Below are positions 1 to 64,000 of a DNA stretch of 64,000 nt, in pieces. The stretch's first letter is position 1. Each line of letters begins with the position of its first letter. The notes beneath the pieces are model-generated. The model was given only the letters and a program-made list of their open reading frames with translations. It was not told the DNA's origin and did no database searches. Source of the stretch: Paludibaculum sp. (GTDB lineage: Bacteria > Acidobacteriota > Terriglobia > Bryobacterales > Bryobacteraceae); contig JARKQJ010000218.1 in the NCBI GenBank assembly GCA_029973955.1, forward strand, positions 62,001 to 126,000, given 5' to 3'. Made by a program: the position numbers and the translations under genes.

Positions 1-1
1 A

Positions 2-193
2 GCGGATATCGTGCGGATGCTGCTGGATGCGGGGACGCCGGTGGATGCGCGGCAGCATGGTGGATTCACAGCGGCGCACAGCGCGGCGCAGGGCAAGGAT
101 CGGGCGACGCTCGATCTCCTGCTGGCGCGCGGGGCGGACCTGCAGGCGCAAAGCGACGACGGCAAGACGCCGGCGGGGCTGCTCGGGGCCTGA
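2..193 (+). CDS. ankyrin-repeat protein, C-terminal fragment (starts before the window)
   Basis: Translation ..MLLDAGTPVDARQHGGFTAAHSAAQGKDRATLDLLLARGADLQAQSDDGKTP has two ankyrin-like units (GFTAAHSAA..DLLLARGAD); open to the window edge. Confidence 0.75.
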   Translation, partial: ADIVRMLLDAGTPVDARQHGGFTAAHSAAQGKDRATLDLLLARGADLQAQSDDGKTPAGLLGA

Positions 194-224
194 TTTTCTC
201 CGCTTTCGCGGCCATCGCGCTAAA

Positions 225-1265
225 ATGGATGTTTCACCGCACATGCTGGAAACAACGCTTTCCGAACTAGAATCACGCGCCGTGTCTCTGATCGACGGTG
301 CGGACAACGCTGAGGCGCTGGAGAACGCACGGGTCGAGTTTCTCGGCCGCAAGGGATCGCTGGCGAACATCGGCAAGGAGATGGGGAAGCTGGCGCCGGC
401 GGAGCGGGCTCAGATCGGCAAGCTGCTGAACGCGGTGAAGCAGAACCTGGAGTCGCGCTACGAGGTTCGGAAGTCAGGTTTTGAGCGCGCCGAGCTGGAT
501 GCGCGGCTGGCGGCGGAGTGGGTGGACCTGACGCTGCCGGCGCCGGGCACGCGCCCGGGTTCGCTGCATCCGCTGACGCAGATCCAGCGGGAATTGGAAG
601 AGCTGTTTACCAGCTTGGGCTTCGCGGTGGTGGACGGGCCGGAAGTCGAGACGGAGTGGCACAACTTCGATGCGTTGAATATCCCGCCGACGCATCCGGC
701 GCGCGATGCGCAGGATACGTTTTGGCTGACCGATGGTCATCTGCTGCGGACGCACACCTCGCCGGTGCAGGTGCGGGCGATGGAGAAATTTGGGGCGCCG
801 CTGCGGATCATCGCGCCGGGACGCGTGTTCCGCAACGAGGAAGTGGACGCCAGCCACGAGCACACGTTCTATCAGTTGGAAGGCATGATGATCGACCGCG
901 ACGTGAGCGTGGCGCACATGCTGTACTTCATGAAGTCGCTGTTGACGGCGATTTTCAAGAAGGATGTGACGGTGCGTCTGCGGCCGGGCTTTTTCCCGTT
1001 CGTGGAGCCGGGTTTTGAACTGGACATCCAATGCCTGATCTGCGGCGGCTCGGGCTGCCCGGTGTGCAAGCAGAGTGGCTGGGTGGAGCTGTTGCCGTGC
1101 GGGCTGGTTCATCCGAACGTACTACGCTCCGGAGGCATCGACCCGGAGGAGTGGAACGGTTTCGCCTTCGGGCTGGGCCTGACACGCCTGGTGATGATGC
1201 GCTACGCCATTGACGACATCCGGCACCTGGCGGCCGGCGACCTGCGGTTCCTCCAGCAGTTCTAA
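225..1265 (+). CDS. pheS: phenylalanine--tRNA ligase alpha subunit
   Basis: PheS class II motifs (RVFRNEEVDASHEHTFYQLEGMMID, FGLGLTRLVMMRYAIDDIRHL); followed directly by pheT. Start could be 225 or 243. Confidence 0.95.
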   Translation: MDVSPHMLETTLSELESRAVSLIDGADNAEALENARVEFLGRKGSLANIGKEMGKLAPAERAQIGKLLNAVKQNLESRYEVRKSGFERAELDARLAAEWVDLTLPAPGTRPGSLHPLTQIQRELEELFTSLGFAVVDGPEVETEWHNFDALNIPPTHPARDAQDTFWLTDGHLLRTHTSPVQVRAMEKFGAPLRIIAPGRVFRNEEVDASHEHTFYQLEGMMIDRDVSVAHMLYFMKSLLTAIFKKDVTVRLRPGFFPFVEPGFELDIQCLICGGSGCPVCKQSGWVELLPCGLVHPNVLRSGGIDPEEWNGFAFGLGLTRLVMMRYAIDDIRHLAAGDLRFLQQF

Positions 1266-1276
1266 GGATTATTGCC

Positions 1277-3622
1277 GTGAAGTTCTCCTACAACTGGATT
1301 CGCGAACTCGTGCCGGGCCTCTCGGCGGACCCGAAGGAGCTGATGAAGCTCATCACGATGAAGACTGCCGAGTGTGAAGGCGTGGAAGAGTATGCGCCCT
1401 GGCTGAGCGCGGTGCGCGCGGCCGAAGTGCTGGAAGTGGAGCCGATCGAGGGCAGCCACAACGTGAAGGCGGTGGTGGACGCGGGAGCGGAGTACGGCAA
1501 GCGTACCGTAGTGTGCGGCGCGCCGAACTGCCGGGCGGGGTTGTTTACGGCCTATGTGCCGCCGGGGATCACGGTGGCCGGCGCGAAGCACGTGCGGGCG
1601 GCAACGATCGCCGGCGTGGAGAGCGAGGGCATGCTGGCCTCGGGCAGCGAGTTGGGACTCAACCGCGACCACGAAGGGATTCTGGAGCTGACCGGGGTGA
1701 AGGCGGGCGATGCCGTGCCGGGTTGTCCCCCGGATTTCGTAATTGAAGTAGACAACAAGAGCCTGACGCACCGGCCGGACCTGTGGGGCCATCACGGGAT
1801 GGCGAGGGAAGTGGCTGCGATCACGACGGGCAGGCTGGCCGAGCCGGCGGATCTTTCCCTGATTCCGCAGGGCGAGCCGGCATGGCAGGTGGAGATCCGC
1901 GATTTCGAGCTTTGCCCGCGCTATTCGGCGCTGGTGTTCGAAAACGTGCAGGTGGGGCCTTCGCCGCTGTGGCTGCAGATGCGGCTGGAGGCGGTGGGGC
2001 TGAATCCGATCTCCAACGTCGTCGACGTAACGAACTACATCATGGCGGAACTGGCCGAGCCGATGCACGCCTTTGATGCGGACTGGCTGCAGGGCAACAA
2101 GATCATCGTGCGGCGCGCCGAGGAAGGCGAGAAGTTCGATGCGCTGAACGGCGAGAGCTACCGGTTGACGGCTGCGAATCTGGTGATTGCGGACGCGCGC
2201 GGCGCTGTGGCGCTGGCCGGCGTAATCGGCGGCGCGGGCTCGGCGATCAACGATTCGACCACGCGCATCGTGCTGGAGAGCGCGAATTTCCAGGCGGCGA
2301 ATATCCGCAAGACCTCATCGGGATTGAAGATCCGCACGGATGCCTCGATGCGGTTTGAGAAGGCGCAGGATCCGGTGAACACGGAGCGGGCGCTGGCGCG
2401 GGCCGTGCAACTGCTGAAAGAAGTATGCCCGGGCATCCGGCTGGTGGGCGGTCTGGTGGATAGCTGGAAGAAAGCTCCAGCGCCGGCGCCGATCGAGCTG
2501 CCGATGGCATGGCTGGTGAAGAAGTTGGGGCGGCCGATTGAGGCGGCCGAGGTGCGGCAGATCCTGGAGTCGCTCGAGTTTCAGGTAGCGGAGCCGAAGC
2601 CCGGAGTGTTCAGCGTGACAGTGCCTTCGTGGCGGGCGACGAAGGACGTGACCATCAAGGACGACCTGCTGGAAGAGGTGGGCCGCATGGTGGGCTATGC
2701 CACCGTGCCGCCGCAGGCGCCGATGCAGCCGGTGAAGCAGCCGTGGATCAACCAGGAGCGGCTGTTCCATCACACGGTGCGAGAGCTGACCGCGGCGCAG
2801 GGCTTCACGGAGAGCTACAACTATTCCTTCATCAGCGAGGAGATGGCGCATCGCTTCGGGCTGGACCCGGAGACGCACATTCGCGTGGCGAACCCGATTT
2901 CGAGCGAGCAGGGGCTGATGCGGAAGAGCCTGCTGCCGGGGATCCACAAGAACATTCTGGACAACGCGCGTTTTTCGCCGGCGTTCCGGCTGTTTGAAAT
3001 CGGCAACGAGATCCACCCGCGCGCGGGTGGCGAGTTGCCGGACGAAGTCCCGCATCTGATGGCGGCGGTGTACGCGAAGGACGACGGCAAGGCCGGGCTG
3101 TTCGAAGTGAAGCGGCTGGCCGAGTGCCTGATGCCGGGCTGCACCGTGACTCCGTGCGAGGCGCGGCCGTATGAGCATCCGGCGAGATCGGTGGAAGTGG
3201 CGTGGCGCGGGGAGACGCTGGGGCGACTCTTCGAACTGCATCCGGCGCTGGTGGAGATGGGCAGGGCGGCGGTGCTCGATGTGAACCTGGGCGTACTTTT
3301 CCGCCTGGGTGCCCGGCCCAAGAAATACACGCCGCTGAAGCGGTACCCGTCGAGCGAGTTCGACCTGTCGGTAGTGACCGGGCTGAAGGAGCTTTGCGCA
3401 ACGGTGGAGAGCCGAATCCGCAAGGCCGCCGGCGCGGGCTGCGACCGGGTGGCGTTCCTCTACTCGTATCAGGGAAAGCCGCTGCCGGAAGACCGGCAGA
3501 GCATGAGTTTCCGAGTGACGGTTTCGGCTGCGGACCACACTCTGTCGAACGACGAAGTGACGGCGGTGCGGAATGCCATCATCACGGAGTTGAAGGCAGC
3601 GGGCTACGAACTGAGAGGCTGA
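1277..3622 (+). CDS. pheT: phenylalanine--tRNA ligase beta subunit
   Basis: 781 aa; N-terminal tRNA-binding-like region (VEPIEGSHNVKAVVDAGAEYGKRTVVCGAPNC), B3/B4 and B5 regions, C-terminal FDX-ACB-like domain; adjacent to pheS. Confidence 0.95.
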   Translation: MKFSYNWIRELVPGLSADPKELMKLITMKTAECEGVEEYAPWLSAVRAAEVLEVEPIEGSHNVKAVVDAGAEYGKRTVVCGAPNCRAGLFTAYVPPGITVAGAKHVRAATIAGVESEGMLASGSELGLNRDHEGILELTGVKAGDAVPGCPPDFVIEVDNKSLTHRPDLWGHHGMAREVAAITTGRLAEPADLSLIPQGEPAWQVEIRDFELCPRYSALVFENVQVGPSPLWLQMRLEAVGLNPISNVVDVTNYIMAELAEPMHAFDADWLQGNKIIVRRAEEGEKFDALNGESYRLTAANLVIADARGAVALAGVIGGAGSAINDSTTRIVLESANFQAANIRKTSSGLKIRTDASMRFEKAQDPVNTERALARAVQLLKEVCPGIRLVGGLVDSWKKAPAPAPIELPMAWLVKKLGRPIEAAEVRQILESLEFQVAEPKPGVFSVTVPSWRATKDVTIKDDLLEEVGRMVGYATVPPQAPMQPVKQPWINQERLFHHTVRELTAAQGFTESYNYSFISEEMAHRFGLDPETHIRVANPISSEQGLMRKSLLPGIHKNILDNARFSPAFRLFEIGNEIHPRAGGELPDEVPHLMAAVYAKDDGKAGLFEVKRLAECLMPGCTVTPCEARPYEHPARSVEVAWRGETLGRLFELHPALVEMGRAAVLDVNLGVLFRLGARPKKYTPLKRYPSSEFDLSVVTGLKELCATVESRIRKAAGAGCDRVAFLYSYQGKPLPEDRQSMSFRVTVSAADHTLSNDEVTAVRNAIITELKAAGYELRG

Positions 3623-3655
3623 TTTCTGATAGCGTGGGGCTGATAAGGCAGTCCC

Positions 3656-4627
3656 ATGTTCAAGCCCCTACTCCTGACAACTCTTGCCGCGCTGAGCGCG
3701 GTGGCCGCGGAATGGCCGAGCGCGACGATTTCGAATGGCGCGGTTACGGCCAAGCTCTATTTGCCGGATGCGCGGACTGGCTACTACCAGGGCACACGTT
3801 TTGACTGGTCCGGGCAGATCGCGAGCCTGAAGACGAAGAACCACGAGTACTTCGGGCAGTGGTTTGAGCGGTATGATCCCAAGCTGCACGACGCGATTCT
3901 CGGGCCGGTGGAGGAGTTCCGCACGGCGAACGCGGCTTTGGGCTACGACCAGGCACAGGTGGGCGGCGGTTTTGTGCGGATCGGCATCGGCGTATTGAAG
4001 AAGCCGGAGGAGAAGGGCTTCGTCTGGTCGAAGACCTATGAATTCATCGATCACGGCAAGTGGGAGACGAAGCAGGGCAAGGACTGGATTGAATTCCGGC
4101 ACACGCTGAACGGGCCGGCGGGCTATGCATATGTGTATACGAAGAAGATCCGGCTGGTGAAGGGCACGGCGCGGATGGTCATCGAGCACACGCTGAAGAA
4201 CACGGGCACGTCCAAGATCGAGTCGTTCCAGTACAACCACAACTTTTTCGTGATGGACGCGCAGCCGACGGGGCCGGAGGCAAGCGTCAAGTTCCCGTTT
4301 ACGTTGAGCCCGGTACGGAAGTTCCAGGGCGGGTTCGCGCAGGAGAAGGGCAACGAGATCGTGTTCCTGAAAGAGCTGCAGATGGGCGAGAGCACGATTG
4401 CCGAGTTCAAGCCGGAGGGACCGCAGGCCGGCGTTTACGACGTGCGGATGGAGCATCGCAAGGCCGGGGCCGGCGTGCGGATCCAGGGCAACATCCCGAT
4501 CGACCACGTCGTGTTCTGGGCGATCCGGAAGACGTTCTGTCCCGAGCCATATGTGAAGATCGACGTGGAGCCGGGCAAGCAGTTGAAGTGGAACTACGAC
4601 TACGAGTTCTACGATTTGGCGAAGTAG
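3656..4627 (+). CDS. secreted protein of unknown function (possible galactose-mutarotase-like fold)
   Basis: Signal-peptide-like N-terminus MFKPLLLTTLAALSAVAAEWP; beta-rich body with EHTLKNTGTSKIESFQYNHNFF; fold is inferred. Confidence 0.6.
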   Translation: MFKPLLLTTLAALSAVAAEWPSATISNGAVTAKLYLPDARTGYYQGTRFDWSGQIASLKTKNHEYFGQWFERYDPKLHDAILGPVEEFRTANAALGYDQAQVGGGFVRIGIGVLKKPEEKGFVWSKTYEFIDHGKWETKQGKDWIEFRHTLNGPAGYAYVYTKKIRLVKGTARMVIEHTLKNTGTSKIESFQYNHNFFVMDAQPTGPEASVKFPFTLSPVRKFQGGFAQEKGNEIVFLKELQMGESTIAEFKPEGPQAGVYDVRMEHRKAGAGVRIQGNIPIDHVVFWAIRKTFCPEPYVKIDVEPGKQLKWNYDYEFYDLAK

Positions 4628-4631
4628 CTGA

Positions 4632-5252
4632 CTAGAAGCGGAAGCCGACGAAGATGTCGTGGGAGTCCAGGGAGCCGTACGATCGCTTATAGATGTGCGT
4701 GTAGCGGTAGCCGGGCTCCAGGGTGAAGCGCCCGGTGAGCTTGATGCTCAGGCCGCCGCCCGCCGCGATGCCGTTGCGGGTGTAGTTGGAGTGGAGAGTG
4801 TAGGTGGTCGGGTTGGTCGCGTATTGGTTGGTGACTTCCGCGTGCTCATTTGCTATGCGGAGTACGTAGCCGCCTTCCAGGAAGGGGGTGAGACGGGGCT
4901 GCCCGGGGAGTATGTATCCCTTGAGAAGGAAGGGGAAGTCCCAATTGTTCACCGTTGCGCGGCTGAGCCAAAACTGGTCCAGATTGACTGTGGGGGGTGC
5001 GGGCATTGGCAGGTACGCCTTCGAGGTGTCGTAGCCTTTGCGGCGGTAGAGCCCTTCCGCGTCGAAGTACAACATGGACCAAAGGTGCATCTGGGCAAAG
5101 CCGCCGAAAACGTAAGGCTTGGATTCGTCCATGGTGCTGTAGTAGGTGTCGTTCGCGGTGAAGCCGATTTTAGGTCCGTAGTGGAAGCGCTGTGCGAAGG
5201 CGAGGGGGCAGAAGAGCAGGATCGCGAGGAGAGCGGGTGGACACCGGCGCAT
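4632..5252 (-). CDS. outer-membrane beta-barrel family protein
   Basis: Signal peptide MRRCPPALLAILLFCPLAFAQ; alternating aromatic beta-strands and C-terminal DSHDIFVGFRF ending in Phe. Confidence 0.7.
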   Translation of the reverse strand: MRRCPPALLAILLFCPLAFAQRFHYGPKIGFTANDTYYSTMDESKPYVFGGFAQMHLWSMLYFDAEGLYRRKGYDTSKAYLPMPAPPTVNLDQFWLSRATVNNWDFPFLLKGYILPGQPRLTPFLEGGYVLRIANEHAEVTNQYATNPTTYTLHSNYTRNGIAAGGGLSIKLTGRFTLEPGYRYTHIYKRSYGSLDSHDIFVGFRF

Positions 5253-5335
5253 GGACTTGAAGACGCGCGTGTCTGAAAAAGTGTTTCGGATTTTTCCCTC
5301 AACGGTTTGGCGAGCGGTAACGTATGTAGATCAGA

Positions 5336-5878
5336 GTGGCCGTGGCAGAGATCCAATTCGCAACAACGGCGTTGAGGGCAGACCGGTTGGAAGAGTTCCA
5401 CCGGCTGATGCAGGCTCACGAGAAGCTGGTTCTCCGCACGGCATTGAGGATCGCTGGGAACCTGGAGGATGCACAGGATGTGTCGCAGGAGGTGTTTCTG
5501 CGGCTGTACCGGCATCTGGACCGGATTGAGGCGGAGTTGGGTGTGCCGTCATGGCTGTACCGCACGACGGTGAATGCGTGTTTTGACCTGTTGCGGCGGC
5601 GGAAACCGGTGGAGCCGATTGTATGGGAGCCGCCGGTGGCGGCATCCCAGTATGCCGAGCAGGAAAAGGAACAGCGGCGGCGGATCATCGCCGAGGGACT
5701 GAAGACGCTTTCCGAGCGTGAGCGCGCGGCGGTGGTGCTGCGGGAGATTGAGGGTCTGGCCACGTCGGAGGTGGCGCGGATTCTGGGCGTGGCGGAGGAG
5801 ACGGTGCGAAGCCAGATTTCGACGGGCAGGGCGAAGCTGCGCGCGTTTGCGGAGCGTTATGAAAGGAGGCGGCCATGA
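5336..5878 (+). CDS. RNA polymerase ECF-type sigma factor
   Basis: Region 2 (LRIAGNLEDAQDVSQEVFLRLYRHLDRI..WLYRTTVNACFDLLRRRK) and region 4 (LSERERAAVVLREIEGLATSEVARILGVAEETVRSQISTGRAKLR). Confidence 0.92.
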   Translation: MAVAEIQFATTALRADRLEEFHRLMQAHEKLVLRTALRIAGNLEDAQDVSQEVFLRLYRHLDRIEAELGVPSWLYRTTVNACFDLLRRRKPVEPIVWEPPVAASQYAEQEKEQRRRIIAEGLKTLSERERAAVVLREIEGLATSEVARILGVAEETVRSQISTGRAKLRAFAERYERRRP

Positions 5879-6276
5879 GTTGGACAGACGACGATCTGGA
5901 CCTGGCATTGAGTGAGTTGAAGGACGAGCCGCTGCCTTTGGGGGCGACGGAGGCGGTGCGGGCGCGTGTGCTTGCAGAGATGGAGAGGCCGCGGCGGCGG
6001 TGGTGGATGTGGGCTTGGGCGCCGGCTTTGGCGGCAGGCTTGATGGTGTGGGCGGCGATTCCGCAGGAGCCGAAGCTGGCGCCGCCGCCGGTGCTGGCGC
6101 GGGCGCCGGAGGCACCTTCGTTGGAGCGGCCGGTGGCGGTCGTGAAGAAGCCGGCGGCGCGGCGCGTTGCGCCTGTTGAGACGAAGGAACAGCAGACGCA
6201 GTTTGTGAAGCTCGTTACCGATGACCCGGATGTGGTCATCCTGTGGGCCATGAATTCGGAAGGAGAGGACCGATGA
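5875..6276 (+). CDS. putative anti-sigma-like single-pass membrane protein
   Basis: Overlaps the sigma-factor stop by 4 nt; one TM segment (WWMWAWAPALAAGLMVWAAIP); Pro/Ala-rich linker; no Cys or His. Confidence 0.55.
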   Translation: MSWTDDDLDLALSELKDEPLPLGATEAVRARVLAEMERPRRRWWMWAWAPALAAGLMVWAAIPQEPKLAPPPVLARAPEAPSLERPVAVVKKPAARRVAPVETKEQQTQFVKLVTDDPDVVILWAMNSEGEDR

Positions 6277-7076
6277 GGAAATTGATCGTTTTGACTTTGG
6301 CAATGGCGATGGCCTGTTTCGGGCAGGAGCCGCCCAAGTGGCAGCAGAAGGTGTTTGATGTGAAGTATGTCGACGTGCAGGCACTGGCGAACTTGATCCG
6401 CGGTGTATGCCAAAGCCGGGAGACGCGCGTGCAGGAGAACCCGTCTCTGCGAGCGATCAGCGTGGGTACGCCGGACTCACGGGATTTGACGGCGGCGGAG
6501 GAGTTGATCAAGCGGTACGACGTGTCGGCCGGGGCGGTGCCGTCGGGGCGGCGCAACATCGAACTGGTTGCCTACATGCTGATGGCGGCGCCCAAAGGCA
6601 CGGCCGGAGACGCATTGCCGGCCGATCTGGACGCTGTGGCCAAGCAGCTCAAGGCGGTATTTGGCTACGGCGATCTGCGGCTGTTGGACAGTGCGATGGT
6701 GCGGATCCGCGAAGGTGTGCCCATGGAAAGCAGCGGCAATGCGGGCATTGCCGACCCGGGGACCGGAAACACTCCCGCCATGTATCAAATGAGAATCGCC
6801 AAGAGCTTCGTGATGCCGTCGGAACGAGGCAATGTCATCAAACTCGATGGGTTTCGATTCGGCGTGCGGGTGCCGTACTCGACCGCGAACTTCAAGAGCG
6901 CCCCAGATGGCCAGGGGGGTCGCGCAGTGCAGTCGACACAAGTTCACTATTCCGACGTCGGGTTCAACACCGAACTCGACATTCGAGAGGGGCAGAAAGT
7001 GGTGGTGGGCAAGGCAAAAGTGGACAGCTCCGGCAGCGCGTTCATCCTGGTGCTGACCGCTAAGGCCGTGGATTGA
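6273..7076 (+). CDS. secreted protein with secretin N-domain-like region
   Basis: Signal MRKLIVLTLAMAMACFGQ; FDVKYVDVQALANLIRG..LRAISVGTPDSRDLTAAEELIKRYDV resembles secretin N1-type repeats; 4-nt overlap with the upstream gene. Confidence 0.6.
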   Translation: MRKLIVLTLAMAMACFGQEPPKWQQKVFDVKYVDVQALANLIRGVCQSRETRVQENPSLRAISVGTPDSRDLTAAEELIKRYDVSAGAVPSGRRNIELVAYMLMAAPKGTAGDALPADLDAVAKQLKAVFGYGDLRLLDSAMVRIREGVPMESSGNAGIADPGTGNTPAMYQMRIAKSFVMPSERGNVIKLDGFRFGVRVPYSTANFKSAPDGQGGRAVQSTQVHYSDVGFNTELDIREGQKVVVGKAKVDSSGSAFILVLTAKAVD

Positions 7077-7093
7077 GATATTCTGGTCGCTTC

Positions 7094-8137
7094 ATGAGAA
7101 GCGTGCCATTGGTCGCCCCGAGGCGGCTCGAACTGATCGAAGAAAAGATGCCTGACGGCCCGCGCGCCGGCGAATTGCTGGTGAAGATGCGGGCCGTCGG
7201 CGTTTGCGGCTCCGACCTGCACTGGTGGGCCGAGGGAAGGATCCACACGGGCCAGGCGAAGTATCCGCAGGTGCTGTGCCACGAGCCGGTGGGGGAAGTG
7301 GTGGAAGTGGGCGCCGGCGTCACGCACTACAAAGTGGGCGACATCATCGGCATGGAGCCCTCGCTGACGTGTGGCCACTGTGAGTATTGCCTGGCGGGGC
7401 GGCACAACCTGTGCGAGGTGTCGCGTTTCATGGGCGGGCCGGACGCACAGGGGTTCCTGCGGGATTACGTGGTGATTCCGGAGCATAACGCCGATCCGGT
7501 GCCGGCGGGGCTGACCATCCATCAAGCGACGCTGATGGAGCCGGTGGCGGTGTGGGTGCACGTATTTGAGCTGGCGCCGGTGCGCGTGGGGGATACCGTG
7601 GCGGTGCTGGGGAGCGGGTCCATCGGAGGGCTCGGCATCGCGATGGCGAAGCAGGCGGGGGCGGAGACCGTATTTGCCTGCGACCGGGTTCCGCATCGCG
7701 TGAAACTGGCTCGGGCGATGGGCGCGGATGTGGCGCTGGACCTGACCGAAGGCGATTTTCTCGATGCGGTGATGCAGAAGACGAAGGGCCGCGGCGTGGA
7801 CGTGGTCTTTGATGCGGCTGGTTCTCCGGACACGATCAACCTGGGGATCAAGTGCGCGCGCAGCGGCGGGCGCTTTGTGCTGATCGGCATTCCGGAGGTG
7901 ATGAACTTCGAAGTGGATCTGCACACGGCCATGGCGAAAGAGCTGAACCTGCAGATGATGAGGCGATCGAACCACAAGGGCCGCGCGGCCGGGGCGCTGC
8001 TGGCGGCGGGGCGGATTCCGATGTCGATCATTACGCACGCGCTGCCAATGGAGCAGGCACAACGCGGCTTTGAGATTGTTCGCAACTACGAAGACGGCGT
8101 GGGTAAGCTGATTTTCGATTTTGATGTGAAGGCGTAA
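7094..8137 (+). CDS. zinc-dependent alcohol/polyol dehydrogenase (MDR superfamily)
   Basis: CGSDLHWW, CHEPVGEVVEVG, CGHCEYCLAGRHNLC structural Zn motif, VLGSGSIGGLGIAMA Rossmann motif. Confidence 0.88.
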   Translation: MRSVPLVAPRRLELIEEKMPDGPRAGELLVKMRAVGVCGSDLHWWAEGRIHTGQAKYPQVLCHEPVGEVVEVGAGVTHYKVGDIIGMEPSLTCGHCEYCLAGRHNLCEVSRFMGGPDAQGFLRDYVVIPEHNADPVPAGLTIHQATLMEPVAVWVHVFELAPVRVGDTVAVLGSGSIGGLGIAMAKQAGAETVFACDRVPHRVKLARAMGADVALDLTEGDFLDAVMQKTKGRGVDVVFDAAGSPDTINLGIKCARSGGRFVLIGIPEVMNFEVDLHTAMAKELNLQMMRRSNHKGRAAGALLAAGRIPMSIITHALPMEQAQRGFEIVRNYEDGVGKLIFDFDVKA

Positions 8138-8142
8138 ACACC

Positions 8143-9609
8143 ATGTCCAACTACCTCGCATTCGATCTTGGCGCCGAGAGCGGTCGTGCCATGCTGGGGA
8201 CGCTTCAAAACGGACGGCTCCAATTGGAGGAGTTGCACCGGTTTCTGAACGAGCCGGTGCGGCTGCCGGACGGCATGTATTGGGACACGTTCCGCCTGTT
8301 CCACGACATTCGCGAGGGACTGCGGATTGCGGGCCGCGAGCGCAATCTGAAGCTGGACGGCGTGGCCGTGGATACGTGGGGCGTGGACTACGGTCTGCTG
8401 GATATCAACGGCGCATTATGCGTGAATCCGCGGCACTATCGCGATCCGCGGAACAATGCGGCCTATGAAGCCGCGCTGGTGGCGGCGGGGCGTGAGACGA
8501 TCTTCGAGCACACGGGATTGCAGTTCATGGCGCTGAACTCGCTGTACCAGTTGCAGGCGGAGAAGATGGCCGGGACGCCGGGGCTGTGGTCCGCCGAAAA
8601 GCTGCTGTTCATGCCGGATCTGCTGAGCTACTGGCTGTGCGGCGCGATGAAGAACGAGCTGACCATCGCCAGCACGTCGCAGTTCTACAATCCTTCTAAG
8701 AAGCGCTGGGCGACGGAGTTGTTTGATACGCTCGGGCTGCCGAAAAACGTCCTGGGCGAGATCGTGCTGCCGGGGACGAAGCTGGGCGGGCTGGTGGATG
8801 AAATCCGCGACACGTGCGCGCTTGGTGAGACGCCAGTGTTTGCGACGGCGGCGCACGACACAGCCTCAGCCGTGGCGGCGGTGCCGGCGGCGGGCGACCG
8901 GTCGTGGTGCTACATCAGCTCCGGCACGTGGTCATTGATGGGCGTGGAAATCGACGAGCCGATCGTGACGCCGAAGGCGCTGGAACTGACGCTGACGAAC
9001 GAGATCGGCGTGGAAGGCAAGACGCGGCTGCTGAAGAACATCGCCGGGTTGTGGCTGGTGCAGGAGTGCCGCCGGCAGTGGCTGCTGGAAGGGCAGGAGT
9101 ACAGCTACTCGCAGTTGACGGAGATGGCTGCGGGCGCGACACCTTTCCTGGCCGTGCTGGATCCGGATCAGTTCATCGATCCGGGCCGCATGCCGCAGCG
9201 GATGGCGGAGTACTGCGCGAAGACGGGCCAGAAGGCGCCGGAGCGGCCAGGGCAGTTTGTACGCGTGGCGCTGGAGTCCTTGGCGCTACGTTACCGCCAG
9301 GTGCTGGAGATGCTGGAGACGCTGGTGGGGTACCGCATCGACATCATCCACATTGTAGGCGGCGGCTCCCGGAATGGACTGCTGAACCGGTTGGTGGCGG
9401 ATGCCACGGGACGCACGGTGGTGGCGGGGCCGTCGGAGGCGACCGCAGCCGGCAACTTGCTGGTGCAGGCGATGGGCGCGGGTGAGATCGCCGGACTTGG
9501 CGAAGTGCGCAAGGTGGTGAAGAACTCGTTCGATCTGGAAGTGGTGGAGCCGCACTCGACATCGGCGTGGGAACTTGCGTACGAGAAGTACCTGAAGATC
9601 CGGGGCTAA
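8143..9609 (+). CDS. rhaB: rhamnulokinase
   Basis: FGGY kinase with LAFDLGAESGRAMLG, VAVDTWGVDYGLLD, HIVGGGSRNGLLNRLVADATGRTVVAGPSEATAAGNLLVQAMG. Confidence 0.88.
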   Translation: MSNYLAFDLGAESGRAMLGTLQNGRLQLEELHRFLNEPVRLPDGMYWDTFRLFHDIREGLRIAGRERNLKLDGVAVDTWGVDYGLLDINGALCVNPRHYRDPRNNAAYEAALVAAGRETIFEHTGLQFMALNSLYQLQAEKMAGTPGLWSAEKLLFMPDLLSYWLCGAMKNELTIASTSQFYNPSKKRWATELFDTLGLPKNVLGEIVLPGTKLGGLVDEIRDTCALGETPVFATAAHDTASAVAAVPAAGDRSWCYISSGTWSLMGVEIDEPIVTPKALELTLTNEIGVEGKTRLLKNIAGLWLVQECRRQWLLEGQEYSYSQLTEMAAGATPFLAVLDPDQFIDPGRMPQRMAEYCAKTGQKAPERPGQFVRVALESLALRYRQVLEMLETLVGYRIDIIHIVGGGSRNGLLNRLVADATGRTVVAGPSEATAAGNLLVQAMGAGEIAGLGEVRKVVKNSFDLEVVEPHSTSAWELAYEKYLKIRG

Positions 9610-9626
9610 CGTAGCGGGCGCCGGGA

Positions 9627-10958
9627 TTATCCGAGAATCTCAGCGCCGAGAGCGCGCAGCTTGGGTACGAGGTTCTCGTATCCGCGCTCGATCAGGCCGG
9701 TGTTGGAGAGGGTGGAGTCGCCTTGTGCGGCAAGGGCGGCGATCACATAGCTGAAGCCGGCGCGCAGGTCGGGGATCTCGATCTCCGCTCCACGCAACGG
9801 CGTGGGGCCGACGATGACGGCGGAGTGCTTGTAGTTGCGCTGGCCGAAGCGGCACTTCAGTCCGCCGAGGCATTCGCGGTAGAGCTGGATCTTGGCGCCC
9901 ATGCGGTTGAGGGCTTCCACGTAACCGAAGCGCTGCTCATAGACGGTCTCGTGGACGATGGAGATGCCTTCAGCCTGGGTGAGCGCGATGACGAAGGGCT
10001 GCTGATAGTCGGTGCTGAACCCGGGATGGACGTCGGTCTCGAGGGCGGTCGACTTGAGCTTCTCTTCAGCGCGCCAAAACTCAATGCCTTCATTGGTGAC
10101 CCGGTAGTCTCCGCCGATCTGGCGGTAGCGGTTCAGGAAGGTCATCATGTGGAACTGCTTGGCGTTCCGCACAAAGATCCGGCCCTGGGTGGCGATGGCG
10201 GCGCAGGCCCAGGAGGCGGCTTCCAGGCGGTCGGGCAGGGCGGTGTGGTCGAAGCCGCGGAGTTGTCTGACGCCGACGATCGTGATGACGCGTTCCACGT
10301 CCACGCTGATGATGGCGCCCATCTTCTGGAGGACCATGATGAGGTCCATGATTTCAGGCTCGATGGCGGCGTTGGCGAGTTCTGTGACTCCATCGGCGCA
10401 GACGGCGGCGAGGATCACCTGCTCGGTGGCGCCGACGCTGGGGTAGTCCAGGCGGATCTTTGTGCCCAGGAGACGTTCGCAACGAAGATGGGCATCATGG
10501 GCGGCGTCTTCCAGCGTGGCGCCCAGGTCCTGCAGAGCGCGGATGTGGAAATCCACGGGGCGGGTGCCGATGCGGCAACCGCCGAGCGAGGGCACTGGGG
10601 CTGCTCCGAAGCGGGCCAGCAGCGGGCCGCAAGTGAGAATAGGGATACGGCTCTTGCCGGAGAACTCTCTGAGGGTGACCCGTTCCATGGGGCGCAGGTT
10701 GGCCGCGCAGATCTCCAGCACACCCTCCTCCGGCTCGGACACTTCGCCGCCGAGGGCCCGGATCAAGTCGCTGACGATGGCGACGTCCGCGATGCGAGCG
10801 ACATTGCGGAGCGTGCACTTTTCGTTCGTAAGGAGCGAGGCCACCATGATCTTCGGCAGCGCGTTCTTCGCGCCGCGCAGCGGCACCTCGCCAACGAGTG
10901 GCTTGCCTCCCCGTAGGACCATTGTCTCCGCCTTTCGGGCTGTTGCCGGTGCGGCCAT
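9627..10958 (-). CDS. murA: UDP-N-acetylglucosamine 1-carboxyvinyltransferase
   Basis: GKPLVGEVPLRGAKNALPKIMVASLLT; EPSP synthase-type repeats; follows ftsZ. Confidence 0.93.
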   Translation of the reverse strand: MAAPATARKAETMVLRGGKPLVGEVPLRGAKNALPKIMVASLLTNEKCTLRNVARIADVAIVSDLIRALGGEVSEPEEGVLEICAANLRPMERVTLREFSGKSRIPILTCGPLLARFGAAPVPSLGGCRIGTRPVDFHIRALQDLGATLEDAAHDAHLRCERLLGTKIRLDYPSVGATEQVILAAVCADGVTELANAAIEPEIMDLIMVLQKMGAIISVDVERVITIVGVRQLRGFDHTALPDRLEAASWACAAIATQGRIFVRNAKQFHMMTFLNRYRQIGGDYRVTNEGIEFWRAEEKLKSTALETDVHPGFSTDYQQPFVIALTQAEGISIVHETVYEQRFGYVEALNRMGAKIQLYRECLGGLKCRFGQRNYKHSAVIVGPTPLRGAEIEIPDLRAGFSYVIAALAAQGDSTLSNTGLIERGYENLVPKLRALGAEILG

Positions 10959-12298
10959 TACTGGAAGAGTTTCCGTTCACGCCGGAGGAATGCCGGCGTG
11001 TCGAGGTCGTCGAACGACAACACGTCGTCAGTGGCGCCTTCGCCGGAGGGCCCGAGCGGGGGCGCGGGTGCGGGCGCATCGCCGGGCATGACCTCGGGGA
11101 CCACCTCCGCCACCACTTCGTCGGGCTCCGGAGAGAGATCGAAGGCAGGCCGGAACTCCGCGGACGGCTCGTCGTCAAATTGAGAGTAGTTGGGCTCGAC
11201 GGGCGTGTCGACGAGAGAAGTGGCCACAATCGCGGCAGGCGCCGGGAAGGCCTGCGGGATTTGAGCCGGAGCGGTGCGGACGGCGCTGACATGCGGTGGT
11301 TCCACCTGCATCAGGTCGTCGCGCTGGAAGCCGGTGGCGATGACGGTGATCTTCACTTCGTCGCCGGGGCCATCGGATGGCACCAGCCCGAAATTGATCT
11401 GGACATCCTCGTTGCCGGTGGCATCGCGGATGAGCTTACAGGCTTCATGCATCTCATGCAGGCTGAGGGTACCGGGGGCCGTGATATTGAGGAGGATGGC
11501 GCGAGCGCCCTTCAGGCCGCCCTCTTCGAGCAGGGGGCACTGAATGGCGGCCTTCGCCGCTTCGACGGCAGCGTTCTCGCCGCGGGCCGAGGCGGTGCCC
11601 ATCATGGCGAAGCCCATGCCGAGCATAATGGCGCGAACGTCGGCGAAGTCGCGGTTGATCAGGCCTGGCGTGGTGATGATGTCGCTGATGCCCTGCACTC
11701 CCTGGCGGAGGACGTCGTCGGCCATGCGGAACGCTTCAAAGAAGCTGGTGCCCGGGGGTACGAGATCGACCAGGCGATCGTTAGGAATGGAGATGACGCA
11801 ATCGACGGTGGCGTGCAGTTCGGCCAGCCCCTTTTCGGCCTGCTTCATGCGGCGCGGGCCTTCGAAGCCGAAGGGCTTGGTGACCACCGCCACGGTGAGG
11901 GCGTTGAGTTCCTTGGCGAGGGCGGCGATCACGGGCGCGGCGCCGGTGCCGGTGCCGCCGCCGAGTCCGGCGGCGACGAAGACCATGTCGGCCCCTTCGA
12001 GCACCTCGATGATACGGTCAGTATCTTCGAGCGCTGACTGGCGGCCGATCTCAGGATCGGACCCGGCACCCAGGCCATGCGTGATGCGCGTGCCGAGAGC
12101 GATCTTGTTGGCAACCTTGGAGGCTCGCAACGCCTGCGCGTCCGTATTCATGACGTAGAACTCAACGCCGGCGACACCCGCGGCCATCATGCGGTTGACG
12201 GCGTTGGAGCCGCCGCCGCCGACGCCCACGACCTTGATGCGTGTGCCTCCCAGCGTCTCGTCCTGGATCTCGAATTTCAATGCTTCCATCGCTGACAT
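10958..12298 (-). CDS. ftsZ: cell division protein FtsZ
   Basis: VVGVGGGGSNAVNRM, GLGGGTGTGAAPVIA tubulin signature, C-terminal DTPAFLRRERK peptide. Confidence 0.97.
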   Translation of the reverse strand: MSAMEALKFEIQDETLGGTRIKVVGVGGGGSNAVNRMMAAGVAGVEFYVMNTDAQALRASKVANKIALGTRITHGLGAGSDPEIGRQSALEDTDRIIEVLEGADMVFVAAGLGGGTGTGAAPVIAALAKELNALTVAVVTKPFGFEGPRRMKQAEKGLAELHATVDCVISIPNDRLVDLVPPGTSFFEAFRMADDVLRQGVQGISDIITTPGLINRDFADVRAIMLGMGFAMMGTASARGENAAVEAAKAAIQCPLLEEGGLKGARAILLNITAPGTLSLHEMHEACKLIRDATGNEDVQINFGLVPSDGPGDEVKITVIATGFQRDDLMQVEPPHVSAVRTAPAQIPQAFPAPAAIVATSLVDTPVEPNYSQFDDEPSAEFRPAFDLSPEPDEVVAEVVPEVMPGDAPAPAPPLGPSGEGATDDVLSFDDLDTPAFLRRERKLFQ

Positions 12299-12358
12299 CC
12301 TCGCCTTCCCCGACCTCCTCGCCTTTTCCGATCTTCCTGAGGCGGGGGCGCGGTTTCT

Positions 12359-13582
12359 CTATTTTCCCCAAAACAGGCTGCGAATGCTCGGGCCACTGTC
12401 CCGGTCGCGCCGGGCCTGCAGCCGGGCTCCATACATAGCCAGACCCGCCGCGGTGGTCCAGGCGGGGCATTCCAGTTCTTCCGGCCAGCGCGCGATGCCA
12501 CGGGTGAACCCGAGCCGCGCCGGACAACCCAGTACTTTCTCAGCCAGGTCCACCATGCCTTCCATGCGCGCGCCACCGCCGCAGAGCACAACTCCTTCGC
12601 GGAGGGGCATCTCCCCGGCCAGGCGCACCCGGCACTTCTCCACCATCTCAAAGAGCTGGCTGGCCCGGGCTTCGATGATCTCAATCAGGTCGCGGCGGTT
12701 GATTTCGCGGGAGGGCCGGCCGGCTTCGCCCGGCATTTCAATCACGATGTTGTCGGCGGTGAGGCCCAGGAGGGCACAGCCGTGAGCGAATTTCAGCCGT
12801 TCAGCTTCCTCGTAGGAGAGCGCCTTGAGTTCTCCGATGTCGCGAGTGAAGTGATCGCCGCTGATCGGGAGTCCGACGGCGCACAGCATCGCGTCTCCAT
12901 CGTAGAACGCGACGTTGGTGGAGTGTGCGCCAATGTCCACCAGGGCCACTCCACCGGCACGTTCCTCCGAGAGGATGCTGGCATATGCCGCGGCCATCGC
13001 TTCGAAGACGGTCTCCTCGACACGGACGTGTCCCTGCTGCACGGCGCTGAGCAGCGCCTGGTGTTCCTGGGCGGAGGTGGTGACGAGCAGGGCGTGTGCT
13101 TCCAGGCGTTGGCATTCGATGTTGAGGGGGTGGGGAATCGGCGGGCGGCCATCAACTGTGAAATCCTGAGGCATCACCTGAAGCAGGAAACGGTCATCGT
13201 CCAGGCGGGCGCGAGCGGCCAAGCCGATGGCATACTCCATGTCGCCCTGTTCGACACTCCGCCGCCGGCCGAATTCGTAGAGCCCGCGGCCCTGCTGGGA
13301 GCGGACAGCCGGACCGCCTACACCGACGACCGTGGTCTCCACGCCAGCGCCGGCGCGAGCTTCCGCCTCGCGAATAACCTCGGAGACGGATTCGGCCACC
13401 GCGGCCTGGTCCGCGATCTGGCCGCGCCGCCAGCCGCGGCCCATCACGGTAGCATGGCTGCGGTATTGGACTTCGCCATCCTCCACGGAGACGACGACCG
13501 CGCGCGTCCACGCGCTGCCGATGTCCAGTCCTGCCGAAAGCTGTGCTTTCTTTGCCACTCTATTTGCCAAGCCCTCCGCCAT
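12359..13582 (-). CDS. ftsA: cell division protein FtsA
   Basis: SAGLDIGSAWTRAVVVSVEDGEV, ALVDIGAHSTNVAFY, VVLCGGGARMEGM actin-like motifs; adjacent to ftsZ. Confidence 0.94.
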   Translation of the reverse strand: MAEGLANRVAKKAQLSAGLDIGSAWTRAVVVSVEDGEVQYRSHATVMGRGWRRGQIADQAAVAESVSEVIREAEARAGAGVETTVVGVGGPAVRSQQGRGLYEFGRRRSVEQGDMEYAIGLAARARLDDDRFLLQVMPQDFTVDGRPPIPHPLNIECQRLEAHALLVTTSAQEHQALLSAVQQGHVRVEETVFEAMAAAYASILSEERAGGVALVDIGAHSTNVAFYDGDAMLCAVGLPISGDHFTRDIGELKALSYEEAERLKFAHGCALLGLTADNIVIEMPGEAGRPSREINRRDLIEIIEARASQLFEMVEKCRVRLAGEMPLREGVVLCGGGARMEGMVDLAEKVLGCPARLGFTRGIARWPEELECPAWTTAAGLAMYGARLQARRDRDSGPSIRSLFWGK

Positions 13583-14432
13583 CCATCATCGTGATCTGGC
13601 CTTCCAGGCTGATGTCCAGAACGCTTTTCGCCTGCAGTTTGTCCCGAATCCCATCATAGTGGTCGAGGAATGTCTCCATCCGCTGGCGGAACCTCTCGTT
13701 GCCGAGGACCAAAACGAGTTGGCGGTCCCCGTTCTGGTAGAGGACACGGATGTTCTCAGGATCCGTGACATCGACTTCTCCAATCTTCTCGCGGACGTTC
13801 TTGAGTTCATCCAGCACTCTCAGCATGAGCCGGACCCGTGTGCCGCGGCGCGTAATCTCGTCTCTCTCGCGGACGCCGCTGAGCAGGGGCAGGCCTGGAG
13901 GCAGCTTGCCACGAGGGGAGAGCACGACGCCTTCGCCGTCAATCAGCTTGGGGCGGTTCACCACCGGGGAGGTCAGATCTGTGCTGAGTCCTGAGGTGAC
14001 CTGAATGAAAGCCACGGGGACGCGTTCCTCGATGGTGACATGCAGTTGATTGGGCCAGATCCTGCGGACGCTCGCGTCTTTCACCCAATCGACCGTGCGC
14101 AAGGCCTCGCGCCGTTTCTCGAGATCAATTTCGGAGATACTGCGGCCCCGGTCGCTGGCGAAGACCTTGAGCACGGCGGACTCCGAGGCATGCGACAGGC
14201 CGTCGACGCGGATACCCGCGTCCGTGGCGAGCGCACCGGACTCCGGCAAGGCGAAGCGCGCGTCCTTCGAGAAGAAGACCTCTCCTTCGAGCAAGGCAGC
14301 CGCCGAGACAAAGACGATCACCACGACACCGGCCGTCCAACCCGCAATCCGCAGGTTGCGCCGCAACGACGCCCGCGTGAGTCCTCTGGACTCCTCGATC
14401 GGTTCCTCTTCCTGCTTCCGGCGTCTAGCCAT
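13560..14432 (-). CDS. ftsQ: cell division protein FtsQ/DivIB (POTRA domain)
   Basis: Single TM, then POTRA-like IRVDGLSHASESAVLKVF..WVKDASVRRIWPNQLHVTIEERVPVA. Confidence 0.88.
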   Translation of the reverse strand: MARRRKQEEEPIEESRGLTRASLRRNLRIAGWTAGVVVIVFVSAAALLEGEVFFSKDARFALPESGALATDAGIRVDGLSHASESAVLKVFASDRGRSISEIDLEKRREALRTVDWVKDASVRRIWPNQLHVTIEERVPVAFIQVTSGLSTDLTSPVVNRPKLIDGEGVVLSPRGKLPPGLPLLSGVRERDEITRRGTRVRLMLRVLDELKNVREKIGEVDVTDPENIRVLYQNGDRQLVLVLGNERFRQRMETFLDHYDGIRDKLQAKSVLDISLEGQITMMDGGGLGK

Positions 14433-15813
14433 GAGCGGGTTCTCCTTTCAGCGCATCCAACAGCAGCGTTCCGGCCTGGGTGACGCTTCCGGCTCCCAGC
14501 GTGAGCACCAGGTCGTTCTCTCGCAGTTCGGCGGCGAGCATATCCACGGCTTCCGTCAGGCTGCCGGCAAAGCGGCAGTTGGGGTGGCCGTGGTTGAGAA
14601 TACGGGTTGCCAGGGCCTGTCCGGTCACCCCCTCGATGGGCGCTTCGCTGGCCGCGTAGATTTCCATCACACGGACCACGTCGGCGGCGTCGAACGCGCC
14701 GGCAAATTCATCCATCAGGGCCTGGGTTCGCGTGTACCGGTGCGGCTGGAAGAGGACCACCAGCCGGCCGGGAGAGGCCAGCCGCAAGGCTTCAAGGGTG
14801 GCTCTCACCTCTGTGGGGTGATGGCCGTAGTCATCCATGACGGTCACCCCGCGAGCATTTCCGCGCGGTTCCATCCGGCGGCCTGTGCCGGAGTATTGGG
14901 CCAGCCCGGCACGGATCGATTCCAGGCCGGCGCCCAGTTCGTGCAGGGCCGCGGCGGCTGCCGTCGCGTTCAGTACGTTGTGAGCGCCCAGGACGCGGAG
15001 TTGGAACTCGCCCCAGTCCTGGCCTGCCAATCGCAGATGAAACCGGCTTCCCGACGCATCGCTCACGTCGTTGTAGATGCGCAGGTTGGCGTCCTCGCTT
15101 CGGCCATAGCGGATGATCCGGCGGCGCACCTGAGGCAGGGCCGCCCGAACCTCACGGTCGTCCACGCAGGCGATCACGGCGCCGGAGTAGGCCACACGGT
15201 TGGCGAACTTCACGAATCCGGCAGCCGCGTTCTCGAATGTCTTCCAGTAGTCGAGGTGCTCGCGGTCCATGTTCGTGATGATGGCGATCTCCGGCGCGAG
15301 TTCCAGAAACGATCCGTCGCTCTCATCGCACTCGGTGATAAACACCTCGCCACCGAGGCGGGCATTGCCTCCACCCAGGAAGGGCGCCAGCGTGCCGACG
15401 AAGACCGTGGGGTCCAGTCCGGCGGAGAGCGCTGCCTGCGCCAGCATCGAAGAAGTAGTGGTCTTTCCGTGACTGCCGCCCACTGCCACTCCGCGCCGCC
15501 CCTTCATCAGTTCGGCCAGCATTTCGCCTCGCAGGACGATGGGCAGTCCGCGGCGCCGGGCTTCCAGCACCTCAGGGTTGTCGCCTTTCACCGCCGAAGT
15601 GATCACAACCGCGGCGGCATCCGGCGGGACGTTCTCAGCGGCATGTCCTTCGCGAACCGCGATGCCAAGAGTCTGCAGGCGCGCGGTGACGACACCCAGC
15701 CGGGCATCGCTGCCACTGACCCTGCAGCCAAGCCCCAGGCACAGTTCGGCGATGCCGCTCATTCCGATGCCGCCGATTCCCACGAAGTGCAGGCTGTGCC
15801 CAGGCGAAAACAT
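14425..15813 (-). CDS. murC: UDP-N-acetylmuramate--L-alanine ligase
   Basis: HFVGIGGIGMSGIAELCLGLGCRVSGSD; AVGGSHGKTTTSSMLA. Confidence 0.96.
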   Translation of the reverse strand: MFSPGHSLHFVGIGGIGMSGIAELCLGLGCRVSGSDARLGVVTARLQTLGIAVREGHAAENVPPDAAAVVITSAVKGDNPEVLEARRRGLPIVLRGEMLAELMKGRRGVAVGGSHGKTTTSSMLAQAALSAGLDPTVFVGTLAPFLGGGNARLGGEVFITECDESDGSFLELAPEIAIITNMDREHLDYWKTFENAAAGFVKFANRVAYSGAVIACVDDREVRAALPQVRRRIIRYGRSEDANLRIYNDVSDASGSRFHLRLAGQDWGEFQLRVLGAHNVLNATAAAAALHELGAGLESIRAGLAQYSGTGRRMEPRGNARGVTVMDDYGHHPTEVRATLEALRLASPGRLVVLFQPHRYTRTQALMDEFAGAFDAADVVRVMEIYAASEAPIEGVTGQALATRILNHGHPNCRFAGSLTEAVDMLAAELRENDLVLTLGAGSVTQAGTLLLDALKGEPAHG

Positions 15814-15830
15814 AACTCTCTACCATTGTT

Positions 15831-16931
15831 TCATGACTGGAGAGCGACCTCCAGCAGGATTTCCGCGGCTTTGTGTGCCGCTCCCGGCTTGGCCAGTCCG
15901 CGGGCGGCGGCGCCCATGTCGCGCAGTTGCTCGGGTTGACCGCTGAACCGGCTGACTACCTCAAAGAACGTCTGGCCGGACCACTCCTGTTCCAGATACA
16001 TCCGGGCCGCGCCGGCGCGAACCATGGCTTCGGCGTTGTGCCGCTGATGATCGTCCGCGGCGAAGGGGAAGGGAACGAGCACGGATGGTTTGCCGGCGGC
16101 GGCGAGTTCACTGACAGCGCCCGCTCCACTGCGGCTCACCACCAGATCCGCCGCGGCGTAAGCGGCCGGCATGTCGTGGAGGAACGCCACCACTTCGCCG
16201 TCCATCTGCGTTTCGTTGAATTCGCGAGCCAAATGCTCATACTCATCTGCGCCGCATTGCAACACCATTCTCACGGCCAGGCCGCTCTGCCGGAACAGGG
16301 GCCAGCTCTCCCGCGCGGCCCTGTTTAGGGCCCTGGAACCGCGGCTGCCACCGGTGATGAGGATGGAAAGACGTCCCGTAGCCGGCCGTTCCCGGATTGC
16401 AAAGAACTCGCCGCGCACCGGCAGCCCGGTCCGAACCGTGCGGCCGGGCGGGAAGAACTGCTCAGCCTCCGCGAAGGAGACCAGAGCGCGTTTCACTTTG
16501 CCCGCCATCTTGCGCGTCACCAGTCCGGGCAGGGCATTGGGTTCCATTGCCACCATGGGCACTCCCAGGAGGCTGGACGCCATCATGACCGGCGCGGCCA
16601 CGTAGCCGCCCATGGAGAAGACCGCCGCCGCCTTCTGTTTCCTCAGAATCCAGGCGCTCTTCAGCACGCTCCAAGGCAACTGCCACGCCGTTTTCAACGT
16701 CTGCTGCCAGCCCACGCGCTGCAGTCCTCCGATCTCGATCCACTCCATGGCGTAGCCTGCCCGCGGCACAATCGTGGCTTCCATGCCTCGCCGGGTTCCG
16801 ACGAAGAGCACCTGATGGCCCATTTTGCAGAGTTCCGCCGCTACGGCCACCGAAGGGATGACGTGGCCGCCGGTGCCTCCCCCTGCCATCACGAACAGCA
16901 CGGATTCTCCTTGCCTATGCGGCCCTGTCAC
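15831..16931 (-). CDS. murG: UDP-GlcNAc:lipid-I GlcNAc transferase MurG
   Basis: VMAGGGTGGHVIPSVAVA, GGSRGSRALN, SRSGAGAVSELAAAGKPSVLVPFPFAADDHQ. Confidence 0.95.
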   Translation of the reverse strand: MTGPHRQGESVLFVMAGGGTGGHVIPSVAVAAELCKMGHQVLFVGTRRGMEATIVPRAGYAMEWIEIGGLQRVGWQQTLKTAWQLPWSVLKSAWILRKQKAAAVFSMGGYVAAPVMMASSLLGVPMVAMEPNALPGLVTRKMAGKVKRALVSFAEAEQFFPPGRTVRTGLPVRGEFFAIRERPATGRLSILITGGSRGSRALNRAARESWPLFRQSGLAVRMVLQCGADEYEHLAREFNETQMDGEVVAFLHDMPAAYAAADLVVSRSGAGAVSELAAAGKPSVLVPFPFAADDHQRHNAEAMVRAGAARMYLEQEWSGQTFFEVVSRFSGQPEQLRDMGAAARGLAKPGAAHKAAEILLEVALQS

Positions 16932-18060
16932 TGACGCTCATCAGCAGCCCCAGGGTTGCCAGCGTGCAGACCAGAGCACTGCCGCCGGAACTAACCAAAG
17001 GTAATGGGATACCCTTGGTCGGGGCAATGCTCAGCACAACGCTCATGTTGAACAGCGCTTGTGCGGTGAATACGGTGACGCAACCTAATGCAAGGTAGCG
17101 TCCAAAAGAATCCTGCGCCACCCAGAAGAGCCGCAGCCCGCGCCAGAAGACCATGAGGTATCCGCAAAGCAGCAGGCAGCAGCCCGCCAATCCCGTCTCT
17201 TCGCCCACAACACCGAAGATGAAATCAGTATGCGCTTCCGGTAGAAAGCCGAGCTTCTGGTTGGACTGGCCCAATCCAACTCCCGTGAGCCCGCCGCTGC
17301 CCACGGCGATCTTCGCCTGCCGGGGCTGGTGTTCGCTGTCGCGCGTGGCTTTGGAATTGGCGATGACGGGGCCGAGCCACTGCAGTTGCGGAGTCGTGTG
17401 GATCTTTTCTTCCGTGAGTCCGACGTAAGAAAGGACGCGGATGAGGCGATAGGGCTTCTGAACAATGAAGCCGACGCCGAGCACGGCGACCAGCGCCAGC
17501 GTGAGCATGAAGTAGCGCTTGTGGACTCCCGCCACATAGAACACGGCCATGGCTGGAGCGAGCAGAACCGCGGCGGTGCCCAGATCGCCGAATCCGATCA
17601 GCAGCGTGAGGCCGCCCACCACGATGCCTGTGGGGTAGATGGTGTACTTGCTGTTAATGAGTTCCTCGCGCCGTCCTACGAACCACGCCAGGAACAGTAC
17701 CAGAATGGGCTTCGCCAGTTCGCTGGGTTGAAACTGGCCCACGCCAGGCAGACGGTACCAGCGGTGGGCGCGCGGGTCGGCCGGAATCACGCCCATCAGC
17801 AGGAGGATGACCACGCTCAGCGCCAGGAAGATCCACAATGGGTGTTCCAGCTTCTTGTAATCCATGCGCTTCAGCAGCAGCATCACTGTGATGCCGGCCA
17901 ACGCCATGCCGAGTTGACGCGCGGCGAACTCCCAGGTGCTTTTCTTGTAGAGAATCTCCGCGACGACGGACGAGGCGCTGTACACCATGACCAGTCCGAA
18001 GGCCAGAATCATCATCACTGCTCCAAACAACATCCAGTCCGTCTTTGTCCGCGTCGACAT
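16915..18060 (-). CDS. ftsW: peptidoglycan glycosyltransferase FtsW (SEDS)
   Basis: Multi-TM SEDS protein with GVGLGQSNQKLGFLPEAHTDFIFGVVGEE and PTKGIPLPLVSSGGSALVCTL. Confidence 0.95.
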   Translation of the reverse strand: MSTRTKTDWMLFGAVMMILAFGLVMVYSASSVVAEILYKKSTWEFAARQLGMALAGITVMLLLKRMDYKKLEHPLWIFLALSVVILLLMGVIPADPRAHRWYRLPGVGQFQPSELAKPILVLFLAWFVGRREELINSKYTIYPTGIVVGGLTLLIGFGDLGTAAVLLAPAMAVFYVAGVHKRYFMLTLALVAVLGVGFIVQKPYRLIRVLSYVGLTEEKIHTTPQLQWLGPVIANSKATRDSEHQPRQAKIAVGSGGLTGVGLGQSNQKLGFLPEAHTDFIFGVVGEETGLAGCCLLLCGYLMVFWRGLRLFWVAQDSFGRYLALGCVTVFTAQALFNMSVVLSIAPTKGIPLPLVSSGGSALVCTLATLGLLMSVSDRAA

Positions 18061-18063
18061 CGC

Positions 18064-19380
18064 TCAGCGTTCCTCCAGGCTGTTGACGAGCGCCTTGAAT
18101 ACGCGGCCCCGTTCCTCGTAGCCGCTGAATTGATCGAAGCTGGCGCAGGCCGGCGCGAGCAGCACCGTGTCTCCGGCAGCAGCTTCCTTCGTGGCAAGCT
18201 CCACGGCGGTTTTCAAGTCCCCGCAACGTTCCAGGCGCACCGAACCGGCCAGTTGCGCTGCAATTTTCTCGGCGGCCGCGCCGATCAGGAGCGCGGCTTT
18301 GGCGCGCTGCTGCAGGAGTTCGCGCAGCACAGTATAGTCGCTGTTCTTGTCTTTCCCTCCGAGCACCACCCAGAGGCCGCTCTGAAAGGACTCCAGCGCC
18401 TTCACCGTGGCATCCACGTTGGTGGCCTTGGAGTCGTTGAAGTAGTCCACGCCGCGCAAAGTGCGCACGAATTCGACGCGATGCTCCACGCCGGGAAAGC
18501 TCATCACGCCATCCCGGATTCGGGCCAGCGACGCGCCAGCCAAGCGCGCGCAACATGCGGCGGCAAGGACGTTCTCCACGTTGTGCCGGCCCCGAAGCGG
18601 GATCTCCGATTCGCTCATCAGCCGTTTCCCTTCCGCGTAGAGCACGCCGTCTTCGCGCCAGCATCCGGGGTCCTTCCGGGCTCCGGCGTGAAACCAGCTC
18701 ACCTGCCCGCGGGCTCCCGCGGCCAGCACGGCGGCTGGCTCATTTTCCGCGTTCAGCACCGCGAAGTCCTCGGCGCGCTGGTTCAGGAGAATCCGCGCCT
18801 TGGCGGCCGCGTAGTTTTCCATCGTGTGGTGCCGGTCGAGATGGTCGGGCGTGATGTTGAGCACGGCCGCGATGCGGACGCGCATCGTGAAGGTGGTTTC
18901 CAGTTGGAAGCTCGACAGTTCGAGCACATTCCACCGATCCGGGCGGGAGGTTTCAACCATGGATGCCAGTGGAGTTCCGATATTGCCACCCACCTGGCAA
19001 TCGATGCCAGCCACCGAAAGCAGATGCCCGCAAAGTGCTGTGGTGGTGGTCTTTCCGTTCGTGCCGGTGATGCCGAGGATTGGCCCTTGCAGGAACCAAC
19101 TGGCTGCCTCCACGTCGCCCACCACCGGAATTCCACGGCGCCGGGCCTCTTCCATCAGCGGGAGGTCTGCCGGCACTCCCGGAGACAATATGGCGATGTC
19201 GCAGCTTTCAAGAGCGGCTTCGCCTTGCGGGACAAAGTCGCCTTCAAACTGCGCCAAAGCCTCTCTCGGGCGGGCATCGGAGGCGCGAACCACGGCGCCC
19301 ATGCGGCGAAGCAGAGCCAGCGTGGCCACGCCGGACTTCGCCATGCCGAAAACCGTGATGCTCTTGCCGCGCACGTCCAT
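18064..19380 (-). CDS. murD: UDP-N-acetylmuramoylalanine--D-glutamate ligase
   Basis: ILGITGTNGKTTTTALCGHLL, FNDSKATNVDATVKALESF, LLAPACASFDQFSGYEERGRVFKALV. Confidence 0.96.
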   Translation of the reverse strand: MDVRGKSITVFGMAKSGVATLALLRRMGAVVRASDARPREALAQFEGDFVPQGEAALESCDIAILSPGVPADLPLMEEARRRGIPVVGDVEAASWFLQGPILGITGTNGKTTTTALCGHLLSVAGIDCQVGGNIGTPLASMVETSRPDRWNVLELSSFQLETTFTMRVRIAAVLNITPDHLDRHHTMENYAAAKARILLNQRAEDFAVLNAENEPAAVLAAGARGQVSWFHAGARKDPGCWREDGVLYAEGKRLMSESEIPLRGRHNVENVLAAACCARLAGASLARIRDGVMSFPGVEHRVEFVRTLRGVDYFNDSKATNVDATVKALESFQSGLWVVLGGKDKNSDYTVLRELLQQRAKAALLIGAAAEKIAAQLAGSVRLERCGDLKTAVELATKEAAAGDTVLLAPACASFDQFSGYEERGRVFKALVNSLEER

Positions 19381-19396
19381 TGCAATCTCAGTTTGG

Positions 19397-20530
19397 CTAT
19401 CTCAATTTCAGCGTGGTGAGTGCGAACAGCGCCATCACCAGGCCTGCAATCCAGAACCTTACCACTACCTTGGTCTCATCCCACCCCAGCTTCTCGAAGT
19501 GATGGTGCAACGGCGCCATCAGAAACACACGCTTGCCGCGCGTCTTGAAACTCACCACCTGGATCACCACGCTCATCAATTCGATGACGTAGACGCCGCC
19601 GATGAACAGGAGCAGGATCTCCTGCTTCAGCAGAACCGCCACCACGCCCAGGCTGCCGCCCAGAGCCAGGGAACCCACGTCCCCCATAAAGACTTCAGCA
19701 GGATGAGCGTTGTACCAGAGGAAACCGAGGGATGCGCCCGTCAGGGATGCGCAGAACACGGTCAGTTCGCCGGCGCCCGGCAGGCGGGAAAGTTCGAGGT
19801 AACGCGCGAACTGCGCGTGGCCGCTCACGTAGCAGAGCACTGTCACGGCGCCGCCGGCGATGATCATCAATCCCGAGGCCAGGCCGTCCAGGCCGTCAGT
19901 GAGATTTACCGCGTTCGACGCGCCGACGATGACAAACAGCAGAAAGACGAAGAAGAATGCGAATGCCAAGGGGTATGTGATGGGGTTGTGCAGCAGGCTC
20001 TCAATCAGTAGATCGGGCTTGTAACTCTTGAAGAACGGCACGTTCATGGCGGTGTTGTACAAGCCTTTGGCATGCAGCACCAGCAGCCACACGCCAAGGA
20101 TCAGCATCATCAGAACCTGCAATGCCATCTTCTGCCGCGCAGTGAGCCCGAGGTTGCGGGCCTTTCTTACTTTGGCGTAGTCGTCGATGAAGCCGATGGC
20201 GCCGTAGCCGCACAGCCCGAACAGCGCCACCCAGACGTAGGGGTTCCAGAGATTGGTGAAGAGCAGAGTGGGCACCACGATCGAGACCAGGATCAGCAGG
20301 CCGCCCATGGTGGGCGTGCCGGCCTTCTTCTGGTGGGATTCGGGGCCTTCTTCGCGAATATGCTGGCCGATCTGCATGGAGCGCAGACGGCGGATGAACC
20401 AGGGGCCCAATAGGACGGTCATCAGCAGGGCGGTGAGGCTGGCCGCCAGCGTCCGGAAGGTCACGTAGCCGAAAATCCGGAACGGCGTGAAATGCGGATA
20501 GAGTTGCTCGTACAGCAGCCAGTAGAGCAT
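19397..20530 (-). CDS. mraY: phospho-N-acetylmuramoyl-pentapeptide-transferase
   Basis: SHQKKAGTPTMGGLLIL, AIGFIDDYAKV, NAVNLTDGLDGLASGLMI, FMGDVGSLALGGSLG. Confidence 0.96.
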   Translation of the reverse strand: MLYWLLYEQLYPHFTPFRIFGYVTFRTLAASLTALLMTVLLGPWFIRRLRSMQIGQHIREEGPESHQKKAGTPTMGGLLILVSIVVPTLLFTNLWNPYVWVALFGLCGYGAIGFIDDYAKVRKARNLGLTARQKMALQVLMMLILGVWLLVLHAKGLYNTAMNVPFFKSYKPDLLIESLLHNPITYPLAFAFFFVFLLFVIVGASNAVNLTDGLDGLASGLMIIAGGAVTVLCYVSGHAQFARYLELSRLPGAGELTVFCASLTGASLGFLWYNAHPAEVFMGDVGSLALGGSLGVVAVLLKQEILLLFIGGVYVIELMSVVIQVVSFKTRGKRVFLMAPLHHHFEKLGWDETKVVVRFWIAGLVMALFALTTLKLR

Positions 20531-20532
20531 GG

Positions 20533-21852
20533 CTAGTTTAGAAACGCCTCCAACGCCTGTTCTACTCGCGTTCCGCGAGAACCTTTAAAAAGGAGGGCAT
20601 CGCCCTCCTGGGCCAGTCCCTTCAGATACCGGCCCGCTTCCTGTGGCTCATCGAAAAAATGCGCGGCGCCGGGGCTCAGCCCGGCTCCCAGTCCTGCGTC
20701 GACCAGCGCTTTCGCGGCGCCGCGGATCCCAATGAGCACAGAAATCCCGCTCCGGGCGGCATAGCGGCCAACCTCCCGGTGCAGGTCCTCGGACCATTGT
20801 CCAAGCTCGAGCATCTCCCCCAGAACGGCGATGTGGCGCCGGGCCGGTGTGCCGGCCAGCAAGTCCAGCATCATTTCCGCCGCTTCCGGGTTGGAGTTGT
20901 AACAGTCGTCCCAGATCACCATCCCATTCCGCTCCAGCCGGGTGAGCCGGTTCTTGGGCGGCTCCAGAGTGGCGATGGCGTCCTTGAGTTGTTCCAGGTC
21001 GAATTCCAGCGCTCGGGCCACACTCAAGGCAGCGAGGGCTGCCATCAGGCCTCCTCGTCCGGGCAGCGGGCAGAAAAAAGAGCCCACGTCCATCACTTCG
21101 AAGCTCGTACCGTCTTTCGAGTACGAAACCTTCTCCGCTCGGACGTGGGCTGCCTCGGAGGGAACAAACACACTGGAACCGAACAAAACTTTGCGACCCT
21201 GGTAGGCTTCTCCCAGCCGACGCACGCGTTCGTCGTCGCCGTTCAACACGGCCACTCCATCCGGCGGCAGGGCGGCCAGCAGTTCGCTCTTGGCCGCGGC
21301 GATGGCGTCGCGGCTGCCCAGGTTCTCGATGTGGGCCGAACCCACGTTGGTGATCACGCCGATGCGCGGCTGGGCGATCTTTGCCAGTTCCGCGATCTCT
21401 CCGGCGTGGTTCATCCCGATCTCCACTACGGCGGCCTCGCAACAGTCGTCCAGGTTGAGCAGCGTCAGCGGCACGCCGATGTGGTTGTTGAAATTGCCTT
21501 GTGTCTTGCCCGCGCGCAGCCGGGTATTGAGTACCGCCGCCACGGCGTCTTTGGTGGTCGTCTTCCCGGCGCTGCCGGTGATGCCGATTACCAAGCCTCC
21601 CCAGCGTTCGCGCTCTAAGCGGGCTTTCTGCTGCAGCCAGCAGAGGGTGTCGGGTGCGATCTCCTGAGGGCCGGCGCCGTCGATGGCGTGATCGACGACG
21701 GCCGCGGCGGCGCCTTTTTCAAACGCAGCGAGGACGTGATCATGTCCGTCATGGTTCTCGCCTCGCAGAGCCACGAAGGCCGCGCCGGCGGCCAGCGTGC
21801 GCGTGTCTGTACTCACACCTGCACAGCGGGTTTCTGCCACCAGAATCGTCAT
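20533..21852 (-). CDS. murF: UDP-N-acetylmuramoyl-tripeptide--D-alanyl-D-alanine ligase
   Basis: GITGSAGKTTTKDAVAAVL, WDDCYNSNPEAAEMMLDLL, LFKGSRGTRVEQALEAF. Confidence 0.95.
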   Translation of the reverse strand: MTILVAETRCAGVSTDTRTLAAGAAFVALRGENHDGHDHVLAAFEKGAAAAVVDHAIDGAGPQEIAPDTLCWLQQKARLERERWGGLVIGITGSAGKTTTKDAVAAVLNTRLRAGKTQGNFNNHIGVPLTLLNLDDCCEAAVVEIGMNHAGEIAELAKIAQPRIGVITNVGSAHIENLGSRDAIAAAKSELLAALPPDGVAVLNGDDERVRRLGEAYQGRKVLFGSSVFVPSEAAHVRAEKVSYSKDGTSFEVMDVGSFFCPLPGRGGLMAALAALSVARALEFDLEQLKDAIATLEPPKNRLTRLERNGMVIWDDCYNSNPEAAEMMLDLLAGTPARRHIAVLGEMLELGQWSEDLHREVGRYAARSGISVLIGIRGAAKALVDAGLGAGLSPGAAHFFDEPQEAGRYLKGLAQEGDALLFKGSRGTRVEQALEAFLN

Positions 21853-23339
21853 CGCTGGGTCTCCCGCGAGTAGCCATAACTGCGCAGGATCTGCCGTGCT
21901 ACGGCGCGATCATCAAATGCGATGGTCTTGTCCTTCAGAACCTGGTAGGTTTCGTGACCTTTGCCGGCCAGCAGCACGACGTCGCCGGGGCCGGCCTCGG
22001 CCAGGGCCTTGCGAATGGCCTTTTCGCGATCCGGTTCCACTGTGTGCGGCGTCTCCGTGCGGCGCACGCCCACCATGGCATCGTTGATGATAACGAGCGG
22101 ATCCTCGCTACGGGGATTGTCGCTGGTGACTACAACGTAGTCGCTGAGTTCGGCCGCCGCCTGGCCCATCAAGGGCCGCTTGACGCGGTCGCGATCGCCG
22201 CCGCACCCAAACAACGTGATGACCCGTTTCGGCTTCAGGGCGCGTGCCACGGCGATGGTGTTCTTCAGCGCATCGTCGGTATGCGCGTAGTCCACCGCGA
22301 CCAGGAAGGGCTGCCCTTCGTCGATTCGCTCAAAGCGCCCGGGCACGGCCTGGCAGGCCGCCAGGCCCGAGGCTGCCGCTTCAGGGCTGAGGCCCAGCGC
22401 CAGACCGGCGCCGAAGGCCGCGGTGAGATTGTAGACGTTGATCAAGCCGCAGAGGGGCGATTCGATCCGCTGCCGCCCGCCGGGGTGTTCGATGGTGAAC
22501 TTCACTCCGTCAAAGCCGACGGAAATCTCAGCGGCTCGCAGAGCGGCGCCGCTCCTCAAGCCGTAAGTGAGCCTCTCCGTGCCGGGCAAAGTGCGGAGCT
22601 TACGTCCCCATTCGTCATCCTCGTTGATCACCGCAACGCGGGGCGGGGGACCACCCGCTCCGGTAAAGAGCCGCTGCTTGGCGTCGAAGTACGCTTCCAT
22701 CGTGCCGTGGAAGTCCAGATGATCCTGAGTCAGGTTCGTGAAGACGGCCGCGGCAAAAGAGATGCCGGAGACACGCTCCAGGGCCAAAGCGTGTGAGGAG
22801 ACCTCGAAGCTGAAGTGAGTGCCTCCGGCATTGCGGACCTCGTCCATCAGACGCATCAAATCCAAAGAGTCGGGCGTGGTGTTGACGGCCGGCATTTCCC
22901 TGCCGGCCACCTGGTAGTGGATGGTGCCCACCATGCCCGTGATCTTTCCGGCGTGGCGCAGCATGGAATCCAACGCAAATACGGTGGTCGTCTTGCCGTT
23001 TGTTCCGGTGACGCCCGTCACGGCCAGCGCCTCGTCCGGAGCGCCATACAGCTTCCGGCTCATGGCCGCCATGGCGTGCCGCGCGTGCTCCAGGCGAATC
23101 CATGGCCCCTCAAAACCCGCGGGTGCTTCGTTCTCCGAGAAGACGGCGACGGCGCCGCGCTGCATGGCCTCCTGGGCGAATTGCCTGCCATCGGCGTGCG
23201 CACCCGAAAAGGCGAAGAAGCCATCACCTGCTTTTGCTTTACGCGAGTCGTACTCCAGGTCCAAAACATCGAGGGCGCCCCACTCCGGCTGGAGGAGGAT
23301 GCCAGGCAGAACGCCCTCGATCAGATCGGTGAGCCTCAT
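21849..23339 (-). CDS. murE: UDP-MurNAc-tripeptide synthetase
   Basis: TGVTGTNGKTTTVFALDSML, TNLTQDHLDFHGTMEAYFDAK, TSDNPRSEDP (diaminopimelate-type DNPR), GKGHETYQ. Confidence 0.95.
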   Translation of the reverse strand: MRLTDLIEGVLPGILLQPEWGALDVLDLEYDSRKAKAGDGFFAFSGAHADGRQFAQEAMQRGAVAVFSENEAPAGFEGPWIRLEHARHAMAAMSRKLYGAPDEALAVTGVTGTNGKTTTVFALDSMLRHAGKITGMVGTIHYQVAGREMPAVNTTPDSLDLMRLMDEVRNAGGTHFSFEVSSHALALERVSGISFAAAVFTNLTQDHLDFHGTMEAYFDAKQRLFTGAGGPPPRVAVINEDDEWGRKLRTLPGTERLTYGLRSGAALRAAEISVGFDGVKFTIEHPGGRQRIESPLCGLINVYNLTAAFGAGLALGLSPEAAASGLAACQAVPGRFERIDEGQPFLVAVDYAHTDDALKNTIAVARALKPKRVITLFGCGGDRDRVKRPLMGQAAAELSDYVVVTSDNPRSEDPLVIINDAMVGVRRTETPHTVEPDREKAIRKALAEAGPGDVVLLAGKGHETYQVLKDKTIAFDDRAVARQILRSYGYSRETQR

Positions 23340-25402
23340 TGCGCCACCGAAAATTTCACCCGCACCCGGCTGCCCATTGGCAGAATCTCGCCGGGAGCCG
23401 GCTGCTGTTCGTGGGCATTGCCATGCCCGCTGGTTTCCACTTCAATGCCCTTTTCCGCGGATTCCCGCAGGACTGCCAGCAGGGCCTTGCCGCGGAAATC
23501 CGGCACGCGCCGCCCGGTGAGCACCGGACTCGCGTGGGTCTCTGTCGTGTTGGGTTTCGATTCCTTTTCGACCCCGGTCGCGGCATTCCTCACTGCCGCC
23601 ATGAGGCCCTCCTCGCTCTCGGCCGCTTTGGGTTTGATCAGCGGATCGGTTTCAGGACGGTCCTTCGGAACACCCAGAACGCGCAGCGCCGATTCGGTTA
23701 CCTGCTTGAAGACCGGCGCGGCGGCCACACCGCCCAGTTTGGGGGTGCGGTTCAGCGTAACAACAACCACGACGCGAGGATTGGCCACCGGCGCGAATCC
23801 GATGAACGAAGAGTTGTGACGGTTCTGCCAGGCGCCGTTCTCAAAGATTTCAGCCGAGCCCGTCTTGCCGCCGCTCGAATAGCCTGGCACGGCCGCTCCC
23901 TTGCCGGTGCCCTCCAATACAACGCGCTCCATGATCTTCCTGATGGTGAAGCAGGTCTCGGGCCCCAGAGTCCGCACCGGCTTTTCGGCCGCAGGCTGCA
24001 GCACTACTTCCTTGCCGTCCAGATCCGGTCTCGATCGTTTCGACACCAGGTGCGGATTCACCAGCAAACCGCCGTTGGCGATCACCGAGACCGCCCGCGC
24101 CAGTTGCACGGAGGTGGCAGCCACTTCGTGGCCGAAGGCGATGTACTCGTGCGAGTTCTGCGACCAGCACGGTTTCTTCCCGACGCATTCCTGCGGATAG
24201 AGCAGGCCTCTGGATTCCGCCGGCAGTTCGATGCCTGACTTGTCGCCGATGCCGAAGCGTTTCAGGTAATCGTAGAGGGTGCGGGGGCCGATGGCGATGG
24301 AGATCTTTGCCACGCCGATGTTAGAACTCTTGATCAGGACACCGGCCACATCCAGGCCGCCATAGTGGTGCACATCGTGCAGGGGCTTCCTGCCCGGGCG
24401 GGGAAACACACCGTTCTCGCAATAGATGGTGCTTTCCGGCGTGAACTTGCCCGTGTCGATGCCCATGGTGACCGTGATCATCTTCATCACGGAGCCAGGC
24501 TCGCAGGGGATCTGCACGGCGGTGTTCTGGTGCTGGATTCTGGCTTCCTGCTCGGTCGGGGTTTCGACACGCGGATCGAAGGAGGGGTTGTTGGCCAAGG
24601 CGAGCACGGCGCCATTGGCAGGGTCCATCACCACCACGGAGCCGCCGGTGGCGCCGGCCGCCTTCACCGCTTCGGCCAGGTATTTCTCGGCATCGTGCTG
24701 GATGACCCGGTCGATGGTGAGCGTCAGGTTGGTGCCTTGCACGCTCTCTTCCTGCACCCAGGTGAGGTAGTCGTCGTTTTCGCGCGAGCCTGACAGGACC
24801 AGCATCTTGCCGGGCCGGCCGCGCAACTCCGCATTGAGCTTCTGCTCGACGCCTGAGTTGCCGTTACCTTCGGCATTCAGGCTGCCGATGACGTGCGCTG
24901 CCAGTACTCCGTTGGGATACTCGCGGCGGGCATCTTCCAGGAGTTCTATCGGCCATGTCCTTCTCAGCGGCAGGAGCCGGGAGCGCTCTTCGTCGGTCAG
25001 GTGCCGCTTGAGCATGAGAAAGCCCCGACCGCGCGCGCGCCGGCCGTTTTGCGGCCGGGCCTTGTTGAGCTTATCCGTCAACTCTGCGGCGTTCAGGCCC
25101 AGCACCGGGGCAACCACCCGGGCAAAAAACTCCGGATTGACGATCCGCATGGGGTTCACCGCCGCCGATTCCGTGCGGATCGAGATCGCCAGCGGCGATC
25201 CGTCACGCGACAGAATCTCTCCTCTTAGCGCAGGAACCTCTTCCAGATGCTTGTGTTGTGATTGCGCGGCCAGTTTGTAGTCTTCGTGCTTCCACACCTG
25301 CAGTTGCACGAGGCGTAGGAGGATGATCACCGCCCACACCAACGCGATCCGGCCGATCAGCACGGCTCGAGTGGTCGCCTTTGCCTCGGCGGTCTGCGCC
25401 AT
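23336..25402 (-). CDS. ftsI: penicillin-binding protein 3 / FtsI-type transpeptidase with C-terminal PASTA domain
   Basis: SSNIGVAKI (SxxK region), SSGGKTGSAEIF (KTG box), C-terminal PASTA-like VPDFRGKALLAVLRESAEKGIEVE. Confidence 0.93.
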   Translation of the reverse strand: MAQTAEAKATTRAVLIGRIALVWAVIILLRLVQLQVWKHEDYKLAAQSQHKHLEEVPALRGEILSRDGSPLAISIRTESAAVNPMRIVNPEFFARVVAPVLGLNAAELTDKLNKARPQNGRRARGRGFLMLKRHLTDEERSRLLPLRRTWPIELLEDARREYPNGVLAAHVIGSLNAEGNGNSGVEQKLNAELRGRPGKMLVLSGSRENDDYLTWVQEESVQGTNLTLTIDRVIQHDAEKYLAEAVKAAGATGGSVVVMDPANGAVLALANNPSFDPRVETPTEQEARIQHQNTAVQIPCEPGSVMKMITVTMGIDTGKFTPESTIYCENGVFPRPGRKPLHDVHHYGGLDVAGVLIKSSNIGVAKISIAIGPRTLYDYLKRFGIGDKSGIELPAESRGLLYPQECVGKKPCWSQNSHEYIAFGHEVAATSVQLARAVSVIANGGLLVNPHLVSKRSRPDLDGKEVVLQPAAEKPVRTLGPETCFTIRKIMERVVLEGTGKGAAVPGYSSGGKTGSAEIFENGAWQNRHNSSFIGFAPVANPRVVVVVTLNRTPKLGGVAAAPVFKQVTESALRVLGVPKDRPETDPLIKPKAAESEEGLMAAVRNAATGVEKESKPNTTETHASPVLTGRRVPDFRGKALLAVLRESAEKGIEVETSGHGNAHEQQPAPGEILPMGSRVRVKFSVAQ

Positions 25403-25418
25403 CTTCAGCCGGCCCTCC

Positions 25419-25889
25419 CTATCTCCGGTTCAACGAGGCGACCGTACCCTGGGTGGCGGGTGCAAAAATCACGGCCGTGGCCGAAGGAGTGACAAAACGG
25501 TCACCGGCATACTCTTCGAGCTTCTGCGGGCTCTTCAGGGCGGCTTCCTGACTGCGCAGTTCGCGGAGGGTGTTCACCAGTTGGCCGCGCTCGCGCTTCA
25601 GTTGTTCCATGCGGTGGCTGGCAAGGAGGTTGAACCCTCCAGGCAGCAGGAGGGCGATGAGCAGAAGGCTTGCCACCACGACGCTGCCGGCGACGCCGAC
25701 ATTGGCAGCCCAGTCGTGCTTGTCCACGACGCGAGTCACCTTGGCGTTATCGATGGTTTTCACCCAAAGGTAGATCTCTTCCTTCGGCAATGCGCGCAGG
25801 CGGCAATCGCCGGCGCCGTTGTTCTTCATCGAGCCGCTTGCTTCCCGGCCTGCCGTCAGCCACCCCCACAGCGCGTTTACCTTAGTCAT
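25419..25889 (-). CDS. ftsL: FtsL-like cell division protein
   Basis: Single TM (VAGSVVVASLLLIALLLPGG) then short coiled coil (MEQLKRERGQLVNTLRELRSQEAALKSPQKLEEYA); position between rsmH and ftsI. Start may be 25829. Confidence 0.7.
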   Translation of the reverse strand: MTKVNALWGWLTAGREASGSMKNNGAGDCRLRALPKEEIYLWVKTIDNAKVTRVVDKHDWAANVGVAGSVVVASLLLIALLLPGGFNLLASHRMEQLKRERGQLVNTLRELRSQEAALKSPQKLEEYAGDRFVTPSATAVIFAPATQGTVASLNRR

Positions 25890-26788
25890 GCTCTGTCCCC
25901 TCCGGTCTCCGGTCCTCTCATCTCCAATGCCCGCAGCACCGCACTCCTCGATGCCGCATTTCGCCGCGTCTCGTCCGATCCCGGCTTTACGACGTGCTTG
26001 GTTAGCACCTTGGCCAGCCCCTGCTTATCCAACTCCCGAAATCTCTGCTTCACTTTCCTGTCGTCCAGCGATTGAAATGCGATCACAACCCAGCGCCCTC
26101 CCGGCGCCAGGCAATCCGGAGCCTGCTGCAGCAGCGCGTCCAATTCTCCTGGTTCATCGTTCACCGCCATTCGGAGCGCCTGGAACACCCGCGTCGCCGG
26201 ATGCAGCTTTCCGGTCCGCGGCACGACCGATGCGATCAGCGAGGCCAAATGCCCCGTGTCCCGCACCGGCCGCGCTCGAACCAGTGCTCTGGCGATTTTT
26301 TCCGCTAGGTGTCCCCTTTCTTCGCCCAACTCCCGAAAGAGCTGAGAGAGTTCTCGTTCCGTTGCACGGTTTACAAGGTCTGCGGCCGTCAAATCCTGCC
26401 GCCTGTCCATCCGCATGTCCAGTGGGCCCGGCTGCAGGAGCGTGAAGCCGCGTTCCGCGCTCGTCAACTGCATCCGGCTGACCCCAAGATCGGCCAGCAA
26501 TCCGTCCACTTTTGAGATGTTCAGCGAATCCAGCGTCTTTCGAAGATCCGAAAATGCACTCTGCCGGTACGTGATCCGTTCCGCGCAGTCCTTGGTGTTC
26601 TGCCGCGCCAGTTCCAGCGACTCTGCGTCGCGATCCAGCGCAATCACCCGCCCCGACTTCAACTGCCTGGCAAGCGCGCCTGTGTGCCCGCCCAGGCCCG
26701 TCGTGACGTCCACGTACACACCGCCCTCGCGCAGCCCCAGATATTGGAGCGACTCGCTCAACATGACACTGAAGTGCTGTTGCTCCAT
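25886..26788 (-). CDS. rsmH: 16S rRNA (cytosine(1402)-N4)-methyltransferase
   Basis: HFSVMLSESLQYLGLREGGVYVDVTTGLGGHTGALA; LLADLGVSRMQL; FQALRMAVNDE; dcw position. Confidence 0.95.
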   Translation of the reverse strand: MEQQHFSVMLSESLQYLGLREGGVYVDVTTGLGGHTGALARQLKSGRVIALDRDAESLELARQNTKDCAERITYRQSAFSDLRKTLDSLNISKVDGLLADLGVSRMQLTSAERGFTLLQPGPLDMRMDRRQDLTAADLVNRATERELSQLFRELGEERGHLAEKIARALVRARPVRDTGHLASLIASVVPRTGKLHPATRVFQALRMAVNDEPGELDALLQQAPDCLAPGGRWVVIAFQSLDDRKVKQRFRELDKQGLAKVLTKHVVKPGSDETRRNAASRSAVLRALEMRGPETGGDRA

Positions 26789-26794
26789 ATCGCA

Positions 26795-27271
26795 TCAGAA
26801 GTCGATCTCCAGGCTGTCCAACCGTTCCTGGTCAGCCGCCTCGAAACTGTTGACAGTGGCAAAGACTGCGTCAAACTGTTCTTGAGTGAAGATCGTTATC
26901 ACGTCCTCGTAAAACCGGAGCTGTACCGACTTGTCCTCCAGCCCCAACTCTTTCCGCAGCGACTGCGGCAATGTCACGCGCCCTTGCGGGTCGCAATCCA
27001 CGTCTCCGCCCTTGGCTTCCGCCCGGAACGTCACGCGCTTCCGCAGCGCCTTGTCCTCCAGCTTCTCCACCGTCCGCTCCCAGCTCCCATTCGTGAACAC
27101 CCGGGCCATGCCCTTGTACTCGGTCACGAAGAGGTACTTATCCGGCAGATCTTTCAGATACTCCTGGTACTTAGCGGGGAGTTTGAGGCGCCCGGCCGCA
27201 TCGATTTTGCAGGGGTGGAACCCGAGCGGGGCTCGTAACCGGATCTGCGTGACTGAGGAGGGCGACTCCAT
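26795..27271 (-). CDS. mraZ: transcriptional regulator MraZ
   Basis: Two SpoVT/AbrB-type repeats (CKIDAAGRLKLPAKYQEYL; CDPQGRVTLPQSLRKELGL); first dcw gene. Start at MESPSSVTQ is more plausible than the 27331 ORF start, since an upstream promoter overlaps the extension. Confidence 0.9.
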   Translation of the reverse strand: MESPSSVTQIRLRAPLGFHPCKIDAAGRLKLPAKYQEYLKDLPDKYLFVTEYKGMARVFTNGSWERTVEKLEDKALRKRVTFRAEAKGGDVDCDPQGRVTLPQSLRKELGLEDKSVQLRFYEDVITIFTQEQFDAVFATVNSFEAADQERLDSLEIDF

Positions 27272-27293
27272 GGCGGTCCAAAACGCTCCAATC

Positions 27294-27310
27294 TGGCCCT
27301 TTTCGGGCCA
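27294..27310 (-). other. hairpin in putative mraZ 5' UTR
   Basis: TGGCCC-GAAAA-GGGCCA perfect inverted repeat on the minus strand, between the candidate promoter and the ATG. Confidence 0.5.
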
Positions 27311-27318
27311 TTGAATGT

Positions 27319-27348
27319 ATCGTAGGACCAAGCCCGGTCTGGTTGCAA
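27319..27348 (-). promoter_or_regulatory. candidate sigma70-type promoter for mraZ/dcw cluster
   Basis: Minus strand: TTGCAA (27348-27343), 18-nt spacer, TACGAT (27324-27319), about 50 nt upstream of the chosen mraZ start. Confidence 0.45.
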
Positions 27349-27494
27349 GTTCTTTTTTGCCAAAAGTTTATGTATTGCTTGAGGGTTGTTTGTTTCTTCG
27401 CTGTTCAGATTTACACTACTCAGGATTTGGGTGGAAGTGAAGGGTGCTCCAGGCGCGGGGCGAAGTTGTTGGAGAGGGGGCTTGGGGGTTGATT

Positions 27495-27524
27495 TTGGCG
27501 AAAGCCGGCGTCGCCTGCTATACT
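27495..27524 (+). promoter_or_regulatory. candidate sigma70-type promoter for rplM-rpsI
   Basis: TTGGCG (27495-27500), 18-nt spacer, TATACT (27519-27524); leaves a leader of roughly 120 nt. Confidence 0.5.
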
Positions 27525-27649
27525 ATGAGCGTTCGACTGCGCCTGCCCGAGGTGTGGTGCGCATCCCCCAGTGTGGGCGGATTTGACACCCTGCGTCCGG
27601 GATCCGTAGAATAAAAGGTTTGTAGTCCCTTAACGGAGATCGTCTGTCT

Positions 27650-28084
27650 ATGAAGACCGAATTTCCGTCCAAGAGCGAAATTACGCGGAACTGGTTTGTT
27701 TTGGATGCCAGTGAAGCCGCTCTCGGGCGGGTCGCCAGCAAGGCCGCCAAAATCCTGATGGGCAAGCATAAGCCCACTTATGTTCCGTTTCTGGATACTG
27801 GCGACCACGTCATCGTTGTTAACGCCGACAAGGCTATCCTGACCGGCAACAAGGAATCCCAGAAGCTCTATCGCCGCCATTCCGGTTACCCGGGCGGGCT
27901 GCGTGAAGATGTGGCTGGCAAAGTGCGCGCAGCGCGTCCGGTGCGCCTCGTGGAAGAGGCCATCAAGGGCATGCTCCCGAAGACCAAGCTCGGCAAGCAG
28001 ATGTACCGCAAGCTCAAGGTCTACGCGGGAGACAACCATCCGCACGCCGCCCAGCAGCCGAAGGCACTCGCGGCTGCCAAATAA
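27650..28084 (+). CDS. rplM: 50S ribosomal protein L13
   Basis: [63 protein letters not shown]-like region. Confidence 0.97.
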
Positions 28085-28102
28085 CGAGAGAGAAATTAGA
28101 GA

Positions 28103-28495
28103 ATGGCACTGCTGCAATATCTTGGCACTGGACGGCGCAAGCGCGCCGTCGCCCGCGTCTTCCTCCGCCCCGGCACCGGCAAGGTGACCGTGAACGGCCG
28201 GAACATGGAAGAGTACTTCACCACGTATACTGCTCGCGCCCTGGTCCGCCAGCCGCTCGCTGTCACCGAGACTGCCGACAAGTTCGACATTCTCGTGAAC
28301 GCCGACGGCGGTGGGCCCATCGGCCAGGCAGGTGCGGTGCGGCTCGGCATCGCCCGCGCTCTTTGCGAGTTCAACCTTGAGCTCCGCGGCAAGCTGAAGG
28401 CCGAAGGTTTCCTCACTCGCGATGCGCGCGAGCACGAGCGCAAGAAGTACGGCCAGAAGGGCGCTCGCAGCCGCTTCCAGTTCTCCAAGCGCTAA
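28103..28495 (+). CDS. rpsI: 30S ribosomal protein S9
   Basis: [27 protein letters not shown]-terminal [19 protein letters not shown]. Confidence 0.98.
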
Positions 28496-28558
28496 GGCGT
28501 TTGGCGCGGAGCGCTCGGATTCTCTTCTTCCATTTTGGGTTCTTTGCTTTCTTGGGCC

Positions 28559-28648
28559 AGCCGCCTCTCTCCCGGCAAATCTCGCTTTGGGCGCCGGGAG
28601 TTTCCGGGGCGGCTTGTCTTGTGTCAACACTCCGGCAAGCCCGCCGGA
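28559..28648 (+). other. structured intergenic/leader RNA candidate upstream of rpsB
   Basis: Nested stem AGCCGCC(28559-28565)/GGCGGCT(28608-28614) around CTCCCGGC(28569-28576)/GCCGGGAG(28593-28600), then TCCGGC(28631-28636)/GCCGGA(28643-28648). Confidence 0.5.
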
Positions 28649-28674
28649 TCAACACCCTTGTTTAAGGAGCTACT

Positions 28675-29553
28675 TTGCCTTCCATTTCCATGAAAGAATT
28701 GCTCGAAGCGGGCGTTCACTTCGGGCACCAGACCAAGCGCTGGAATCCCAAGATGAAGGAATACATCTTCGGAGAACGCAACGGCATTTACATCATCGAC
28801 CTGCAAAAGACCCTGAAGCTGTTCAAAGACGCTATGCGATTTGTCGGCGAGCAGGCAGCCATGGGGAAGACGATCCTTTTCGTCGGCACCAAGCGCCAGG
28901 CCCAGGAAGCCATCATGGAAGAAGCCACGCGCTGCGGAATGTTCTACGTGAACAATCGCTGGCTGGGCGGCCTTCTCACGAACTTCGTCACGGTCAAGCA
29001 GTCCATCAAGCGGCTCAAGGAACTCGACGCCATCCTCGATGAAGGATCCGGCGAGCGCCGCACCAAGAAGGAACTCATCCAGCTCGAGCGCGAGCGCAAG
29101 AATCTCATGTCGAACCTGGCCGGCATCAAGGACATGGAAGTCCTGCCGGACATGCTGTTCGTGATCGACTCCAACAAGGAAGACATCGCCGTCCGCGAAG
29201 CCCGCAAGCTCGGCATCCCGGTGGTGGCGGTGGTCGACACCAATTGCGACCCCGACATGGTGGATCACCCGATTCCGGGTAATGACGACGCGCTGCGCGC
29301 CATTCGTCTCTTTGCCAATAAGATCTCCGATGCCATGGTCGAAGGCCGCTCGCTGGCCTCCGAACAGGACTTCGCGCCGAAGGAGATCGTCACCGACGAC
29401 TCCACCACCATGGAAGACATGAGCCAGTTCGCTCACTATGTCGATCCGCGCCTGGCCGAAGACGTGCTCACCGAGGGCATCACCGACATCGACCTGCCGA
29501 ACGTCTCTCTGCCCAAGGCCAAGGCTCCGGAAGAAACCGAGAGCGCCAGCTAA
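28675..29553 (+). CDS. rpsB: 30S ribosomal protein S2
   Basis: [46 protein letters not shown] start with AAGGAG at 28664-28669 (alternative ATG at 28690). Confidence 0.97.
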
Positions 29554-29595
29554 GCCGGCGCCTCCAGTTGAAGGATCTACCGCAAGAGGAAAACC

Positions 29596-30501
29596 ATGGC
29601 TGAAATTACTGCGCAACTCGTCAAGCAGCTTCGCGACGCGACCGGCGCCGGCATGATGGAGTGCAAGAAGGCGCTCGTCGAAGCCAACGGCGACTACAAC
29701 GAGGCTCAGGTCATTCTCCGCAAGCGAGGCCTTGCCACCGCCGCCAAAAAGGCGTCCCGCTCCGCCAAGGAAGGCCTCATCGGCCTCCACATCTCCGCCG
29801 ACGGCTCTTCCGGCCTGCTGGCCGAAGTGAACTGCGAGACCGATTTCGTCGCCAAGACCGAAGACTTCATCGCACTCGTCGAAGAAATCAAGGCACTGAT
29901 CGTCACCCACGGGCCCAGCGACGTGGCCGGCCTGCTCGCCCTCTCCTCCACTTCCGATCCGGCGGTCAACGTGGAAGGCCTGCTGAAGTCGAAGATCGCC
30001 AAGGTCGGTGAGAACATGCAGGTGCCGCGTTTCAGCGTCCTCTCGGCCGTCGGCACGCTGGGCAGCTACACTCACCCGGGCTCCAAGCTGGTCGTTCTGG
30101 TGGACGTTACCACCAAGAACGCGGGCACGAAGGACAAGCCCGAGTTCAAGGAACTGGTTCAGGACCTGGCCATGCAAGTGGCCGCCGCCGATCCCAAGTT
30201 CCTTCGCCGTGAAGACGTCACCGCCGACTTCATTGCGAAGGAGAAGGAGATCCAGCGCGCGCGTGCCCTGGCCGAAGGCAAGCCCGAGAAGATCGTCGAC
30301 AAGGTGGTGGAAGGCCGCATGTCGAAGTTCTACGAAGAAGTCTGCCTGCTGGAGCAGCCCTTCATCAAGGAAAACAGCGTCACCATCACGCAGCTCCTCG
30401 CCGACAAGAGCAAGCAGCTCGGTGATGAGATCGGCGTGGCCGGCTACATCCGCTTCAAAGTGGGCGAGACGGCCAGCGCTGAAGAGCCCGCGGCCGAGTA
30501 G
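29596..30501 (+). CDS. tsf: elongation factor Ts
   Basis: LVKQLRDATGAGMMECKKALVEANGDYNEAQVILRKRG; ETDFVAKTEDF. Confidence 0.97.
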   Translation: MAEITAQLVKQLRDATGAGMMECKKALVEANGDYNEAQVILRKRGLATAAKKASRSAKEGLIGLHISADGSSGLLAEVNCETDFVAKTEDFIALVEEIKALIVTHGPSDVAGLLALSSTSDPAVNVEGLLKSKIAKVGENMQVPRFSVLSAVGTLGSYTHPGSKLVVLVDVTTKNAGTKDKPEFKELVQDLAMQVAAADPKFLRREDVTADFIAKEKEIQRARALAEGKPEKIVDKVVEGRMSKFYEEVCLLEQPFIKENSVTITQLLADKSKQLGDEIGVAGYIRFKVGETASAEEPAAE

Positions 30502-30548
30502 TTTTGGCCCCTGCTGGCCGAATCGCTGTTTGAGTTGAGGAGTCCTGC

Positions 30549-31268
30549 ATGGCGGCGCGCTACCAACGCATCCTTCTGAAGCTGAGCGGCGAGGTGCTTG
30601 CCGGAGATGCCAAGTTCGGTATCAACGGTGATTGCATCAAGGCCTTGGCCGCGGAAGTGGCGGAAGTCGCCGCTTTGGGCATCCAGCTCGGCCTCGTCAT
30701 CTGCGGCGGCAACTTCTTCCGCGGCGTAGACGCCGCTGCACGCCGCATGGACAGCGTTTCAGCGGACTCCATGGGCATGCTGGCCACCATCATCAATTGC
30801 ATCGCGATGCAGGACGCCCTGGAAAAACAGGGCGTCCCGACTCGCGTAATGACGGCCATCCACATGAACCAAGTGGCCGAACCGTACATCCGGCGCCGGG
30901 CGATCCGCCATCTCGATAAAGGGCGCGTGGTCCTGTTCGGCGGCGGAACCTCGAATCCCTTCTTCTCCACTGACTCGGCTGGCAGCCTGCGCGCCCTTGA
31001 AATTGGGGCCGAAGTGCTGGCCAAAGCCACTGGCGTCGACGGCGTTTACGACAAGGATCCCCGTGCGCACGCAGATGCCGTCAAGTACGACCGCGTCAGC
31101 TACGACGAAGTTCTGGCGCGTAACCTCGGGGTAATGGACGCCTCGGCCGTCGCAATGTGCCGCGACAACCAACTGCCCATTGTGGTCTTCAACCTGACCA
31201 CGCGGGGCAATATAATGCGAATGTCGATGGGCGAACCCGTCGGCACCATCATTGGAAACGCTCTATGA
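30549..31268 (+). CDS. pyrH: UMP kinase
   Basis: [53 protein letters not shown]. Confidence 0.97.
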
Positions 31269-31870
31269 AACCAGGACAACAACCCTCAGCGCCCAACGGC
31301 CAGTTCCAGAACGTGAAAGACGTGGAGAACGCCGCCAAGACCCGCATGGAGAAGGCAGTGGCCGACCTGCAGCACGAGATGGCCACGATTCGCACGGGCC
31401 GGGCCTCGATCAACCTGTTCGACGGCATTACGGTGGAAGCCTACGGCTCTCCGATGCCCATCAACCACGTCGCAACGCTGCACGTGCCCGAACCGAGCCT
31501 GATCACTATCCAGCCTTACGATGCCTCTCAGATCAATGCGATCGAGAAGGCCATTCGCGCCTCGGACCTCGGCCTGAACCCTTCCAACGACGGCAAGCTG
31601 ATCCGAGTGCCGATTCCCACCCTGACCGAAGAGCGGCGCAAGGACCTCGTCAAGTACCTTCACACGGTCACAGAGGACCACAAGGTCGCAGTGCGCAACA
31701 TCCGCCGCGATTCCAACGACTCCATCAAGAAGCTGCTCAAGGACAAGCTGATCAGCGAGGACGACGACCGCCGCGGCCACGATGAGGTCCAGAAGATGAC
31801 CGACGCCTACATCGTCAGACTCGACCAACTGGCTAAGGCCAAAGAGAAAGACATCCTCGAAGTGAAGTAG
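31265..31870 (+). CDS. frr: ribosome recycling factor
   Basis: [78 protein letters not shown]; 4-nt overlap with pyrH. Confidence 0.96.
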
Positions 31871-31935
31871 GCTTCCGCCAGGCCGTTCAGTTTCAGACAC
31901 GGCGCGGCTACCCCGGAATGATAAACTCTCATTCC

Positions 31936-33639
31936 ATGGGTCGTATCGCGCCGTTTCTCTTTCTAGCTCTGATCTGTACCGCGCAGGAGGGTGAGCGCAT
32001 GCCAAGGGCAAACTACGACCAGGCGAGACCATTGGTCGTCTCCAAATACGGCATTGTGGCGGCGTCCAACTACCTGGCCTCAGCCGTGGGTGCCCGCATC
32101 CTGGAACAGGGCGGCAACGCCGTGGATGCGGCTATCGCCGCCAACGCGATGACCGGCCTCACTCAGCCCTTCGTCAATGGCATTGGCGGCGACCTGTTCG
32201 CCATCATCTATGAAGCCAAGACCGGCAAGCTCTACGGCCTCAACTCCAGCGGCTGGACGCCCCAGGCGCTCACCATTGACTGGCTGAAAGGGAAGGGCGT
32301 GGAGAAAATGCCGGAATACGGAGTTCACGCCATCACCGTGCCAGGGTGCGTAGCCGGCTGGGAAGCCCTGCGGAAGCGATTTGGCACCAAGCCTTTCAGC
32401 GAACTCCTGGCGCCCGCCATCTACTACGCGGAAGAGGGATTCGCGCTATCGCTGGTGAGCGCGCGCTCCCTGGTCCAGAAGAGATATTTCGACACGCCCG
32501 GCTACCGCGAGACCTACATGACAGCCGGAGAACATCCCGCGCCGGGTGATGTCTTCAAGAACCCCGCCCTGGCCCGCTCGCTCCGCCTGATCGCCGAAAA
32601 AGGCCGCGACGGCTACTACAAAGGCGACCTCGCCAATCGCATGGTCAAGTTCCTCAATGAGCAGGGCGGCGCCCACTCGCTGGAAGATTTCGCCGCGTTC
32701 GAGCCCGAATGGGTGGAGCCGATCTCCACCGCCTATCGCGGCTGGACTGTCTACGAACTGCCGCCCAACGGCCAGGGCATCGCCGCGCTTTCCATGCTCA
32801 ACATCATGGAGAACTTCGACCTGAAGAAGATGGGTCACAACTCGCCCGACGCGCTGCATACGCTGATCGAGGCGAAGAAGTTGGCCTACGCCGACATGGC
32901 GAAATACGTTGGAGATCCCCGATTCACCCCCGTGCCCGTGAAAGAGATGCTCTCGAAGGACCTCGCGGCCAAGCGCGCGGCGCTCATCAAGCCCGATACT
33001 GCCGCATGCGGAGTACTGCCTTCCGATCTGAGTGAGAAACTCAACTCCAGCGGCAAATCCACGATCTACCTCTCCGCCATCGACAAGGAGGGTAACATCG
33101 TCTCCTTCATCCAGTCCAACTACGCGGGTTTCGGAACAGGCATGGTGGCGCCGGGGGCGGGTTTCACATTCCACAACCGCGGCGCCGGTTTCGACCTCAC
33201 GCCCGCTAAGCCGAACTCGCTTCTGGGCCGCAAGCGTCCGCTGCACACCATCATTCCTGCCTTCATGGAAAAGGGTGACATGAAGATCGGGTTCGGCATC
33301 ATGGGCGGCTGGAACCAGTCTCAGGCCCATGCGCAATTCGTCTCAAACTTTGTCGATCACGGCATGAACCTCCAGCAGGCATTCGAAGCGGCCCGCTTTA
33401 CCAAGGGCACATTCGAAGGCTGCGATGTCCAGATGGAAACCCGCGTCCCCGAGGCCGTACGCGCTGAGCTGTCCAAGCGCGGCCACAAGATTCAACCAGC
33501 CGGATCCTATTCCTCCTCGATGGGATTCGGTAGCGCCGTCATGCGCGACACTAAGCGCCAGGTGAACTTCTCCGGAACAGATCCTCGCGTGGATGGCGCA
33601 GCGATTCCAGAGCAGCCACAATACCCAGTCAGGAGGTGA
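31936..33639 (+). CDS. ggt: gamma-glutamyltransferase family protein (exported)
   Basis: ASNYLASAVGARILEQGGNAVDAAIAANA; STIYLSAIDKEGNIVSFIQSNYAGFGTGM with candidate Thr nucleophile; signal peptide. ORF extends up to 31918. Confidence 0.88.
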   Translation: MGRIAPFLFLALICTAQEGERMPRANYDQARPLVVSKYGIVAASNYLASAVGARILEQGGNAVDAAIAANAMTGLTQPFVNGIGGDLFAIIYEAKTGKLYGLNSSGWTPQALTIDWLKGKGVEKMPEYGVHAITVPGCVAGWEALRKRFGTKPFSELLAPAIYYAEEGFALSLVSARSLVQKRYFDTPGYRETYMTAGEHPAPGDVFKNPALARSLRLIAEKGRDGYYKGDLANRMVKFLNEQGGAHSLEDFAAFEPEWVEPISTAYRGWTVYELPPNGQGIAALSMLNIMENFDLKKMGHNSPDALHTLIEAKKLAYADMAKYVGDPRFTPVPVKEMLSKDLAAKRAALIKPDTAACGVLPSDLSEKLNSSGKSTIYLSAIDKEGNIVSFIQSNYAGFGTGMVAPGAGFTFHNRGAGFDLTPAKPNSLLGRKRPLHTIIPAFMEKGDMKIGFGIMGGWNQSQAHAQFVSNFVDHGMNLQQAFEAARFTKGTFEGCDVQMETRVPEAVRAELSKRGHKIQPAGSYSSSMGFGSAVMRDTKRQVNFSGTDPRVDGAAIPEQPQYPVRR

Positions 33640-33645
33640 GTCACA

Positions 33646-35172
33646 GTGGACCTTCCGAGGAAGAGCGGGATGCTGCTCCATCCCACCTCTTTGCCCGGAG
33701 GCCACGGGGTTGGCGATCTGGGGCCGGAGGCGTTTCGGTTTGTGGATTTCCTGGCGGCGGCGAGGCAGGGGCTTTGGCAGGTACTGCCGCTTGGTCCCAC
33801 AGGTTTTGGAGATTCCCCCTACCAGTGCTTCTCTGCCTTCGCCGGCAATCCGGCTTTGATCTCGCTGGAAAGTCTGGCCGATGAGGGGTGGGTAGACCGG
33901 GCATGGCTGTCGCGAGGCTCGTTCCCGGAGGGTGTGGCGCGCTACGAGGCTGTACAGTCGTTCAAGGTGCCGATCCTGCGGGAAGCGGCAATCCGGTTTG
34001 AGACAAGCTCCTCCGCCTCGGAGAGGATGCCGTTTGAAGCGTTCTGCGAAGAGCACAAGCGCTGGCTTGATGACTTCGCACTCTTCATGGCGGCCAAGCG
34101 ACTGCATGGGATGCAGGCCTGGGGTGATTGGGATCCGGCTCTCCGCGACCGCAAGCCGGCGGCCCTCGCCCGTCTCCGCAGCCACGAAGCCCAGACCATT
34201 TTCAGTGTGAAGTTTGCTCAGTGGACCTTCTTCAAGCAGTGGACCCGGCTGCGTGCCGCATGTGCGGCGCGAGGGATTCGAGTGATGGGAGACCTCCCGA
34301 TCTACGCAGCCTGGGATAGCTCGGATGTCTGGGTGGCACGGGAACAGTGGGAACTCGACCCGCAGGGAAGAGTGCTTCTTCAGGCAGGGGTTCCTCCTGA
34401 TTATTTCAGCAGGACGGGGCAGCTCTGGGGCAATCCCATCTATCGCTGGGAGGTGATGGAATGCGATGGCTATCAGTGGTGGATCGATCGCTTCCGAGCT
34501 TCATTTGAACTCTTCGATCTTGTCAGGCTGGATCACTTTCGGGGGTTCCAGGCCTATTGGGCCGTGGCAGGCACGCACGACACCGCTCAATTCGGGGAGT
34601 GGCGGGAAGGCCCGGGCGCGCGCATCTTTCAACGGCTGGAGGATGTTCTGGGGCCGTTGCCCGTAGTGGCTGAGAACCTTGGTGTCATCACTCCGGAAGT
34701 GGACGCGATCCGCAGCAAGTTCGGCTATCCAGGTATGGCCATCCTGCAATTCGCCTTTGGCAAAGACCCTCAGGCCCAGGAGTTCAGGCCGCATAACTAC
34801 ACACCGGGAGTGGCCGCGTACACGGGAACTCACGACAACGACACAACAATTGGTTGGTGGCATTCGGACGGAAGGTCGGACTCCACGCGATCACCGGAGG
34901 ACCTGGAGGAAGAGCGGCGCCTGGCCCTCAACTATCTGGGGCTGCAGGATGGCGCAGGGATTCACTGGCACTTCATTCGGACGCTGATGGCTTCCGTGGC
35001 GGCGCTGGCGGTCGTGCCGGCACAGGATCTGTTGGGATTGGGAAGCGAAGCTCGAATGAACATGCCTTCGAGGCTGGGGGGCAACTGGGTGTGGAGGTTG
35101 AGGAGCGGCCAGTTGACCGCGGAACTTGCCGCCCGCCTCGCGGCGATGGTGGAGTTATACGGCAGGGGTTGA
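33646..35172 (+). CDS. malQ: 4-alpha-glucanotransferase (GH77)
   Basis: RKSGMLLHPTSLPGGHGVGDLG; VMGDLPIYAAWDSSDVW; VRLDHFRGFQAYW; VVAENLGVITPEVDAIR; TGTHDNDTTIGWW; GTG start. Confidence 0.93.
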   Translation: MDLPRKSGMLLHPTSLPGGHGVGDLGPEAFRFVDFLAAARQGLWQVLPLGPTGFGDSPYQCFSAFAGNPALISLESLADEGWVDRAWLSRGSFPEGVARYEAVQSFKVPILREAAIRFETSSSASERMPFEAFCEEHKRWLDDFALFMAAKRLHGMQAWGDWDPALRDRKPAALARLRSHEAQTIFSVKFAQWTFFKQWTRLRAACAARGIRVMGDLPIYAAWDSSDVWVAREQWELDPQGRVLLQAGVPPDYFSRTGQLWGNPIYRWEVMECDGYQWWIDRFRASFELFDLVRLDHFRGFQAYWAVAGTHDTAQFGEWREGPGARIFQRLEDVLGPLPVVAENLGVITPEVDAIRSKFGYPGMAILQFAFGKDPQAQEFRPHNYTPGVAAYTGTHDNDTTIGWWHSDGRSDSTRSPEDLEEERRLALNYLGLQDGAGIHWHFIRTLMASVAALAVVPAQDLLGLGSEARMNMPSRLGGNWVWRLRSGQLTAELAARLAAMVELYGRG

Positions 35173-35256
35173 TTCGGCGCCGATCTCCCGTTTCTCCGGC
35201 GACGTTACCATGACTCTGATTGGCGCGGTGTTGTTGGATCGCGTCATAATCGAGCC

Positions 35257-35883
35257 ATGCTTCTTGCGTCGCGGCGTGGATTTGTTGGCGTACTGGCCGG
35301 TGTGACGGTGTGGCAGCGAGGCGTGGAGGATGGATGGGCGCCCATGTTCGACGGTACGAGTCTCAAGGGGTGGAGGGAGACGCCCTACATCGGACGAGGG
35401 AGCATTGAAGCATCTGACGGTGTGATGATCCTAGGAGCAGGGAGAACCACCGGCGTGACCTGGGCAGGCGAATTTCCACGCAGCGGATTTGAAGTCCGGT
35501 TTGAAGCAACACGGTTGGACGGCAAGGACATCTTTGCCGGGCTTACCTTTCCCGTGGGGAAGTCTCACTGCTCATGGATCTGCGGCGGCTGGGATGGGGA
35601 AGTGGTGGGGCTTTCGAACCTGGAAGGCAACGACGCTTCGGAGAACGACACCTCACTGCTCCGGAACTTTGAGCGAGGCCGCTGGTATGCCTTTCGCTTG
35701 TCTGTGACGGAAGAGAAGGTGCGTGGCTGGATCGACAACGAGTTGATCATTGACGTCGATTCGAGGATGCGGGAGTTCAGCCTGCCGTTTGGGGAAGCGG
35801 ATCTGGCGGCGCCGCTGGGGTTCTGGTCCTATCGAACCAGGGCCGGTTTGCGTAGAATCGCATGGCGGCCAGTCGGGAGATAG
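35257..35883 (+). CDS. DUF1080 / 3-keto-disaccharide hydrolase-like exported protein
   Basis: RR-containing signal (MLLASRRGFVGVLAG); APMFDGTSLKGWRETP; FEVRFEATRLDG; LGFWSYRTRAGLRRIAW lectin-like sandwich. Confidence 0.7.
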   Translation: MLLASRRGFVGVLAGVTVWQRGVEDGWAPMFDGTSLKGWRETPYIGRGSIEASDGVMILGAGRTTGVTWAGEFPRSGFEVRFEATRLDGKDIFAGLTFPVGKSHCSWICGGWDGEVVGLSNLEGNDASENDTSLLRNFERGRWYAFRLSVTEEKVRGWIDNELIIDVDSRMREFSLPFGEADLAAPLGFWSYRTRAGLRRIAWRPVGR

Positions 35884-35949
35884 GCACGAGCCCTAGTCTG
35901 GATATATAATCTCGGCAGCAGCGGCGGGGTGTGCCGCGGAAGGAGTGAT

Positions 35950-37245
35950 ATGAATAGACGCTACTTTTTAATGAGTTCAGCGGCTGCCACGGCGAGCGCG
36001 AAGGTCCGGTTGCAGAGCCCGAATGACACCGTTCGAGTTGCAGTGGTCGGCTGCGGTGGCCGCGGCAACAGCCACATGGGTGCCTGGACCTCCATGCAGA
36101 ACGTGGAGCTGGCAGCCCTCGTAGATGTGGACGACTCGCACTCGGAGCGCTTCATCGGCGCCCTGCAGAGACGCGAAAAGAAACCGGTGCCGACGTTCCG
36201 CGACATCCGGAAAATTCTGGAAGACAAGAATATCGACGCGGTTTCCATCGCCACGCCAAACCACTGGCATACGCTGCAGACCATTTGGGCGTGCCAAGCG
36301 GGCAAGGACGTTTACGTTGAGAAGCCGTGTTCGCACAATGTCTTCGAGTCGCGCCAGATCGTGGCTGCCGCCCGCAAGTACAACCGCATGGTGCAGATGG
36401 GCAGTCAGAGCCGCTCCTCGGTGGCTCTGCAGGAAGCGGTCCAGAAGCTGAAGAGCGGTGAGTTTGGCGACGTCTACATGGCGCGCGCCCTCTGCTTCAA
36501 GGCCCGCAACACGATCGGCAAGACGCCGGTGGAGCAGGTCCCGCCAGGAGTAGACTACGATATGTGGCTCGGGCCGGCCCCATTGCGCCCCTTCACAAAG
36601 AACCGCTTCCACTATAACTGGCACTGGTTCTGGGATACCGGGAACGGCGACCTCGGCAACCAGGGCATCCACGAAGTCGACATCGCCCGTTGGGGCATGG
36701 GAGTCACCCATCCGACCAAAGTGACTGCCATGGGCGGTAAGTTCATGTTCGATGATGATCAGGAGACGCCGAACACCATTACCGCTTCGCTCGAGTTCGT
36801 CGTCAACGGCAAGCCGAAGATGATGGTCTTCGATACGCGCCACTGGTACAGCAACCACGAAGCCGGCATCGGCGGAGAACGGGCGGGCAACACCATCGGG
36901 AACACGTTCTACGGCTCGAACGGCTATCTGGCCATCGACGGCTACAACAAGTACCAGAGCTGGATGGGACGCGAAGGAAAGCCGGGGCCGGCCAATAGCT
37001 CTCGGGAAAACCACTTCGAGAACTTCATCTCAGCCGTGCGCAGCCGGAAGCGGGAAGATCTCAACGCCGAGATCGAGGAAGGTGCGATGTCCTGCGTGCT
37101 GATGCACCTGTCTAACGTCTCATACCGCGTTGGGCGCACTCTGAATTGGGACGAGAAGACCTGGACGGTGAAAGGAGACGCCGAGGCCACGGCCATGTTG
37201 ACGCGGCCCTACCGGGCTCCCTATATCGTTCCGAAGAACGTCTAG
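35950..37245 (+). CDS. Gfo/Idh/MocA family oxidoreductase with Tat-like signal
   Basis: MNRRYFLMSSAAATASA; VRVAVVGCGGRGNSHMGAW; DAVSIATPNHWHTLQTIWACQAGKDVYVEKPCSHNVFE. Confidence 0.9.
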   Translation: MNRRYFLMSSAAATASAKVRLQSPNDTVRVAVVGCGGRGNSHMGAWTSMQNVELAALVDVDDSHSERFIGALQRREKKPVPTFRDIRKILEDKNIDAVSIATPNHWHTLQTIWACQAGKDVYVEKPCSHNVFESRQIVAAARKYNRMVQMGSQSRSSVALQEAVQKLKSGEFGDVYMARALCFKARNTIGKTPVEQVPPGVDYDMWLGPAPLRPFTKNRFHYNWHWFWDTGNGDLGNQGIHEVDIARWGMGVTHPTKVTAMGGKFMFDDDQETPNTITASLEFVVNGKPKMMVFDTRHWYSNHEAGIGGERAGNTIGNTFYGSNGYLAIDGYNKYQSWMGREGKPGPANSSRENHFENFISAVRSRKREDLNAEIEEGAMSCVLMHLSNVSYRVGRTLNWDEKTWTVKGDAEATAMLTRPYRAPYIVPKNV

Positions 37246-37262
37246 TTCAGCCGGAAGATAAG

Positions 37263-37302
37263 AACGGCGTGGATCTGCCCGTTGGGGCAGGTCCACGCCG
37301 TT
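37263..37302. terminator. strong hairpin between convergent genes, likely bidirectional terminator
   Basis: AACGGCGTGGATCTGCCC-GTTG-GGGCAGGTCCACGCCGTT, 18-bp stem with one wobble, then GGTGTTTT on + strand. Confidence 0.75.
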
Positions 37303-37319
37303 GGTGTTTTCAGCGGAGG

Positions 37320-40300
37320 TTACTCCCTTTCCTCGCGGATGGGGCCGCGCTTGGGGCCGATGTGGACATTGACCGGAACCGGGACTCCATCCGGGCGGGT
37401 GAACTCAAGATGGAAATCGCCCAGGAAACCCGGGCCGAGTTGCCAGACGAAGACGCCGGAGGTGGGATCGAAAGAAGAACCGACGGGCAGCGACCGCTTT
37501 TCGGCGCCGACAATCTCGTAGCCGGTCCAGTTACCTTCGGGGAGCCGGATTTCCACGCGGTCCAACTCCTGAACGTCGATCTCCCGGAGCGACCGGAAGC
37601 GGGTCGTGAGGTTATAGCCAGTCCGGAAAAGCGGCTCCACCGCGGTCAGGCCACCGCGGTCCAGACTGGCGGCGTTGCCGATTACCCCTCCAGGGTTGAA
37701 GACCCAGAAGAACCGGCTGCCGACGCCGTCGGTGCGGCCGAGATTGTCCGTGACACTCCACGCGATATTGTGGATGCCGTTCGACAACTGGGTTGTATCG
37801 ATATACCGATACCCGACCGCCCCACCTGTGTTGGCGTAGGAGGGGAAGAGGGTGTCGACATCGTTACGGGGCAGATTGTAGGCGGCGTTGCCGATCGAGA
37901 CGCCATCGAGATAGACGAAGATGGTCGAGCCGCTGACGGGGATTTTGCCCGGTTGGGGCGTCAGGGACCATCCGAAATTGACGAAGCTGGAGCCTCCCAC
38001 GGTCTCGCCCTGTCCCGGCGTGTCAATGGCGCCGAAAGGTTTGGTGGCGTTGGCATTGTCGACGTTGATGGTCTTGGTGCCGAGAGTCGTTTTGTTGCCC
38101 TCGATGTCCGTGGCGACGGCATAGAGCTTGTAGGTGCCATTGCCGCCGTTCGGCATGAAGTAGCTGAGCAGCATGTAGCCCCAGCCGCTGCGGTAGGAGC
38201 GGGGAGAGTTGGGGTAAGCGGATTCCACGTCCGGGCGGGTGCCAGGGATGAACACCGCATCGCCGATGTAGACCATCGCCCCGGCGGGTTCCGGGGAAAC
38301 AGAATCGCGGTAGATCTTCACGTTCGCCACCCCAATGTCGTCCAAGGCCCAACCGGTGACTGCGAAGCTGGACTCCAGCTTCACCAGACCCGTCGGCGTG
38401 TCAAAGGAGCCGAAGGGAGAGGTGGTGGACGAGAGCACGTTCAAGGTGCAGTTGATTGTGGCAGTAATCGAGGGGTTGCTCGTGGCGGTGATCGTGATGG
38501 CGCCGGTGCTGGAGCCGACTGCCGGCAGAGCGGAGCTGACGATTGAGACCGAAAGCATGGTGGTGCCCGTCCCACTCACTGGCGTGACTTTGAGCCAGGG
38601 GCGACTTGAGGACGCGGTCCATCCGGCCGCCGCATTGGAGACGGTCAGGATGACATCCTGCGCCGGAGTGATGTAGGTGCCGTTGGCTGTGGCGCCAAAG
38701 CGCAACGCCGCCCGGTTTACGGTAATCGAAAGCGACGCCGAAGTTGCCGTGAAGTTAGCGGTTTGACTGGCGGCGAGGCTCGAGTAACTGGCGTTGACAG
38801 GCGAGAAAGTGTAGCTGGCGTGAGACGGGGTTACCGTGTAGTTGCCGCCTGGCGTGAGACCGGTGAATGAGTAGTTGCCTGAGGCGTCTGTGGTGCGGAC
38901 ACCCGCCAGGGATCCGGAGAGGGTCAAGGTGACACCGGACAACGGGGAGCCTCCGAACGTAATCTGGCCGGAGATTGCAAAAGTCTGGCCAGTCACAAAG
39001 TTCGCCGTGGCGCTCTTGGGGCCATCCATGGTGATGGTGGTGCTGGGGCCGCCCGATGCGCCAGTCCAGGACTGGAATGCGAAGTTGACGGCAGGCGTGG
39101 CAGCCAGAGCGACTACCGTGCCGCTGGCGAACCAGCCGGAAACCGGCGTGACCGTTCCACCACTGACCGGATTGGCGGCGGTGGTCAGGTAGTACTCCGT
39201 GTTGAAGTTGGCCGTATAGGCGTTGTTTCCGCTGACTGTGATGGTCTGGCAGTTGGTTGAGACGCCGTTGCTCCAGCCCGTGAAGACGTAGCGTGTGCCA
39301 GAGACGCCGTCCTGCGAAGAAGCGCAGATGGTGTGAGAGGAGCCAATCAACCAGGCGAAGGTCTGCGGGGCGGTGTACGAGAACGAGTCTGCTGTGAAGG
39401 CGCGGCCCGCTGGTGAAGAACTGACCGTAACCTGAGTGGTCGGGGCAAAGGCGTAAACAGCTCCGGTATTGTTGGCGAGAAAAGAGGCGCCGGCGAGGAT
39501 GGTGCCCGCCGAAATCGAGGCGGATTCGCCCAAACGCGCACCCGGGGTGGGATCAGCGGCTGTCAGCTTTTCCAACTGCGTCCAGGAACTGCCGCCACCA
39601 GTGAACACATAGGCGGCTCCCTGATTCTCGTCGGCCGCTGCGGCGTCCGCGAGGAAGGCGCCGACGACCGCCGACGTTCCGTTGAGCGACACCGAGCTGC
39701 CGAAGTTGTCGCCAGCACGGCCATCACTGGAGGTGAACTTCGAGAGTTGAGACCAGGTCGAACCACTGCGGCCGAAGACGTAAGCGGAACCACGGTCCGC
39801 ATCGGGGCCGATGTCATCAAGCGGAGAGCCAATTAGAGCGGTATCTCCGCTGAGCGCCACAGAAAGCCCAAAGAGATCGCCGGAGGCGCCATCTCCGGCC
39901 AGGAGTTTTGCCTGCTGGCTCCAGATTCCCAGAGTGCGCTTGAAGGCGTATGCGGCGCCTTGGAAGGCAACCCCTCCAGGACTGGCGGCAGGCGCTCCGA
40001 TCACAGCCGTGTCGCCGTCGAGGGCGACGGATCGTCCAAAGGCATCCTCGGCTGTGCCATCCAACGCCACGAGTTGGGCCTCCTGCGTCCAGGAGGAGCC
40101 GTAGACGAAGACATAGGCGACGCCCTGGCGGATCCGGTTGGAAACGGTGTGGTAGTTGGCTCCGACGAGAATCGTGTTTCCACTGGTGGATACGGACGCA
40201 CCAAATGTATCGCCGGCGGCGCCATCCCCAGCGGTCAGTTTAGCCTCTTGCGTCCAGGTCGAGCCGCTTCGAGTGAAGACATAGGCGGCGCCCTTGTTGG

Positions 40301-41300
40301 AATCGTCCCCTGGCGCTCCGACGACGGCTCGATTGCCCGTCTCGCTCAGAGCAACGGAGAAGCCGAACCAATCGGAGATGTCGCCGTCAGAGGCGGCGAG
40401 TTTCTGCTGGAGGGTCCAGGTGGAGCCGGAGCGGGTGTAGACGTAGGCGAAGCCCTGGAGGGGCTTGTTGGGCAGGAGCGTCTCCTGGTAGGCGCCGATG
40501 ATGGCGGTATCGCCGACAATCGCGACGGCGTTGCCGAACCGGTCTCCGGATTTCCCGCCGGCCGCGGTGATCTTGGCTTGCTGGGTGAACACCGGGTCCA
40601 CCGTCAGCGGATAGGTTGCTTCCGCATCGTCGATCACTATGCGCAGTTGCTGGCCATGAACCTCCAGGCGGCTGGCGACGGTTTTGCCACGCGCGTCGAA
40701 GGTCTTCAGGCCGCCGTAGTGCAGCAGGCTGCCGCTCGGGGCGCGCAGTTCCACGGTATCGTTGCGGTGAGTCGCCGCCAATTGGAACGATCCGCCGGTG
40801 GCAAAGGCCAGCACGAGCGGTTCTCCCGGGCGCGACGTCGCCGGACGGCGGTCGAAGGTGAGGCCGTGTTCGAGCCCCCCGGGCTCATTGACGTACCATT
40901 CGACAAACCCGTCGTGACGATACTCGGCCCGGTTCTTGTGAGCCACCGGGGCGACGCGTTCGGGCGAGTGGAGCCGCGTCCCATATCCAAGGGCATCCAG
41001 GCGGAAGGTGAGTTGTTCCTGGCCATTTGACAGTCTCACCCGCCCGGAATCGAAGGCAGCCTTAAACCGGTGAGCCGGATTGGCCGCCTCGAGTTGCCTG
41101 GCCGTGGGCTCCAGATTGACGAGGTACTGTGAGGCCTCGATGGCTTGGCGAAGACTCTCTGGGAGAGGCTGGCGCACCTCAGTTCGTGTTACGTCTGGCC
41201 TTTGTTGGCTAGAGGGACGAGATGCGGCGAACAGAACACCGCAACTGATAAGCGCCGTGGCGCTGGAAAGGAGCCCTCTGAATCTGAGATTCACGGTCAT
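37320..41300 (-). CDS. large exported mosaic protein: DUF7948-like N-terminus, seven FG-GAP repeats, InlB-type B repeats, carboxypeptidase-regulatory-like and BACON/Ig-like domains
   Basis: Seven tandem units of type KLxAxDGxxGDxFGxSVALSGDTAxIGAP..GAAYVFxRSGSTWTQ; TGWSNGVSTNCQTITVSGNNAYTANFN; ISGQITFGGSPLSGVTLTLSGS. Start at MTVNLRFRG chosen; ORF extends to 41492. Confidence 0.75.
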   Translation of the reverse strand: MTVNLRFRGLLSSATALISCGVLFAASRPSSQQRPDVTRTEVRQPLPESLRQAIEASQYLVNLEPTARQLEAANPAHRFKAAFDSGRVRLSNGQEQLTFRLDALGYGTRLHSPERVAPVAHKNRAEYRHDGFVEWYVNEPGGLEHGLTFDRRPATSRPGEPLVLAFATGGSFQLAATHRNDTVELRAPSGSLLHYGGLKTFDARGKTVASRLEVHGQQLRIVIDDAEATYPLTVDPVFTQQAKITAAGGKSGDRFGNAVAIVGDTAIIGAYQETLLPNKPLQGFAYVYTRSGSTWTLQQKLAASDGDISDWFGFSVALSETGNRAVVGAPGDDSNKGAAYVFTRSGSTWTQEAKLTAGDGAAGDTFGASVSTSGNTILVGANYHTVSNRIRQGVAYVFVYGSSWTQEAQLVALDGTAEDAFGRSVALDGDTAVIGAPAASPGGVAFQGAAYAFKRTLGIWSQQAKLLAGDGASGDLFGLSVALSGDTALIGSPLDDIGPDADRGSAYVFGRSGSTWSQLSKFTSSDGRAGDNFGSSVSLNGTSAVVGAFLADAAAADENQGAAYVFTGGGSSWTQLEKLTAADPTPGARLGESASISAGTILAGASFLANNTGAVYAFAPTTQVTVSSSPAGRAFTADSFSYTAPQTFAWLIGSSHTICASSQDGVSGTRYVFTGWSNGVSTNCQTITVSGNNAYTANFNTEYYLTTAANPVSGGTVTPVSGWFASGTVVALAATPAVNFAFQSWTGASGGPSTTITMDGPKSATANFVTGQTFAISGQITFGGSPLSGVTLTLSGSLAGVRTTDASGNYSFTGLTPGGNYTVTPSHASYTFSPVNASYSSLAASQTANFTATSASLSITVNRAALRFGATANGTYITPAQDVILTVSNAAAGWTASSSRPWLKVTPVSGTGTTMLSVSIVSSALPAVGSSTGAITITATSNPSITATINCTLNVLSSTTSPFGSFDTPTGLVKLESSFAVTGWALDDIGVANVKIYRDSVSPEPAGAMVYIGDAVFIPGTRPDVESAYPNSPRSYRSGWGYMLLSYFMPNGGNGTYKLYAVATDIEGNKTTLGTKTINVDNANATKPFGAIDTPGQGETVGGSSFVNFGWSLTPQPGKIPVSGSTIFVYLDGVSIGNAAYNLPRNDVDTLFPSYANTGGAVGYRYIDTTQLSNGIHNIAWSVTDNLGRTDGVGSRFFWVFNPGGVIGNAASLDRGGLTAVEPLFRTGYNLTTRFRSLREIDVQELDRVEIRLPEGNWTGYEIVGAEKRSLPVGSSFDPTSGVFVWQLGPGFLGDFHLEFTRPDGVPVPVNVHIGPKRGPIREERE

Positions 41301-41495
41301 TAACCTCCGGTAGAAATACAGCAAAACGCAGCACGCCCTAATTGCACGGGTGGTAGTGATGCCCCTGGCGCGTCGAGTTGGAACATCCCATTGGATTTTC
41401 ATCATTATACCGCCGAATCGCGACGGCAAGCCGGTTTCGGGATCCGCCCCGTGGATCTGGGGAGGACAGGCTTTCCAGGCCCGGTTACCCACTTA

Positions 41496-42794
41496 TCATT
41501 TCGAGGAACGGAGGAGGCGCCCATAAACGGCGCGGAGGGGCGCCGTGATGCGCCACGAAAGAGATTGCTCCAGTTCCTGGCAGCGCTGGGCCCAATGCGA
41601 GTCTTCGCTGGGAGGAGGAGGGATTCGCTCCAGGGGAGACCGGTCCAACAGAAAGAGGTTTGCAGCAGACCAGTTATGGGCTTGGACGAACTCTCTGGTC
41701 AGTCGATAGCGATCCTCCTGCGAGTTTACGTGCAGCGGGATGATCTGCTGGACATTGGTAAGTCCAGTGCCCGAAACATATTGCAGGACGTCCTCCAGTT
41801 CCATTCCACGTTCGAGGATGCCGTACTTGTCCATCACCATTTGAGAGACCGCGTCGGCCTCGTGAGCTCCGTTGGGTTCGCCAAGCACGACCCTGCCAGA
41901 TTGGGTGAGGACCCGGTCAAACTGTGCCATGGCCGCCTGGCGATTCGGAATATGGTGGAAGGAATCGAAGCCCAGGACTGCGTCGATGGACGCGGAGCGA
42001 ATCGGCAGGTTCTCGGTGTCGGCGACCAGAAGGTATGGGACAAAGGTGCGTGCACGCGCTCTGCCCACATCCATGTAGGCGCGATTGATGTCGATGCCAA
42101 TTGGTTCGAAGCCCAGCCTCATCAGCCACTCTGTGGTCCAGGCGTATCCGCATCCGGTATCCAGCACTACCTTCGCACCCGCCTCCTGGAGCATCGAAGC
42201 ACAGAAGGAAAAGAGCCGGATCAGATAAATAGAGTGGTGCTGGGAGCCGGGGTTGAAGGGCGCAAGCGAACCTGGCGCGAAAAAGTCGAGCGGGTTCTCG
42301 AGGTGGTCGGTGAGGCGCATCTCGGAGTTCTTGTAATGAGCGCCTTCGTCCGCGACACCGGCTGCCGAGAAGCGGGTAGGATCATCGAGAGATTCAAGGA
42401 GGTTGCCGGGGATGGAGCCCTGCAGACTCCGGAGAAAAGCGAAATCCCGGTCGAAGTTCCTCAAGTGGTCCGGCAGGAGTTCTGGGATGAAGTCGATGAT
42501 GGGGTACCAGCGGCCGGTGGTGGGGCTGACCAGGATTCCGGATTCGACGTCAACAGTCTGATTGCGGGATGGGTCACTCTCCGCGGGGGACAGCTCAGCC
42601 AACAATCGGGCAGCGGGGTGGGCCGGAACGCAGCCGGCCGGAAGGGGCGTCGCAAGGAACCCGGAGGGAGGCACGCGGAGACTCGAATGGAGACTGACGT
42701 GAGGCAGTTCCGCCACCACTTCCTTGCAGGCGATGCAGAGCAATGGTTCATCAGAACCGGGCGGGGAGAGAAAGTCCAGCAGTGAATAACGCAT
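41496..42794 (-). CDS. SAM-dependent methyltransferase with SLSWRITAPLR C-terminal motif
   Basis: VVLDTGCGYAWTTEWLMRLGFEPIGIDINRAYM; LGFDSFHHIPNRQAAMAQFDRVLTQSGRVVLGEP; tail QELEQSLSWRITAPLRAVYGRLL; N-terminal CIAC segment. Confidence 0.78.
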   Translation of the reverse strand: MRYSLLDFLSPPGSDEPLLCIACKEVVAELPHVSLHSSLRVPPSGFLATPLPAGCVPAHPAARLLAELSPAESDPSRNQTVDVESGILVSPTTGRWYPIIDFIPELLPDHLRNFDRDFAFLRSLQGSIPGNLLESLDDPTRFSAAGVADEGAHYKNSEMRLTDHLENPLDFFAPGSLAPFNPGSQHHSIYLIRLFSFCASMLQEAGAKVVLDTGCGYAWTTEWLMRLGFEPIGIDINRAYMDVGRARARTFVPYLLVADTENLPIRSASIDAVLGFDSFHHIPNRQAAMAQFDRVLTQSGRVVLGEPNGAHEADAVSQMVMDKYGILERGMELEDVLQYVSGTGLTNVQQIIPLHVNSQEDRYRLTREFVQAHNWSAANLFLLDRSPLERIPPPPSEDSHWAQRCQELEQSLSWRITAPLRAVYGRLLRSSK

Positions 42795-42997
42795 GAGGCA
42801 GACTAGATGATGGTAGAGGTACTACTCGCCCTGGATTGACCTCTCGGAGCGCGTTGAGTGTGAGGTGTTTTGGCGCGAATCCGTCTTTTGCACGTTGACC
42901 GGAGACTCTCACATATCCCTGGATGGTATCACGAGGCAATTGAGGATGCGCCTGACAGTGGGGAAGGCGGGTGGCATGATTGTCTGAGGAGAAGAGC

Positions 42998-44329
42998 ATG
43001 AACGCACTCGACAGACGGCAGTTGGGCAAAGCCCTGTTCGCCGCGCCGGCTCTGACCGCGGTTGCCGATCAACTGGTCGCGCAGAAGACGAATGGGCTGC
43101 CGCCCCTCACGATTCGCGATGCGAAGGTGATCAAGACGAGCGCCGGCGGGCGATACCGCTGGGTGTTTCTGAAGCTCATCACAAGCGAAGCGGGTTTGTA
43201 CGGGATCGGCTCCGCCAACAACGCCTACCAGACAGAGGCGGTGGTGGCGGCCTTGGAGAAGCATCTGATTCCGTGGCTGATCGGCAAGGACGCGAATCGG
43301 ATCGAGGATCTGTGGAATAGCGCAAACTACAGGACCTATTGGCGTTACGGGCCCGTCAATAACAACGTGCTGAGCGCGATGGATATGGCGCTGTGGGATA
43401 TCAAGGGCAAACGGGCCGGAATGCCGGTCTACGAGATGCTGGGCGGCAAGGTGCGCGACGCCGTGCCTTGCTACGACCATCAGGGAGGGCGCGATAGGGA
43501 AGAGGCTGTGGCGAACGTCCAGAAGTCGATGGCCGCGGGGTGGCGCCACATTCGAGTGCAGTACGGGACGGGCGGATACGGCGGCGGCGGTTTCATCCCG
43601 GCGGGGCAGGGTGAGCGGCCGGAGGGCGGATATGGCGGACAGGCCTTCGACGAGGACCTGTACCTTTCAACAATCCCCGGCGTGTTCGAGTTCGTGCGGT
43701 CCAAAGTGGGCCCTGAGCCGAAGCTGCTGCACGATGTCCATTCTCACCTCAGCGGCGTCAATGCCGTGGAGCTGTCGCGGCGCTTGAACCCATATCAGCT
43801 GTTCTTTCTGGAAGATGTCCTGGCGCCGGAGCAGATTGACTGGTACCGGAACATCCGCAAGGTCTGCGCGACGCCGCAGGCCGTGGGGGAGGTATTCTCG
43901 CACCCCTATGAGACCCTGCCTCTGGTGGTAGAACGGCTGATCGACTTTACGCGGTGCCGGGTGGCGGCCATTGGCGGGATCACGGCTGCCAAGAAGCTGG
44001 CGAACCTGTGCGAGCCGTTCGGCGTGAAGACGGCCTTTCAGGAGGGAGGTGAGAACGATCCGGTGAATCAGATGGCCGCCTATCACGTGGATATCTCCAG
44101 CCCGGCCTTTGGCATCCAGGAAGAGAACCACTTCCCACCCTTGGTGCACGAGATGTTACCGGGATGCGGCGAGATCCGGCGTGGCTATCTCTATGGCTCG
44201 GGCAAGCCGGGCCTGGGTCTGGATATTGACGAGAGTCTTGCCGCGAAGTACCCGCTGGACGGTACATTGCCGGGAGGCGGGGCTTACACCACGGACCGCA
44301 CAATCGACGGCGCCGTCGTGAGGCCGTAA
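42998..44329 (+). CDS. mandelate racemase / enolase superfamily protein with twin-arginine-like N-terminus
   Basis: MNALDRRQLGKALFAAPALTAVA; AMDMALWDIKGKRAGMPVYEMLGGKVRDAVPCY; LHDVHSHL; FLEDVLAPEQ; AIGGITAAKKLANLCEPFGV. Confidence 0.88.
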   Translation: MNALDRRQLGKALFAAPALTAVADQLVAQKTNGLPPLTIRDAKVIKTSAGGRYRWVFLKLITSEAGLYGIGSANNAYQTEAVVAALEKHLIPWLIGKDANRIEDLWNSANYRTYWRYGPVNNNVLSAMDMALWDIKGKRAGMPVYEMLGGKVRDAVPCYDHQGGRDREEAVANVQKSMAAGWRHIRVQYGTGGYGGGGFIPAGQGERPEGGYGGQAFDEDLYLSTIPGVFEFVRSKVGPEPKLLHDVHSHLSGVNAVELSRRLNPYQLFFLEDVLAPEQIDWYRNIRKVCATPQAVGEVFSHPYETLPLVVERLIDFTRCRVAAIGGITAAKKLANLCEPFGVKTAFQEGGENDPVNQMAAYHVDISSPAFGIQEENHFPPLVHEMLPGCGEIRRGYLYGSGKPGLGLDIDESLAAKYPLDGTLPGGGAYTTDRTIDGAVVRP

Positions 44330-44337
44330 AGAAAAGA

Positions 44338-44366
44338 GCCGGCCCTGCCTGATGGGCAAGGCTGGC
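44338..44366. terminator. hairpin between convergent genes, possible terminator
   Basis: GCCGGCCCTGCC-TGATG-GGCAAGGCTGGC, 12-bp imperfect stem (one wobble, one mismatch). Confidence 0.45.
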
Positions 44367-44458
44367 GGAGTGCAGGCGGCCACGGAGAGTCAGAAGCCGA
44401 AACGAAACCCGGGCTGACCTGCCGCCGGTGATGCTGGAAAAGGACTCCGGGTAAAGGG

Positions 44459-45874
44459 TCAGGCGGCGGGCTTGCGGCCGACGGCGATGATGGAGGTGCC
44501 CTTCCAGGGGATGAAGCGGTCCAGGATGCGCCACAGCCAGACGAGCCGGTCGAAGATGCCGAGTTGCAGCCGGGAGAAGTGCTTCCGTTTTAGGATGCGG
44601 CCGTTCCACCACCAACCGGGGCGAGTGACGCGATTGAATTGGAAGACAGTATCCAGCGTGAATCCGGCGGCCTGCATCTTTTCGCGCAGTTCAGTCTCGG
44701 AGTAGCGCCGGCAGTGGCCGAGCACGCGGTCGAGTTCTCCGTATACGGACATGCCTTCAGGCACTAGGATGATGGCGCGTCCGCCTGGGGTCAGAGTGGA
44801 GTAGATGTTTCGGAGTCCCAGGTGGTCGTCTTCGACATGCTCCAGGACGTTGAGGCAGACAACGGTGTCGACGGAATCGCGCAAAGGTGCGAAGTCCTCT
44901 GGTTGGGAGAGATCGCAGGCTACGGCACGGAAGTTGGGGCGATGTGCGAGGCGAGTGCGGAGGCGCGCCAGATGTTCCTGGTCGATGTCGGAGGCGATGT
45001 AGAGTTCGCGCCGGGGCACGAGGCAGCGTGAGAGGTTGCCGATTCCGGCTCCGATCTCCAGAATGCGCCTCCCTGTGAAGGGCCGGATGGTGTCCGCCAT
45101 CCAGGCGTTGAAGTGGCGAGCGGAAGAGAGCGTGTCCAGGATCTCCGGCCCGCTGTCCTTGTATAGATCCCGTTGAAAGGCGAAGCGGAGCACGGTGCCG
45201 AGGGCCGAAAATGCGTCGGCTTTGCCGATCTTCTTGCCTTCGTCGTAGGTGCGGCCGTGGTAACTGATGGGGGTTTCGTAAATGTGGACCTGGCGCTGTG
45301 CGAGCTTGATTGTGATCTCAGGCTCGAAGCCGAAGCCGTTGCTCCGCAATGGGATGGATTGCAAAAGTGAAGTGCGGAAGGCCTTGTAGCACGTCCAGAC
45401 GTCGGTCAGGTTGAGGTCGGAGAAGAGATTGACGGCCGTGGTGAGGAGGTGGTTGGCCAGAGCGTGCCAGAAATAGAGCACGCGGCGTTCGGTGCCGACA
45501 GCGAAGCGCGTGCCGTAGACGGCGTCGGCTTTGCCTTCGAGCAGTGGCGAAAGGAGACGCGGATACTCGCGCGGATCATACTCGAGGTCAGCGTCCTGGA
45601 TGATGGTGAACTCGCCGGCGGCGTGAGGGAGCGCGGTGCGAATGGCGGCGCCCTTGCCTTGATTCCGCTGGTGAGTGAGAACCTGCACCGCGGCTGGGTG
45701 CGCGGCGGCATAGTTCGCGGCGATTTCGTGGCTCCCGTCAGAGGAGCCGTCGTCAACGACGATGACCTGGCGATCGAGCCCCTGGGGCAGGGGCGCGGCG
45801 AGGACGCGATCCAGGAGCGCGCCGAGGAACTCCTCCTCGTTGAAGACCGGCACGATGACTGTCAGCGTGGCCAT
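44459..45874 (-). CDS. bifunctional GT2 glycosyltransferase / SAM methyltransferase
   Basis: MATLTVIVPVFNEEEFLGALLDRV, VIVVDDGSSDGS, IIQDADLEYDPREYPRLL (GT2); RILEIGAGIGNLSRCLVPRRELYIASDID..VCLNVLEHVEDD (methyltransferase). Confidence 0.88.
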   Translation of the reverse strand: MATLTVIVPVFNEEEFLGALLDRVLAAPLPQGLDRQVIVVDDGSSDGSHEIAANYAAAHPAAVQVLTHQRNQGKGAAIRTALPHAAGEFTIIQDADLEYDPREYPRLLSPLLEGKADAVYGTRFAVGTERRVLYFWHALANHLLTTAVNLFSDLNLTDVWTCYKAFRTSLLQSIPLRSNGFGFEPEITIKLAQRQVHIYETPISYHGRTYDEGKKIGKADAFSALGTVLRFAFQRDLYKDSGPEILDTLSSARHFNAWMADTIRPFTGRRILEIGAGIGNLSRCLVPRRELYIASDIDQEHLARLRTRLAHRPNFRAVACDLSQPEDFAPLRDSVDTVVCLNVLEHVEDDHLGLRNIYSTLTPGGRAIILVPEGMSVYGELDRVLGHCRRYSETELREKMQAAGFTLDTVFQFNRVTRPGWWWNGRILKRKHFSRLQLGIFDRLVWLWRILDRFIPWKGTSIIAVGRKPAA

Positions 45875-47532
45875 TACGCTTCCATCTTTGGCCGCTGGAG
45901 GCGCCATTTGGCTGTCTGTTCATAGGCCAGGGCGACGCGCAGGGCGTCACCCTCCCGCCACAGGCCGGAAATCACGCTGAGGCCCTGGGGCATGCCTTTG
46001 AGGAAACCGCAGGGGACGACCACCTGCGGGTGGCCCGTGAGATTGGTGGATGCCAGATGGGCATAGGGTGGAGTGACAACGGCATCCCAGTCCTGGAAGA
46101 AGCTCTCAAATTGTTCCGTCAGGAGAGTGCGGGCGCGTTGGGCACGAATGTACTCGACGGCGGGAATGAGGCGAGAGGTGCGGAAAGAGTTCGGCCATGC
46201 GCCCGGCCCCTGGTCCTTGAGTTCGGAGACCCGGCCGTTGCGTGTGATGTCGTCGAAAGCGGCGGCGGCCTCCGCGCTGAGGATGAAGCCGATGGTATTA
46301 GCGGAGGAGTCCGGAATCTGGACAGGCTTCAACGTAGCTCCAGCTTTGCGCAGGGTTTCGAGGGCTTCGTCGTACAGCGGCTTCGTTTCGGCGTCGAGCT
46401 TTTGGAAGGCTGCTTCCGCGTAACCGATGCGGAGAGCCGAAAGCGGTTGCGTGGGTTGCCAGTGAAGGGGAGCGGCGGTGACGGTTCGATCGTGCTGGTC
46501 GGGTCCGTAGATGGCGCTCAGAACGAGCGCGCAGTCCTCGACACCGCGGCAGATGGGGCCGACCTTATCCATCGTCCAGGAGAGTCCCATCGCGCCGGTG
46601 CGAGGGACCCGGCCGTAAGTGGGACGCAGGCCGACGGTGCCGCAGCGGATACTGGGGCTGACGATGGAGCCGCGGGTCTCGGTGCCGATGGCAAATCCGA
46701 CCAAGCCGGCTCCGGTGGCGGAAGCGGAGCCAGCGGAGGAGCCGCTGGACGTCTCCTTGAGATTCCAGGGGGTCTTTGTCATGCCTTCGAACCACAGTCC
46801 GCCCATGGCGAGTGCGCCCATGGAGAGCTTGGCGACCAGCACGGCGCCGGCGTTTTGCAGGCGGGTGTAGACGGTGCAGTCGCGGTCCGGGACGCGATCG
46901 CGGAAGGGCTCGGCGCCCCAGGTGGTGGGGATGCCCTTGGTGTCGAACAGGTCCTTGAGGCCATAAGGAATGCCGTGGAGCGGGCCGCGGTACCGGCCGC
47001 GCCGGATTTCGGAGTCGGCCGCGCCGGCCTGCTGCAGCGCGAGATCTTCGGTGAGCGTGATGACGCAGAGGAGCCTGGGGCCGTACTGTTTGAGCCGCGC
47101 GAGGTAGAGGCGTGTGAGTTCGGTGCTCGTAATGCGGCGGGTCTTGATCAGCGCGGCAAGGACGGTGAGGGGTTGGAAGGCCAGATCCTCGTCCGAGGTT
47201 GGCTTGGAGGGAGCTTTGAGCGGAGTGGGGCGGAAGATGGGTTTAGCTGCGACCGGCTGACGATCAGGCAGCCCCGGGTGGAAGGCGAAGGCGGGCTCGG
47301 TGTCGTACGGAATCTCCAGTTTGCGGAGGTTCTCGTAGTCGTTGAGAGCACGGGAGGCGCCGCGCAGCATCGTTTCGAGCTGATCGGGCGTGAACTCGAG
47401 TCCGGCGGCCTGGAGCGCGGCGGCGAGCTGTTCGCGGGTGAGAACGGGCCGCGCGAGTTGAGTCTGCCGCGCGGGGAGTTGAGATGCGGCACTGAGTGCG
47501 GCGATGAGTTCGAACAACCGGCGGCGATCCAT
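45874..47532 (-). CDS. amidase signature family protein with twin-arginine-like N-terminus
   Basis: GIPYGLKDLFDTKGIPTTWGAEP (Lys), SSGSSAGSASATGAGLVGFAIGTETRGSIVSPSIRCGTVGLRPTYGRV (Ser-cisSer). Confidence 0.9.
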   Translation of the reverse strand: MDRRRLFELIAALSAASQLPARQTQLARPVLTREQLAAALQAAGLEFTPDQLETMLRGASRALNDYENLRKLEIPYDTEPAFAFHPGLPDRQPVAAKPIFRPTPLKAPSKPTSDEDLAFQPLTVLAALIKTRRITSTELTRLYLARLKQYGPRLLCVITLTEDLALQQAGAADSEIRRGRYRGPLHGIPYGLKDLFDTKGIPTTWGAEPFRDRVPDRDCTVYTRLQNAGAVLVAKLSMGALAMGGLWFEGMTKTPWNLKETSSGSSAGSASATGAGLVGFAIGTETRGSIVSPSIRCGTVGLRPTYGRVPRTGAMGLSWTMDKVGPICRGVEDCALVLSAIYGPDQHDRTVTAAPLHWQPTQPLSALRIGYAEAAFQKLDAETKPLYDEALETLRKAGATLKPVQIPDSSANTIGFILSAEAAAAFDDITRNGRVSELKDQGPGAWPNSFRTSRLIPAVEYIRAQRARTLLTEQFESFFQDWDAVVTPPYAHLASTNLTGHPQVVVPCGFLKGMPQGLSVISGLWREGDALRVALAYEQTAKWRLQRPKMEA

Positions 47533-47593
47533 GAATGATCATGGTAACCTTTTGCAAACACCCAGCGAGGCGAGAGACGAGAGGAGCACCACG

Positions 47594-48802
47594 ATGAGCC
47601 GTCCAGTGACGATTCTGGCGATTGCGAGCTATGAGAAGGGGCATGCGTTTCTGCGGCAGGCACGGGCCGAGGGTGCGCGCGTGTTGCTTCTGACTTCTCT
47701 TTCCCTGAAGGACTCAGGCGCCTGGCCGCCCGATGTGGCGGACGAGATCTTCTACATGCCGGACACGGAAAAGCAATGGAATCGGGAGGATGCGTTCAAG
47801 GCCGTGGCCTACCTGGCGCGAACCGAGTACCTGGATCGCATTGTGCCTCTGGACGATTTCGATCTTGAGCTGGCGGCTTCGCTGCGCGAGCATCTGCGGA
47901 TACCGGGCATGGGGGAGACCACCGTGCGGCGCTTCCGGGATAAGTTGGCTATGCGAATGTGCGCGCACGAAGCGGGCATTGACGTTCCGCAGTTCGTCCA
48001 TATTTTGAACCACGAGAAAGTGCGCAGATTCACTGAGCGCGTGCCGGCGCCGTGGGTGCTGAAGCCAAGGAGTTTTGCCGGGTCGCTCGGCATTCGAAAG
48101 ATCGAAGGCGCGGATCAGCTGTGGGCGGAGTTGGAGAAGTTAGGGGACTTGCAGCCGTACTACCTGTTGGAGAAATACGTGCCCGGCGGGATCTACCACG
48201 TAGACACGATCGTCTACGAGCGGGAGATCCGGTTCGCCGTGGCGAGCGGCTACGGACGTCCGCCGCTGGATGTGGCGCACGGCGGCGGCGTGTTCACCAC
48301 GAGCTTGCTGGAGCGTGGCACGCCACTGGAGCGGGAGTTGCTTGAATTGAACGCGCACCTGCTGAAGGCGTTGGGCATGGTGCGCGGCGTGAACCACACC
48401 GAGTACATCGTGGCCGAAGACGGGAAGATCTACTTTCTGGAAACTGCCGCGCGAGTTGGCGGGGCGCACATTGCGGACCTTGTGGAGCAGGCGACGGGCG
48501 TCAATCTCTGGGCCGAGTGGGCGAGGATCGAAGTGGCGGGTGGAAAGAAAGAGTATGAGGCGCCGGAGGCGCAGGCGGCCTATGCCGGGCTGCTCGTATC
48601 ATTGGCCAAACAGGAATGGCCGGACACCAATGCCTACCAGTATCCGGAACTGGTGTGGAAGCTGAGCAAAAAGAACCATGTAGGCTTCATCGTCAGGTCA
48701 GAGAGCCATCCGCGGGTTCAGCAGTTGCTCAGTGAGCTGACCGGCCGGGTGCGGCAGGATTTTGGGGCGTACGCGCCTCCGAAAGAGCGGCCGGTGGACT
48801 GA
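47594..48802 (+). CDS. ATP-grasp domain protein (carboxylate-amine ligase-like)
   Basis: FRDKLAMRMCAHEAGIDVPQFVHI; WVLKPRSFAGSLGIRKI; YYLLEKYVPGGIYHVDTIV; NHTEYIVAEDGKIYFLETAARVGGAHI. Confidence 0.85.
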   Translation: MSRPVTILAIASYEKGHAFLRQARAEGARVLLLTSLSLKDSGAWPPDVADEIFYMPDTEKQWNREDAFKAVAYLARTEYLDRIVPLDDFDLELAASLREHLRIPGMGETTVRRFRDKLAMRMCAHEAGIDVPQFVHILNHEKVRRFTERVPAPWVLKPRSFAGSLGIRKIEGADQLWAELEKLGDLQPYYLLEKYVPGGIYHVDTIVYEREIRFAVASGYGRPPLDVAHGGGVFTTSLLERGTPLERELLELNAHLLKALGMVRGVNHTEYIVAEDGKIYFLETAARVGGAHIADLVEQATGVNLWAEWARIEVAGGKKEYEAPEAQAAYAGLLVSLAKQEWPDTNAYQYPELVWKLSKKNHVGFIVRSESHPRVQQLLSELTGRVRQDFGAYAPPKERPVD

Positions 48803-48896
48803 CGCCGCAAAGATTTGTCAAGATTCACCATCGAGCGCCGTTTGTCCTCCAGATAGATCGGACATTGAGGTATAGTTCTATCGGGAGTTGACATTG

Positions 48897-49733
48897 ATGG
48901 AACTGAATCGTCGATCGCTCTTGATGGCGCTCAGCGCAGCAGGCGTACCTGTCCCGGCGCTTGCCGCCGATCCGTGGGATAAAGACGTCAAACAGTGGGA
49001 CGAGAAGGACTTGCAGAAGATCATGGCGGACTCGCCTTGGGCGAAATCCGTTTCGGTCTCGCTGAGCGGGCCGTCAGTAGGGACTCCGGGCGGCGGCGGC
49101 CGTGGTGGACGCGGTGGCGGAGGTGGTGGGGCCGGTGGCGGCGGAGCATGGGATGCGGGCAGTTCCTCGAGTATGGGCGGTTCGCCCATGGGCGGAGAAG
49201 GCGGTGGCGGGACAGGTGGAGGCGGTGGGATGGGCGGCGGTGGCGGCATGGGCGGTGGCGGATTGGCGCCCTCGATGACTTTCCTGATCCGTTGGCAATC
49301 CGCCAAGCCAGTGAAGATCGCATCGGTGCGTGCGCGAATGGGCGCCGAGGCCGACACCTCCGCGCAGGCGAAAGAGTTCATCGACCGGAAGGAGCCGGAT
49401 TACGTCATTGCCGTGATCATGCCGCCGAGAGGCGGTGGCCAGCGGCCGGGAGGCGGCGAGCCCAAGGGCGGCGCGCCGGAGGTTTCCGCTGAGATGGAAG
49501 CCCGGTTGAAGGAAGGCGCCTGGCTGTCCTGGAAGGGGCACGAGAAGGTCCATCCGACGTCCGTAACTCCGCCAAAGCCCGGCCAAAGCGCGTTCATCTT
49601 CCACTTCCCCAAGAGTCATCCCATCGAGTTGGATGACAAAGAGGTGGAGTTCGCCATGAAGCGGGGCGAGACGGAGATCAAGAAGAAGTTCCGGCTGAAA
49701 GAGATGGTCTTTCAGGGCGAATTGGCGCTGTAG
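48897..49733 (+). CDS. exported Gly/Met-rich protein of unknown function
   Basis: MELNRRSLLMALSAAGVPVPALAADPWDKDVKQWDEKDLQKIMADSPWAKSV; low-complexity Gly stretch; C-terminal HPIELDDKEVEFAMKRGETEIKKKFRLKEMVFQGELAL. Confidence 0.7.
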   Translation: MELNRRSLLMALSAAGVPVPALAADPWDKDVKQWDEKDLQKIMADSPWAKSVSVSLSGPSVGTPGGGGRGGRGGGGGGAGGGGAWDAGSSSSMGGSPMGGEGGGGTGGGGGMGGGGGMGGGGLAPSMTFLIRWQSAKPVKIASVRARMGAEADTSAQAKEFIDRKEPDYVIAVIMPPRGGGQRPGGGEPKGGAPEVSAEMEARLKEGAWLSWKGHEKVHPTSVTPPKPGQSAFIFHFPKSHPIELDDKEVEFAMKRGETEIKKKFRLKEMVFQGELAL

Positions 49734-49737
49734 TTCG

Positions 49738-49766
49738 GTACGGGCTACTCGATGGGTAGCCCGTGC
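49738..49766. terminator. hairpin at convergent gene ends, possible bidirectional terminator
   Basis: GTACGGGCTAC-TCGATGG-GTAGCCCGTGC, 11-bp stem with one wobble; overlaps the stop region of the minus-strand gene; no clear T tract. Confidence 0.5.
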
Positions 49767-50098
49767 ATTCTGAGGAATGAGAGCTTGTCCCAGTACCCGC
49801 GCTGGAAGTGGATGAGCCCGTTGCGTACCTGAAAGAAGCCGCAGCCGCGGAGGCCGAGCGGGTCGCGCCATTCGAGGATAGCCCACTCGCCGTCGCAGAA
49901 GATGTTCTCGACGATGCAGATCATCTCAGCGGCGGCGAACTCGCGTTCGAACATCTGCTGGATGGCCGGGCGGCCGGTGATGGGTTGGTTGGCCACCTGA
50001 TGGTTGGTGGCGTCCTCGGCGTACATCGCTCCGAGCGCGGCCGCGTCGCCGCGGTTGAACGCGTCCACCCAGGCGAGTAGAAGCGCGCGCGGCGTCAT
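49745..50098 (-). CDS. SnoaL/NTF2-like protein
   Basis: LLAWVDAFNRGDAAALGAMYAEDATNHQVANQPITGRPAIQQMF..ILEWRDPLGLRGCGFFQVRNGLI. Confidence 0.8.
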   Translation of the reverse strand: MTPRALLLAWVDAFNRGDAAALGAMYAEDATNHQVANQPITGRPAIQQMFEREFAAAEMICIVENIFCDGEWAILEWRDPLGLRGCGFFQVRNGLIHFQRGYWDKLSFLRMHGLPIE

Positions 50099-51216
50099 TA
50101 CATCAGATAGTCCTTGAGTTTGTCGAGGATCGACTTTTCCTCGGGCTCGTTCTCGGCGGGCAAGGTGTCGCGGAGTTGTTCCAGCAGACGGCGCTGCTCG
50201 CGAGTGAGCTTGCGCGGAGTCTTGACTTCGATCCGGACGCTGAGATCGCCGCGTCCGCCTCCATTGACGAAAGGAACGCCGCGGCCCTTGAGCCGCAAGG
50301 TCTCGCCGCTTTGGATTCCCTCCGGCACCTTCAGCGATTCCAGGCCTTCAAACGTCAGGATGTGAATTTCAGTGCCGAGCGCAGCCTGCGCGACGTTCAC
50401 CGGAACGACGCAGTGGAGATCGTACTCGTGGCGCTCGAAGACCAGGTGGGGCTGCACGGAAAGGAACACGTAGAGGTCGCCGGGCGGGCCGCCGTTCACG
50501 CCGGGTTGGCCTTCTCCGGCAACGCGCATCTTCATGCCCGTGTCGACGCCAGGAGGGATCTTGACCTTCAGCTTACGCGTGACCTGGGTGTAGGCCTCGC
50601 CCTTGCAGGCCTTACAGGGCCGGCGGAGAATCTTGCCGGAACCGCCGCACTGGTTGCAGGTCTTCCGGATGGAGAGGAAGCCCTGCTGGTAGAAGACCTC
50701 GCCGCGGCCGCGGCAGAGTGAGCAGGAGGTCCAACCGTCTTCAGACTCTGCTCCCGAACCCTTGCAGGACGAGCAAGGCTCCGTCCGGGGTACCTGGATG
50801 TCCACTTCCTTGCCGAAAATCGACTCTTCGAACGCGATTTCGAGATCGTAGCGGACGTCGTCGCCGCGTTGAGCCCGATTGCGGCGTCGCGCCCCGCCGC
50901 CACCGAAGAGATCCCCGAAACCGAAGAAGTCGCCGAAGATGTCGGCGAAGTCTGAGAACGCGTCGGGGTTGAAGCCCTGCTGAGCGGCGCCAGAGACACC
51001 CTGGTGTCCGTAAGTATCGTAGGCCTGGCGCTTTTCGGCGTCACTCAAGACGCTGTAAGCCTCAGCGGCCTCTTTGAAGTGCTCCTCGGCCTCCTTGTTG
51101 CCGGGGTTGCGGTCCGGGTGGTACTTGAGCGCGAGCTTGCGATAGGCGCTTTTCAGTTCGGACTCGCCGGCGCCTTTGGCCAGGCCGAGGACTTCGTAAT
51201 AGTCGCGCTTGGCCAA
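50098..51216 (-). CDS. dnaJ: chaperone protein DnaJ
   Basis: [37 protein letters not shown] domain; Gly/Phe region; CxxCxGxG zinc repeats; TTG start. Confidence 0.96.
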
Positions 51217-51219
51217 GGC

Positions 51220-51762
51220 TCAGCCTTTCACCGCAACCCGGACCATGGCGGGCCGCAGGAGGCGCCCCTTGAAGAGATAACCGCGCTGGTGTTCCGCGAC
51301 AACGGTATCTGTCTCGATGTTGGGATCCTCGATTCGGTCGATGGCGTAATGCAGATTTGGGTCGAAGGGTTGGCCCTCGGCCTGGATGGCTTCGAGCCCG
51401 AGCTTGGCCAGAGCGTCGGACATGCGATTGTAGATGAGCTGAACGCCGCGGACGTACTCGGCTTCGGCACACTCCATCTTGAGGGCGCGTTCGAAGTCGT
51501 CGAGGATGGGGAGCATGGCCTTCAGTGCATCGGAAGCCCCGTATTCGACGGCCTCGGACTTTTCACGGTCGCTGCGCTTCCGGAAGTTGTCGAACTCGGC
51601 GGCGAGGCGGAGATAACGGTCGTTTACCTCGTTGCGTTCGCGTTCGAGCCGGGCGCACTCCTGGGAGATGGACTCGACGGTGAGAATTGAGTCGGCGCCC
51701 GCCGCTTCCGGCTGTGCGGGCGCATCCGTGGTGCTGGCGTTAGAGAGATCAGGATCAGGCAT
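51220..51762 (-). CDS. grpE: nucleotide exchange factor GrpE
   Basis: NDRYLRLAAEFDNFRKRSDREKSE; ALAKLGLEAIQAEGQPFDPNLHYAIDRIED. Confidence 0.93.
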   Translation of the reverse strand: MPDPDLSNASTTDAPAQPEAAGADSILTVESISQECARLERERNEVNDRYLRLAAEFDNFRKRSDREKSEAVEYGASDALKAMLPILDDFERALKMECAEAEYVRGVQLIYNRMSDALAKLGLEAIQAEGQPFDPNLHYAIDRIEDPNIETDTVVAEHQRGYLFKGRLLRPAMVRVAVKG

Positions 51763-51798
51763 GGCGGTGCTTTAACTTCCAGGTTAGCAAGGGAATCG

Positions 51799-52830
51799 CT
51801 ATTGGGGTAAGCTCTGGAGCACGCGCCCGAGCTGGGCGACGGCCGCCATGACCTTCGGATAGTTCATTCGCATCGGCCCAAGCACAGCCATGCGCGTTTC
51901 GCCCCCGCCCGGCAATTGGAGCGAGAGGCCGATCAGGGAAAGCTCTCGCATGGCCGGGTGGGCGCCTTCGAGTCCTACCTGGACTTGCACCTGGTCTGAG
52001 CGCGCGTCGAGGAATTGATCGAGCAGCGCGATGAGGCGCTGCTTTTCTTCCAGGGTGCGGAAAAGTTCGCGCAGTTTCTCGCGGGTGAGGTGCAGGTCCA
52101 GACCCACGAGATTCGAGGTTCCTTCCAGGTAAATGCGCGGCGTGAAGCCGAAGTTGAGCAGGCCCTGCGAGTAGAGCGAGTGCAGGCGACGCAGCAGGCC
52201 GTCGTAGAGAGCCCGTTCTTCACGCAGGAGCATGTCGAGTTCGTTCCGAATGGCAGTGAGGGCCCAGCCCGCGAAGTTCGAATTGACGTAGTTGCGGATC
52301 GACGCCAGGTCTTCCTGCTGGACGGGTTCCTGCAGGTGCGCCACCTGGTTATGTACGAGGCCGTCTCTGGTGACCACGACCATCAGAACACGGCCTTCCG
52401 AGAGCCGGACGAGTTCAATCTGGTCGAGCAATTGTGCGGAGGCGGGGATGGCCGCGACGATGCCGACGTTCCGGGTGAGGGTGGTGAGGACGTGGGAAGC
52501 GTGCTCGGCGCGCTGCTCCAGGGAAGGGTAGTGGACCAGTTCTTCGCGCAGCCGCTCGACGGAAGAATCAAATGTCGAGCGTGCAGCTCCAGACTGCGCG
52601 AAATGCTGAAAGGCCTTGGCCGTGGGGACCCGGCCGGCCGACGTGTGGGGCTGGTCCAGGTAACCGAGGTCCGCCAGGTCCGCCATGATGTTGCGGACGG
52701 TGGCTGGGCTCAGGTTGTCTTTCCGGCGGCGGGCGATGGTGCGGGACGCGACAGGCTCACCGGTCTCGACATAGCACTGCACGATGGCGTGCAGTACTTC
52801 GATAGTTCGTTGAGGAAGCGCCTGGTCCAT
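51799..52830 (-). CDS. hrcA: heat-inducible transcription repressor HrcA
   Basis: LHAIVQCYVETGEPVASRTIARRRKDNLSPATVRNIMADLADLGYLDQPHTSAGRVPTAKAFQHF. Confidence 0.95.
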   Translation of the reverse strand: MDQALPQRTIEVLHAIVQCYVETGEPVASRTIARRRKDNLSPATVRNIMADLADLGYLDQPHTSAGRVPTAKAFQHFAQSGAARSTFDSSVERLREELVHYPSLEQRAEHASHVLTTLTRNVGIVAAIPASAQLLDQIELVRLSEGRVLMVVVTRDGLVHNQVAHLQEPVQQEDLASIRNYVNSNFAGWALTAIRNELDMLLREERALYDGLLRRLHSLYSQGLLNFGFTPRIYLEGTSNLVGLDLHLTREKLRELFRTLEEKQRLIALLDQFLDARSDQVQVQVGLEGAHPAMRELSLIGLSLQLPGGGETRMAVLGPMRMNYPKVMAAVAQLGRVLQSLPQ

Positions 52831-52926
52831 AGGTAGTAGATGATTCCACACGGGACGAACCCCGTCGTTCACCATCTTACACGGAGCAGCATGAGCAGAG
52901 GGGCGCGTTGGGGTGAGAATGAATTC

Positions 52927-54429
52927 ATGTTGTCGCGCAGAGATCTGATGGGTACGGCGCCGGCCTTCCTTCGCCTGGCGCAGGGCAAACGCAGGCCGAA
53001 CCTTCTGTTTCTTATGGCGGACGATCATGCGGGCTACGTCATGGGGTGTGACGGCAACAGCCTGGCGCAGACTCCGAATCTGGATAGCCTTGCCGCGGAG
53101 AGCGTGCGCTTCGCGGCGCATTACTGCAATTCGCCGGTCTGTACGCCGTCGCGGCAGAGCCTGATCACAGGGCAGATGCCGCACTCGTCCGGCGTCACCG
53201 TCCTGTCCACGCCGCTTTCGCCGGAAAAGCCCACGCTGGCAAAGCAGCTCAGACAAGCCGGCTACCAGACCGCCGTGTTCGGCAAGATGCACTTTAATCG
53301 GCCCGCCGCACCAGGGTTGCATGGGTTCGATTACCTGATGACGGAGGGCGAGGCGTCCAAAGCCTGGCAGGAACAAGTGAAACCCGCTGCGCTGCCGGAG
53401 GGATTGGCGACCAAGCGTCTGCCCTGGCAACCATTCAAGACGCCGGCCGCCGAGTGGCTCAATTCGGCCAACTTGCCCTACCCGCGTCGTGATGTGGAGA
53501 TGCGTGGCACCTTCATCGCCCGCGAAGGCATGCGGTACATGGAGGAGAATCGCGACAAGCCCTTCGCGCTGTGGATCAGCCTCCAGGAGCCACACTCCCC
53601 GTTCGATTTTCCAATTGAGGATCGCGGCGCGTTCGATCCGCGGAGATTCGAAGTGCCGCGTGTCGGGCGGCAGGACGGTGGTCAGATTCCGTTGATCTTC
53701 CGCGACCTGTCGCCCGAGGAGAAGCAGGGCATCATCGCCGCCTACTACACCTCCACGCGGTTCCTGGATCGAAACTGGGGCCGGGTGCTCCGCCGCGTGA
53801 AAGAGTTGGGCCTGGAGGAAAACACCGTGGTGGTTTACACCGCCGATCATGGGTACGATCTGGGCCAGCATGGGCGGTTTGAAAAACACTGCGGCTACGA
53901 CCCGGCGCTCCGGGTTCCGTTGATGGTCCGCTGGCCCGGCCGCATCCAACCGGGTGTCGTACGCGACTTCACGGAGCACCTCGATCTGGGGCCCGCTCTA
54001 TTGGAGTTGTTGGATGCGCCGCCGCTTCCTCTGCAGCACGGGGCCAGTCTGCGGCCCTACCTGGAGGGGCGCCGGCCGGCAGCGCCGAGGACGCACATCG
54101 TCAGCGAATATCTGGAGAATGAGGAGGTGTTCGTCCGGACGGCAAAGTGGAAGCTGCAGTATGGCAGCGGCCGGCGGAAGCGGGAGGATGGCTATGTGAC
54201 GGAAAACCCGACTCCCGGGCGCACCGTAAAGCTGTTCGATCTTGAAAAGGACCCGGGCGAGTTTGTGAACGAGGCGAACCGCTATCCGAAAGAGGTGCGG
54301 GACCTCCAGAAATCGGCCTTGGCTCGCTTCCGGAGCACACACCCCGATGCCGCTCGCGAGCCTTCCCGCGGCAGCGTGGAGGATCTGTTGGATTTCTATC
54401 TGCCTCCGCGCGACGCTAAGAGGGGCTGA
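52927..54429 (+). CDS. sulfatase (Cys-type, formylglycine motif)
   Basis: RPNLLFLMADDHAGYVMGCDG; NSPVCTPSRQSLITGQMPHSSG (CxPSR); VVVYTADHGYDLGQHGRFEKHCGYDPALRVPLMVRWPG. Confidence 0.93.
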   Translation: MLSRRDLMGTAPAFLRLAQGKRRPNLLFLMADDHAGYVMGCDGNSLAQTPNLDSLAAESVRFAAHYCNSPVCTPSRQSLITGQMPHSSGVTVLSTPLSPEKPTLAKQLRQAGYQTAVFGKMHFNRPAAPGLHGFDYLMTEGEASKAWQEQVKPAALPEGLATKRLPWQPFKTPAAEWLNSANLPYPRRDVEMRGTFIAREGMRYMEENRDKPFALWISLQEPHSPFDFPIEDRGAFDPRRFEVPRVGRQDGGQIPLIFRDLSPEEKQGIIAAYYTSTRFLDRNWGRVLRRVKELGLEENTVVVYTADHGYDLGQHGRFEKHCGYDPALRVPLMVRWPGRIQPGVVRDFTEHLDLGPALLELLDAPPLPLQHGASLRPYLEGRRPAAPRTHIVSEYLENEEVFVRTAKWKLQYGSGRRKREDGYVTENPTPGRTVKLFDLEKDPGEFVNEANRYPKEVRDLQKSALARFRSTHPDAAREPSRGSVEDLLDFYLPPRDAKRG

Positions 54430-54814
54430 CCGGGGCCGTGCGGAAGAGTTGTTCGGTCTCCGGCTTCAACAGTACCCAGAAAGCGTAGAGCGAGATCGCC
54501 GTGCCGAGGGGGAAGTGCAGTAGATTCAGGCCGGAGATGACAAACCCGAGAACTCGGGCCCATGGGCGCAAGTTGTAAAGACCGAAGCCCAGAATGAGCG
54601 ACGGCAGCGAGAGCACAAGAATCACTCCCACAACGACGGTCACGATCACCTGAAGAATGGCGACTGGGATATCGGCCGCCTCCTGCGCAGCGACTGCGAG
54701 GATGACCGGGAGGATAGAAGCTCCGGCGAAAGTGATGCATGCGGCAATGACGCCGAGTGCGCCAATGATGATGTTGAACCAGGCCAGAATGCGAACGTGG
54801 TTTGCCATGCTCAT
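54416..54814 (-). CDS. small multi-pass membrane protein
   Basis: 133-codon ORF with about 3 hydrophobic segments (ILAWFNIIIGALGVIAACITFAG; VIVTVVVGVILVLSLPSLILGFGLYNL; FVISGLNLLHFPLGTAISLYAFWVL). Confidence 0.75.
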   Translation of the reverse strand: MSMANHVRILAWFNIIIGALGVIAACITFAGASILPVILAVAAQEAADIPVAILQVIVTVVVGVILVLSLPSLILGFGLYNLRPWARVLGFVISGLNLLHFPLGTAISLYAFWVLLKPETEQLFRTAPVSPS

Positions 54815-55048
54815 GTGTTGGTCCTAGCTGATTCTACGTCAAAACCCGCGGGGTAGTTCACTCGGGCGTTGACCGGGGTTGCGACGCAAAAGAGACGGGG
54901 AAGAAAAGATCGGGTAGAATGAAGGTGAGCCGATTCCGCGGCTCCAGCCTTCCTTTGCGAATCAAGTGCGTGTTTGAATAGGAATCGGTGCTAGACTCAG
55001 TGGGTCAGCGATTCCGGCATTCGCGTCGCAGGGGTGACGCTACCTCCT

Positions 55049-56659
55049 ATGGATCCAATCGGATTATTTGCGCTCCTCCTGGGCCCCTCAAAGATGGACC
55101 GTTGGGCTCGTTCGTTCTCTGACAACACCTTCAACGGCATCCATCAACTGGATTGGTTCGACTGGCTTCTGCTGGTTCCCTACTTCACGCTCCTCACCAT
55201 CCTGGCCATCTACGGCGCGCACCGCTTTGCTGTGATTCGCGGCTATCTCAAGCACAAACACAAGGTTCCGACTGAACCGGCGAAGCGCTTCGAGCAGTTG
55301 CCGCCGGTGACCATTCAACTCCCGCTCTTCAATGAGCGAAACGTGGTGGACCAGTTGCTGGAAGGCGTCCTGAAAGTCCGCTATCCACGCGAGTTGCTCG
55401 AAATCCAGGTCCTGGACGACTCCACGGACGACACTCACCCCTACACCGAAGCGCTGGTGGCCCGCCTGAGGGAACAAGGGCACCCGATCGAGTACATCCA
55501 TCGCACGAATCGCACGGGCTACAAAGCCGGCGCCCTCCAGGAGGGCATGGCCAAAGCCAAGGGCGAGTTCATGGCGGTGTTTGATGCCGACTTCATTCCG
55601 CCGGAAGACTATCTCGAGAAGACGATGCACTTCTTCTCCGATCCCGGGATCGGTGTCGTGCAGACGCGCTGGACATATCTGAACCGGGACCATAGCCTCC
55701 TCACCGAAGTGCAGGCGCTGATGCTGGACGGCCACTTCGCACTGGAGCATGTGGCGCGCTTCGGTGGTGGCCTGTTCTTCAACTTCAACGGCACGGCCGG
55801 AATCCTGCGCCGCACGATGATCGACGATGCGGGCGGTTGGCAGCACGATACTCTCACGGAAGATTCCGACCTCAGCTACCGTGCCCAGTTGAAGGGCTGG
55901 CGCTTCCTCTATCTGCCCTGGATCGAGTGCCCGTCGGAACTGCCTGTGGACACTTACGGCTTCCAGGTGCAGCAGCAGCGCTGGGCCAAGGGGTTGACGC
56001 AGGTGGCGATGAAACTCCTGCCGGATATCATGCGGGCGCCCATCGGGTGGCGTGAGAAGGTCGAAGCATGGTTCCACCTCACGCCGAACGTGAGCTATCC
56101 GATGATGGTGATCGTCTCGGCGCTGATGCTGCCTGTGATGATGGTCCGGTTTTACATCGGCTGGGAACAGATGCTGTTTGTGGATGCTCCGTTGATCATC
56201 TGTTCGTTCTGGTCCGTGGTGAGCTTCTACCTGTTGGCGGAGCGCGAACTGTATCCCAACGATTGGAAGCGCGCCGTGTTCATCCTGCCCTTCCTCCTGG
56301 CGATGGGCGTGGCTCTCACGATCTCCAACACTAAGGCTGTGATCGAAGCCCTGATGCGGAAGCAGTCGAGCTTCGTCCGGACGCCCAAGTACGCCCCGAA
56401 GGCTGCTGGCGCCGCCCTCGCCGTTGCTTACAAGCGCAAGTCCGGCTGGCTGCCGATGGCCGAAATTGGCATGGGCCTTTTCTTCCTCGGAATGGTGGCT
56501 TACTGCATCGACGTGCAGAACTACTTCGCGCTGCCCTTCCTGTCGATCTTCGTCTGCGGTTATCTATGGGCAGGCTGCTCCACGCTCTGGCAGGAGTATC
56601 AGGCCAAGCTGAAGTTCGAGCGCGCGGCGCGCAAAGTAGAAGTGGAAGCAGTCAGCTAA
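55049..56659 (+). CDS. membrane glycosyltransferase family 2 (cellulose synthase/CslA-like)
   Basis: PPVTIQLPLFNERNVVDQLLEGVLKVRYPRELLEIQVLDDSTDDT; DADFIPPEDYLEK; EDSDLSYRAQLKGW; QVQQQRWAKG (QxxRW-type). GTG at 55034 is an alternative start. Confidence 0.9.
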   Translation: MDPIGLFALLLGPSKMDRWARSFSDNTFNGIHQLDWFDWLLLVPYFTLLTILAIYGAHRFAVIRGYLKHKHKVPTEPAKRFEQLPPVTIQLPLFNERNVVDQLLEGVLKVRYPRELLEIQVLDDSTDDTHPYTEALVARLREQGHPIEYIHRTNRTGYKAGALQEGMAKAKGEFMAVFDADFIPPEDYLEKTMHFFSDPGIGVVQTRWTYLNRDHSLLTEVQALMLDGHFALEHVARFGGGLFFNFNGTAGILRRTMIDDAGGWQHDTLTEDSDLSYRAQLKGWRFLYLPWIECPSELPVDTYGFQVQQQRWAKGLTQVAMKLLPDIMRAPIGWREKVEAWFHLTPNVSYPMMVIVSALMLPVMMVRFYIGWEQMLFVDAPLIICSFWSVVSFYLLAERELYPNDWKRAVFILPFLLAMGVALTISNTKAVIEALMRKQSSFVRTPKYAPKAAGAALAVAYKRKSGWLPMAEIGMGLFFLGMVAYCIDVQNYFALPFLSIFVCGYLWAGCSTLWQEYQAKLKFERAARKVEVEAVS

Positions 56660-56745
56660 ACTATTGCCGTCTCTTCGGTCAGAAGTTTCTGTAGGCCCGA
56701 TTCATATTTTGTTCTGATCCGGACCCGAACTACACTTGCAATACT

Positions 56746-56867
56746 CGAAACGGGGTTTCGTTGAGGACCAAATTCCCCGCCTGAGCCCTCTACATTCAAA
56801 CCGCCCCTTGCCAACCCACCTACGTCCAACGTTTTCAGTCACCGCAGTCAGGCTGCGGCAACGTTTT
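56746..56867. other. structured intergenic segment with hairpins and a short direct repeat
   Basis: CGAAAC-GGG-GTTTCG at 56746-56760; CCGCAG-TCAGG-CTGCGG at 56842-56858 flanked by direct CAACGTTTT at 56827-56835 and 56859-56867. Confidence 0.45.
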
Positions 56868-57090
56868 GGCTAGGAGTGATTTCTTGCTGTCGACGACCTA
56901 GGGTGAGGGGTGCGTGCAGAGACGGATGGCCTTCGAAACCCCACAAGGCCGAAGCAGAGACAAGGGAGAGGAACAAGCAGCGCACGGGATAAGCCTCAGC
57001 GGCGGAGCGATCATTGCCCCCTTGCATTATCAGTCTATATCCGTTTGGTATGGGCGAAAAACAAAAAGACTGAAGACTTGCGGATCTTGT

Positions 57091-58515
57091 TTACCACAGC
57101 CCCAGCAGTTTCCACCAGGCGAAGCCGGCCGTGCCCCAAATCACCAGGTGGCACAGTGAGACGACAAAGCCGATTCGCCACCAATCCCTCATGGCTACAT
57201 AGTTTTGCGCGAAAAACATGGGCGACGGAGTCGTCCCGTAGTGCGTGAGTCCGGAACTCAGGTTCGCGAAGCAGGCGAAGCTAAATACCACTAGTCCGAT
57301 CGGCGCGCCTTTGGCCGCGAGCAGCGCCAGGAAGGGCGCGTACATGGCGACGATATGCGCCGTGATGCTGGCGAAAAAGTAATGCGAATAGTAGAAGACC
57401 AGCAGGGCGACCAGCAGCAGTGGCAGCCACTCCAGCGACGCGAAACTCGCGCCAACTCCCTGCGCAAACGCCTGTGTCACTCCTTGTTCGTTCAGCGCTT
57501 TTCCCAGCCGGACCAGCCCGCCGTACCAGAAGAAGAGGTCCCAAGCCGCCTTCTCGCTGACGATGTCGCTCCATTCCAGCACTCCCGTGAGCAGCAGCGC
57601 GGAGCAGCCGCAAAGCGCCGCCACCGTGATGTCGATCCCGGTCCAACTGGAGCTCACCCAGGCACAGCAGACCGCGGCGAAGATTGCCGTCAGTGTCTTC
57701 TCACTCGAAGACATCGGTCCCATCTTGTCGAGTTCCGCGCGCGCAAAAGCCGTAGCCTCGGGCGTGTGCCGGATCTCGGGCGGGTAGAGCTTCAGAACCA
57801 CCCAGGGAACGACGGCCAGCGAAAGCAGTCCCGGGACAAGCCCAGCCACCAGCCAGCCGGCCCAGGTCACTCTGTATCCGTAAGTGCTCGCCATCTGGGC
57901 GGCCAGCGGGTTGCTCGCCTGGCCGGTGAGAAACATCGCGGCAGTGATGCAGATGGATTGATAAACGGCGGCCATCAGGTATGCGCCCACACGCTGCGCC
58001 GTCGCCCCCGGCTTGGATCCGTACAGTTCCGCGATGGAGCGCGCAATGGGCAGCACCACCCCGCCGGAGCGGGCGCCATTGGCGGGGATGACGGTGGCCA
58101 ACACCATATCGGAGAGGCCCAGCGAATAGCAGACGCCTATGGTGCTGGAGCCAAAGAGGTGCACGAAGCCCAGCGCGATGCGGCGCGCCAGGCCGGTGTT
58201 CAACAGCGCGCGGGAGATGAAGAACGCGGAGAGCACCAGCCAGACGGTGGGATCGGAGTAGCCGCCCAGCGCATCGGCCAGCTTGAGGCGTGTGAGCAGC
58301 GGAGTGAGCGTGACTGCGAGCAGCACCAGGGCGCCGCCGGGGATGGGTTGGATGACGAGCCCGGCCACAGTGGTGAAGAACAGCGCGGCCAACCGCCAGG
58401 CCTCCGGCGTCAGCGACGCGGGACGAGGCAGAACATAAGCGATTCCGCAATAGAGCAGGGCTAGCAGCAGCAGGCCGCGGACTCGGCTAACCTGCGTGGG
58501 GACGGGGCCGCGCAT
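57091..58515 (-). CDS. DASS-family (SLC13-like) anion:sodium symporter
   Basis: Polytopic; VIPANGARSGGVVLPIARSIAELYGSKPG; VYQSICITAAMFLTGQASNPLAAQMA; FANLSSGLTHYGTTPSPMFFAQNYV. Confidence 0.85.
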   Translation of the reverse strand: MRGPVPTQVSRVRGLLLLALLYCGIAYVLPRPASLTPEAWRLAALFFTTVAGLVIQPIPGGALVLLAVTLTPLLTRLKLADALGGYSDPTVWLVLSAFFISRALLNTGLARRIALGFVHLFGSSTIGVCYSLGLSDMVLATVIPANGARSGGVVLPIARSIAELYGSKPGATAQRVGAYLMAAVYQSICITAAMFLTGQASNPLAAQMASTYGYRVTWAGWLVAGLVPGLLSLAVVPWVVLKLYPPEIRHTPEATAFARAELDKMGPMSSSEKTLTAIFAAVCCAWVSSSWTGIDITVAALCGCSALLLTGVLEWSDIVSEKAAWDLFFWYGGLVRLGKALNEQGVTQAFAQGVGASFASLEWLPLLLVALLVFYYSHYFFASITAHIVAMYAPFLALLAAKGAPIGLVVFSFACFANLSSGLTHYGTTPSPMFFAQNYVAMRDWWRIGFVVSLCHLVIWGTAGFAWWKLLGLW

Positions 58516-58617
58516 TGTTTGAGTCTACACGCGATGCGCTCTCCGGGCGGCTTGACGGAGCAGCGAGCCGCATGAGGGAATAGAAGAAAGCTCCTGCTTG
58601 GGTGTTGTTCAATTTCT

Positions 58618-61017
58618 ATGCATTCCTTTTTGCTTTGCGGCTGTGCCGCCCTCACTCTATTTGCATTCGCGCTCAGTGCGCAGACAACCGCGGCAATTTC
58701 CGGAACTGTGCACGATCCCACGGGCGCGGCGATTCCCGGCGCGAGTGTCATCGTCGAGAATGCTGTGACGAAGTTCAAAGCCCAGGTGGAAAGCGACCAT
58801 TCGGGTGTCTTTGCCGTGCGCAATATCCCTTTCCACACCTACAGCATTGTCGTCCGGCGCGAGGGCTTTCAGAGCTTCCAGGAGACTATCTCCCTGCGCA
58901 GCAGCGTGCCGCAGACGCTTGAGGTCAAATTGAGCCTGGCCGCGGCGGCTGATAGCGTCACCGTTACCGCTTCCAATGAACTGCTGGTCGATCCGGAAGA
59001 GACCGGGACTCACATTCAGATGAATCAAAGCGATATCGAACGGCTGGCGCTCCAGACCGGCAACAAGGGCATCGAAAGCGTCATCGTCAGCTTCCCGGGA
59101 TTCGCACAGAACGCCAATGGGGCCATCCATCCGCGCGGCGCCCACAACCAGATGACCTACGTGATCGACGGCATGCCCATCTCCGATCAACTCACCGGCG
59201 CTTTTGCCAACGCGGTGGATCCCAACATCGTCCAGACCGTCGAACTCTTCACAGGCAATGTCCCGGTCGAGTACGGCGCCAAGGTGAGCGGCGTGGCGAA
59301 CATCACCACCAAATCCGGCATGGGCTCAGGACGCCGGTTCAGCGGCAGCGTACTCTTCAACGCCGCGCGTTTCGACCTGCTCAGCCAGGTGACGCAGGTG
59401 GCCGGCGAAAGCGGCCGCTTCGGCTACTCCGCCATCGTCAACACCTCCAAGTCCAATCGCCACCTCGACGCCGTCTCGCTCGACAACCTCCACAACGGCG
59501 GCAACAACGAGCGCGGCTTCCTTCGCCTCGACTGGCAGGCCGGCGCTCGCGACATCCTCCGTGTCAACGCCATGGCCGGCCGTTCCTCCTGCCAGTTGGC
59601 GAACCTCCGCTCTCAGCACGCCGCCGGCATGGACCAGCGTCAACTCCTGCGCGACGCCTCCGGCGCCATCTCCTGGGTCCACACCATCGATGCCCGCACC
59701 ACCCTCGAATCCACCACCTCCTATCGCAGCACCATCGCCCAACTCTCTCCCAGCGCCGGCGACACCCCCGTCACCGCTTCCCAGGCGCGCCATCTCTCCA
59801 CCTTCACCACCGGCGCTCGGTGGAACGCCGTTCGCGGCGTCCACAACATTCGCGCCGGGTTCGATGTCCAGCGCTTCCCGGTGAGCGAGCACTTCACCTT
59901 CGGCATCACGGATCGCGGCTTCAATCAACCCGGCGCCGAGGGCTTCAACCCCAACCTTCTGCCGCACGATCTCACGCGCGGTGGCCGCCTCTTCGACTTC
60001 CGCGACCGGCAGACCGGTGGCCTCTACTCGGGCTTCCTCCAGGACGCTCTCTCCCTCGGCCGCTGGCAGTTCTCGCTCGGTGTTCGCTACGACAGCTACC
60101 GCTTCCTGGTGAACGGCAATCAACTCCAGCCCCGCGTCGGTTTTGCCTATCACCTCAAGGAGACCGGCACCGTGCTGCGCGGCTCCTATTCGCGCACTTA
60201 CCAGACGCCGCCCAACGAGAACCTCCTGCTCTCCTCCTCGCAGCAGGCCGCCGCCATCGCGCCTCCTGCCATTCAGGAGAACCTCGGTTCCGCCGTGGTA
60301 CTCCTCCGCCCGGAGCGCCAGAATTTCCTCGAAGCTGGACTCCAGCAGGCGGTAGGCAGGCGTGCCAGCATCAACGCGAGTTACTACCACAAGAACGCTA
60401 CGGACCAGCAGGACAACAATAACTTCCTCAATACCGGCATCATCTTCCCCGTCACTCTTTCCAGGATTCGCGTCAACGGCTTGGAAGGCCGTCTCGTCAT
60501 CCCGCCCATCCGGGGCTTCTCCGGTTCGGTCTCCGTCACTCACGCCCGTGCCATCTCCACGCCGCCGTTCAGCGGTGGACTCTACATCGGCAACGAAGCG
60601 ATCGCGCTGCTCACCGCCGGCCCCTTCGTCATCGATCACGATCAGCCGCTCGCCGTCCACGGCGTGCTCACCTACTCCCATCCCACCGGCTTCTACGCCA
60701 CGCTCAGCAACCGTTACGATTCCGGTCTCGTGGCCAACCCCTCCGATCCGGCGCAGGTCGCGGCCGACCCCGACTTTTCCGATCTCCTGCCCTACGTCAA
60801 GCTCAACGCCACGCCGGCCCGCGTCCAACCGCGCAACATCGTCGATCTGGCGCTCGGCTGGGAGCGAATCAAAGACGGCCGCAAGCGCTGGGACGCCGGC
60901 GTCCAGTTCACCAACCTCACGGCACGCACGGCGCTCTTCAACTTCCAGTCCGTTTTCGTGGGCACCCGGCTCGTCCAGCCCTTCTCCGCCGGCGCGCGCC
61001 TGCGCTGGTTCTTCTAA
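58618..61017 (+). CDS. TonB-dependent receptor with carboxypeptidase-regulatory-like N-terminal domain
   Basis: ISGTVHDPTGAAIPGASVIVENAVT; IERLALQTGNKGIESVIVSFPGFAQNANGAIHPRGAHNQMTYVIDGMPISDQLTGAFANAVDP plug; C-terminal LRWFF. Confidence 0.88.
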   Translation: MHSFLLCGCAALTLFAFALSAQTTAAISGTVHDPTGAAIPGASVIVENAVTKFKAQVESDHSGVFAVRNIPFHTYSIVVRREGFQSFQETISLRSSVPQTLEVKLSLAAAADSVTVTASNELLVDPEETGTHIQMNQSDIERLALQTGNKGIESVIVSFPGFAQNANGAIHPRGAHNQMTYVIDGMPISDQLTGAFANAVDPNIVQTVELFTGNVPVEYGAKVSGVANITTKSGMGSGRRFSGSVLFNAARFDLLSQVTQVAGESGRFGYSAIVNTSKSNRHLDAVSLDNLHNGGNNERGFLRLDWQAGARDILRVNAMAGRSSCQLANLRSQHAAGMDQRQLLRDASGAISWVHTIDARTTLESTTSYRSTIAQLSPSAGDTPVTASQARHLSTFTTGARWNAVRGVHNIRAGFDVQRFPVSEHFTFGITDRGFNQPGAEGFNPNLLPHDLTRGGRLFDFRDRQTGGLYSGFLQDALSLGRWQFSLGVRYDSYRFLVNGNQLQPRVGFAYHLKETGTVLRGSYSRTYQTPPNENLLLSSSQQAAAIAPPAIQENLGSAVVLLRPERQNFLEAGLQQAVGRRASINASYYHKNATDQQDNNNFLNTGIIFPVTLSRIRVNGLEGRLVIPPIRGFSGSVSVTHARAISTPPFSGGLYIGNEAIALLTAGPFVIDHDQPLAVHGVLTYSHPTGFYATLSNRYDSGLVANPSDPAQVAADPDFSDLLPYVKLNATPARVQPRNIVDLALGWERIKDGRKRWDAGVQFTNLTARTALFNFQSVFVGTRLVQPFSAGARLRWFF

Positions 61018-62102
61018 AACTTCAGGAACCAGCGCCGCTTCCACAGCGCCCAGGCGATCACCCAAAGCACGGCCACGTTGGTGAGCGCATACAGCAGGCT
61101 GGCATTGATCGGCGAAGCCACCGCCAGGCAGATGTTGTCGTAGTACCACTTGTGGAAGCCCGTGCGCGAGGCGATCTTCGCCACCGTGCCGGAAAGCACA
61201 AACATCAGAATCGAGTTCGTGCCGAAGATCTCGAAGAAGCGGAACCAACGCCCCTGCCCGCGCACATCGGCGATCCAATACCAGACGCCGAACACCACCA
61301 TGGCCAGCCCCGCCATATGCACGGCGAACGACGTGGTCCACAGGTTCTTGTTGATCGGCATCCAGATGGCGAGCGCCTGCGCCAGCACCAGCAGTGCCGC
61401 ACCGCCCGCGAACAGGTACTTCAGCCTCTCCGCATGGCCCGTGTAGCGCCTCAGCAGGTGGCCCACCAGAATGCCGAATAGCACCGTGGAGACCGCCGGC
61501 AGAGTGGAGATGATTCCTTCGGGGTCCCACACTTTCGTCGCCCGCCACATATGGCCGGTGAGGAACAGGCTGTCCACGTAGCGCGCGAAGTTGCACTCCA
61601 TGGTGAGCGATCCCGCCCCGCAGCCGGGCGTCGGATACAGCGTCATCAGGCCCCAATACAGCGCGTTCACGCCGATGAGCGCGATGATCTGGCCGCGGAT
61701 GCGCGTGAACAGAAACAGGGCGCCCGCGATCAGGTAACAGATGGCGATCCTCTGCAGCACGCCTGGAATGCGGATGGTCGCCCAGTTGATGTTCGGCAGC
61801 GGGCTCAGCAGAAAGCCCAGCAGGAAGATGATCACTGCCCGCTGGATGGTGTGCCGCAGCAACTGCGACTTGTCCGCGCCCTGCTCCACGCGCCGCGCTG
61901 TGGAGAGCGTCATCGCCACGCCCACCATCCACAGGAAGAACGGAAACACGGTATCGGTGAACGTCCAGCCGTGCCACACGGCGTGCTCCAGCGGCTCGTA
62001 GGTGGGCGACGAACCGGGGTTGTTCACCAGCACCATCGAGGCGATGGTCGCCCCGCGGAAGATATCCAGCGATTGCAGGCGGCCCGAGGGCGAGTTGCTC
62101 AT
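61014..62102 (-). CDS. DUF5009 / heparan-alpha-glucosaminide N-acetyltransferase-like membrane protein
   Basis: RLQSLDIFRGATIASMVLVNNPGSSPTYEPLEHAVWHGWTFTDTVFPFFLWMVGVAMTLS; multi-pass; GVLQRIAICYLIAGALF. Confidence 0.85.
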   Translation of the reverse strand: MSNSPSGRLQSLDIFRGATIASMVLVNNPGSSPTYEPLEHAVWHGWTFTDTVFPFFLWMVGVAMTLSTARRVEQGADKSQLLRHTIQRAVIIFLLGFLLSPLPNINWATIRIPGVLQRIAICYLIAGALFLFTRIRGQIIALIGVNALYWGLMTLYPTPGCGAGSLTMECNFARYVDSLFLTGHMWRATKVWDPEGIISTLPAVSTVLFGILVGHLLRRYTGHAERLKYLFAGGAALLVLAQALAIWMPINKNLWTTSFAVHMAGLAMVVFGVWYWIADVRGQGRWFRFFEIFGTNSILMFVLSGTVAKIASRTGFHKWYYDNICLAVASPINASLLYALTNVAVLWVIAWALWKRRWFLKF

Positions 62103-62128
62103 ATTCCAGTGACGCTACCATAACGAAT

Positions 62129-63787
62129 GTGCCGGCGCATGACGTCCATTCCTACTCAAATCCCGCGGAGTCGCGGGTCCGCCACGTTGAACTCGATCTG
62201 GCGGTATCCTTCTCCGATAAGAAATTGAGGGGCGCCGTTACCCTCTCTCTCGAACCGGCGGGCAAGACCCTAGTGCTCGACACGCGCGACCTCACCATTC
62301 AGCGCGTGAACGGCTCCTCCTCCGGCTTCCGCCTCGGCGAGCGTGACAAAAACCTCGGCGCGCCGCTCACCATCGATCTCCCCGCCGGCGCCCGCAGCGT
62401 CCTGGTCGAGTACGAAACCGCACCCACCGCCTCCGGTCTCCAATGGCTCGATCCGGCCCAGACCGCCGGCAAGCAGCACCCCTTCCTCTTCTCGCAATCC
62501 CAGGCCATTCACGCCCGCTCCTGGATCCCGCTGCAGGACTCGCCCGGCGTCCGCGTCACCTACTCCGCCCGCATCCACGCACCCCTCCCGCTCAAAGCCC
62601 TCATGTCCGCCCGCCGCGTGCGTGACGGCCACTTCCATCTGGCCCAGCCCATTCCGCCCTACCTCATCGCCCTAGCCGTTGGCGATCTCGAGTTCCAGGC
62701 CGTCAGCCAGCGCTGCGGCATCTGGGCCGAGCCTTCCATGCTCAAGTCCGCCGCCCACGAGTTTGAAGACGTCGAGAAGATGGTGCAGGCCGCCGAGGGC
62801 CTCTATGGCCCCTATCGCTGGGGCCGTTATGACCTGCTGGTGCTGCCGCCCTCCTTCCCCTTCGGCGGCATGGAGAACCCCTGCCTCACCTTCGCCACGC
62901 CCACCGTCATCGCTGGCGACAAGAGCCTGGTCTCGCTCGTCGCCCATGAATTGGCTCACTCGTGGTCCGGTAATCTCGTCACCAATGCAACCTGGAGCGA
63001 CTTCTGGCTCAACGAGGGCTTCACCACCTACATCGAGCGGCGGATTCAGGAGGCCCTCTACGGCCGCAAGCGCAGTGAGATGGAGTTCGCCATCGAGACC
63101 GGCGAACTCACTCTCGAAATGAAAGGTCTCCCCGCCGAAGACCAGAAACTCGCCGTGAACCTCGACGGCCGCGACCCCGACGACGGCATGACCCAGGTCC
63201 CCTACGTCAAGGGCGCCCTCATGTTGCGCCTGCTCGAAGAGAAATACGGCCGCGCCAAATTCGATACCTGGGTGAAGTCCTACTTCGACCACTTCGCCTT
63301 TCAATCCATCACCACGGAACAGTTCCTCACCTACCTCCACGCCACGTTCCCCGGCGAGCAGTTGGGCGCCTGGATCTCGCAGCCTGGCCTGCCGCCGGAC
63401 GCGCCCAAGGTCACCTACGACTTCGAGTCCACGCCGAAGAAAAGTTGGGCAACGCAGGAGTGGCTCCACTGGCTGCGCCAGATGCCCGTGGACCTCAGCG
63501 CGGCAAAGATGGCAGCCCTGGATGCGGAATGGGGCTTCACCCAGTCCGGTAACAGCGAGATCTCCGCGCAGTGGCTGCTCATGGCCATCCGGGCTCGCTA
63601 CGAGCCGGCCTTCGGCAAGCTGGAGCAGTTCCTCATCGGCGTCGGCCGCCGCAAGTTCGTGAAGCCGCTTTATGAGGAGTTGGCCAGGACGCCCGGCGGC
63701 AAAACCCGTGCCCAGGCCATCTACCGCAAGGCCCGCCCCGGATATCACCCCATCACCCAGGCCACAGTGGACACGATCCTGAAATAA
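62129..63787 (+). CDS. M1 family metallopeptidase, leukotriene A4 hydrolase-like aminopeptidase
   Basis: FGGMENPCLTFATPTVIAGD; LVAHELAHSWSGNLVTNATWSDFWLNEGFTTYIERRI (HEXXH-18-E); C-terminal helical LTA4H-type region; GTG start. Confidence 0.92.
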   Translation: MPAHDVHSYSNPAESRVRHVELDLAVSFSDKKLRGAVTLSLEPAGKTLVLDTRDLTIQRVNGSSSGFRLGERDKNLGAPLTIDLPAGARSVLVEYETAPTASGLQWLDPAQTAGKQHPFLFSQSQAIHARSWIPLQDSPGVRVTYSARIHAPLPLKALMSARRVRDGHFHLAQPIPPYLIALAVGDLEFQAVSQRCGIWAEPSMLKSAAHEFEDVEKMVQAAEGLYGPYRWGRYDLLVLPPSFPFGGMENPCLTFATPTVIAGDKSLVSLVAHELAHSWSGNLVTNATWSDFWLNEGFTTYIERRIQEALYGRKRSEMEFAIETGELTLEMKGLPAEDQKLAVNLDGRDPDDGMTQVPYVKGALMLRLLEEKYGRAKFDTWVKSYFDHFAFQSITTEQFLTYLHATFPGEQLGAWISQPGLPPDAPKVTYDFESTPKKSWATQEWLHWLRQMPVDLSAAKMAALDAEWGFTQSGNSEISAQWLLMAIRARYEPAFGKLEQFLIGVGRRKFVKPLYEELARTPGGKTRAQAIYRKARPGYHPITQATVDTILK

Positions 63788-63833
63788 AGTTGTACGCCTC
63801 AGAACGGGTTTTTGGCGTCTATCATGAAGAAGC

Positions 63834-64000
63834 ATGGGGAGAGACCCTAGCAGGGATGCGTTGGGTGGCGGCCGCCGGCCGCCATGGGTCGGCCCCGTCG
63901 TGGCCTATTCCCTCTCTATGCTCTGTCTGCTGTGGGTCTACCACGACTTCGACTGGCGGACCGAGTTGCCCAAGCTCGCTCGCATCCACTGGGGCTGGAT
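63834..64000 (+). CDS. membrane protein fragment, possibly lysylphosphatidylglycerol synthase/UPF0104 family (runs off window)
   Basis: ATG at 63834; MGRDPSRDALGGGRRPPWVGPVVAYSLSMLCLLWVYHDFDWRTELPKLARIHWGW, open to the window end. Confidence 0.4.
   Translation, partial: MGRDPSRDALGGGRRPPWVGPVVAYSLSMLCLLWVYHDFDWRTELPKLARIHWGW

Follow-up and report, generated by a model that had tools for sequence, protein, structure and literature searches.

A conserved operon of Acidobacteriota that combines an ECF sigma factor, an anti-sigma factor truncated in many lineages and a reduced secretin: a candidate envelope-signalling module

Among the known regulatory systems, the free periplasmic protein VreA appears, by analogy, to be the one that the third protein of the operon described here is most like. 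The VreA/VreI/VreR (PUMA3) system of Pseudomonas aeruginosa (PMC2729926) shares with this operon an ECF sigma factor and a membrane anti-sigma factor, and in both the place of the outer-membrane receptor is taken by a free protein of the periplasm that has a domain of the secretin/TonB family. However, VreA joins an STN domain to a TolA/TonB-like domain, whereas the third protein here joins a Secretin_N-type domain to a secretin-like beta domain, and the present operon differs further in having its own sigma-type promoter and an anti-sigma factor that ends in a short hairpin motif. In the FecI/FecR/FecA system (PMC11637429), the tail of an anti-sigma factor with a single transmembrane (TM) segment is the presumed target of a periplasmic KH/STN-like domain, in likeness to the trio, but the trio includes neither a TonB-dependent barrel nor a FecR-type periplasmic domain, and its anti-sigma factor is apparently of zf-HC2 class I origin. 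In RpoE/RseA/RseB, too, a single autoregulated operon encodes a sigma factor, a one-TM anti-sigma factor and a third protein that is exported, but the third protein of the trio is secretin-derived and shows no RseB (MucB) domain among its Pfam or NCBIfam matches. Sigma factors fused to a TM segment and a periplasmic part are known from IutY (ECF243) and SCO4117 (ECF52) (PMC8999054) and resemble a fusion found in two of our loci, except that the latter consists of TM, linker and hairpin tail with no recognizable anti-sigma domain. Finally, the secretins GspD, PilQ, InvG and phage pIV contain, by profile and fold, the same N domain and secretin-like beta domain as the third protein, hereinafter the mini-secretin, whereas the latter has 267 aa, no match to PF00263, no VPxLxxIPxLG gate and no secretion genes nearby. 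The kinds of components are already known; what appears to be new is how they are combined, the reduction of the secretin and the fact that the anti-sigma domain was lost convergently with the tail kept, none of which we found in the literature searched, the coverage of which was incomplete.

The operon lies within a stretch of 64,000 nucleotides of Paludibaculum sp. DNA (hereinafter, the window; contig C79, genome total 6.5 Mb). The ECF sigma factor, a protein of 180 aa, consists of sigma2 and sigma4 only (region 2, PF04542, 7.7e-17; region 4, PF08281, 8.8e-13; TIGR02937 scored over the cut-off), and its gene is followed by those for a one-TM middle protein and for the mini-secretin (Table 1). 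A first-pass annotation of this DNA had suggested, from 4-nt overlaps at both junctions, that the three genes form a single translational unit, and this is borne out, the sigma/middle and middle/third junctions both being ATGA. The dN/dS values of 0.10 to 0.30 for all three genes indicate purifying selection.

Table 1. Positions in the window of the trio genes, their parts and the adjacent features
Feature	Position	Strand	Basis or remark
Divergent outer-membrane barrel gene	4632-5252	-	PF13505, 1.1e-10
ECF-type promoter (candidate), TCAACG-N16-CGTAT	5299..5325	+	AAC at -35, CGT at -10
ECF sigma gene	5336-5878	+	GTG start
Middle gene	5875-6276	+	ATG start, ATGA overlap with sigma gene
Putative cytoplasmic remnant, aa 1-42	5875..6000	+	Aligned to helix-4 region of zinc relatives, motif AVRARVL
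Single TM segment, aa 43-62	6001..6060	+	Sequence inspection by eye
Periplasmic C-terminal motif FVKLVTDDPDVVILW, aa 110-124	6202..6246	+	Predicted beta-hairpin
Third gene, mini-secretin	6273-7076	+	ATG start
Secretin N-type (KH-like) domain, aa 24-84	6342..6524	+	PF03958
Secretin-like beta domain, aa 95-266	6555..7070	+	AF2 model and hhalign

In 104 loci, the genes for the ECF sigma factor, the one-TM protein and the exported secretin-like protein follow one another in this order on the same strand; so they do in 15 of 17 further loci from other families of Acidobacteriota, the sigma gene not being found within the stretch examined in the other two. The annotation had named poor conservation of the trio in relatives as a refuting outcome; instead, the trio retains its order across Acidobacteriota and is no local accident. 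Searches with the single sequences in 61 relatives matched the middle protein in 24 and the third protein in 31, the weakest of the latter being matches to larger secretins. A profile (A1) built from 27 third-protein sequences gave matches in 75 of 399 genomes at the class level, 117 of 237 at the family level and 84 of 396, from dozens of families, at the phylum level; wide regions around these matches were taken for reading gene order. In the second set, four loci had no upstream sigma gene, all of them at contig ends, and the true exceptions, in which the third gene stands without the sigma and middle genes, are L082, L091 and the first copy in L141. The trio is dispensable, because it is absent from 15 close genomes of the same taxonomic order. 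One scan of genome contigs for relatives outside Acidobacteriota returned loci of the same genus only, a plasmid search for relatives of the trio found none, and a search of PHROGs found nothing.

The middle protein (133 aa, C-terminus ...QTQFVKLVTDDPDVVILWAMNSEGEDR) has one hydrophobic stretch and contains 0 Cys and 0 His, as had been noted from the sequence at the outset. The sequence PRRRW precedes the TM segment, with the N-terminus inside; in alignment A2, W44 is nearly invariant, as are R29 and V32 of the cytoplasmic remnant, and aa 24-38 are aligned and conserved at the putative helix-4 position before the TM. There is no hidden N-terminal domain, since the frame upstream of the ATG is open for 4 codons only. 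The zinc-containing relatives share the layout MNC...HxxxCxxC, (A)VRARVL region, one TM, Pro-rich stretch and tail, and everything N-terminal of the VRARVL region is missing from the window's protein, in which the HxxxCxxC zinc motif and helices 1-3 of class I (ASDI) are absent. The zinc motif is kept in 57 and lost in 44 of 104 middle-protein relatives, and zf-HC2 is matched in 8 of 25, for example, in L080. Judging from these alignments, the middle protein is a truncated class I (ASDI-type) anti-sigma factor of zf-HC2 descent that has lost the zinc helices 1-3. The earlier statement that this is not a classical zinc anti-sigma factor holds with respect to Cys and His but not with respect to ancestry, since by alignment the protein shares its descent with zinc anti-sigma factors. 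In class I, sigma4 is the binding partner of helices 1-3 and sigma2 that of helix 4 (PMC7406223); the part retained in the window would correspond to the sigma2-binding end, and inhibition of the sigma factor may be weak or absent here because the sigma4-binding helices 1-3 are gone.

A tree built on the sigma factor and the third protein of 102 loci requires 12 changes of zinc state, at least 7 of them forced by strong branches. Repeated loss of the zinc domain appears to be the simplest reading given that the zinc form is the usual one in distant families too. A fused architecture is found in L146 and L148, from two species of genus g52 (74% identical), where sigma regions 2 and 4, TM, linker and tail make up one open frame of ~250 aa that includes no anti-sigma domain and runs by an ATGA overlap into the mini-secretin gene. 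In a third species of this genus (L233, G239:C9, ~1465-1900, minus strand), most of the module is gone by in-frame deletion: the frame of sigma region 4 (...LHYVDGLAA) continues into the final residues of the mini-secretin (LDGNETMFAVLVPKIVE), and the promoter-like TCAACA-N16-CGTAT is still present. In L152 (G414:C7), sigma region 4 is cut short and the TM and the tail motif follow in a different frame; this reflects a frameshift in a sigma-TM fusion or else an error of assembly, and the locus was left out of the fusion count.

The C-terminus of the middle protein had been singled out in the first-pass annotation as a defined motif, and the logo of 88 anchored loci, VK(L/I)xTDDP(D/N)VVI(Y/L)W at the extreme C-terminus, agrees. 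A tail profile made of the last 40 residues, searched in 61 genomes, matched once in each of 22, always directly upstream of the mini-secretin gene, and found no match away from that gene in any of the 61; the divergent tails in G031, G044 and G053 score under the motif threshold. The motif is retained whether the form is zinc, truncated or fused. Because the anti-sigma part was lost repeatedly and the tail was kept, the most important parts of the system would seem to be the tail and the secretin-like protein that partners it. In a relative from L141, a single frame with a stop codon in it spans the tail and the third protein, and in the AF2 model of the read-through product both parts are confident, with the tail predicted to form a hairpin (pLDDT ~78) and the docking not readable from the output.

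Taken alone, the exported third protein of the window matches Pfam Secretin_N at 0.0015, which is below the curated cut-off; of 27 relatives, 24 match PF03958, the best at 4.5e-8, and the third-protein profile matches GspD (5wln) at 3.8e-13. The AF2 model of the mini-secretin (pLDDT 87.7) has 37 matches in the PDB at E<=0.001, all of them secretins (best 1.7e-8), and the model of a relative has 36 such matches, again all secretins (best 3e-10), with a TMt of 0.56 for phage pIV. In the hhalign comparison with secretins of the same group and genus (93.9%), collinearity extends from the N domain as far as EGQKVVVGK, the counterpart of secretin EGexxxIGG; the gate motif VPxLxxIPxLG and the segment after GG are absent from the mini-secretin, and the modelled beta domain has only one long hairpin left (aa 186-208 and 219-238). 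The complete secretin domain PF00263 is matched neither by the window protein nor by the 27 relatives, and no plug or barrel domain is seen in Pfam matches or in the AF2 model. By profile and model, the third protein is best described as a reduced whole secretin, comprising the N domain and a secretin-like beta domain, with the gate motif gone. A plain N domain was considered and rejected, the fold and the profile showing the beta domain; of the original characterization of this protein as an exported, free secretin N domain, the export and the relationship to secretins stand, and the free N domain does not, since the beta domain is kept. Four other loci (L092, L093, L094 and L100, in G003, G006, G002 and G036) encode exported proteins of ~180 aa without an N domain that carry only a secretin lip-like stretch (RLGQRVPYATG...STQFQYAEVGVNIDC); in L100, this lip-only protein adjoins a sigma gene and an anti-sigma-like gene. 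A separate observation is an 818-aa secretin (L097:3199-5652, own genome, C242) with TPR, Secretin_N, Secretin and a C-terminal cohesin domain, which has close relatives in the genus.

The putative promoter of the trio fits the AAC/CGT consensus of ECF promoters (PMC8103513). It is the sole match in the window with <=1 mismatch, there is no second good copy in the window's genome, and, its end being 10 nt before the GTG of the sigma gene, a near-leaderless transcript would follow. At spacing 16, a score of at least 9 out of 11 is reached in 71 of 101 trio loci compared to 2.6 in control segments, a score of at least 10 in 54 compared to 0.2, and a perfect score in 30 compared to 0, with no excess in the trio loci at spacings 12-15 or 17-21; about 30% of the trio loci have no promoter at a score >=9. 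The perfect sequence TCAACGNTTN13CGTAT is present only as the operon copy in six of seven genomes of the genus (in two fragmented assemblies, the perfect copy is ~300 bp or less from a contig start, as expected if the sigma gene is split), and the seventh has a second perfect copy inside a GH92 gene. With 1 mismatch, the seven genomes have 30 matches, 7 of them perfect operon-type copies, compared to 16 in the reversed control. This pattern suggests that the module mainly transcribes itself, weak further targets being possible. A wider regulon was considered and rejected, the extra perfect copies looking like chance. One trio clade (L079, L080, L135, L142, L147 and relatives) is without TCAACG-N16-CGTAT, and the sigma factor of this clade may recognize some other sequence.

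Taking together the gene order, the homologies, the linkage of the motif, the promoter, the loss of the zinc domain and the sigma-TM-tail fusion, we consider it reasonably probable that the trio is a self-activating envelope-signalling module in which the tail of the anti-sigma factor is read or guarded by the mini-secretin in the periplasm. The middle protein would hold the ECF sigma factor at the inner membrane, the ancestral tether presumably being a zinc class I anti-sigma factor that in this genus would be represented by the helix-4 region, the TM and the periplasmic tail only. Once in the periplasm, the exported mini-secretin would bind the tail hairpin, with beta-sheet addition as the likeliest mode, on the model of the STN domains of TonB-dependent transducers and their anti-sigma factors; in cell-surface signalling, domains of the STN type do bind the tails of anti-sigma factors (PMC11637429). 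The mini-secretin might either guard the hairpin from proteolysis or report the state of something in the envelope, and upon a change of state, the tether would be cut by regulated intramembrane proteolysis, setting free the sigma factor, which would then transcribe its own operon from TCAACG-N16-CGTAT and so yield more mini-secretin. An M50 site-2 protease is present in the window genome, likewise in 14 of 14 control genomes.

Could the mini-secretin be the output of this circuit rather than its sensor? Under such a scenario, it would be induced by stress and have a structural or assembly role in the envelope, perhaps forming a ring or small pore, and its level or assembly would be monitored by the tail of the middle protein as product feedback. 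The restriction of perfect promoter copies to the operon in six of the seven genomes makes the mini-secretin look like the main product, and the fold match, that to pIV included, covers the secretin domain too; however, a pore of the known secretin type is doubtful with the gate motif and the post-GG segment missing and one long hairpin left, and weaker promoters might still serve a wider regulon, so that we regard this scenario as rather unlikely. The notion that the operon is merely conserved and that the middle and third proteins are not physical partners, the mini-secretin serving, for instance, a separate pilus or secretion machine, appears quite improbable to us: solitary mini-secretin genes do exist, but the tail motif is strictly linked to the mini-secretin and is retained where the whole anti-sigma domain is lost, and secretion or pilus genes are not recurrent beside the trio in the compared loci.

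A different question is whether, in the lineages with truncated or fused forms, the middle protein inhibits the sigma factor at all or only tethers it, in which case its activity would depend solely on proteolytic release, in the manner of IutY-like or ECF52-type fusions. The repeated loss of helices 1-3, the fusion in L146 and L148 without any anti-sigma domain, and the precedents of IutY and SCO4117 all speak for tethering alone, whereas the conservation of the helix-4 region in the unfused truncated forms is what one would expect if sigma2 were still bound; we take tethering alone to be a serious possibility without favouring it.

If the trio is indeed a signalling module of the kind proposed above, a poorly cultured phylum would gain a defined, widely conserved envelope-signalling system, and parts of a secretin would have been reused for signalling, not for export. 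A broader and decidedly tentative generalization, which we do not expect to hold in full, is that a secretin-derived non-channel protein is the dedicated periplasmic partner of a sigma switch throughout the phylum, with recognition of the short anti-sigma hairpin as its core and the anti-sigma domain expendable; many lineages would then control the sigma factor by tethering and the interaction between tail and mini-secretin only, up to the sigma-TM-tail fusion. The natural series from zinc anti-sigma factor through truncated form to direct sigma fusion would lend itself to asking what an anti-sigma factor can and cannot do without.

Beyond the trio, every gene family is limited to 11 or fewer of the compared loci, and no TonB receptor is recurrent beside the trio in these loci; dehydrogenase and rhamnulokinase genes lie downstream in a few related genomes only. 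The small barrel gene divergent from the trio, to which the first-pass annotation had drawn attention, is confirmed by its Pfam match (Table 1). It was considered as a member or partner of the module and rejected, the only other occurrence read being the same-genus locus L067. The window also encodes, at 3656-4627, an exported protein of 323 aa with no Pfam or NCBIfam match, which is found beside the trio elsewhere only in L067, with 69% identity.
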